Shown piece by piece: positions 1-32,322 of a stretch of DNA of 32,322 nucleotides. The notes below the pieces were generated by a model. The model had not been told where the DNA came from. It saw only the letters and a list, made by a program, of their open reading frames with translations, and did no database searches. This stretch comes from Actinokineospora spheciospongiae (GTDB taxonomy: Bacteria > Actinomycetota > Actinomycetes > Mycobacteriales > Pseudonocardiaceae): the NCBI RefSeq assembly GCF_000564855.1, contig NZ_AYXG01000179.1, forward strand, positions 1-32,322, read 5' to 3'. Within the stretch, counting starts at the first letter, position 1. Each line of letters begins with the position of its first letter. Position numbers and translations under genes: made by a program.

Positions 1-151
1 CGCCTCACTCGGTCGCACTGGGCACATGATCGCCGTAGGGGCCCCGCCCAAGCAGATCCACCCACCCGGGCACGCCCCCAAAAATCCCGGGCTTGAAAAC
101 CACGGCACGCGGATCGCGGACAGGCACCCCTACCCGGCCAGACCCCCAGGT

Positions 152-910
152 TTAGCGCGGCGCCATCCGCAGCGACCCGTCGAACCGAATCACCTCACCG
201 TTCAGATAATCCTGGTCGATCAACGACAACGCCAGCGCCGCGTACTCCTCCGGCTTGCCGAGCCGCTTCGGGAACGGAATCCCCTCCGCCAGCGCCGCCC
301 GGAACTCCTCGCTCACCGTCGCCAGCATCGGCGTGTCGATGATGCCGGGAGCGATGGTCAACACCCGGATGCCGTGGCTGGCCAGGTCCCGCGCCGCAGG
401 CAGCGTCAGCCCCACGATCCCACCCTTGGAAGACGAGTAAGCAGCCTGCCCGATCTGCCCGTCGTACGCCGCGACGCTGGCCGTATTGATCACCACACCC
501 CGAGCCCCGTCGACCAGCGCCTCAGTCTTGGCGATCGCCTCGGCAGCAATGGTCAGCACGTTGAACGACCCGATCAGGTTGATCTCGACGACCTTGCGGA
601 ACAGCCCCAGGTCGTGCGGCCCCTTGCGGGACAGGATGCGCGCCGACGGACCGATTCCCGCGCAGTTCACCACCACGCGCAGCGGCGCCGACCCAGCAGC
701 GGCCTCGTCGACCGCCGCCTGGATCTGCTCGGGCTCGGTGACGTCGGCGGGCAGGTAGGTGACGCCCTCCAGCTTGGGGGCCGACTCGATGGCGCTGGGC
801 AGGTCGAGGGCGAAGACGGACGCGCCCTTGTCCGCCAGGGCGGCCGTGGTGGCGCCACCGAGGCCGGAAGCGCCACCGGTGACGATGGCGGCTACGCCGT
901 TGACCTGCAT
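152..910 (-). CDS. Short-chain dehydrogenase/reductase, HSD17B10-like
   Basis: A 252-residue classical SDR, the usual length for the family, predicted to be a soluble NAD(P)(H)-dependent oxidoreductase. The sequence shows the Rossmann motif TGGASGLG at residues 11-18, the structural NCAG at 82-85, and the catalytic Ser145 with Tyr158-x-x-x-Lys162. The overall pattern resembles type-2 3-hydroxyacyl-CoA dehydrogenases (17-beta-HSD type 10), so a role in fatty-acid or branched-chain acyl-CoA oxidation is plausible; that is family knowledge, not proof. The ATG start at 910 is preceded by a GAGAGGAT ribosome-binding site. The next gene on the same strand starts at 1973, so it may be co-transcribed with the aldo/keto reductase across a 100-nt gap. 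The acyl-CoA synthetase nearby fits a lipid-metabolism setting. Confidence 0.9.
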   Translation of the reverse strand: MQVNGVAAIVTGGASGLGGATTAALADKGASVFALDLPSAIESAPKLEGVTYLPADVTEPEQIQAAVDEAAAGSAPLRVVVNCAGIGPSARILSRKGPHDLGLFRKVVEINLIGSFNVLTIAAEAIAKTEALVDGARGVVINTASVAAYDGQIGQAAYSSSKGGIVGLTLPAARDLASHGIRVLTIAPGIIDTPMLATVSEEFRAALAEGIPFPKRLGKPEEYAALALSLIDQDYLNGEVIRFDGSLRMAPR

Positions 911-1010
911 GGGGTGATCCTCTCTCGCGGGGTGCGTGCGGGGAGAGGTTAACGGTCGTTCATCTCCGGGTTGCCGGTGATGTGGTGGACACCGCTCGGT
1001 CGGGGGAGTC

Positions 1011-1973
1011 CTACCGCCGTCCCGGTGGGCAGATTTCGTCGATCGCGGCCAGGTCCTCCGCGGTGGGGTGCCACGAGGCCGCCGCCGCGTTCTCCTCGAC
1101 CTGTTCGGCGGTAGTGGCCCCGGCGATCACCGAGCCGACCACCGGTCGCGCGGTGAGCCAGCCGATGGACAGGGTGGCCATGGAGATGCCCCGTTCCTCG
1201 GCGAAGGCGCGCAGCTTCTCGATCCGGGCCCACGGGGCGTCGGCGAGCAGGCGGGGGCGCCCGGCCAGGCGGCTGCCCTCGGGGGGTGCCCCGCCCTGGG
1301 AGTACTTGCCGGTGAGCAGGCCGTTGGCCAGCGGGAAGTACGGCAGGACGCTGACGTCGAAGCGGTTGCCCGCGGGCAGGACCTCCCGCTCGACCTCGCG
1401 TTCGAGCAGCGAGTAGTGGTACTGGGCGGCCACCGGTTGGCCGATCCGCTCGGTGCGGGCGGTCCACACCGCGTCGGCCAGTTGCCAGCCGGGGAGGTTG
1501 CAGACGCCGGTGTAGCGGACCATGCCCGCGCGGACCAGTTCGTCGAGGGCGGCGAGGGTTTCCGCGAGCGGGGTGCCGGGGTCGGGGCGGTGCAGTTGGT
1601 AGAGGTCGATCCAGTCGGTGCCCAGGCGGCGCAGGGACTGCTCGGCGGCCTTGCGGACGTAGCGCCGCGACCCCCTGGCGCCGAAGTCGGGGCCGTTGGC
1701 GCCGTGCATGTCGACGCCGAACTTGGTGGCGATGACCGCCTGGTCGCGGCGGCCCGCGAGGGCGTGGCCCAGCAGTTCCTCGCTGCGACCGCGCGGTGCG
1801 CCGTAGACGTCGGCCACGTCGAACAGGGTGATCCCGGCCCCCAGGGCGGCGGTGACCAGCTCGCGGGAACCGCCCAGGGACTCGGCGGCGGTGCCCGGCC
1901 TGCCCAGGTTGTTGCAACCCAGGCCGACGGCACTCACCACGAGTCCCGAATCGCCCAGGTGACGCAACTCCAC
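1011..1973 (-). CDS. Aldo/keto reductase
   Basis: A 320-residue NAD(P)H-dependent aldo/keto reductase with a TIM-barrel fold. The catalytic tetrad is visible as Asp52 and Tyr57 (FDVADVYG), Lys84 (ATKFG) and His128 (LYQLH). It resembles the YajO/potassium-channel-beta-like branch; the substrate is unknown. The GTG start has no Shine-Dalgarno sequence. Instead a TACTGT -10 box ends 7 nt upstream, so the mRNA is probably leaderless. The gene is divergent from the SDR gene at 2073, and the two share an intergenic region of about 100 bp. Confidence 0.9.
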   Translation of the reverse strand: MELRHLGDSGLVVSAVGLGCNNLGRPGTAAESLGGSRELVTAALGAGITLFDVADVYGAPRGRSEELLGHALAGRRDQAVIATKFGVDMHGANGPDFGARGSRRYVRKAAEQSLRRLGTDWIDLYQLHRPDPGTPLAETLAALDELVRAGMVRYTGVCNLPGWQLADAVWTARTERIGQPVAAQYHYSLLEREVEREVLPAGNRFDVSVLPYFPLANGLLTGKYSQGGAPPEGSRLAGRPRLLADAPWARIEKLRAFAEERGISMATLSIGWLTARPVVGSVIAGATTAEQVEENAAAASWHPTAEDLAAIDEICPPGRR

Positions 1974-1980
1974 AGAACAG

Positions 1981-1986
1981 ACAGTA
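1981..1986 (-). promoter_or_regulatory. -10 box, leaderless aldo/keto reductase gene
   Basis: On the minus strand TACTGT is followed by 7 nt and then the GTG start at 1973. This matches TANNNT and puts the expected transcription start at the start codon. No clear -35 box is seen. Confidence 0.5.
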
Positions 1987-2060
1987 AGCGGCGGTCAACC
2001 TGTGATCCAGATGTTCCGGCCGATCCCGGTCCACAGCCTGTGTGCGCGACGGCCGTGCGC

Positions 2061-2066
2061 CATGCT
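2061..2066 (+). promoter_or_regulatory. Weak -10-like box before SDR gene
   Basis: CATGCT lies 6 nt before the ATG at 2073. The first base departs from TANNNT, so this is weaker than the other candidates, but its position is the same and there is no good ribosome-binding site. Confidence 0.3.
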
Positions 2067-2072
2067 GTGCCC

Positions 2073-3020
2073 ATGAGCACCGAACCCGAGGGCGATCCCG
2101 CGCCCGCGGCCCCTGGCTGGACCGCCGCCGACCTGCCCGACCTGGGCGGGCGCACGTTCATCGTGACCGGCGCGAACAGCGGCCTGGGCTTCGAGACCAG
2201 CCGGGAGCTGGCCAGGCACGGGGCGCACGTGATCCTCACCGCACGTGACACCGCCAAGGGTGACGCCGCGGTCGAGGCGATCAAGGCCGAGCAGCCGGGG
2301 GCCAGCGTCGAGGCCCGGTACATGGACCTGGCCGACCTGGAGACCGTCGCCGACTTCGCCGAGTCGGTGGAGCGGGTCGACGTCCTGGTCAACAACGCCG
2401 GTGTGATGATGCCGCCGCACGAGCTGACCAAGCAGGGCTTCGAACTGCAGTTCGGGGTGAACCACCTGGGGCCGTTCGTGCTGACCGCGATGCTGCTGGA
2501 CACGCTCAAGGTGGGGGTCGACCCGCGGATCGTCACGGTCAGCTCGTTCCTGCACAAGCGCGGGCGCATCTACTTCCACGACCTCGACGGCACCCAGAAC
2601 TACGACCGGACCAAGTTCTACGCCCAGTCGAAGCTGGCGAACGTCGTGTTCGGCCTGGAGCTGCACCGGCGGCTGCGGATGAACGGGTTCCAGGTCGACA
2701 GCGTCCTGGCCCACCCCGGCTACGCGGCCACGAACCTGCAGACCAACGGACCGACCGGCGTCGCCAAGCTGGCTCTGCGGGTGTCCAACCGGTTCCTGGC
2801 CCAGGACGCCGCCATGGGCGCGCTGCCGCAGCTCTACGCCGCCGCGCACCCGGGGGTGGAGAGCGGGCAGATGATCGGCCCGGACGGGCGCAAGGAGCAG
2901 AAGGGCTACCCCAAGGTGGTCTTCCCGCTGGAGGCCGCCCGCGACCGGGAGCTGGCCAAGCGGCTCTGGGACGTGAGCGAGGAGCTGACCGGGATGGACT
3001 TCGGGCTAGCCGCGCGCTGA
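2073..3020 (+). CDS. Short-chain dehydrogenase, retinol-dehydrogenase-like
   Basis: A 315-residue SDR oxidoreductase. TGANSGLG at residues 32-39 is the cofactor-binding loop, NNAG is at 107-110, Ser157/158 precede the active site, and Tyr183-x-x-x-Lys187 (YAQSK) is the catalytic pair. The long C-terminal part after the active site and the 'HPGYAATNLQ' segment are typical of the retinol dehydrogenase/WW-domain oxidoreductase-like branch. The physiological substrate cannot be read from sequence. The ATG was chosen because the protein begins about 30 residues before the Rossmann motif; the frame is open further upstream but that stretch overlaps the divergent gene. The acyl-CoA synthetase starts 108 nt downstream with its own promoter-like box. 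Confidence 0.9.
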   Translation: MSTEPEGDPAPAAPGWTAADLPDLGGRTFIVTGANSGLGFETSRELARHGAHVILTARDTAKGDAAVEAIKAEQPGASVEARYMDLADLETVADFAESVERVDVLVNNAGVMMPPHELTKQGFELQFGVNHLGPFVLTAMLLDTLKVGVDPRIVTVSSFLHKRGRIYFHDLDGTQNYDRTKFYAQSKLANVVFGLELHRRLRMNGFQVDSVLAHPGYAATNLQTNGPTGVAKLALRVSNRFLAQDAAMGALPQLYAAAHPGVESGQMIGPDGRKEQKGYPKVVFPLEAARDRELAKRLWDVSEELTGMDFGLAAR

Positions 3021-3114
3021 GGTGGGCGCGCAGAACGCGGTTTCCCGGTCTGCGGAGGGGGATGAAATCCCAGCTCAGCGGCCTCGGGTCTGGCCCTGCG
3101 AACCTACCTCTGAG

Positions 3115-3120
3115 TAGCAT
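3115..3120 (+). promoter_or_regulatory. -10 box, leaderless fadD6-like gene
   Basis: TAGCAT is followed by 7 nt and then the ATG at 3128. With no Shine-Dalgarno sequence this supports a leaderless transcript and decides the start against an in-frame ATG at 3062. Confidence 0.5.
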
Positions 3121-3127
3121 CGGTCAC

Positions 3128-4888
3128 ATGGAAGCAACGGAGCAGCAGGCGGCGCGGCGGGTCACCATCACCGACTTCCTGCGCGCTCTGCCGCCGATGG
3201 CCTTCGACGCGCCCAAGATGGCCGCGGGCGCGGTGGGCCTGCTGACCATGCGCCCGGTCACCCGGGAGTCGATCGGCCACATCTTCCAGCGCATCGCGGG
3301 CAAGCACCCGAACCGGCCGTTCATCCGGTTCGAGGACACCGAGATCAGCTACGGCGAGGCCAACAAGATCGTCAACCGGTACGCCTCGGTGCTGGAGGCC
3401 AACGGCGTGCACCCGGGCCGCACGGTGGGCATCCTGGCGGGCAACCGGCCGGAGACGCTGCTGGCGGCGCTGGCCGCGGTCAAGCTGGGCGCCGCCGCCG
3501 GGATGATCAACACCAACCAGCGCGGCGACGTGCTCGACCACAGCGTGCGGCTGCTCGACAGCGCCGTGCTGGTGGTCGGCGAGGAGTACCGGCACGCCCT
3601 CGACGGCGTCGAGACGCGCAACGTGATCGACCTGGACTCGCTGGCCGACGGGGCCACCACCGACCGCAACCCGTTCGCCACCGAGCGGATCATGGCCGGG
3701 AGCACCGCGTTCTACATCTTCACCTCCGGCACCACCGGCCTGCCGAAGGCCAGCGCGATGTCGCACTTCCGCTGGCTCAAGTCGATGACCGGCCTCGGGT
3801 CGATGGGCGTGCGCCTGACCCCGAAGGACACGCTGTACTGCTGCCTGCCGCTCTACCACAACAACGCGCTGACGGTGTCGCTGTCGTCGGTGCTCGCCGC
3901 CGGGGCCACGCTCGCGCTGGGCAAGTCGTTCTCCGCCTCGCGGTTCTGGGACGACGTGGTGCGAACCAAGTCGACCGCGTTCTGCTACATCGGCGAGCTG
4001 TGCCGCTACCTGCTCAACCAGCCCGTGCGCGACGCCGAGAAGCAGCACAAGGTGCGGGTCGTGGTGGGCAACGGGCTGCGCCCGGAGATCTGGGACGAGT
4101 TCGCCGAGCGGTTCCGCATCCGGCGCATCGCCGAGTTCTACGGCGCCTCCGAGTGCAACCTGGCCTTCATCAACGCGCTGAACATCGACCGCACGGCGGG
4201 CATGTGCCCGCTGCCGTTCGCCATCGTCGAGTACGACGCCGACACCGGCCGCGCCGCCCGCGACTCCTCCGGCAGGCTGACCAAGGTCAAGTCCGGCGGC
4301 GTCGGGCTGCTGCTGACCAAGGTCACCAGCCGCGCCCCGTTCGACGGCTACACCGACCCGGAGGCCACCGAGAAGAAGCTCGTCCGCGACGGGTTCAAGG
4401 ACGGCGACTGCTGGTTCGACACCGGTGACCTGGTGCGCAACCAGGGGTTCAAGCACGTGGCGTTCGTCGACCGGCTCGGCGACACCTTCCGCTGGAAGGG
4501 CGAGAACGTCGCCACCACCGAGGTCGAGGGCGCCGTGGGCGAGCACCCCGACGTCGAGCAGGCCGTCGTCTACGGGGTCGCCGTGCCCGGCACCGACGGC
4601 AAGGCGGGCATGGCGGCGGTCAAGCTGCGCGACGGCGCCAAGTTCGACGGCGCCGCCATGGCCGCGCACCTCACCGACCGGCTGCCCAGCTACGCCGTGC
4701 CGCTGTTCATCCGGGTGATCAACGAGGTGGAGCAGACCTCCACGTTCAAGTCCCGCAAGGTCGACCTGCGCGACGAGGGCTACTCGGACAAGGTCAGCGA
4801 CCCGATGTACGTGCTGCAAGAGGGCAAGTACGTCTACGCCTACTCCGGCTACGCCGACGACGTCGCGGCGGGCAAGATCAAGGTGTGA
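3128..4888 (+). CDS. fadD6: Long-chain acyl-CoA synthetase, FadD6/FATP type
   Basis: A 586-residue member of the ANL (acyl-activating) superfamily that makes fatty acyl-CoA from fatty acid, ATP and CoA through an acyl-adenylate. Visible motifs in order are the P-loop FTSGTTGLPK (about residues 198-207), the A5-like YGASECN, the A7 motif WFDTGDLV, the hinge DRLGDTFRWKGEN, and near the C-terminus TSTFKSRK with the likely catalytic lysine. Length and motif wording match mycobacterial FadD6 and the fatty-acid transport/very-long-chain synthetase group (about 600 residues). The N-terminus is soluble, with no signal peptide. It lies near two SDRs and an aldo/keto reductase, which suits lipid turnover. 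Confidence 0.9.
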   Translation: MEATEQQAARRVTITDFLRALPPMAFDAPKMAAGAVGLLTMRPVTRESIGHIFQRIAGKHPNRPFIRFEDTEISYGEANKIVNRYASVLEANGVHPGRTVGILAGNRPETLLAALAAVKLGAAAGMINTNQRGDVLDHSVRLLDSAVLVVGEEYRHALDGVETRNVIDLDSLADGATTDRNPFATERIMAGSTAFYIFTSGTTGLPKASAMSHFRWLKSMTGLGSMGVRLTPKDTLYCCLPLYHNNALTVSLSSVLAAGATLALGKSFSASRFWDDVVRTKSTAFCYIGELCRYLLNQPVRDAEKQHKVRVVVGNGLRPEIWDEFAERFRIRRIAEFYGASECNLAFINALNIDRTAGMCPLPFAIVEYDADTGRAARDSSGRLTKVKSGGVGLLLTKVTSRAPFDGYTDPEATEKKLVRDGFKDGDCWFDTGDLVRNQGFKHVAFVDRLGDTFRWKGENVATTEVEGAVGEHPDVEQAVVYGVAVPGTDGKAGMAAVKLRDGAKFDGAAMAAHLTDRLPSYAVPLFIRVINEVEQTSTFKSRKVDLRDEGYSDKVSDPMYVLQEGKYVYAYSGYADDVAAGKIKV

Positions 4889-4930
4889 GCGGGGGTTCCG
4901 CGCTGGGGTCGACTCGGTTCCGCGCGCCCG

Positions 4931-5755
4931 TCATCCGTTGTCACCGCGCCCGCTGAGCGCCTGACGGGTGTCCTCGCGGCCGAGGGACACCGCCTCGACG
5001 TCGCGGAGGAACGCCGTGTGCGGGGCGGTGGCGTCGGGCCGTTCGAGGATGACGGCGGTGGTGTGGTGCTCGATGTGCACCACGGGTGGGAAGTGGGCGA
5101 TCCGCAGCGTCCGGAACTCCGGGTACGGGGCGACCGTGTGCGGCAGCAGCCGGGTTGTGGACAGGTGCGCCTCGCGCAGGTGGCGGACCTGTTCGCGCAT
5201 CACCGCCTCGGGCACCGTGGGGTGGCGCAGCGCCCGGGGGTGGATGAGGAACCGGTTGATCACCTCCGTCGGCGCGGTGTCCCGGGTGGCCGGTGCGGGG
5301 GTGTCGGGGTGCGCGCCGGTGGCCGTGAGGACGGCGCGGGAGTAGGCGGTGGTGCGCAGGGGCCGGGGGATGAGGTCGGGGGCGAACCAGGTGGCGCTGT
5401 GGGCGGCGGCCTCGATCTGGGCGAGGTGCTGCTCCCCGTCGGCGGGGGTGGTGATCCAGTCGGTGCGACCGCTCTCGCGGACGAGCCGGTAGAGGACGGG
5501 GCGGTGGGGTGCGGGGATGTCGAGCACCGCGCACAACCCGCCGATCTCCAGCGGGGTGGGGGTGCGGCGGCCGGTCATGACCCGGTTGAGCATCGCGGGG
5601 GACATCGACATGGCCGAGGCCAGCTCCCGGGTGGTGAACCCGTGGGCCCGGCGGGCGTCGTCGAGCGCGCGGGCGAGCAGCAGGCCGCGCAGGGTGGCGG
5701 CGCGGACACCCCCGTCGCTGCCCGGGCGGTGCAGTGGGGTGATCGTTGCGGACAC
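4931..5755 (-). CDS. XRE-family regulator, DUF5753-like C-terminus
   Basis: A 274-residue regulator. The N-terminal helix-turn-helix (about residues 18-75, with TTRELASAMSMSPAMLNRV as the recognition region) is of the XRE type. The C-terminal 190 residues resemble the DUF5753/MmyB-like ligand or partner domain of actinomycete regulators. GTG at 5755 was chosen because AGAAGGA lies just upstream; the frame is open further to 6319 but that stretch overlaps the neighbouring gene. It ends 42 nt from the convergent fadD6-like gene. The 127-residue unknown protein lies 50 nt upstream on the same strand, so the two are probably one transcript. Confidence 0.8.
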   Translation of the reverse strand: MSATITPLHRPGSDGGVRAATLRGLLLARALDDARRAHGFTTRELASAMSMSPAMLNRVMTGRRTPTPLEIGGLCAVLDIPAPHRPVLYRLVRESGRTDWITTPADGEQHLAQIEAAAHSATWFAPDLIPRPLRTTAYSRAVLTATGAHPDTPAPATRDTAPTEVINRFLIHPRALRHPTVPEAVMREQVRHLREAHLSTTRLLPHTVAPYPEFRTLRIAHFPPVVHIEHHTTAVILERPDATAPHTAFLRDVEAVSLGREDTRQALSGRGDNG

Positions 5756-5805
5756 GGGGGTTCCTTCTGGGGATTCGGGTCGGGGGTGGTGGGCCGGTGC
5801 CGTGG

Positions 5806-6189
5806 TCACCGCGTCCGCCTGCCCGCCAGCCGGGCGCGGACGACCGGGACCGCCGAGCGGGCGAACCCGGCCAGGCTGTCGGTGTCGGCCCAGTCGAGCC
5901 ACTTCGGCTTGGGCAGCGCGACCGCGATCGGCTGCGACTGGTCGAGCACGGGGCCGGGCCAGGTGCGGTCGCGCAGGACCAGGTGGCGCCGCTGCTCGAC
6001 GTACACGCCGATGAACACGGCCACGTGCGTGTCGCCCTTGGCCAACCGGAACGTGAACCCGCCCTCGAACACCCGCGCGTGCGCCGTGGCGCCCACGTGC
6101 TTGGTCTGGGTCAGCTTCATCCGCGCGGGCGGGCGGACTCCTGCCGTGCCCGGTTCGGGTGGTGGTGGTTGTTCGGGGGCTGCGGACAT
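5806..6189 (-). CDS. Hypothetical 127-residue protein beside XRE regulators
   Basis: I do not recognise this family. The protein has a proline-rich N-terminus (about 25 residues) and a compact, charged core containing FTFRLAKGDTHVAVFIGVYV, EQRRHLVLRD and a Trp/Pro-rich patch (KPKWLDWAD), ending in arginines. There is no signal peptide or membrane helix. The ATG at 6189 has only a weak GGAA upstream; an internal ATG at 6120 (MKLTQTKHVG) is an alternative and would remove the proline-rich tail. Its position between two XRE regulators and in likely operon with one of them suggests a partner or target of that regulator; this is inference. Confidence 0.6.
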   Translation of the reverse strand: MSAAPEQPPPPEPGTAGVRPPARMKLTQTKHVGATAHARVFEGGFTFRLAKGDTHVAVFIGVYVEQRRHLVLRDRTWPGPVLDQSQPIAVALPKPKWLDWADTDSLAGFARSAVPVVRARLAGRRTR

Positions 6190-6285
6190 GGCACGGTTCC
6201 GATCTGTTGCCTGGTCGGGTTTTCGCCCGTTCCGCCGTGGAGTTGCCGCCGGTGGGATGGCTGCGTAGTTTGTCGGGCGTTGGTT

Positions 6286-6305
6286 TGCCAAGCTTGTGTT
6301 TGGCA
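6286..6305. promoter_or_regulatory. Inverted repeat in divergent regulator region
   Basis: TGCCAA (6286-6291) and TTGGCA (6300-6305) form a perfect 6-bp inverted repeat with an 8-nt spacer. It sits between two divergent transcripts encoding DNA-binding regulators, so it is a candidate operator. Confidence 0.4.
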
Positions 6306-6324
6306 GGAAATTTCTGCAACTGAC

Positions 6325-6338
6325 TTGCGTCAGCGCAA
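6325..6338. promoter_or_regulatory. Palindrome TTGCG-N4-CGCAA, candidate XRE operator
   Basis: Perfect 5-bp arms TTGCG and CGCAA around TCAG. It overlaps another small inverted repeat (GCAA...TTGC, 6315-6328). The site lies about 65 bp upstream of the XRE start at 6405, as expected for autoregulation. A TATGCT -10-like box is at 6369-6374. Confidence 0.45.
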
Positions 6339-6404
6339 AGGGTGAATCTGTCCGCAAACCGGTAGCGCTATGCTGTTACCGGCCGACAACTACGGAGATT
6401 GACA

Positions 6405-7301
6405 GTGGCGCGAACCCCGAAGGCCCGTGCCTTGGGTGCGGCTCTCCGACAGGCCCGCCAGGACAAGGGCCTGCTGCTGCGCGAGTTGGCCTCGGCGATC
6501 AAGCGCGACATCGGTGTGCTGTCGCGGTGGGAGACGGGTGAGCGCATCCCGAAGCCGGAGCAGGTGGCCCAGATCCTGACCAGGCTCGACGTGGGCGGTG
6601 ACCGCTACGACGAGATCATGACCCTGGTCTACGGCACGGACGAGTCGCAGTGGGTGGCGATGACCCTGCCCGAGCGCAGGCAGCAAATGGCCGCCTACGT
6701 GCACTGGGAGCAGAACGCCAGCCGGATCGTCGCGGTCGCGCCCTTGCTGGTGCCGGGTCTGCTTCAGACCAGCGAATACATCCAGGCGATCATGACGGCA
6801 CCCGGTGTGCCGACGGGCGAGATCGCCTCCCGCGTCACCTCGCGCCTCGGCCGCCGAGAGGCGATCACCAGGAACACCGATCCGGTGGAACTGCTGGTGC
6901 TGCTCGGCCAAGGCGTTTTGAACCATGACATCGGTGGTGTGCAGACGACGATCGGACAGCTCGACCACCTGCTGGAAATGGCCACCCGCCCGAACATCGA
7001 GCTGCGCATCGTTCCCGACCGCAGCGGGTGGAATCCCGGACTCGATGGTGCCTTCGAACTCATCGAGTCGAGCGAGGCCATGCCGATGCGGAACAAGAGC
7101 GGCAGGCCCGGTGCGGTCGAGTTGGATTCCATCGTCTTCGTGGGCACGCTCCGGTCGGTGCTCATCTTGCACGAAGAGGACGATGTCGATGCTTACAAAC
7201 GCGCCGTGGACAACATCTACCGGTTGTCCCAATCCCCGGATGTCTCTGCCAATATCATCGCCGATGCGCGTAACCGATGGGAGAAGCAAGGTGCCCGATA
7301 A
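6405..7301 (+). CDS. XRE-family regulator with DUF5753
   Basis: A 298-residue regulator. The N-terminal XRE helix-turn-helix spans about residues 10-65 (LRELASAIKRDIGVLSRWE), followed by the DUF5753 core with its signature 'VPGLLQTSEYIQAIM' at about 112-126 and 'PNIELRIVPD'. This is the most common actinomycete architecture paired with a DUF397 protein, and here the DUF397 gene overlaps its 3' end. GTG at 6405 was chosen because ACGGAG lies 7 nt upstream; a TTG six bases earlier sits on top of that site. Such pairs are often autoregulatory, and some have been described as atypical toxin-antitoxin-like or developmental regulators; the role here is not shown by sequence. Confidence 0.9.
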   Translation: MARTPKARALGAALRQARQDKGLLLRELASAIKRDIGVLSRWETGERIPKPEQVAQILTRLDVGGDRYDEIMTLVYGTDESQWVAMTLPERRQQMAAYVHWEQNASRIVAVAPLLVPGLLQTSEYIQAIMTAPGVPTGEIASRVTSRLGRREAITRNTDPVELLVLLGQGVLNHDIGGVQTTIGQLDHLLEMATRPNIELRIVPDRSGWNPGLDGAFELIESSEAMPMRNKSGRPGAVELDSIVFVGTLRSVLILHEEDDVDAYKRAVDNIYRLSQSPDVSANIIADARNRWEKQGAR

Positions 7302-7467
7302 CCGGGTGTGGCGGAAGTCCAGCCGCAGTCAAAACAATGCCAACTGTGTCGAGGTTCGATACGCGTTGGACGGTTTGCGTGACTCGAAGAACAGCGACGG
7401 GCCGAGTCTGCGCGTCGATGTGCGGTCGCTGGTCTGGAGCGTGCGAGCAGACCGGTTCGAGCGCTGA
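7291..7467 (+). CDS. DUF397 domain protein
   Basis: A 58-residue protein that is almost entirely a DUF397 domain. It opens with the typical VWRKSSRSQNNANCVEV stretch, then 'DSKNSDGPSLRV' and a C-terminal W..V...RF. It starts with GTG inside the last codons of the XRE regulator (11-nt overlap) with GGGAGAAG just upstream, so translation is coupled. DUF397 proteins almost always sit beside XRE/DUF5753 regulators and are thought to work with them; the molecular mechanism is not settled. Confidence 0.9.
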   Translation: MPDNRVWRKSSRSQNNANCVEVRYALDGLRDSKNSDGPSLRVDVRSLVWSVRADRFER

Positions 7468-7471
7468 CCCC

Positions 7472-8005
7472 GTGAGCGGATACGCGGCCCTGCTGCGCGG
7501 GGTCAACGTGAGTGGCCACCGCAAGATCGCCATGGCCGACCTGCGCGACCTGCTGACCGGCCTCGGGTTCGCCGACGTCCGCACGCTCTTGCAAAGCGGC
7601 AACGCCACCTTCTCCGCCGACGGCACGGACGCCGCCGCGCTGGAAGGGCTGCTGGAGGCCACGCTCCTGGAGCGGCTGGACCTGACCACCCGGGTCCTGG
7701 TGCGCACCGGGGACGACCTGCGGTCGGTCATGGCGGCGCACCCGTTCGCGGCGAAGGCCGACAACGGGTCGAAGATGGTGGCCCTGTTCCTGTCCGCGAA
7801 CCCGGCACCCGAGGTCGCCGCCGAGCACGACCCCCGGGTGCTGGACCCGGAGAACATCGCCGTCGGCGACCGCGTGGTCTACCAGTGGTGCCCGGACGGC
7901 ATCTCCAACGCCCCGGTCCTCGGCCCCTGGCTGGAACGGCGGTGGAAGGTCGCCGTCACCGGCCGCAACTGGAACACCGTGGGCAAGCTGGCCGCCCTCC
8001 TCTGA
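7472..8005 (+). CDS. DUF1697 family protein
   Basis: A 177-residue protein matching the DUF1697 family over its whole length. It has the N-terminal 'YAALLRGVNVSGHRKIAMADL' type opening, 'LLQSGNATF', and the C-terminal 'GRNWNTVGKLAAL' closing motif. The family is soluble and its biochemical function is not established. It starts 5 nt after the DUF397 gene, which suggests read-through from the regulator pair, although no strong ribosome-binding site is seen before the GTG. It ends 3 nt from the convergent gamma-glutamyltransferase gene. Confidence 0.88.
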   Translation: MSGYAALLRGVNVSGHRKIAMADLRDLLTGLGFADVRTLLQSGNATFSADGTDAAALEGLLEATLLERLDLTTRVLVRTGDDLRSVMAAHPFAAKADNGSKMVALFLSANPAPEVAAEHDPRVLDPENIAVGDRVVYQWCPDGISNAPVLGPWLERRWKVAVTGRNWNTVGKLAALL

Positions 8006-8008
8006 ACC

Positions 8009-9811
8009 TCAGCGGCCGACCGCGTAGCCCTGCATCCCGCGCGGGTTGGCCGCCGCGCGCAGGCGACCCTCGCGGTTGGCCACCGCTGACAACCGGCCCA
8101 GCGCCCACGGCCCCATGTCGACCAGCTCGTGCCCGCGCCGCGCCAAATGGTCCAGTGTGGACTGTCCAAGGCGGGACTCCGCCTGGGCCTCGTTCGGCGT
8201 GGAGGTCCTGGGGTAGAAGGAACTCGGGAACGCGGTGGAGTGCCAGGCGGGGGCGTCGATCGCGGCTTGGAGGTCGAGGCCGCCGACGGTGTGCGCGAGC
8301 CAGAAGCACAGTTGCCACTGGTCCTGGCTGTCGCCGCCGGGGGTGCCGAAGGCGATCGTCTCCTCGCCGTTCAGGGCCAGGGAGGGCGACAGCGTGGTGC
8401 GCGGGCGCCTGCCCGGCACCAGGGAAGCGGGCAGACCCGGTTCCAGCCAGAACATCTGCGCGCGGCTGCCCAGGCAGAAGCCCAGGCCGGGGATGGTGGG
8501 GGAGGACTGGAGCCAACCGCCGGAGGGGGTGGCGGAGATGGTGTTGCCCCAGCGGTCGGTGACGTCGATGTGCACGGTGTCGCCCCGGGTGGTGCCGGTG
8601 CTGCTCACCGCGGGGTCGGTGGGCCTGCCGGTGGCGACGGTGGGTTCGCCCGTGGTGCCGGGCAGGCGCGGTTCGGTGGCGTCACCGGTGGTGCTGGCCT
8701 GCGGGGTGCTGAGGTAGCGGGGGAGGACGGGGGTGCGGCCGTCGGGGGAACCGGGGCGCAGGTCGGGGGAGGCGGTGTCGGTGATGAGGGTGCGGCGCTC
8801 GGCGGCGTAGGCGGGGGAGAGCAGCGTCGCGGTGGGCACCTCGGCGGAGTCGCCGTACCAGGCTTCCCGGTCGGCGAAGGCGAGCTTGGCCGCCTCCAGG
8901 GCGAGGTGGACGGTGTCGGCGGTGGGGACGCCGTCGACGTAGGAGAGGTCCGCGCCGTCCAGGAGTCGCAACTGCTGGAGGAGCGAGGGGCCCTGCGACC
9001 AGGGACCGCACTTGGCGATGGTCCAGCCGCCGACGTCGGCGGTGACGGCGTCCTCGAACGACGCCGACCAGCCCGCCATGTCCTCCCCGGTCAGGACGCC
9101 GGCGTGGGCCTCGCCGGAGTCGTCCAGGTGCGGCCTGCGGGCGAACTCGTCGACCGCCTCGGCGATGAAACCCTGCGACCAGGCGCGGCGGGCGGCGTCG
9201 ATCTCCGCCTCCCGGGTGGGGCCGGTGGCCTCGGCCAGCAGGCGCTCCCAGGTGTCGGCCAGGGCCGGGTTGGCGAACCAGTCGCCGGTGGCGCCCAACC
9301 ACTGCTCGCCCGAGGTGGGCCAATGGGTGGTGAACAGGTCGCGGACGGCGTCGATCACGGCGGGGACCCGGGTGGGCAGCGGGAAACCGGAGCGGGCGTA
9401 GCCGATGGCGTACTTGAGCACGTCCGCCAAGCGCTTGGTGCCGTGGTCGCGGAGCAGCAGCAACCACCCGTCCCAGGCGCCGGGGATGGTGGCGGCGAGC
9501 AGGCCGCTGCCGGGGACCAGGTCCAGGCCGAGGCCGGTGTAGTGCTCGGCGGTGGCCCCCGCCGGGGCCACGCCCTGCCCGCACAGGACGCGCGGGGTGC
9601 GGTCGGCGGCGGTGACGAACACCGCCGGGACCTCCCCGCCGGGGCCGTTGAGGTGCGGTTCGACCACCTGGAGCACAAAACCGGCGGCAACGGCGGCGTC
9701 GAAGGCGTTGCCGTCGTCCTCCAGCACCGCCATGCCCGCCGAGGAGGCGAGCCAGTGCGTGGAGGCGACCATGCCGTGGGTGCCCGTCAGTTCGGGTCGC
9801 GTGGTGAACAC
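8009..9811 (-). CDS. Gamma-glutamyltransferase family protein
   Basis: A 600-residue Ntn-hydrolase of the gamma-glutamyltranspeptidase family. These proteins self-cleave before a threonine that becomes the nucleophile of the small subunit. The likely nucleophile is Thr412 in '[18 protein letters not shown]', and '[11 protein letters not shown]' near residues 490-500 matches the conserved small-subunit GTPGG. The N-terminal '[18 protein letters not shown]' and '[11 protein letters not shown]' also match. No signal peptide is visible, unlike classical periplasmic or secreted enzymes, so it may be cytoplasmic; many actinomycete paralogues act on other gamma-glutamyl or amide substrates. The GTG start has no Shine-Dalgarno sequence, but TAATTT ends 6 nt upstream. 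Confidence 0.9.
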
Positions 9812-9817
9812 CCGGCC

Positions 9818-9823
9818 AAATTA
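9818..9823 (-). promoter_or_regulatory. -10 box, leaderless GGT-family gene
   Basis: On the minus strand TAATTT is followed by 6 nt and the GTG start at 9811. The divergent gene at 9942 has the same arrangement. Confidence 0.5.
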
Positions 9824-9928
9824 CCCCCAACCGGGACCGGCTACCGAGCGTCATTCGAACACTTGTGCACAATGTGGGCAACTCCTGTGGACAACTCGAT
9901 CCCCGGCCGGTCGCCGCAGGTCGTTCGA

Positions 9929-9934
9929 TACAGT
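9929..9934 (+). promoter_or_regulatory. -10 box, leaderless glycan gene
   Basis: TACAGT is followed by 7 nt and the GTG at 9942. This selects that GTG as the start, since the upstream frame overlaps the divergent gene. Confidence 0.5.
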
Positions 9935-9941
9935 CGCGGCC

Positions 9942-11207
9942 GTGCCAGCACCTTCGACGCCGGGAATCGGCGCGGTCGCCATCTGGAGCACCACCGACCT
10001 GCCCGGCTGGGGTGACCAGGTGCTCGGCCGGGTCGTCGAGCAGGCGCTCACCAGCAGGCTCCCCGGGTGGCGGGCCACCCAGTTCGCCCCCCTCGGCTGG
10101 TCGCGCCCCACCCGCGCCGACGGCGGGATCGCCGCCGAACCGCTGGGCACGCCCACCCCCACCCGCATCGCCGACATCACCGCCTCCGCCGACGCCTCCG
10201 TGCTGGCCCCCGCCGCCCCGCTGGGCACCGACCCGTACGACGGCGAGGCGCCGGGCGTGCGGTTCTTCGACACCCCCGGCGTCGGCCACCCCATCGCCTA
10301 CAGCGGCGTCCGGTTCACCCGCTGCGACGGACCCGTCACCGCCGAGGTCATCGCCGTGCGCGACCAGTCCTCCCGCGAGCTGCTGCGCGCCAAGGGCGTT
10401 GACGCCGAGGTCGTGCCACACCCGGCCATCGCCGTCGCCGCGCTGGTCGACCCCGGCACCTTCGCCGAACGGCTGGTGCAGCTACGCACCCTCGGCCTGC
10501 TCCCCGAGGGCGACTACACCCTCGCCACCAGCCCCGGCCTGGCCGCCGACGCCGTCGAGGTGCCGGGGGACTGGGTGCTGGAGGACCGGCTGGCCGCCCT
10601 GGTCGGCGCCCGCTTGGTGCTGACCGCCGACGAACACGCGGCAGCCGTCGCGGCGGGCATCGGCGCCAACTGGTTGCTGGTCACCGATCCCGGCAGCCCG
10701 GACGCCGCCGTGGTCGCCGAATTCGCCCCACCCGCCCGCATCGCCACCACCGGGCAGCGCACCGTCCCCGAGGGCACCCCCACCTGCGACCCGGCCGCCC
10801 ACGACCGCCTCGCCGCCCACTTCGACCACCTCGCCGCCGCCGTCGAAGCCGCCCGCGCGAACCGCGACGGCGAACTGCACCGCAGGCTGTCCGCTCTGGC
10901 CGGGGAGAACGCCGCCGTGCGAACCGCGCACTGGCGGCTGCGGCAGCGGATGCTCGTCGAACGCCGCCGCGTCACCGAGCCCTACGCCACCGCGGTCCGG
11001 GACCTCGCCGACAGCCGCGCCACCGTCGCCGAGCGGGACGCGACGATCACCGCCCAGCAAGCGCACATCGCCGAACTGGAGCGGACCAACGCCGACCTGG
11101 TTGCCCGGCTCGCCGCCGCCGAACGCGAACTGACCGCCTGGCAGGACACCAAACTGGTCCGCTGGAGCGAACCGCTGCGCCGCGCCTACGGGAAGGCGCG
11201 CGGGTGA
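9942..11207 (+). CDS. Polysaccharide pyruvyl transferase-like, C-terminal coiled coil
   Basis: A 421-residue protein. The first 290 residues carry features of the polysaccharide pyruvyl transferase family: a glycine-rich opening '[16 protein letters not shown]' (about 21-36, compare NxGDE-L in the family) and '[15 protein letters not shown]' followed by 'AEVVPHPA'. Those enzymes transfer pyruvate from PEP to sugars of surface polysaccharides. The match is by motif and moderate. From about residue 290 to 400 a long heptad-rich coiled coil follows, ending in '[17 protein letters not shown]', a tail common in multi-domain surface-glycan proteins. Its stop overlaps the start of the next gene by 4 nt, so the two are translated together and may form a complex. 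Confidence 0.6.
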
Positions 11208-13129
11208 ACACCCCCCGGATCACCTTCGTCCTGGTCACCTACGGCGGCCGGGACCTGGTGCGCACCTGCCTGCGCGCCCTGGCCGACCACACCCCGCAGC
11301 CCTACCGGGTGGTCATCACCGACAGCGCCTCCCCCGACGGCACCGGCGAGTGGCTGACGGCGAACCTGACCGAGGAAACGGTCCTGCGCCTACCGGAAAA
11401 CCTCGGCTTCGGCGTCGGCGGCAACCTCGGCGTCCGCCACGCCGACACCGAGTTCGTCTGCTTCCTCAACGCCGACATCGAGGTCACCGAAGGCTGGCTG
11501 GCCCCACTCCTGGACTTCCTCGACCGCACCCCCGAAGCAGCAGCGGTGTCCCCCCTGCTGCTCAACGCCGACGGCACCGTGCAGGAAGCGGGCAGCCTCA
11601 TCGGCGGCGACGGCTGGTGCCGGGCCTACGACGAACCACGCGAAACACTGTTCGCCCGCGAGGTCGACTACGCGTCGGCGGCGTGCCTGGTGGTGCGCCG
11701 CAGCGCGTTCCACCAGGTCGCGGGCTTCAGCAGCGAGTACGAAATCGCCTACTTCGAAGACGTGGACCTGGCACTGCTGCTGCGCCAAGCGGGCCACCAG
11801 ACATGGGTGCTGCCCTCGGTCGCGGTCCACCACGCCCGACACGGCAGCTCCTCGTCGGCCCGCGCCGAAGAGCTGATGCGCCTCAACCACCGGCACTTCC
11901 TCGACCGCTGGGGAACCGAACTGTCCGACCGCCCACCGGTCGTCGGCCTGGACGCCCACCCGCACCGCCGCTGGTCCCTGCGCGACACCAGCGCCCCCTA
12001 CCGGGTCCTCCTGATCGACGACCGGGTGCCGCAGGCCGACCGAGGCCGAGGAGACCCCCGCACCATGGCGGTCGTCGACGCCTGGCGCGCAGGCGACCCG
12101 AGGGCCAGGGTCACCTTCTTCGCCGCCTCCCCGGAACGGGCAGAGGAATACGCCCCCGCCCTGCAAGCCAGGGGCATCGAGGTCGTCTGGGGAGTGACCG
12201 ACGCCGCCGCCTGGTCCCGAGAACACGCGGGCCTGTTCGACGTGGTGTGCGCGTTCCGCCCACACAACTTCACCGCCCTGGGCAAACCGATCGCCGAATA
12301 CCAACCACAGGCAGTGCTGGTCTACGACTCGGAAGCCCTGTTCCACCGCCGCCCCGCACAACACTTCGAAACCGCCCTCGACGCGGCAGAGCGCCGCCGG
12401 TTCGCCATCGAGGGCGTGCGCCTGCGCAAGGAGGAGGTCGAAGCCTTCACCTGGGCCGACGTCGCCGTCTGCGTCAGCGAGGAAGAGGCCCAGTGGGCCC
12501 GCCGAATCGCCCCGGAAACGCTGGTCCACGTCGCCTGCTACCCGGCCAAGGTCCCCGAAACCGTCCCCGGCCTGGAGGGCCGCCACGGCATCGTGTTCTT
12601 CGGCGGCTTCGACGGCCAACCCCGCACCCCCAACGAGTTCGCCGTCCTCGAACTCGCCGACGAGGTGCTGCCCCCACTGCGCGAACGGCACCCGGACCTG
12701 CGCCTGAGAGTCGTCGGCGCCGACCCGTCCCCCGCGGTCCTGGCCCTGGAAGGCCCGGCGATCACCGTCGTAGGCAAGGTCCCCGACCCGGCCCCCGTCC
12801 TCAGCACGGCCCTCCTGCACGTGGTCCCCATGCGCTACGGCGCAGGCGTGAAGATCAAGTTCGTCGACTCCATGGCCGCAGGCCTCCCCTTCGTCACCAC
12901 CCCAGTCGGCGGCGAGGGCCTGCACCTCGGCTGGACAGCCCGCCACCTGATCGGCAGCTCCCCAGCCGAACTCGTCGACCTCTGCGACCGCCTGCTCACC
13001 GACAAACCACTGTGGACGGACGTGCAGCAGGCCATGCTCGACATCTGCCGCGAACACTTCTCCACCACCCACTTCGCCAACCAAATGCGCGGAGTCCTGG
13101 TCGACTGCGCCATCGCCCCCACCGGCTGA
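11204..13129 (+). CDS. Bifunctional GT2-GT4 glycosyltransferase
   Basis: A 641-residue fusion of two glycosyltransferases. The N-terminal half (about 5-250) is GT2, inverting, rhamnosyltransferase-like: it opens 'ITFVLVTYGGRDLVRTCL', has the metal-binding 'FLNADIEV', and 'YFEDVDLALLLRQAGH' towards the end of the fold. The C-terminal half (about 265-635) is GT4-like, retaining GT-B: 'HGIVFFGGFDGQPRTPNE' and the nucleotide-sugar site 'YGAGVKIKFVDSMAAGLPFV'. It probably adds two successive sugars to a cell-surface glycan at the cytoplasmic face. The GTG start overlaps the upstream TGA by 4 nt, with GGAAGG 7 nt before it. No membrane helix is seen. Confidence 0.88.
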   Translation: MNTPRITFVLVTYGGRDLVRTCLRALADHTPQPYRVVITDSASPDGTGEWLTANLTEETVLRLPENLGFGVGGNLGVRHADTEFVCFLNADIEVTEGWLAPLLDFLDRTPEAAAVSPLLLNADGTVQEAGSLIGGDGWCRAYDEPRETLFAREVDYASAACLVVRRSAFHQVAGFSSEYEIAYFEDVDLALLLRQAGHQTWVLPSVAVHHARHGSSSSARAEELMRLNHRHFLDRWGTELSDRPPVVGLDAHPHRRWSLRDTSAPYRVLLIDDRVPQADRGRGDPRTMAVVDAWRAGDPRARVTFFAASPERAEEYAPALQARGIEVVWGVTDAAAWSREHAGLFDVVCAFRPHNFTALGKPIAEYQPQAVLVYDSEALFHRRPAQHFETALDAAERRRFAIEGVRLRKEEVEAFTWADVAVCVSEEEAQWARRIAPETLVHVACYPAKVPETVPGLEGRHGIVFFGGFDGQPRTPNEFAVLELADEVLPPLRERHPDLRLRVVGADPSPAVLALEGPAITVVGKVPDPAPVLSTALLHVVPMRYGAGVKIKFVDSMAAGLPFVTTPVGGEGLHLGWTARHLIGSSPAELVDLCDRLLTDKPLWTDVQQAMLDICREHFSTTHFANQMRGVLVDCAIAPTG

Positions 13130-13186
13130 CCCCCACCACCGGGCGCAACCGCGTCCGGCCCCGTCTTCCGCGTCGCCCCATCGAGG

Positions 13187-13420
13187 GTGGAGAACAAGCA
13201 CGGCGACCGATACCCGGCGGCGTTGCCCTACTGCGACGACCTCCCGCCACGGGTGCGCCGGGGCACCGGCAACGTCGCCATCGTGGGGCGCGTGGAGATC
13301 GACGGCCGCGACTTCGGCACGCTCAGTGCCCACCGGTCGGACGGGTGGGCGCAGGACGCGGCACAGCGAGCTGTGGGAAACCCGTTCGAGCGGGAGTACG
13401 AAGGAAAGGCGCCGCTGTGA
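13187..13420 (+). pseudogene. Remnant of polymorphic-toxin C-terminus, deaminase-like
   Basis: A 77-residue frame from GTG with no good ribosome-binding site (GAGG touches the start). It stops in TGA that overlaps the immunity gene's GTG. The segment 'LPPRVRRGTG...EIDGRDFGTLSAH' followed by 'DGWAQDAAQ' recalls the first strands of SCP1.201/DddA-like deaminase toxin domains, which in actinomycetes often read LPPPV-RGxG...DGxxxxxxSG. The catalytic HxE and CxxC parts of such domains are absent. It therefore looks like the truncated end of a secreted polymorphic toxin whose body and active site have been lost. The toxin identity is inference; the coupling to Imm1 is seen directly. It could instead be a small intact protein. 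Confidence 0.4.
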
Positions 13421-13866
13421 TCGAACCCGTGCTCCACACCGAGTACCTCGACCGCGAAACGATGCCGCCCGGGGTCGACCTGGTCGCGGAGGTGCGCGCG
13501 CTCAACGACGCCGGGGTGGAGATCCCGTGGTGCTGGAAGCTCTCACGAGAACCGGTGGAAGCGGACAACCAGGACCACGTGACGCTCACCTTCGGGGTCA
13601 ACAACGACGTCGGTGTGGTGAAGTGGACCCGGGGCGCGACCAGCCACGTCCCCACGACCGGAACCAACACCGAGTGGCTGACCTACTACCTGGCCGGATT
13701 CCACGACTTCGCGATACCCCCGCACGCCGAGGTCCCCGTGGAGACGGTTTACGCCGCCGTGACGGAGTTCCTGGCCACCTGGCAACCTCCGACGTGCATG
13801 CAGTGGCAGGAAGCCGCATCGGTGCTGTCCCCGATTCGCCTGATGCGGACAGCCTCAAGCGCGTAG
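13417..13866 (+). CDS. Imm1 family immunity protein
   Basis: A 149-residue protein matching the Imm1 family of polymorphic-toxin immunity proteins. It has a beta-rich core with 'DVGVVKWT', 'GTNTEWLTYYLAGF', 'PPHAEVPVETVYAAVTEFL' and the closing 'PTCMQWQ'. Imm1 proteins bind and neutralise a cognate toxin, often a nucleic-acid deaminase, in the cytoplasm of the producer. The GTG start overlaps the toxin remnant's TGA, with GGAAAGG 9 nt upstream. With the toxin apparently broken, this may be an orphan immunity gene that protects against kin carrying the intact toxin. Confidence 0.8.
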   Translation: MIEPVLHTEYLDRETMPPGVDLVAEVRALNDAGVEIPWCWKLSREPVEADNQDHVTLTFGVNNDVGVVKWTRGATSHVPTTGTNTEWLTYYLAGFHDFAIPPHAEVPVETVYAAVTEFLATWQPPTCMQWQEAASVLSPIRLMRTASSA

Positions 13867-14013
13867 CTCCCGCTCGGTGGACTCCACGTACCGCAGACCC
13901 CAGTGCGCCACCGGTTGCCCCTGCGCCCCCCCTTCGACGGACAGCCCGTCGCGGTCGAGCACAAACAGCAGATCCGCCCGCCGGTCGTGAAGTTCGGCAT
14001 ACCGCTCGATCAC
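13855..14013 (-). pseudogene. Fragment of unknown gene, 52 residues
   Basis: On the minus strand an open frame reads 'VIERYAELHDRRADLLFVL', then 'DRDGLSVEGGAQGQPVAHW', and stops at 13855, overlapping the end of the Imm1 gene by 12 nt. Residue composition and codon choice look like real protein (helix, then a beta-like hydrophobic strand). An in-frame stop lies four codons upstream of the GTG, and the reading frame seems to continue in another phase ('EVSRERIA'). It is probably the C-terminus of a frameshifted gene. The family is not recognised. Confidence 0.35.
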
Positions 14014-14522
14014 CAGGCGATCCGTTCACGGGATACCTCCGTTCGAGTTCGGTGCCTTGTATCGAATGGAGCACCCCCGAGCGTGCTCCAGCAGAAGAAT
14101 CGCCGTGCCTTCCCAGACGCGTAGTCACCAACGACGCGCATCCGGGTGGTTCACTCGGGTGGCCCACATCTGTTGATGACAGACTCGGTGCCGAAGGTGC
14201 AGGCTGTATCCATGAACGAGATGCGGGCAGTTCTCCGCTGTACCTGATCAGCGATTTACAGAACCGTAGTCCACGGTGATGCGAGTCGCAGGACCGAAAT
14301 TGGGTATTGTCGACCGCCAACCCTGTTGTCTAGAGATGATCAAGCGGCACGTAAGGTTGCGAACGCGTCACCGGAATGCGGTTATCACCCCTGTTTTCAG
14401 TCGGGTTACCCATCAATCATCCGACCGCGCCCTATCGCCCCGGAGGGCGAAGAAAGCACCTGGCCTCGCATGGAAAGTTCACCAATCATCGCTGGTCCGA
14501 TGGCTTGGAGGGGCCGCTCCAA
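14014..14522. other. Gene-poor, lower-GC interval
   Basis: No intact gene is supported here. GC is visibly lower than in the flanks, especially after about 14200, with short frames in all phases and no ribosome-binding sites that fit them. It looks like decayed or imported DNA between the Imm1 gene and the IS630 remnant. Confidence 0.5.
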
Positions 14523-14804
14523 ATGGATATCAGCCGCATTCTTATAATTATTCCTTGGGTTCCGGTAAGCGGAATCTTGGCAGTTCTTGCAATCGTGTGG
14601 ATGGTTCGCACGGCGCGACACGACATGACTGTCCGTTGGCGTTGGTTCGGACTGCACGTAACCCGCGATCGGACCAATAGGGTCTCGAACGAAATGCAGA
14701 CCGATCGCGCAATCCGAACTACTATCACTTCGCCTTCTCAGTCTGAACCAGCGGGCAAACCGCCTACTCGGACGCGGCGGCGGCGCTCCAAGCGGACCGG
14801 GTGA
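14523..14804 (+). CDS. Small single-pass membrane protein
   Basis: A 93-residue frame starting at ATG. GGAGG lies about 12 nt upstream, a little far. The N-terminus holds one strong hydrophobic segment (about residues 5-27: ILIIIPWVPVSGILAVLAIV). It is followed by a basic, Trp-rich juxtamembrane part (TVRWRWFGLHVTRDR) and a disordered, arginine-rich tail. By the positive-inside rule the tail would be cytoplasmic. It sits in low-GC accessory DNA beside an immunity gene and an IS remnant. The last 14 codons overlap an antisense protein fragment, so the true C-terminus may be altered by rearrangement. The family is not recognised. Confidence 0.45.
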   Translation: MDISRILIIIPWVPVSGILAVLAIVWMVRTARHDMTVRWRWFGLHVTRDRTNRVSNEMQTDRAIRTTITSPSQSEPAGKPPTRTRRRRSKRTG

Positions 14805-14905
14805 CGGTGCGCGTCTCGACCCGATACTCGGGGAACGCGGCACGGTCGCGCGCGACCTCGTCGCGGTACCGGCGGATCACGGCGTCCGCGTGGTCCCCAG
14901 TGTGG
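14764..14905 (-). pseudogene. C-terminal fragment of unknown gene at IS junction
   Basis: On the minus strand, in a different phase from the transposase remnant and directly after it, the sequence reads 'GDHADAVIRRYRDEVARDR', then 'AAFPEYRVETRTVTRSAW', and stops at TAG (14764). The amphipathic, Arg/Glu-rich helix followed by beta-like 'YRVETRTV' looks like genuine coding sequence. No start is credible apart from a GTG (VIRRYRD). It is best read as a gene end left when the insertion sequence was inserted and deleted. Confidence 0.4.
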
Positions 14906-15206
14906 TCACCACGATCTGCTCGACCTGATCATCGGAGATCGTGCGCGGCCGACCCGGACGGGGCTCGTCCGACAGCCCGCCCAGTCGATCACGCAGGAAC
15001 CGCGCACGCCAGGTGCCCACCGTGTGACGACTGAGGTCCAACCGTTGCGCCACAACGGTGTTCGACTCAGCGGACTCGGCACAGGCCAGCACGATCCGCG
15101 CTCGAAGCGCCAGCGCGGTCGTCCGCCGACGCGTCCACCCTTCCAGGACCCGGCGCTCGTCCTCGGGCAATACCAGCGGCACCAATTTCGGATTCGGCAC
15201 CAACAC
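14877..15206 (-). pseudogene. IS630-family transposase, N-terminal remnant
   Basis: The 109-residue frame matches the start of IS630-type transposases. It begins 'LVPLVLPEDERRVLEGWTRR', followed by a helix-turn-helix pair (LRARIVLACAES and 'VVAQRLDLSRHTVGTWRARF') and the linker 'GLSDEPRPGRPRTISDDQVE'. Homology ends near 'VVTTL', then the frame stops. The whole DDE catalytic domain is missing, so this copy cannot transpose. A full-length transposase would be about 350 residues. Confidence 0.8.
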
Positions 15207-15243
15207 AACCTGCAGTTGGCACCGAATTAACGACTCCGGACAC
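14890..15243 (-). mobile_element. Truncated IS630-family element
   Basis: The left end of the element (transposase 5' side) is present: the sequence reading inward from 15243 on the minus strand begins GTGTCCGGAGTCGTTAATTC, a typical actinomycete IS630 terminal sequence. The other end and about two thirds of the transposase gene are missing beyond about 14890. IS630 elements insert at TA, and a TA sits exactly at the outer edge, within the stop codon of the neighbouring glycosyltransferase. Confidence 0.7.
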
Positions 15244-18200
15244 TAGCTCGGCGGCGTCAGCGGCGGAATCCGCAGCCGGGCCGCCCGCAGCGCCCGCCGC
15301 CGCAGCGCCGCCGCCAACATCCGACGCTCCGCCCCAGCGGTCACCCGCCCACCGTCCCGGCTCGCCTTGGCCACCGTCGGCAGCAGCGCGCGCACCGACT
15401 GGTCCGCCGCGCTCAACCGCCGCAGCACCGCTTTGGTCGCTTCATCCGCCGTGTCCTCGTTGCGCAGCAACAAAACCCGCGCGTACTGCGCGACCCGGCG
15501 CAGTTCGAACTCGGCCACCACCTCCAGCTCAGCAGCCAGCGCGGGGTCGATGTCGGCGCCGTTGGCCAGCTTCACCAGGGCCAGGCCGGACGGCAGGTCC
15601 TTGTCCAGCCGTTCGTCCTGCCTGCCGGTGACGTTGGTGGAGTGCTGGCGGTAGGAGTGCAGGGGGCGGTCGATGAACTCGATTCGGCCGTTGACCAGGG
15701 CGGTCGCGGCGAACCAGTGGTCGTGGAAGGCAGAGGGGGTGCCGGGGGGCATCGGCAGGGCGCGGTTGAACACCAGGTCGGCGCGGATCAGGGCGGAGGC
15801 GCCGGTGACGGTGTTGAGGAGCAGCAACGACTCCAGGTCGTCCTGGTGGTTGACGCGGTTGAGCCAGAACGAGTCGGCGAGGTGGTTGTCGTGTTCGTCG
15901 ATCAGGCGCATGTCGGCGTAGACGAGTTGCACCTCGGGGTCGGTCATGGGGGCGAGCAGTGAGCTGAGCTTGTCCTCGTGCCAGACGTCGTCCTGGTCGC
16001 AGGGGGCGATGGCGTCGGCGTCGGCGGGGGCGAGTTCGGCGGCCCGGCCGAAGTTGGCGTAGAAGCCGACGTTGTCCTCGTTGGCCACCAGGGCGAACCG
16101 CGGGTCGCCCTGGACGAGGGCGCGGACCTCCGCCAGGGTGTCCTCTGTGGACCCGTCATCGCAGAGGACGCAGAACCAGTTGGTGTGCTGCTGGGCTCGG
16201 ATCGAATCCAGTTGGGCGGCGAGGAACTTGATGTCCGGTTCGTACAGCGCCAGGCACACGGCGACCTTCGGGCCGGTGCCGGTCCAGTGGCCGACCAGCC
16301 GTTCCCGGCTGCTGCCCGGGCGCACCGGCAGCGGCGGCAGGTCGCGGTGCAGGACCGTGCCGTCGGTCAGCTCCACCGCCATCGACAGCGGCACCTCGCG
16401 CGCCGCCGCGGTCCGGACGGCCAGCCGCGCGTGCACACCGCTGCCCTCGGGGGCGCGGACCCCCGCCGCGTGCAGTGCCGCCGACACGTCCGGCCTGCTC
16501 AGCCCGTACTCCGCGGTGACCTCCGCGCCGTCGGCGGTGAACCGCACCGCGCGCACGCCGACCGCGGCGTGCACCACCCACCCGGTCAGCTCGACGACCT
16601 GACCGCGCCCCACCGGCACCGGTTCGGCCGGGACCGGGACGTCGAAGTGCAGGCCGGACTCCCTGGCCCCCGCCGCGGCCCGCCGGTAGCGGGTGGCCAG
16701 GCCCGCGCTCACCACGGGCGACTTGGCGCCGACCCGGCGCAGCACGCCGTCCGACTCCTCCCCGGGGCGGCCCAGCGCCAGGTCGCGCACCCCGCGGGCC
16801 ACGCGGGCGGCGGGCCACAGCGTGCGGTGCGCGCGGCGCACCAGCTTCGAGTTCTCCAACGCCGCCAACCGCAGCGCGGTCCGGGTCAACCGGTCCGACA
16901 GCGACGCCGCGGTGTGCTCGGCCCGCTCCGCCGCGCGGGCGGCCTCGGCGGCGGACTCCCAGGCGGCCCCGGCCTCGGCCACCGCATCGGCGACCTCCTC
17001 GAAGGCCAGCGCCAACCGGTCGTCCATGGTGTCCAGCGCCGAGTTCGCCGACGCCAGCGCGTGCTCGGTCAGCGCGAGCCGGTCGGCCAGCTCGGCCTGC
17101 TCGGCCCGCACCCGCGCCAGGTCCCGCTCGCGGTCCTCGATCACGCCCTGAGCGGCGGCGACGGCCAGGTCCGCCCGGTACCGGCGCTCGCGGTCGGCGC
17201 GCAGCTCGGCCAGGCCGCCGGGGATGCGCCACAGCGGTTCCGGTGGCACCGCGTGCGCGCTCGCGGCCAGTTCCTCGGCGATGCCCGAGGCGTCCCGGCC
17301 GTAGACGGCCTCCTGCAGGCTCGCCTCGGCGGCGAGGAGTTCGTCCCACCGCCGGTCCCGCGCCCCGGTCAACCCGACCAGGTCGCACAGGCCCGCCAGC
17401 ACCTCGTGCACGGTCCGCGCCGACCGCCACGGGTGCTCGGCGGCGCTGCCGACGATCTCCCTGGCGAACTCCACCAGCGCGCGCAGCAGCACCAGCTCCG
17501 CGTCGACGCCCGCACCGGCCCGCCACTCGTCGTCGACGAGGGTCAGCACACCGTCCGCGCCGACGATCAGGTTGCCGGGGTGGGCGTCGAGCCGGTCCGC
17601 GGGCAGCACCGGCACCCCGGCGCGGCCGGGCAGGAACGGGTGCCTCGGGTGCGCGTCGGTCAGGTCCTCCGCACCCTGGGCGCAGTGCTCGCGCCAGGCC
17701 ACCAGCAGCGTGCGGGCCTGGTCGAGGTCACCGGCGCGCAGCGCGTCGAGCACCAGCGCGTCCATGCCCCGACCGGGGACCAGCGGTTCGGCGGCCACCA
17801 CGCGCTGCCGCAGCCACCCCGCCGCACCGCCCTCGCCGCGCACGGTGCGCAGGGTCAGGTCCCCGTCGAGCCGCCGGGACCGCCGCCACAGCGGCAGCCG
17901 GGGGTTCGCGGGCAGCCACGCCAGACCCGCCTCGACGCCCCGGGCGAGCGCCTCCGCGTCGCGGGCGGCGAAGACCACGTACCCCGGCGCGACCGCCGCA
18001 CCGGAGCCGTTCGCCACCGCCAGCCGGTGCGGGTGCCGGGCGGGCACCAGCGGGTCGACCGCCGCCGCGCTGCCCTGCACCGGGTTGCGCACCAGCTTGT
18101 CGACCAGTTCGGCTGCGTCCGGGCGGTCGAACGCGGACTCGTCGAGCAGCACCCTCGGCAGGACCTCGTCCGGGTAGGCCATCAGCGTGCGCCGCGCGGT

Positions 18201-18716
18201 CAGCCCGGCGGCGGCCAGCGACTCGGCCACCGCCGACCGCGACCACGCCCCCGGCCGGGCGGGCGCGCCCAGCACGTGCGCCAACCCCAGTTCGTTGCCG
18301 AACACCAGCACGGCCAGCCCACCGGGGGCCAGCAGGTCGGCGATCCGCTCGTCCGGGCCGTCGGCCAGCACCAGGTCCCAGGTGCCGTCGAGGACCTCGG
18401 CGCCACCGACCACGACCCCCGTCAGGTCCCGGCAGCGCTCCCGCGCCACCGCGGCCATCCCGGCGTCCGGCTCGTACCCGGTGACCACCAGCCCGGCCTC
18501 GGCCAGCGCCCGCAGGAACGCCCCGGACCCGCAGCCCAGGTGCAGGGCCCGCGTCCCGGCGCGCAGCCGCAGCGGGTCCAGCACCCCCAGCCGGGCCGGG
18601 GAGAAGTGCTCAGCCGCTTCCCACGACCGCACCCCGACCGCCAACTCCGACGACCCCGCTGAGACGTCGGTGGCGGCGCGCAGCACCGCCAGCAGCGCGT
18701 TGCTGTGCTCAGTCAT
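15243..18716 (-). CDS. Multidomain methyltransferase/kinase-like/coiled-coil/GT2 protein
   Basis: A 1157-residue protein with an unusual chain of domains. About 35-180: class I SAM methyltransferase-like, motif I LHLGCGSGAF at 58-67. About 220-480: a kinase/aminoglycoside-phosphotransferase-like region with 'LDAHPGNLIV' (376-385) and 'LTLVDDEW' (391-398), the layout of the catalytic and metal loops, probably degenerate. About 500-625: coiled coil ending 'ENSKLVRRAHRTLWPAA'. About 690-800: beta-sandwich-like segment. About 817-1045: GT2 domain with CDDGST (852-857) and the metal site CDQDDVW (906-912). It probably modifies and extends a surface polysaccharide at the membrane. The start is ATG after AGGG, 16 nt past the upstream gene's stop. 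The TAG stop is formed at the IS630 boundary, so the original C-terminus may have been different. Confidence 0.8.
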   Translation of the reverse strand: MTEHSNALLAVLRAATDVSAGSSELAVGVRSWEAAEHFSPARLGVLDPLRLRAGTRALHLGCGSGAFLRALAEAGLVVTGYEPDAGMAAVARERCRDLTGVVVGGAEVLDGTWDLVLADGPDERIADLLAPGGLAVLVFGNELGLAHVLGAPARPGAWSRSAVAESLAAAGLTARRTLMAYPDEVLPRVLLDESAFDRPDAAELVDKLVRNPVQGSAAAVDPLVPARHPHRLAVANGSGAAVAPGYVVFAARDAEALARGVEAGLAWLPANPRLPLWRRSRRLDGDLTLRTVRGEGGAAGWLRQRVVAAEPLVPGRGMDALVLDALRAGDLDQARTLLVAWREHCAQGAEDLTDAHPRHPFLPGRAGVPVLPADRLDAHPGNLIVGADGVLTLVDDEWRAGAGVDAELVLLRALVEFAREIVGSAAEHPWRSARTVHEVLAGLCDLVGLTGARDRRWDELLAAEASLQEAVYGRDASGIAEELAASAHAVPPEPLWRIPGGLAELRADRERRYRADLAVAAAQGVIEDRERDLARVRAEQAELADRLALTEHALASANSALDTMDDRLALAFEEVADAVAEAGAAWESAAEAARAAERAEHTAASLSDRLTRTALRLAALENSKLVRRAHRTLWPAARVARGVRDLALGRPGEESDGVLRRVGAKSPVVSAGLATRYRRAAAGARESGLHFDVPVPAEPVPVGRGQVVELTGWVVHAAVGVRAVRFTADGAEVTAEYGLSRPDVSAALHAAGVRAPEGSGVHARLAVRTAAAREVPLSMAVELTDGTVLHRDLPPLPVRPGSSRERLVGHWTGTGPKVAVCLALYEPDIKFLAAQLDSIRAQQHTNWFCVLCDDGSTEDTLAEVRALVQGDPRFALVANEDNVGFYANFGRAAELAPADADAIAPCDQDDVWHEDKLSSLLAPMTDPEVQLVYADMRLIDEHDNHLADSFWLNRVNHQDDLESLLLLNTVTGASALIRADLVFNRALPMPPGTPSAFHDHWFAATALVNGRIEFIDRPLHSYRQHSTNVTGRQDERLDKDLPSGLALVKLANGADIDPALAAELEVVAEFELRRVAQYARVLLLRNEDTADEATKAVLRRLSAADQSVRALLPTVAKASRDGGRVTAGAERRMLAAALRRRALRAARLRIPPLTPPS

Positions 18717-18732
18717 CCCTGCCGTCAGTTCC

Positions 18733-20076
18733 CTAGGCCGCGGGCGGGAACTTCTTGACCTGGTCGGCCACGATCTTGTCGAAAGCCTCCTTGGCCGCTG
18801 CCTGGTCGGGGCCGTAGGCCTCGATCTGCAGGACCACGCCGTCGGCGATGTAGAAGCCGCGGAAGCTGGCGCGCTGGCCGGGGGCCGGGTCGGGCAGCGC
18901 GCGGCCGAGGACGCCGTCGGGCAGCCCGCTCAGCTCGGTGTGGTTGTGGTTGGCGAAGTAGCCGTCGAGGGCGGTCAGCAGCACCTTGGGGTCCGCCCCC
19001 GCGGCGGGCGTGAACGACCACACCGCGCGGACGAGGTCACTCTCCTTGGTGACGTACATGCCGACGTTCGTCACGCCCTGGGCCTTGAGGAACGCGGCCT
19101 CGGCCTCGGTCGGGACCTTGCCCTTGACCGCGGTGTCGATGGTGATGTTCTGGTTGTCCAGCTCGGTTCCGTCCAGCACGACGAACGGCCCCTTGGGCAG
19201 TTTCGGGCCGGTCGGGGTGGCCGGGGCGGTGCTCGACGCCGCGGGCGGGTTCTGGCCCCCGGGGTCCGCGGTGTCCGAGCCACCGGGTTTGAACAGGAAG
19301 AACGCCGTGATGCCCGCGGCCACCAGGACCACCACGGCGGCGATGATGGCGATCTTCTTGCCCTTGCCGCCGCCCCCGGACTCGGTGAAGATCTCCGGGC
19401 CCTGCCGGGGCCAGCTCTGCGCCGAGCCGAAGTCCGGCGGCAGGCCGTCGTCGTTCATCCACGGCGGCGGGCTCTGACCCTGGTTCTGCTGGGGCCGCGC
19501 GGTTTCCCAGGCGGGGCGCGGCTGCGGCGGCGGGAAGTGCGGCTGCCCGCCCATGCCCTGCGGCACGCCGTGGGGGCCGGTGTTCGGGCCGGTGTTCATG
19601 GTGCGGCCGGGCACGACCTGGGTCCGCTCGCCCGCGTCCCCGCCGTTGCCACCGGGGTTGCCCGGGTTGCCGCCCATGGCGCTGCCGGGGACCACCTGGG
19701 TGCGCTCGGCGGACTCGTTGCCACCCGCCTGCTGCGGCGGCTGCTGCTGCTGCCCGGGCACCACCTGGGTGCGCTCGGTGGTGCCCGGCTGCTGCTGCGG
19801 TGGGGTCGGGAAGCCGCCGGAGACCGGAGCGACGATCTGCGTCGACTCCATCGCGTTCGGCGGGGGCGGGGTCGGCGGGGTCGGTTGGGGTGGGGTGGGT
19901 TGGGCCGGGGCAGGCTGGGCCGGGGCGGCTTGGGCCGGGGTCGCCGGTTGCCCGCCCTGGTTCTGGCCCGCAGCCTCGACCATCACGCGGTCGCGGCGCT
20001 GGCGGTACTCGTCGGCGGTCAACTCACCCGCCACCAGCGCGCTGTCGAGCTTCCGCAGCTCGTCTTGCCAGGACAT
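18733..20076 (-). CDS. Membrane protein with Thr-Gln-Val motifs, SHOCT-like N-terminus
   Basis: A 447-residue protein. Residues 1-35 ('MSWQDELRKLDSALVAGEL' and 'EYRQRRDRV') form a short helical SHOCT-like domain. About 36-240 is a Pro/Gln/Gly-rich linker carrying four similar motifs, ESTQIV (Thr79) and three ERTQVV (Thr103, Thr126, Thr152). One membrane helix follows at 241-262 (KIAIIAAVVVLVAAGITAFF), then an extracellular domain of about 170 residues. Database entries of this kind are often named 'FliL-like', but nothing here is flagellar. The motifs place Val at Thr+3, a pattern compatible with FHA recognition after phosphorylation (inference). GGAGG lies 7 nt before the ATG. It is a tandem paralogue of the next upstream gene. 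Confidence 0.75.
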   Translation of the reverse strand: MSWQDELRKLDSALVAGELTADEYRQRRDRVMVEAAGQNQGGQPATPAQAAPAQPAPAQPTPPQPTPPTPPPPNAMESTQIVAPVSGGFPTPPQQQPGTTERTQVVPGQQQQPPQQAGGNESAERTQVVPGSAMGGNPGNPGGNGGDAGERTQVVPGRTMNTGPNTGPHGVPQGMGGQPHFPPPQPRPAWETARPQQNQGQSPPPWMNDDGLPPDFGSAQSWPRQGPEIFTESGGGGKGKKIAIIAAVVVLVAAGITAFFLFKPGGSDTADPGGQNPPAASSTAPATPTGPKLPKGPFVVLDGTELDNQNITIDTAVKGKVPTEAEAAFLKAQGVTNVGMYVTKESDLVRAVWSFTPAAGADPKVLLTALDGYFANHNHTELSGLPDGVLGRALPDPAPGQRASFRGFYIADGVVLQIEAYGPDQAAAKEAFDKIVADQVKKFPPAA

Positions 20077-20171
20077 GCAAATGCCTCCAACCGCGTCAGG
20101 ACGCGCTCATTGTGCCTAAGTCGCATGACGTCCTGCGGTGCGGTCGCCAAATGGATACGTGCGGGAAAGGA

Positions 20172-22082
20172 TCAGGTCACCGGCAGCGTCTTGCCGACGG
20201 TCTCCACCAAAGTCCGCAGTTGCTCGTCCAGCACCGCCGGATCACCGGACGGCGACTGCAGAACGCTCACCTGCACCGTCCAGGTGCCTGCGGTGTAGAC
20301 CGCTCTGGCCAGGGACGACTTCGGTCCCTGGGTGCCGACGGCGCGCGCGGCGGGGGGCAGGCCCTCGACCTCCTTGTCGGCGAAGCTGAGTTTGCGGTTG
20401 GCGTCGAGCACCCCCGTGGTCGTCGTCGCCGCGGCGGCGGCGTCCGAATTGGGGAACGCCTGGACCAGGTAGGCGGTCGTCCCCTCGTACGAACCGACGT
20501 ACGTGACGGCGTTCACCCCCACCGCGGACAGCAGGCCGACCTCGCGGGCGCTGAACACGTTCGCCGACTGCGCCTGCGACAGGCTCATGGTGCCGCTGCG
20601 CGGGTCCGGCGTGCCGGGCAGCGTGATCGTCGCCGGGTCACCGACCTGGACCGCGGGCGGGGCGGCCTGCTGCCGGTCGCCGGGGTCGCCGGAGAAGGCC
20701 AGCCACCACACCAGCCCCGCGATCACGACCAGCGCACCGAGCGCGACCAGTACCCGGTTGCGGTTGCCCCCGGTCCCGTCCGCCGCGACGGCGAAGACCT
20801 CGTGGCCCTGCATCGGGGTGTCGCGGGGCAGCGTGACCATCGGCGGCAGCGACGCGTGCGGCCCGCCTGGTCCGACTGGTCCGCCTGGTCCGGGCGGCTG
20901 CCCCGCGGCGGTCACGACGGCCCGCTGGATCACCTGCGTGCTGCCCACGTCGCCGATCACCTGGGTGGTGTCGGCGTCGGGCTTCGGCTGGTCGGAGGGC
21001 TGCTCCGGTTGCGCCGCGGGGGGTTCCGGCTTCGTCAGGGCGGGCTCGGCACCGCCCGGCCGCGCCGGTTCCGCCGCGGAACCCTCCCCCGGAGCCCGGG
21101 GCCCGGCATCGGGCTTCCCGGCCGGGACCGGCTTCTCGGCGGGCCCCGCCGGGGGAACCGGCGGCTTGTCCTGGTTCGCGGGCGGCTTGTCGGGGCCTGC
21201 CGTGGATGGCCGCGCCTGATCGGCCGCGTTCGGGGTCCGGTCCGAATCCACCGAGGTCTTGTCCGCGGCCCCACCCGAGGTCGCGGCGGGTGGCTGTGCC
21301 GAGCCCGCCGGTGCGCCCGCCGTATCCGGGTTCTGCGCCGGGTTCGCCGGGACCTCGTCCGTGACCCGCCTCCCGGTCGGGCCTGCGGCGGGCGGCTGAG
21401 CCGGACCTGCCACCGGCCGAATCGGGTTCGCCGATGACGGGGCCGAGCCCGCCACCGGATGGGTGGGCTCCACCGATGGCTGAGCCTGCTGCGCCGATGG
21501 CTGAGCCTGCTGCGCCGATGACTGGGCCTGCTGCGCCGATGACTGGGCCTGCTGCGCCGATGACTGGGCCTGCTGCGCCGATGGCTGAGCCTGCTGCGCC
21601 GATGACTGGGCCTGCTGCGCCGTTGGTCGGGCTTGGTCCGCCGGAGCCTGCGCCTGCCCCGCCACGGGCTGCGCCGGGTTCGCCGAGGGTCGGGGTGGCC
21701 CTGCCATCGGCCGGGCCTGCTCCGGCGTCGGTCGGGGAGGTCCTGCCACCGGCTGGATCGGCTTCGTCGGGGACTGGGCCTGTCCCGCCACCGGCGGGGT
21801 CGGGTTCACCGGGGGTACCGGGAACTGGGGCGGACCCGCGACGGGGCCGGGCGGGCGGGCCGGTCCCGGGGGCGGCTGCGGGCCGCGGCGGTCCACGGGG
21901 ATGGCACGCTCCTCGACGGTCCTGGTGGAGCCGACCGCGGTCGGGCGCTTGGACTGCGCGGGCGCGGGTGAGGTCGACGCCGCGATCAGGATCTCGTCGC
22001 GGCGCTTGCGGTACTCGGCGAGGGTGACCGCGTCCTTGGTCAGCGCCTCGTCCAGCTTGCGCAGATCGTCTTGCCAGGTCAT
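20172..22082 (-). CDS. Membrane protein, paralogue with heptapeptide repeats
   Basis: A 636-residue paralogue of the 18733-20076 product. It opens with 'MTWQDDLRKLDEALTKDAV' and 'EYRKRRDEI', has a linker of about 400 residues rich in Pro/Ala/Gln, then two adjacent motifs TTQVI (Thr373) and STQVI (Thr382), one membrane helix at about 443-464, and an extracellular domain with the same general layout as the paralogue. Residues 155-203 are seven perfect-length copies of AQQAQ(S/P)S. The long linker could span the cytoplasmic side and serve as a phosphorylation or docking platform; that is inference. It lies 49 nt downstream of the UPF0104 gene and probably belongs to the same transcript. Confidence 0.75.
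   Translation of the reverse strand: MTWQDDLRKLDEALTKDAVTLAEYRKRRDEILIAASTSPAPAQSKRPTAVGSTRTVEERAIPVDRRGPQPPPGPARPPGPVAGPPQFPVPPVNPTPPVAGQAQSPTKPIQPVAGPPRPTPEQARPMAGPPRPSANPAQPVAGQAQAPADQARPTAQQAQSSAQQAQPSAQQAQSSAQQAQSSAQQAQSSAQQAQPSAQQAQPSVEPTHPVAGSAPSSANPIRPVAGPAQPPAAGPTGRRVTDEVPANPAQNPDTAGAPAGSAQPPAATSGGAADKTSVDSDRTPNAADQARPSTAGPDKPPANQDKPPVPPAGPAEKPVPAGKPDAGPRAPGEGSAAEPARPGGAEPALTKPEPPAAQPEQPSDQPKPDADTTQVIGDVGSTQVIQRAVVTAAGQPPGPGGPVGPGGPHASLPPMVTLPRDTPMQGHEVFAVAADGTGGNRNRVLVALGALVVIAGLVWWLAFSGDPGDRQQAAPPAVQVGDPATITLPGTPDPRSGTMSLSQAQSANVFSAREVGLLSAVGVNAVTYVGSYEGTTAYLVQAFPNSDAAAAATTTTGVLDANRKLSFADKEVEGLPPAARAVGTQGPKSSLARAVYTAGTWTVQVSVLQSPSGDPAVLDEQLRTLVETVGKTLPVT
21474..21620 (-). repeat. 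Seven tandem 21-bp repeats in coding sequence
   Basis: Seven head-to-tail 21-bp units encode AQQAQSS or AQQAQPS. The units differ mainly at two positions (TGA/TGG and GGC/AGC on the plus strand). They fall into two sequence types in the order A A B B B A B along the plus strand, which points to recent unit duplication. Being in multiples of three, copy-number change would keep the frame. Confidence 0.95.
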
Positions 22083-22131
22083 CGGTTCCCCGTTCCGGCT
22101 GGAGCTCTGTCGAATCGTGCCACCCGCACCG

Positions 22132-23067
22132 TCATCCCGGCGCGCCTTCCCCGTATTCGGCGACGGACCGTGATCCGCCGAACACCCCGTGCACCAGGGC
22201 CAAACCCATGTCGGCGACGGTGTGGCACACCCGCAGCAACAACCCCACCGCGGTTGCGGCCACCACCCCGAGCGCCGGCCCCAGCACCAGCACCAGCACC
22301 GCCTCCCGCGCGCCCAGCCCGGCCGGGGCGAAGACCACGACCAGCCCGACCAGCCAGCTCAGGGCGAACCCGCTGGTCGCCAGCCCGCCGAGTCGGGCGG
22401 TCGCGCCGGTGAACGGTGCCGCCGCCAGCAGCCCGGCCGCACCGTAGGCCAGCCAGGCCGGGACCATCCACCCCATCGGCCGCAGCAGCGCCGACCAGGT
22501 CAGCGCGGGCAGCCCGCTGTCCTTGCCGAGCCTGCGCACGATGGCGGTGACCACCGCCGGGTGCAGCAGCGGCAGGACCAGCACCGCGGCCAGCCCCGCC
22601 CAGCCGTACCCGGAGAGCAGCCCCCGGTCGGCGAACAGCAACCCGGCGGACACCACCACCGAGGTCACCACGTGCACGGCCAGGAACACCGCACCCGCCA
22701 CCAGCGCCGAGCGGGCGGGCACACCGTACCGGCGGGCGAACCGGGCCTGCGCCAGGAGTGGCCACACCGCGCCCGGCAGGTACTTGCCCACCTGGGCCGG
22801 GAAGAAGATCGTGCGGGCGGCGGCCCAGCCCACCCGGTGGCCCAGCGCGTCCAGGCACCGCCGCCACACCTGCGCCGTCGCCAGCAGCCCGAGCACCACC
22901 AGCGCGAACGCGCCCGCCGCCCGCCACCAGCCGATGGTGCCGATGGCCGCGCCCAGGGCGGGCAGGTCCTCGCGCAGCGCCCAGCCCGCGACCCCCACGG
23001 CCAGCAGCACGAACCCCACGGCCAGCACGTCGGCCGCGCGGACGCGTCTGCCCGCCCCCTCAGCCAC
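22132..23067 (-). CDS. UPF0104 / LPG-synthase-like flippase domain membrane protein
   Basis: A 311-residue polytopic membrane protein with about eight hydrophobic segments. It matches the lysylphosphatidylglycerol synthase transmembrane (UPF0104) family, with the signature 'FPAQVGKYLPGAVWP' (about 90-104) and 'VVFAPAGLGARE' (about 245-256). It lacks the soluble aminoacyl-transferase domain of MprF, so it is the flippase-like half only. Stand-alone members often sit in polysaccharide or glycolipid loci. The GTG start overlaps the end of the upstream methyltransferase by 8 nt, which indicates co-translation. A role in moving a lipid or glycolipid made by the neighbouring enzymes is inference. 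Confidence 0.85.
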   Translation of the reverse strand: MAEGAGRRVRAADVLAVGFVLLAVGVAGWALREDLPALGAAIGTIGWWRAAGAFALVVLGLLATAQVWRRCLDALGHRVGWAAARTIFFPAQVGKYLPGAVWPLLAQARFARRYGVPARSALVAGAVFLAVHVVTSVVVSAGLLFADRGLLSGYGWAGLAAVLVLPLLHPAVVTAIVRRLGKDSGLPALTWSALLRPMGWMVPAWLAYGAAGLLAAAPFTGATARLGGLATSGFALSWLVGLVVVFAPAGLGAREAVLVLVLGPALGVVAATAVGLLLRVCHTVADMGLALVHGVFGGSRSVAEYGEGAPG

Positions 23068-23761
23068 GGCTGATCAACCCGGTCGTCGTCGGGTAGGGCA
23101 GCGCCGGGGTGCCACCGCGCAGGTACTCCACGCGGGTGCCCGGGGTGGTCGTGGCCTCGGCGTAGCGCTTGCGGCGGATGTTGTCGAAGACGACCACCCC
23201 ACCCGGTGCGAGGTGGTCCAGGGCGCGGCGGAAACACTCCACCCTGGCCCGGCCGTCCACCACGACCAGGTCGAACTCACCGCCGACCGCGTCGATGGTG
23301 GCCGCGTACGCGCCGAAGTCCAGGTGCTCGTGCCCGGCCCGCTCGGACCGGACCACCGTCGAGGCGTCGGCCGGGGTGGCGGGCACCGCGTGCAGGGTCA
23401 CGTGCGGCGCGTCGGCCAGCAGCGCCCGCACGTGCCCGGCGAACCCGGCGTCGTGCTCCACGCTGTGCACCTCGGCGGCGCGGCGGGCCAGCCACGCCGT
23501 GCTCGCCCCGGCGCCGAACTCGAACACCCGCGGCGCGTCCCGGCCCGCCAGGAACCGCTCGACCCGGGCCATCGCCGGGTAGCTCCACCAGGCCAGGTCC
23601 AGCCCGGCGAGGTCCACGACGTCGTGCACGGCGAACAGGGTGCGCAGGTGGCGGGCGGTGTGCGCGTCGCTGCTGCCGAGCCGGTCGAGCAGCCCGGTCC
23701 GGTCGGCGAGCCTGCGCGCGGCACGGACCCCGCCGACGTAGGCGCCGCGCAGCCCGCTCAT
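23060..23761 (-). CDS. Class I SAM-dependent methyltransferase
   Basis: A 233-residue methyltransferase-fold protein. Motif I is 'FEFGAGASTAWLAR' (about residues 80-93), 'EVHSVEHD' follows as the acidic strand-2 end, then 'EFDLVVVDGRARVECF' and 'LAPGGVVVFDN' (motifs IV-VI). This wording is typical of methyltransferases found beside glycosyltransferases. The ATG start overlaps the stop of the upstream GT2 gene by 4 nt (ATGA), so the two are coupled. The likely target is a sugar or glycolipid of the same pathway; the exact substrate is unknown. Confidence 0.85.
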   Translation of the reverse strand: MSGLRGAYVGGVRAARRLADRTGLLDRLGSSDAHTARHLRTLFAVHDVVDLAGLDLAWWSYPAMARVERFLAGRDAPRVFEFGAGASTAWLARRAAEVHSVEHDAGFAGHVRALLADAPHVTLHAVPATPADASTVVRSERAGHEHLDFGAYAATIDAVGGEFDLVVVDGRARVECFRRALDHLAPGGVVVFDNIRRKRYAEATTTPGTRVEYLRGGTPALPYPTTTGLISRG

Positions 23762-24693
23762 CGGCTGTCCGTCCGCTCGGACACCAGCTCGCGCACCTCG
23801 TCGCGCCGGGCGGTGCGGTGCAGCAGGATCTCCGCGATCAACCCGAACGACACCATCTGCACGCCCAGGATCACCAGCAGCACGCCCAGGTTGAGCAGCG
23901 GTCGGGTGCCGATCGGGTCGGCGGTGAACAGCCACACGCCGGTCAGGTACAGCAGCACCAGGAACCCGGCGGCGCCGAACAGGAACCCGATCCCGCCGAA
24001 CAGGTGCGCGGGCCTGCGGCCGTACTTGGTGATCGTCACGACCGTCATCAGGTCGATCGCGCCGCGCACGTACCGCTCCAGCCCGTACTTCGACACCCCG
24101 TGCGCCCGAGCCCGGTGGTTCACCCCCAGCTCGCTCACCTTGTAGCCCTGCTGGTGGGCCAGCGCCGGGATGTAGCGGTGCAGCTCCCCGTAGAGCGGCA
24201 CCCGGCGGTAGACCTCGGTGTCAGCGGCCTTGAGCCCGCAGTTGTGGTCCTTGAGCGGCAGCCCGGTGATCACCCCGGCCACCTTGTTGAACACCTTCGA
24301 CGGCAGCCGCTTCGACAGCGGGTCCTTGCGGTCCACCTTGTGCCCGCTGACCAGGTCGACCCCGGTGTCCAGCTCGGCCAGCAGCCGCGGCACCTCGGCC
24401 GGGTCGTCCTGGAGATCGGCGTCCATGGTGACCACCCGGCGCCCGCGCGCCTCGGACACCGCCGCGGCCAGCGCCGCCGCCTTGCCGAAGTTGCGCCGCA
24501 TCCGCACCGCGCGCACCGCGGGCCTGGTCGCGGCCAACTCGCACATGATCTTCCAGGAGCCGTCGGTGCTGCCGTCGTCGACGAAGATCAGCTCGTAGTC
24601 GACGCCGTGCAGCGCCGCCGCGACCTCGTCGGCCAGCGCCGTCAGCGTGGCCTCCTCGTCCTTGGCCGGGACGAGCACACTCACCTCGGTCAC
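23758..24693 (-). CDS. GtrB/ArnC-like polyprenyl-phosphate glycosyltransferase
   Basis: A 311-residue GT2 enzyme. The catalytic half has 'VSVLVPAKDEEATL', 'FVDDGSTDGS' (about 38-47) and the metal-binding 'MDADLQDDP', with 'HNCGLKA' further on. Two C-terminal membrane helices (about 228-250 and 262-285) complete the dolichol-phosphate-mannose-synthase/GtrB/ArnC architecture. Such enzymes move a sugar from a nucleotide onto polyprenyl phosphate at the inner face of the membrane, making a donor for GT-C transferases outside. The adjacent polytopic protein, coupled by a 4-nt overlap, is a candidate user of that donor. Confidence 0.9.
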   Translation of the reverse strand: MTEVSVLVPAKDEEATLTALADEVAAALHGVDYELIFVDDGSTDGSWKIMCELAATRPAVRAVRMRRNFGKAAALAAAVSEARGRRVVTMDADLQDDPAEVPRLLAELDTGVDLVSGHKVDRKDPLSKRLPSKVFNKVAGVITGLPLKDHNCGLKAADTEVYRRVPLYGELHRYIPALAHQQGYKVSELGVNHRARAHGVSKYGLERYVRGAIDLMTVVTITKYGRRPAHLFGGIGFLFGAAGFLVLLYLTGVWLFTADPIGTRPLLNLGVLLVILGVQMVSFGLIAEILLHRTARRDEVRELVSERTDSR

Positions 24694-26396
24694 CGCTCAC
24701 CCCCACTTTCCGGTTCGGTGGGCATCCACAGCATCCGCCCGCTCGCGCGGACGAACACGACCCTGGTCTGTTCCGCCGCCGTCGGCCCCACCACCGCGAA
24801 CCCGGTGTGGTTGGACAGCCAGTTCAGCTCCGCCCGCACGTCGGTCCGGATCTGGTCGACCATCCCGCCGCCGACCACCACGCCCGCGCCGTCGACCACG
24901 ATCGCGCAGCGGATCGGGTCACCGACGCCGCTGGCCCAACCGCGCACGACCACGGCGCCCGCGAGCTCGGTGCTCTCCTCGACGAAGCCGGACGGGTCCT
25001 GCTTGCGGCTCTTGTCCGCCGCCGCCACCCGCTCGGCGGAGCCCACGTCGACCCGGTCACCCAGTTCGGGGCCGCCGCAGCCGAGGGTGAAGTCCGGGGT
25101 GAAGGGGTAGTGGCCGATCCGGGGGAGCAGTTCCCGCATCTCCTTCCCCTCCGGCATGGTGGTCGGGTAGGCATCGGTCAGGCCCGCCCGCAGGGCGATC
25201 GCCTGCAGCGGCACCTCGCGCATCTCGTTGCGCAGGCTGATCGCCGTCGGCACGCCCAGCGCGAACCCGAGGGCTCCCGCCGCGACCGCCGCCACCGCCA
25301 CCCGCGGGGTGTTCGCCCACGACCGCCGCACCAGCACCGACCCCGCGATCACCAGCAGCGGCACCGCCATCAGCACCGACTGCGAGGTGTAGCGGCTGCT
25401 CAACCCGTAGTCGGGGCCGAAGTCGATCCGCGCGACGCCGATCATCGCGCAGGCCAGCAGCGCGTGCAGGGCCAGTGCCCACCACACCCGCAGTTCCGGC
25501 GCCCGCGCGCTCCGGGTGGTCAGCAGCAGTCCGTACCCGACCAGCACCGCCATGCCTGCGACAACGGCCATCCCCGCGTTGTTCGCCGTCCACAGGTGAC
25601 CGACGGCGGACAGGAACGTGTACAGCGCCTGGCTCGGGTCGCTGCCCGGCGCCTGGTCCGCCCCCGCCCCGGGGTACGCGATCTTCCAGACGACGAAGAC
25701 CGCGGCCAGGATGACCAGCGGCACCACCCGCTTCCACACGGCCTCCCGGCGCACCCAGGCGAACCAGGCCAGCGCCACCCACACCGGGAAGGCGGTGCCG
25801 TAGGACAGGCAGGCCACCAGCCCGACCACCCACGAGCCCACCCACCAGCCCCGCCTGGCCAGCAGCAGGGTCAGCACGACCAGCAGGTTCGCCGTCAGCC
25901 AGGCCATGCCGCTCATCGACCGGACGAAGTTGTGCAGCCCGTGCGGGCTGAACAGCAGCGCCGACGCGGCCACCACCAGCCCGGCCCGCGCCACCGGGGG
26001 CAACGACCTCGGCAGCGCCGCCCGCAACGCCAGCACCGTGAGCACGACCACGGCGACGACCACGCAGCCCAGCGTCCGGTTGTCGCCGTGGGCGACCAGC
26101 ACGTTCAGCCAGTAGAACAGTGCGGGCAGGGCCACCGGGTGCTCGTTGCGCAACACGAAGAACCCGCCGACGTCCAGCGAGGCGTCCGGGTTGTAGAAGT
26201 TGAGCAGGATCGTCCAGTAGTCCAGGAATTGCAGGTGCGGCCCGTTCAGCACGTCGAGCAGGGTCGCGGCGATCGGGAGGAGGGCGAGCAGTTCGAGCGC
26301 CCACAACCAACGCGCAGACCGGGCGGCCCCCGTCGTCGGAGGGACTTCAGCGGTTTCGGTCACGGGTGGCGGATCGCTTTCGTGTTCGACTGACAC
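24690..26396 (-). CDS. Polytopic membrane protein, possible GT-C transferase
   Basis: A protein of about 568 residues with roughly ten hydrophobic helices and a soluble C-terminal part of about 170 residues. The first extracellular loop region contains '[11 protein letters not shown]' and '[18 protein letters not shown]'; acidic residues in this loop are where GT-C enzymes keep their catalytic base. The architecture and its place directly before a GtrB-like gene suggest a polyprenyl-phosphate-sugar-dependent transferase, but no clear family signature was recognised. GTG at 26396 was chosen because a TAGACT -10 box at 26414-26419 would place transcription start inside any longer frame; GTG at 26363 is an alternative. 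Neither has a good ribosome-binding site. Confidence 0.65.
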
Positions 26397-26413
26397 TTTC
26401 GGGTGCGAAGCGC

Positions 26414-26419
26414 AGTCTA
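26414..26419 (-). promoter_or_regulatory. -10 box for the minus-strand glycan block
   Basis: TAGACT on the minus strand, 17 nt before the GTG at 26396. It would start a transcript with a leader of about 10 nt. It stands back to back with the divergent promoter at 26475. Confidence 0.35.
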
Positions 26420-26474
26420 GGGAGGGCAACCGCGCGTGTGTTCGGAACGGTCAGTGCCGGTCGCGGGCGCGGGT

Positions 26475-26480
26475 TACTGT
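26475..26480 (+). promoter_or_regulatory. -10 box, leaderless SGNH gene
   Basis: TACTGT is followed by 6 nt and the GTG at 26487. There is no ribosome-binding site, so a leaderless transcript is expected. Confidence 0.5.
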
Positions 26481-26486
26481 GCTCGG

Positions 26487-27800
26487 GTGACGGATCAGGC
26501 ACCCGCCCCGAAATTGCCCCCCGTGCACGAGGCGTGGTTGCCGAGGGAGCACCCGCTGCACCGCCCCCGGCACGGCGCCCGGCAGAAGCTCGCCGTCATC
26601 AGCGCCCTGGTCTTCTTCGCCGCCCCCACCCTGCTGTACGTGGTCGGGGTGCGGCCCGCGGAGATCGAGAACCACCCGCTCGCCTCGTTCCCCAGCGTCG
26701 GCGACGGCTGGGGCTTCTTCCGCGGCTTCGACGCCTGGGCCACCGACAACCTGTCCTTCCGCCCGGCCGCCATCACCGCCGCCGACGGGGTCAGCCGCGG
26801 CGTGTTCGGGGAACCACCCACCTTCGGCGACGAACCCGACACCGGCCCACTCGGCACCGGTGCCACCCCGGCCCCGCCGCCCGACCGGCAGCCGGAGCAG
26901 CCCGGCCAGGGCCCGGCGCGGGCCGCGGACGTGTCGGTCGTCGAGGGCACCGACGGCTGGCTGTACCTCGACGCCGACATGACGGCCAAGTGCAAGCCGA
27001 GCAGGCCCTTCGCCGAAACGGTCGGCCTGCTCAAGGAGCTCGAGGAGGCGGTGGAGACCTCCGGCCGCGAGTTCGTCCTGCTCGTCGCCCCGGACAAGTC
27101 GACGATGGTCCCCGAACACCTGCCGTCGAACTACCCGAACAAGGAGTGCGCCGACGCGGCCCGCACCGAACTGTGGAAGCAGGTCGACGCCGCGGGTGGC
27201 GTCGACCTGCGCGGGGAGTTGCAGTCCGTCGCCAAGGGCCTGGGCCGCCCCGCCTACTTCAAGCTCGACACCCACTGGACCGACGAGGGCGCCATGGCCA
27301 TGGTCCGCCGCACCGCCGAGGCCGTCCAGCCCGGTGTCACGGCCACCTGGACCACCCGGCCGGGGGCGAAGTTCTCCATCCCCGCGGACCTCCCCGGCAT
27401 CCAGGGCAAGCGCGGAAACCGCGAGGGCACCCTCTACTCCCTGCGCCCCGACGGCACCACCGACCGCACCCAGGCCCCCCGCACCGACCTGTCCACCCCC
27501 TTCCACCGCCAGTCCGACCCCACCGAGGGCACGATCGACGACCCCACCCTCTTCCTCGGCGATTCGTTCACCGGCGTCTCCGTGCCCTACCTGTCGGCAA
27601 TATTCACGGACGTCACGGTGTTGAGCTACCTGAGCAGCGTCAAACGCCCCACCGCCACCATCAACGAGATCGCCGACCACGAGGTGGTCGTCTTCGAGAT
27701 CGTGGAACGAGCCCTCGCGGTGGGCGGCGGCACCTGGCTCACCGACGACTTCATCAACCGCGTGCGGACCGAACTGGCAAAACGCCCAATCCGCCGCTGA
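26487..27800 (+). CDS. AlgJ/AlgX-type SGNH acetyltransferase-like protein
   Basis: A 437-residue protein with one N-terminal membrane anchor (about 33-52, [20 protein letters not shown]) and an outside SGNH-fold domain. 'GTDGWLYLD' (about 153-161), '[10 protein letters not shown]' (about 262-271, the Asp-x-His) and 'TLFLGDSF' (about 353-360, the serine) match the AlgX/AlgJ family, which moves acetyl groups onto exopolysaccharide outside the membrane. AlgJ-type proteins usually work with an MBOAT partner; none is in the window. It is divergent from the minus-strand glycan block and could act on the same polymer (inference). A Pro/Gly-rich loop (about 110-148) precedes the catalytic domain. Confidence 0.8.
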
Positions 27801-27805
27801 ACAGG

Positions 27806-27811
27806 TACTTT
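27806..27811 (+). promoter_or_regulatory. -10 box, leaderless msrA
   Basis: TACTTT is followed by 6 nt and the ATG at 27818. A GGAGG lies only 1 nt from the ATG, too close to work as a normal ribosome-binding site. Confidence 0.5.
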
Positions 27812-27817
27812 GGAGGC

Positions 27818-28486
27818 ATGGTGTTCTTCGGACGCGACAAGAGCCGACTGGTGACCGCCGACCAGGCCCTCCCCGGCCGCGCCACCCCCCTGGTGGTGTC
27901 GACCAACCACACGGTCCACCCCGACCACCGCCAGGTCCCCCCGTTCCCCGAGGGCCTGGAGACGGCCATCGTCGCCATGGGCTGCTTCTGGGGCCCGGAA
28001 CGGGTCTTCTGGCAGCTCCCCGGCGTCTACTCCACCGCCGTCGGCTACACCGGCGGCACCACGCAGAACCCGACGTACGAAGAGGTGTGCAGCGGCCTCA
28101 CCGGCCACACCGAGGCCGTCCAGGTCGTGTACGACCCCGAGGTGATCACCTACGCCGCCCTGCTCAAGGTCTTCTGGGAAGGCCACGACCCCACCCAGGG
28201 CATGCGCCAGGGCAACGACATGGGCACCCAGTACCGCTCAGGGCTGTACTACCTCAACGCGGAGCAGAAGACCGCGGCGGAGGAGAGCCTGACCGCCTAC
28301 CAGCAGTCCCTGTCGAAGGCGGGCTACGGCCAGATCACCACGGAGGTCGCCGCGGCGGGCCCCTTCTACTACGCCGAGGACTACCACCAGCAGTACCTTT
28401 CCGACCAGAAGAACCCGAACGGCTACTGCGGCATGGGCGGAACGGGCGTCTCCTGCCCGATCGGCCTCGGGGTTCGCGAGGGCTAG
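27818..28486 (+). CDS. msrA: Peptide-methionine (S)-S-oxide reductase
   Basis: A 222-residue MsrA, which reduces methionine-S-sulfoxide in proteins and repairs oxidative damage. The catalytic motif GCFWG is at residues 55-59 (Cys56), followed by 'VGYTGG', '[12 protein letters not shown]' and '[10 protein letters not shown]', all standard. The C-terminal '[18 protein letters not shown]' supplies the resolving cysteines. It starts 17 nt after the SGNH gene but has its own -10-like box. The stop codon lies in the palindrome CTAG (28483-28486), which also holds the stop of the convergent toxin gene. A second, diverged copy of the last 35 codons is found 0.9 kb downstream. Confidence 0.95.
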
Positions 28487-28836
28487 TCGGTCTGCTTGGG
28501 GTGGCCTGTGCCCGCATGGGTCACCCACACGATGTGGCGGTCGGGTTCCGGGCAGTACCAGATCCGGCCGCCCGCTGTGACCTCGTACTGCCACTGGTCC
28601 AGTGCGGTGCCAGCGAGATCACGAGTGCCCAGCCTGCCTCGTAGACGATGTTGGCGAGCCGGGTTCTCCGGGGTGGTCGGACGCTCGGTGAGGACGATCC
28701 ACGCCTCCCACGTGTTCGCCCGGGCGGTCTGGCAGAGCTGTTCCCAGCCCTTCGCTGCTTCGGTGGTGGCGAACCTGGCTTCCCAGCCGCCCGGGCGTTG
28801 GGGCGGGGCGACGCGATCGCCGCGTTTGGCGGGCAT
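28483..28836 (-). CDS. Putative RelE/ParE-like toxin
   Basis: A 117-residue basic protein directly downstream of a Phd-like antitoxin gene (3-nt gap). The C-terminal part, '[19 protein letters not shown]' and '[14 protein letters not shown]', is a beta-strand pair typical of RelE/ParE-superfamily toxins as annotated in actinomycetes; the N-terminal half is helical ('[20 protein letters not shown]'). Such toxins cleave mRNA on the ribosome or inhibit gyrase; which applies here cannot be told. Its stop codon shares CTAG with that of the convergent msrA gene. Confidence 0.7.
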
Positions 28837-28839
28837 GGG

Positions 28840-29298
28840 TCAGTGATCCACCGGTGCGGGGACCTCGCCGAAGTCGTCGCCGAGGGGGCCGGTGAGCTTG
28901 GCGCGCAGGTCGTGGTCGGCGTGGATGGCCGCCGTGCTGCGCCACTCGGTGACTGTCTGTTCGAGGACAGACCAGTGCCCCAGTTCGGCGGACGCTTGGA
29001 AGGCGCGGACGAAATCATGTGCGAACTGGAGCCGGTCTTCCTGCGGGAGCACGTCGGCCCAGGGGAACTCGTCGAGCAACGCTGTGGTCACGATGTCCTG
29101 CGGCAGGTGCGGTAGGACAGCGCGCAGGGCCCGCGCCGCGGTCACCGAACCCGCGGATGCGGAGCGTGAGCTGTCTTCGCGGGTGAGTAGCAGGGCCGCC
29201 CCATCCCGGCGCCGGACAAGCACCTCGCCCTGATCGGCGAGTGCGGCGACGCCCTTCGGGTCGCGTTGCAGCTCGCTCCACTGCACTTCGGTCGCCAT
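28840..29298 (-). CDS. Phd/YefM-like antitoxin, long form
   Basis: A 152-residue protein. Residues 1-42 ('VQWSELQRDPKGVAALADQ' and 'VLVRRRDGAALLLTRED') form a Phd/YefM-type DNA-binding dimer domain. The remaining 110 residues are helical and acidic and presumably wrap the toxin; this is longer than standard Phd antitoxins (about 80 residues). The toxin follows 3 nt later. The promoter region carries a perfect 7-bp inverted repeat at 29306-29323, and CAGAAT ends 6 nt before the ATG, so the repressor would cover the -10 box. Confidence 0.75.
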   Translation of the reverse strand: MATEVQWSELQRDPKGVAALADQGEVLVRRRDGAALLLTREDSSRSASAGSVTAARALRAVLPHLPQDIVTTALLDEFPWADVLPQEDRLQFAHDFVRAFQASAELGHWSVLEQTVTEWRSTAAIHADHDLRAKLTGPLGDDFGEVPAPVDH

Positions 29299-29305
29299 GC
29301 GTTAA

Positions 29306-29323
29306 TTCTGAACTTTTTCAGAA
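29306..29323. promoter_or_regulatory. Candidate operator of the first TA module
   Basis: TTCTGAA and TTCAGAA, perfect 7-bp arms with a 4-nt spacer. The right part overlaps the CAGAAT -10-like box (29305-29310, minus strand) of the antitoxin gene. Confidence 0.55.
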
Positions 29324-29389
29324 GTCTTCGCAAGGTCGACTCGCGGACTGGGGATAACTGTCCACCAAGAGTCACCTGTTCAAGGACAC

Positions 29390-29497
29390 CGCTACCACCA
29401 GCAGTACCTCTCGCCGCAGAAGAACCCCCACGGCTGCTGCGGCATGGGCGGCACCGGCGTGGCGTGCCCCGTCGGTGCCGGAGTGCGCGAGGGCTGA
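29390..29497 (+). pseudogene. Duplicated 3' end of msrA
   Basis: The 35 codons before TGA at 29497 read '[15 protein letters not shown]', then '[20 protein letters not shown]'. From YHQQ onward 28 of 34 residues equal the end of the intact MsrA. There is no start, no catalytic GCFWG part and no upstream homology beyond about 29382, where 'AAGGAC' may also match with a 5-nt insertion. It is a gene-end remnant, not a gene. Confidence 0.85.
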
Positions 29498-29500
29498 GGG

Positions 29501-29761
29501 CTACTTCCCGTAGTGGTACCGGCAGGCGGCGATGCGGACCTCGTCGCCTGCCAGCTTGTAGACCAGGCGGTGTTCGTCGGTGATGCGGCGGGACCAGTAG
29601 CCCTGGAAGCCGTGCTTGAGGGGCTCGGGTTTGCCGAGCCCCTCGTTCCCGTTGCGGACGATGTCCTTGATCAGTTCATTGATCCGCTTGAGGACCTTCC
29701 GGTCCTCGGACTGCCACCAGACGTAGTCCTGCCAGGCGAGTTCGTCCCAGGTCAGCTTCAT
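29501..29761 (-). CDS. yoeB: Txe/YoeB family mRNA interferase toxin
   Basis: An 86-residue toxin that matches YoeB over its length. It opens 'MKLTWDELAWQDYVWWQSED', and the residues used for RNA cleavage in E. coli YoeB are present at the same numbers: Glu46 (KPEPL), Arg65 (DEHRLVY), His83 and Tyr84 (CRYHY). YoeB binds the ribosomal A site and cuts mRNA after the start codon. The ATG overlaps the antitoxin's TGA by 4 nt (ATGA), so toxin translation depends on antitoxin translation. It ends 3 nt from the msrA remnant. Confidence 0.93.
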   Translation of the reverse strand: MKLTWDELAWQDYVWWQSEDRKVLKRINELIKDIVRNGNEGLGKPEPLKHGFQGYWSRRITDEHRLVYKLAGDEVRIAACRYHYGK

Positions 29762-30009
29762 TCCGCCAAGTCGTGCTGTGCGCCGCCGCCGGACTCCAGT
29801 CGCTCGATCGCCGTGATCAGCCGCCGTGCGTTCTCCGGGCTGCGGAGCAGGTAGGCGGTCTCCTTGAGCGACTGGTAGTCGTCCAGGGACACGATCACCA
29901 CCGGTTCGTGGCCCGCACGCGTGATCACGACCTCCTCGCGGTCGTTGACCACGGAGTCGAGGGTCTCGGCGTACTTCGCGCGAGACTCGGAGTAGCTCAT
30001 GGTCTTCAC
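29758..30009 (-). CDS. yefM: YefM family antitoxin
   Basis: An 83-residue (GTG start) or 80-residue (ATG at 30000, MSYSESRAKY) antitoxin. The N-terminal half is the YefM/Phd fold, with 'EVVITRAGHEPVVIVSLDDY' and 'LKETAYLLRSPENARRL' as the conserved stretch. The acidic tail (AIERLESGG...) would bind YoeB. GTG at 30009 is preferred because GGGAGG lies 6 nt upstream. A perfect 11-bp inverted repeat sits just before the gene and contains the -10 region, the standard autoregulatory layout. Confidence 0.93.
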   Translation of the reverse strand: MKTMSYSESRAKYAETLDSVVNDREEVVITRAGHEPVVIVSLDDYQSLKETAYLLRSPENARRLITAIERLESGGGAQHDLAE

Positions 30010-30021
30010 CAGCACCCTCCC

Positions 30022-30049
30022 TTCGACGTACAAGATAATGTACGTCGAA
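30022..30049. promoter_or_regulatory. YefM-YoeB operator
   Basis: Perfect inverted repeat: TTCGACGTACA (30022-30032) and TGTACGTCGAA (30039-30049) around AGATAA. The inner hexamers CGTACA and TGTACG differ by one base from the TGTACA core of the E. coli yefM operator, and their centres are 12 bp apart, the same spacing as in E. coli. TACATT on the minus strand (30037-30042) is a likely -10 box inside the operator. Confidence 0.8.
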
Positions 30050-30163
30050 GGCTGCGCGAGGGCAAGGGGTGCGCCTGGGGTGGCCTATGTCCGGCGGGGT
30101 CCTCGCCGGGGGCGGCTGAGCGTGGGGGTGGCTCGGACGCGGCTCCGCCGGTGGGGGTCGCCG

Positions 30164-30169
30164 TAAGAT
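30164..30169 (+). promoter_or_regulatory. -10 box, leaderless DNA methyltransferase gene
   Basis: TAAGAT is followed by 7 nt and the GTG at 30177. The spacing favours this GTG over the one at 30174. Confidence 0.5.
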
Positions 30170-30176
30170 CTCGGTG

Positions 30177-31736
30177 GTGGATCGGCGCAAGCGGTTCGGG
30201 GTGCACTACACCCCTGCCGCGTTGGCTCGGTTTGTTGCCGGGCGGGTGGTGGCGCGGGTCGGTGGGCGGGTTCGGGTGCTCGACCCGGCCTGTGGGGACG
30301 GGGAATTGCTCGCCGCGGTGGGGGAGTTGGTCGAGGCGGAGTTGGTGGGGTTCGACCTGGACCCGGAGGCGGTGGCGGCGGCGCGGGGGCGGTTGCCGGG
30401 GGCCGAGATCGCGGTGGGGGACTTCACCGAGGTGGGGGAGGCGCTGCCCGCGGGTTCGTTCGACGTCGTGATCACCAATCCGCCCTACGTGCGGACCCAG
30501 GTGCTCGGTGGGGAGGACACCCGGCGGTTGGCGGCGCGGTTCGGGTTGCGGGGGCGGATCGACCTGACCCACCCCTTCGTCGCGATGGTGCCGCGGTTGC
30601 TCAAGCCCGGTGGGGTGTTCGGGTTGCTGTGCAGCAACCGCTTCCTGAGCACCAAGGCGGGTGCCAACGTGCGGGGGCTGCTCAGCGAACGGCTCTCCGT
30701 GCGGGAGGTGTACGACCTCGGGGACACCAAGCTCTTCGAGGCGGCGGTCCTGCCCGCGGTCGTGGTGGCGACCAACGACCGGGAGCACCGGACGGCCCGC
30801 TACGCCAGCGCCTACCAGGTGGAGCGCGGGGCGCCCGCCGGTGACCTCTTCGCCGCTGTCACCTCCGACTCCTCCTCCACCGTCTCCGTGCGGGGGCGGT
30901 CCTTCGCCGTGGAGGTGGGCACGCTCGGGCGGTCGGGGCCGGAGGACCCGTGGCGGTTGAGCACCCCGGAGCGGGAGCGGCGCAGCACCTCCGTGCGGGC
31001 TCGGACGTGGAAGACGCTGGGGGAGTTGGCGAAGATCCGGGTGGGCATCAAGACCACCGCCGACCAGGTGTTCATCGGCGACCACTGGGACGCCCTGCCC
31101 GCCGACCGGGTACCGGAGGCCGCGCTCCTGCGGCCGTTGCTCACGCACGCGGACGTGCGCCAGTGGACGGCGCCGGGGCCTGCCCGCGTCCGGGTGCTCT
31201 ACCCGTACCTCGACCTCCCGACCCGCAAGCCGGTGGACCTGGCCCTGCACCCGCGGGCCGCGGCGTACCTGGCTTCGCACCGGGAGCGGTTGGAGGGCAG
31301 GCGGTACGTGGCGGCGGCGGGGCGGGAGTGGTTCGAGATCTGGGTACCGCACCGGCCTTCGCTGTGGCGGGTGCCGAAGATCGTGTTCCCGGACATCAGC
31401 CCGGAGCCGCGGTTCGCCGTGGACCGCAGCGGGGCGGTGGTGAACGGGGACTGCTACTGGATCAGCGTGCCCGAGTTGGGTGGTGACGACCTCGCCCACC
31501 TCGTGCTCGGGGTGGCCAACTCCGCGTTCGGGACCCGGTTCTACGACGAGGTGTGCGGCAACCGCCTCTACGCGGGGCGGCGGCGGTGGATCACCCAGTA
31601 CGTGGCGCGGCTGCCGGTGCCGCACCCCGACTCGGCGGCGGCGCGGGAGATCGTTGCCGCCGCCAGGGGGTTGGCCGGGGGTGATCCGTCGCTGCTGCCC
31701 CGGTTGGAGCGGGCGGTGGAGCGGGCATTCGAGTAG
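30177..31736 (+). CDS. Solitary NPPY-type DNA adenine methyltransferase
   Basis: A 519-residue methyltransferase of the Eco57I/TaqI-like (gamma-class N6-adenine) group. It opens 'RRKRFGVHYTPAALARFV'. Motif I is 'VLDPACGDGELLAAV' (about 34-48), 'GFDLDPEAV' follows, and the catalytic motif is NPPY (101-104). The C-terminal 250 residues, with 'LAKIRVGIKTTADQVFIGD' and 'CGNRLYAGRRRWITQYVARL', form the target-recognition half. There is no PD-(D/E)XK nuclease domain at the N-terminus as in type IIG enzymes, and no restriction gene lies beside it. It is therefore an orphan methylase or half of a split system. It may regulate or protect; the toxin-antitoxin modules next door suggest a mobile setting. 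Confidence 0.85.
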   Translation: MDRRKRFGVHYTPAALARFVAGRVVARVGGRVRVLDPACGDGELLAAVGELVEAELVGFDLDPEAVAAARGRLPGAEIAVGDFTEVGEALPAGSFDVVITNPPYVRTQVLGGEDTRRLAARFGLRGRIDLTHPFVAMVPRLLKPGGVFGLLCSNRFLSTKAGANVRGLLSERLSVREVYDLGDTKLFEAAVLPAVVVATNDREHRTARYASAYQVERGAPAGDLFAAVTSDSSSTVSVRGRSFAVEVGTLGRSGPEDPWRLSTPERERRSTSVRARTWKTLGELAKIRVGIKTTADQVFIGDHWDALPADRVPEAALLRPLLTHADVRQWTAPGPARVRVLYPYLDLPTRKPVDLALHPRAAAYLASHRERLEGRRYVAAAGREWFEIWVPHRPSLWRVPKIVFPDISPEPRFAVDRSGAVVNGDCYWISVPELGGDDLAHLVLGVANSAFGTRFYDEVCGNRLYAGRRRWITQYVARLPVPHPDSAAAREIVAAARGLAGGDPSLLPRLERAVERAFE

Positions 31737-31779
31737 GGCTACTCATGACAGGGGCGCGCGGGCCGCGCAGCATTCAGGC

Positions 31780-32079
31780 ATGAGCAGCGACACCAAGGCC
31801 CCGTCCTCGCCCACCACCGGCGCGTTCTTCGCCCAGGCCGCCCTGTCCTTCGGGATCGCGCTGGTCGCCACCACCGTCGGCATCGCCGTCCTGCCCGTCG
31901 ACCCGTGGGTGCGCGCCTTCCTGGCCATCGGCGCCCTCTACACCGTGACCTCCGCGTTCACCCTGGCCAAGGTCATCCGGGACCGGCAGGAGGACACCGC
32001 CGTCGCCGCCAGGATCGACCGCGCCCGCATGGAGAAGCTGATGGCCGAACACGACCCCTTCCGCACCCCCGGCACCTGA
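31780..32079 (+). CDS. YiaA/YiaB two-helix membrane protein
   Basis: A 99-residue protein with two membrane helices (about 15-38 and 43-63: 'AALSFGIALVATTVGIAVLP' and 'WVRAFLAIGALYTVTSAFTL') followed by 'AKVIRDRQED'. This is the YiaA/YiaB domain pattern of paired helices and a conserved 'LAKxxRDxxE'. The C-terminal 30 residues are charged and probably cytoplasmic. Function is unknown for the family. The ATG lacks a clear ribosome-binding site. The gene is 43 nt downstream of the methyltransferase. Confidence 0.85.
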   Translation: MSSDTKAPSSPTTGAFFAQAALSFGIALVATTVGIAVLPVDPWVRAFLAIGALYTVTSAFTLAKVIRDRQEDTAVAARIDRARMEKLMAEHDPFRTPGT

Positions 32080-32080
32080 C

Positions 32081-32134
32081 CCACCCACCACACCCGCACC
32101 CCACCCACCACACCCCAACCACCACACCCGCACC
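32081..32134 (+). repeat. C/A-rich low-complexity direct repeats
   Basis: CCACCCACCACACCC occurs at 32081-32095 and 32101-32115, and ACCACACCCGCACC at 32087-32100 and 32121-32134. The plus strand is nearly free of G here. It lies just after the YiaA/B stop codon and may be a strand-biased transcript end, for example a Rho-type site. Confidence 0.7.
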
Positions 32135-32174
32135 TCGACCACGCTGGTTCAGGAACCGAACGCACCGTGGGGGT

Positions 32175-32193
32175 CTGGGGGTTCGACCCCCAG
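32175..32193. other. GC hairpin resembling a tRNA T-arm
   Basis: CTGGGGGT and ACCCCCAG make a perfect 8-bp stem with a 3-nt loop (TCG). The sequence GGTTCGA inside it looks like a T-arm, but no other tRNA arms are present around it. It lies downstream of the tRNA-Gly gene and could be a secondary terminator. Confidence 0.5.
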
Positions 32194-32214
32194 GTACGAC
32201 GAAGGGTCGACCCC

Positions 32215-32233
32215 GTTCGCGCTTTCTGCGAAC
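32215..32233 (-). terminator. Hairpin downstream of tRNA-Gly
   Basis: GTTCGC and GCGAAC pair around a 7-nt loop, about 20 nt past the 3' end of the tRNA on the minus strand. No T-run follows, which is usual for high-GC actinomycetes. Terminator function is inference from position. Confidence 0.4.
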
Positions 32234-32253
32234 AAGGTCGACCCAGTCGACCG

Positions 32254-32322
32254 AGCGGATGACGAGACTCGAACTCGCGACCCTCACCTTGGCAAGGTGA
32301 TGCGCTACCAGCTGCGCTACAT
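32254..32322 (-). tRNA. tRNA-Gly (GCC), 5' end outside window
   Basis: On the minus strand the anticodon stem TCACC/GGTGA encloses the loop TTGCCAA, with anticodon GCC (glycine). The D-arm (GCGCAGCTGGTAGCGC), T-arm (GCGAGTTCGAGTCTCGT) and 3' acceptor strand CATCCGC with discriminator T are present. CCA is not encoded (CGG follows). The first about four bases of the 5' acceptor strand lie beyond the right edge. Confidence 0.93.

Follow-up and report, generated by a model that had tools for sequence, protein, structure and literature searches.

A candidate O7 ORF6-type polymerase-terminator with a partly degenerate methyltransferase domain in Actinokineospora spheciospongiae

The window, i.e. 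the whole analysed stretch of 32,322 nucleotides from Actinokineospora spheciospongiae, included an uninterrupted ATG-to-stop open reading frame of 1157 amino acids at positions 15243–18716 of the minus strand. The original prediction of a 1157-residue protein at this place was confirmed as a real open reading frame, and the strand, absent from it, was added. Along the chain a methyltransferase is followed by a kinase-like region, a predicted coiled coil, a beta-rich domain and a GT2 domain, and the motifs HPGNLIV (residues 379–385) and LVDDEW (residues 393–398) were both present as quoted. The gene has the following features:

15243..18716 (-), whole gene, methyltransferase / kinase-like / coiled coil / beta / GT2, 1157 aa (open reading frame and homologues)
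18132..18716 (-), residues 1–195, class I methyltransferase domain, partly degenerate (Pfam, alignments and rates)
18522..18536 (-), residues 61–65, GCGSG, SAM-binding glycine loop, G61 and G63 aligned with G91 and G93
17217..18131 (-), residues 196–500, APH-like kinase region of ORF6-O7 type (database match, alignments and profile comparison)
17586..17588 (-), D377, putative catalytic Asp of LDxHPGN (alignment and invariance)
17532..17534 (-), D395, DFG-equivalent Asp of VDDEW (alignment, profile comparison and invariance)
16851..17216 (-), residues 501–622, predicted coiled coil, spacer or ruler (hydrophobic period)
16794..16847 (-), residues 624–641, amphipathic, basic, proline-containing stretch with possible membrane contact (moment 0.77)
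16272..16655 (-), residues 688–815, mostly beta, probably an Ig-like sandwich (predicted model and fold search)
15612..16271 (-), residues 816–1035, GT2 glycosyltransferase with DDGS, DQDDVW and HDHW (Pfam and alignment)
15243..15611 (-), residues 1036–1157 and stop, C-terminal region accompanying GT2 in homologues (homologue alignment)

The neighbouring genes include the following:

11204..13129 (+), partner gene, GT2–GT1 glycosyltransferase, 641 aa (orthologue search)
10026..11207 (+), start approximate, weakly polysaccharide pyruvyl transferase-like protein with a C-terminal coiled coil (by eye)
18733..20076 (-), proline-rich single-TM protein directly upstream, with a weak SHOCT match below cut-off
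24690..26429 (-), polytopic membrane protein with about ten TM-like segments, GT-C-like by eye

A close orthologue of the GT2–GT1 partner (E ≤ 4e-116) was present in exactly the seven of 61 genomes holding the main protein. Among nine loci, the family of the proline-rich protein (F0) was called in eight and that of the polytopic membrane protein (F8) in six. The Pfam scan of the neighbours, covering the window genes and a few others, gave no match in the polytopic protein. Also an AlgX-like acyltransferase is located at the locus.

Matches to the protein at E ≤ 1e-40 were found in 16 of the 150 genomes, the window's own counted in, and 15 of these 16 proteins hold the methyltransferase, kinase, coiled coil, beta and GT2 parts in one reading frame. 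The domain order is thus beyond chance, and the domains are not split into separate genes in every homologue. Among the 15 fused copies, L037 and L051 have a shortened methyltransferase, and L049 is truncated where its contig stops. The remaining protein, L054, is a natural variant of 603 aa lacking the methyltransferase and the kinase while keeping the other parts. In a sample of 396 genomes of the phylum, the whole-protein search at 1e-30 detected nine genomes including the own one, the eight non-self matches starting only from residue 651, i.e. covering the beta–GT2 part. The kinase profile gave four matches in the same 396 genomes, again with the own one included. Examined by eye, L081 was a convincing stand-alone methyltransferase–kinase protein adjoining an rmlD-like gene and L080 a diverged relative, also stand-alone, from another family; L082 was dismissed as a chance match. 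Among the papers listed in literature searches, none was seen to describe such a protein for actinobacteria or Pseudonocardiaceae, and the terms 'actino' and 'Gram-positive' are absent from the main text of PMC11231755.

The domains at the two ends of the chain were recognised directly. Pfam detected Methyltransf_11 at residues 58–118 (E 3e-6) and Glycos_transf_2 at residues 830–980 (E 2.5e-18), both above their cut-offs, the latter with a DxD-type motif, and the GT2 residues D853, D854, D907, D909, H998 and D999 were present in all 16 proteins. Both the SAM-methyltransferase-like and the GT2 domain were therefore borne out, the former being partly degenerate in the window copy. Also in the PDB searches by sequence, the methyltransferase and GT2 parts accounted for the matches listed (60 of the 93 listed in one search).

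The coiled-coil region was low in Gly and Pro (4–7%) and showed a hydrophobic period of 3.50–3.56 residues in 15 of the 16 sequences (scanned range 3.3–3.8). The 3.5 period was reached by at most five of 500 shuffles in only seven of the 16 sequences, and by 20 of 500 for the window copy, which is weak support for that copy alone. Residues 624–641 had the highest amphipathic moment within residues 601–690 and may contact the membrane. For residues 690–815 the Pfam search gave chance-level matches only (Fer2_4 at E 0.11, below its cut-off). Structure models were built from two-row alignments of the window and one related locus, and that of the beta region was of medium confidence (pLDDT 60.9, pTM 0.60) with nine strands and one short helix, in agreement with the beta-sandwich-like segment expected. 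Its best PDB matches, none at E ≤ 0.001, were sulfite oxidase or dehydrogenase chains and SoxYZ, of which the matching part is presumably an Ig-like domain; the model thus suggests that residues 688–815 probably form an Ig-like sandwich.

The kinase-like region was less readily recognised. Residues 200–500 had only chance-level matches in Pfam, 11 kinase-region sequences scanned alone gave no Pfam kinase match (best E 0.18), and APH (PF01636) was matched neither by the window protein nor by the 11 regions. The PDB search by sequence found nothing below E 0.049. The predicted model was of low quality (pLDDT 48.5), and searching the PDB with it gave nothing usable (best E 0.24); several protein kinases were among the first 50 matches, none with a probability above 0.14. 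Structure prediction was accordingly informative for the beta region and unusable for the kinase region. Scored by profile against 13 APH-family stretches from the window's own genome, a set not picked by motif, the family obtained 33.9–34.7 while 100 column shuffles reached at most 18.2, the likeness being confined to 21 columns around the catalytic loop. A score of 44.7 obtained with nine motif-picked sequences was set aside as biased by the picking. Of the APH/kinase-like assignment, an APH-like catalytic core is supported by profile, but there is no Pfam APH match and no adequate model. The suggestion that LVDDEW marks an inactive kinase does not stand. D395, the first Asp of DDEW, occupies the place that the DFG-type Asp has in APH proteins, and D377, H379, P380, N382, D395, E397 and W398 were invariant in all 15 copies, those with a decayed methyltransferase included; with D377, N382 and D395 invariant, the argument for inactivity fails. 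The Pseudomonas relative described below has IDVEW at the DDEW position and the Citrobacter relative has Glu in place of the Asp.

The closest link to a characterised system was obtained through the homologues. When the methyltransferase–kinase half of L034 was searched against 72,556 plasmid records, it found the Pseudomonas asturiensis protein WP_024686765 (33% identity over 80% of the query, E 6e-29), with which the same half of the homologues aligned co-linearly. The window protein itself matched the Pseudomonas protein only at residues 3–251 in the plasmid search, and since its own kinase region thereby missed it, the kinase link was made via the homologues. In pairwise BLAST, where the search space is tiny, all 15 copies matched WP_024686765, 11 of them at E 3e-28 to 2e-49 and the window copy at E 8e-18 over residues 3–405; the window kinase region alone matched at residues 371–405 (E 0.002). 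The gene of WP_024686765 is preceded by ABC permease and ABC ATPase genes. Also a Citrobacter relative is a stand-alone methyltransferase–kinase protein, its gene being preceded by rml, ABC permease and ABC ATPase genes.

The SAM-site residues of Klebsiella O7 ORF6 are Y28, Y66, G91, G93, E112 and Y158 (PMC11231755), and WP_024686765 has all six at exactly the published numbers. ORF6-O7, deposited under GenBank MN173773.1, was compared by residue numbers and published text, through this relative. D377 aligned with D443 of the O7-like Pseudomonas protein (P0003), taken as D441 of ORF6-O7, which lies two residues before it. Klebsiella O7 ORF6 ends chains with methylphosphate and carries GT2 modules in the same polypeptide; its role as a terminator was shown both in vitro and in vivo, and its authors hold it distinct from WbdD (PMC11231755). 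The likeness to the window protein extends to a methyltransferase followed by an AmiN/APH-like kinase region unrecognised by Pfam, to a coiled coil between terminator and glycosyltransferase within one chain ending in GT2, and to an Ig-like domain, here a predicted one. ORF6-O7 has two GT2 modules and the window protein one, and the beta domain follows the coiled coil in the window protein whereas it precedes it in O7. The window protein further differs in its impaired methyltransferase, its actinobacterial host and the lack of wzm/wzt in the window. Capping and polymerase modules are already known to occur as fusions, namely in Klebsiella O7 ORF6 and O12 WbbB (PMC11231755); of the suggestion that a capping module and a GT2 are here fused as an actinomycete analogue, the single chain stands (15/16) but not the novelty. 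WbbB likewise joins polymerase, terminator and coiled coil in one chain, yet it caps with Kdo via a glycosyltransferase, and the portions of PMC11231755 used here name neither a methyltransferase nor a kinase for it. The beta and GT2 unit has a further counterpart in the Shinella sumterensis plasmid protein WLS12026.1 (P0004; 38% identity over residues 690–1031). As that protein starts at the beta domain, it has no methyltransferase, kinase or coiled coil ahead, and it carries WsaF-type domains at its C-terminus. Its gene adjoins genes for rhamnan synthesis F and for an ABC permease.

The original prediction had likened the protein to the WbdD type, and WbdD of E. coli O8/O9a is alike in outline. 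A strict WbdD-type terminator with the eukaryote-like kinase of WbdD would share the order methyltransferase–kinase–coiled coil, and the methyltransferase profile does align with that of WbdD (P 4e-7), D377 with its D351 (PMC3482155), and an extended family profile with its kinase at 31.5 (P 7e-4) against at most 17.8 for 12 context-family controls. Pairwise BLAST, however, reached at best the methyltransferase core of WbdD (best E 2e-9 among the 15 tested), whereas with the O7-like proteins the alignment spans both domains, and the family-only profile scored 24.9 (P 0.008), also above those controls, with an alignment restricted to the surroundings of the catalytic loop. According to the O7 authors, the two kinases are unlike in both sequence and structure, and WbdD has no glycosyltransferase and recruits WbdA (PMC11231755), whereas the window protein has GT2 in the same chain. 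We regard a strict WbdD-type terminator as very improbable; the methyltransferase–kinase pair is best placed with ORF6-O7, WbdD aligning only at the methyltransferase core and the catalytic-loop region.

On balance, the protein seems to be polymerase and terminator in one, of the kind known from Klebsiella O7 ORF6, acting on a lipid-linked cell-envelope glycan, a reading that we favour with some reserve. From the domains we infer that the C-terminal GT2 would add the sugars, probably together with the GT2–GT1 protein encoded nearby, and that the coiled coil, together with the amphipathic stretch, would keep the N-terminal module apart from the membrane-side polymerase, so that only long-enough chains would reach it. 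The APH-like kinase would then phosphorylate the non-reducing end and growth would stop; in the ancestral form the methyltransferase would have methylated the terminal phosphate. Alternatively, the N-terminal module could decorate internal or side residues with phosphate or methylphosphate while growth goes on, the coiled coil serving as a scaffold of a glycosyltransferase complex. This would fit the exporter search, in which no cognate cap-reading exporter was found in the window contig or the genome. Genes of the O7 ORF6 type are clustered with those of an ABC exporter that has a cap-binding module on its ATPase, whereas no Wzm-like permease was detected on the window contig, and the sole Wzm-like match in the genome was weak (E 0.06) and adjacent to an ABC ATPase of 268 aa. 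On inspection by eye, this ATPase looks like a Wzt too short to hold a cap-reading domain, and its surroundings look like an arabinogalactan locus. Also other decorating enzymes lie at the locus, namely the acyltransferase and the weakly pyruvyl transferase-like coiled-coil protein. The nearest characterised relative is nevertheless a terminator both in vitro and in vivo, and a module across the coiled coil from the glycosyltransferase is the layout of the known terminators, in which it lies at the far end (PMC11231755); we find decoration unlikely.

The methyltransferase of the window copy has retained G61, G63 and E82, the equivalents of G91, G93 and E112, and lost the other three of the six residues: the Y28 equivalent is absent, Y66 is replaced by E and the Y158 region is missing. 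It also lacks the conserved EDHHG..GLADYP segment. At least five of the six residues were kept in 10 of the 15 copies, position 158 being Y in six and H in five. L034 and L046 are among the homologues whose methyltransferase is intact. Decay was seen in four of the 15 and drift in a fifth, L052; in another genus the SAM loop is lost, apparently separately from the loss in the window genus. Conservation of the methyltransferase and the kinase was compared in eight pairs. In five pairs with an intact methyltransferase this domain was conserved equally or better (e.g. 72 vs 58% and 68 vs 54%), while the order was reversed in the window pair (69 vs 74%) and in the other decayed pair (61 vs 79%); between the window and L034 the values were 51 and 53%. 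Judged from these alignments, the methyltransferase looks impaired in the window genus, and it is this domain and not the kinase that shows decay.

The losses could also mean that the methyltransferase and kinase regions are both relics and that the coiled coil, the beta domain and GT2 are the working parts, as the variant L054 without both domains and the apparent lack of the catalytic Asp in L080 (by eye) would allow. That reading is quite improbable, as the kinase residues are invariant in all copies, including those with a decayed methyltransferase, and the kinase dN/dS was 0.43 and 0.38 in the two decayed-methyltransferase pairs. For the O7-type terminator, the impaired methyltransferase means that the cap in the window genus would probably be phosphate alone, or methylation weak. 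A phosphate-only terminator, with the methyltransferase decayed apparently separately in two actinobacterial lineages, the kinase intact and no Wzt cap reader, is put forward tentatively, as a possibility that we would not yet call probable.

Length setting by ruler and cap is known from Gram-negative ABC-exported polysaccharides. If the phosphate-only version were true, a Gram-positive envelope glycan would be polymerised, measured and ended with a bare phosphate by one enzyme, and bare phosphate would join methyl (O8) and methylphosphate (O9a, O7) as a third kind of cap. With an O7-type cap module in a locus conserved within one actinobacterial family, the ruler-and-cap mechanism would reach a cell envelope that has neither LPS nor an obvious exporter to read the cap, and the decay of the methyltransferase gives a clear prediction for the chemical end group.

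The window protein reads as an O7-type terminator fused to a polymerase, with its kinase kept and its methyltransferase (MT) eroding, a function predicted from its sequence. It is encoded by the following gene.

15243-18716, minus strand: main gene, 1157 aa, no internal stop (by ORF reading).

The preceding gene on the same strand (18733-20076) ends 16 bases before the ATG, which leaves little space for a missed N-terminus. Pfam matched a methyltransferase (residues 58-118) and GT2 (residues 830-980) and nothing convincing between residues 118 and 830, and the kinase region had no match by sequence in Pfam or PDB.

Among the named genomes, Actinokineospora bangkokensis was the sole relative found (72% identity over residues 1-1156). 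At E <= 1e-40, 16 of 150 genomes matched, the organism's own included, representing nine of the 79 genera and all belonging to its family; within the genus the gene was present in two of 16 genomes. The originally predicted order of MT, kinase-like region, coiled coil, beta region and GT2 in one chain was borne out, all five lying in a single frame in 15 of the 16, including homologue L049, its C-terminus cut by a contig end, and homologues L037 and L051 with a shortened MT. Homologue L054 (1078-2886) opens with the MDxADGA residues of homologue L038 and continues directly into the coiled coil; MT and kinase were lost naturally here, and the coiled coil, beta region and GT2 kept. Across 396 sampled genomes from the phylum, eight besides the own genome matched at E <= 1e-30, each only within the beta-GT2 part. 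One match of the kinase-profile search of the same sample, L082:40-852, taken by eye as a chance match, repeats the peptide GLRVGRGLEP in one frame, which suggests a CRISPR-like repeat array.

When the MT-kinase half of homologue L034 was searched against 72,556 plasmid records, two annotated proteins matched: P. asturiensis WP_024686765 (E 6e-29, 33% identity, 80% of the query covered) and Citrobacter braakii WP_326979343 (E 2e-25, 39% identity, 41% covered). The former gene lies after ABC permease and ABC ATPase genes, and the latter is preceded by rml genes, an IS630 transposase gene and ABC permease and ATPase genes. According to the available part of Kelly et al. (PMC11231755), ORF6 of Klebsiella O7 has the architecture that matches: its MT is followed by an unannotated domain similar to AmiN, a kinase of amicoumacin, and the chain goes on with an Ig-like domain, a coiled coil and a pair of GT2 modules; the terminal rhamnose is phosphorylated and then methylated, phosphorylation is abolished by D441A, and Y28, Y66, G91, G93, E112 and Y158 are named as SAM-site residues. 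Compared by these published numbers, the P. asturiensis protein has 6/6 of the SAM-site residues at identical positions, and D441 falls two residues before its aligned Asp, D443, which we read as a short indel. All 15 family copies matched both plasmid-borne proteins in pairwise BLAST with a search space of two proteins, 11 of them at E 3e-28 to 2e-49. The copies with a decayed MT matched the P. asturiensis protein more weakly (window 8e-18, L032 3e-17, L051 5e-16, L037 1e-15), and the window kinase region alone matched it only over residues 371-405 (E 0.002). On these comparisons the module of the window protein is filed with the O7 type. A further protein of this type, L081:298-2133, is a stand-alone MT-kinase from an actinobacterial genome of 1.4 Mb, where it adjoins an rmlD-like gene (by eye).

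The original prediction was that the protein may be an analogue of the WbdD type. BLAST against WbdD aligned no more than the MT core (best E 2e-9). The WbdD kinase scored 24.9 against the family profile alone and 31.5 against the profile extended by three outside relatives, aligned in both around the catalytic loop (maximum of 12 controls 17.8). D377 of the family profile pairs with WbdD D351, a Mg ion ligand within the substrate model in the available part of PMC3482155. The module thus appears to resemble WbdD in working outline and in a long-range kinase core, whereas its MT-kinase assignment goes to the O7 type.

The kinase had also been proposed as possibly inactive for its LVDDEW motif. 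D377, H379, P380, N382, D395, E397, W398 and D405 are identical in 15/15 copies. Compared with a profile built from 13 APH-family stretches of the same genome, used as the search delivered them, the family profile scored 33.9-34.7 (maximum 18.2 in 100 column shuffles; 17.0 when the APH profile was compared with 15 others), with D377 opposite the catalytic Asp and D395 opposite the DFG-type Asp in an alignment of just 21 columns. Because of the invariant residues and this pairing the argument for inactivity falls, and kinase activity is predicted. D395 is not universal, as the Citrobacter protein has Glu at this position. L080:448-2289, a diverged stand-alone relative from another family of the order, reads differently at the catalytic Asp position (by eye), and its kinase may be dead.

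In the window and A. bangkokensis copies the MT retains its glycine loop and acidic residue (G61, G63, E82), but Y28 has no counterpart, Y66 is replaced by E or A, and both the Y158 region and the EDHHGxxWxGLADYP stretch are gone. In L037 and L051, from another genus, it is instead the glycine-loop region that is missing, and the MT of homologue L052 has drifted too; position 158 is variable (Y in 6/15, H in 5/15). In five intact-MT pairs the identity of the MT was at least that of the kinase (72/58, 68/54, 96/92, 96/96 and 100/97%), while it was lower in two decayed pairs (69 vs 74 and 61 vs 79%) and between window and L034 (51 vs 53%). Some constraint remains on the MT, as its dN/dS in the window pair is 0.47. 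On a tree of the kinase and beta-GT2 columns the four decayed copies called for two changes; a single change was allowed by 0% of 200 bootstrap trees, although the starred branches alone (5 of 12 inner branches) are compatible with it.

Residues 501-622 have few G and P and a best hydrophobic period of 3.54, and the span from residue 497 to 638 is 135 to 167 residues long across the 15 kinase-bearing copies. Residues 624-641 are basic, with the highest amphipathic moment of 601-690; a simple hydropathy scan found no TM segment in the window protein. The beta region is modelled, at medium confidence, as a mostly-beta domain. A Shinella protein shares the beta-GT2 unit at 38% identity, and its gene adjoins a rhamnan synthesis F gene, which by analogy hints at rhamnose as the donor sugar.

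Gene families around the main gene, from GC3 gene calling at nine loci.
Main gene: called in 9/9 loci
F0, single-TM proteins: 8/9 loci
F8, polytopic membrane protein: 6/9 loci
AlgX-like protein: 5/9 loci
F12, GT2-GT1 protein: 5/9 loci

The flanking families common to the loci are housekeeping genes (by eye). Direct search of 61 genomes found close F12 orthologues (E <= 4e-116) in exactly the seven with the main protein, and ten further matches were distant (E >= 5e-84, 32-34% identity); F8 was present in 12 of the 61, without this co-occurrence pattern. The window's genome has one weak Wzm-like match (E 0.06), adjoining a 268-aa ABC ATPase and DprE1-like and UbiA-like genes (by eye), a region that we take to be that of arabinogalactan export. 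Encoded in a row (22132-24693 and 24690-26429) are an LPG_synthase_TM protein (~6 TM), a Methyltransf_24 protein, a GT2 that has two TM segments at its C-terminus and a 10-TM protein, an arrangement which resembles a set of lipid-linked donor synthase, transporter and GT-C for glycan decoration outside the membrane. Just before the GT2-GT1 gene, 10026-11207 encodes a coiled-coil protein (by eye) that may be a second enzyme for capping or decoration; its similarity to polysaccharide pyruvyl transferase is weak (E 0.02; 0.0025 for the homologue in a relative's genome, G036), both below the cut-off.

The window protein would represent a variant of the O7-type polymerase-terminator kind, with its MT eroding and the kinase kept.
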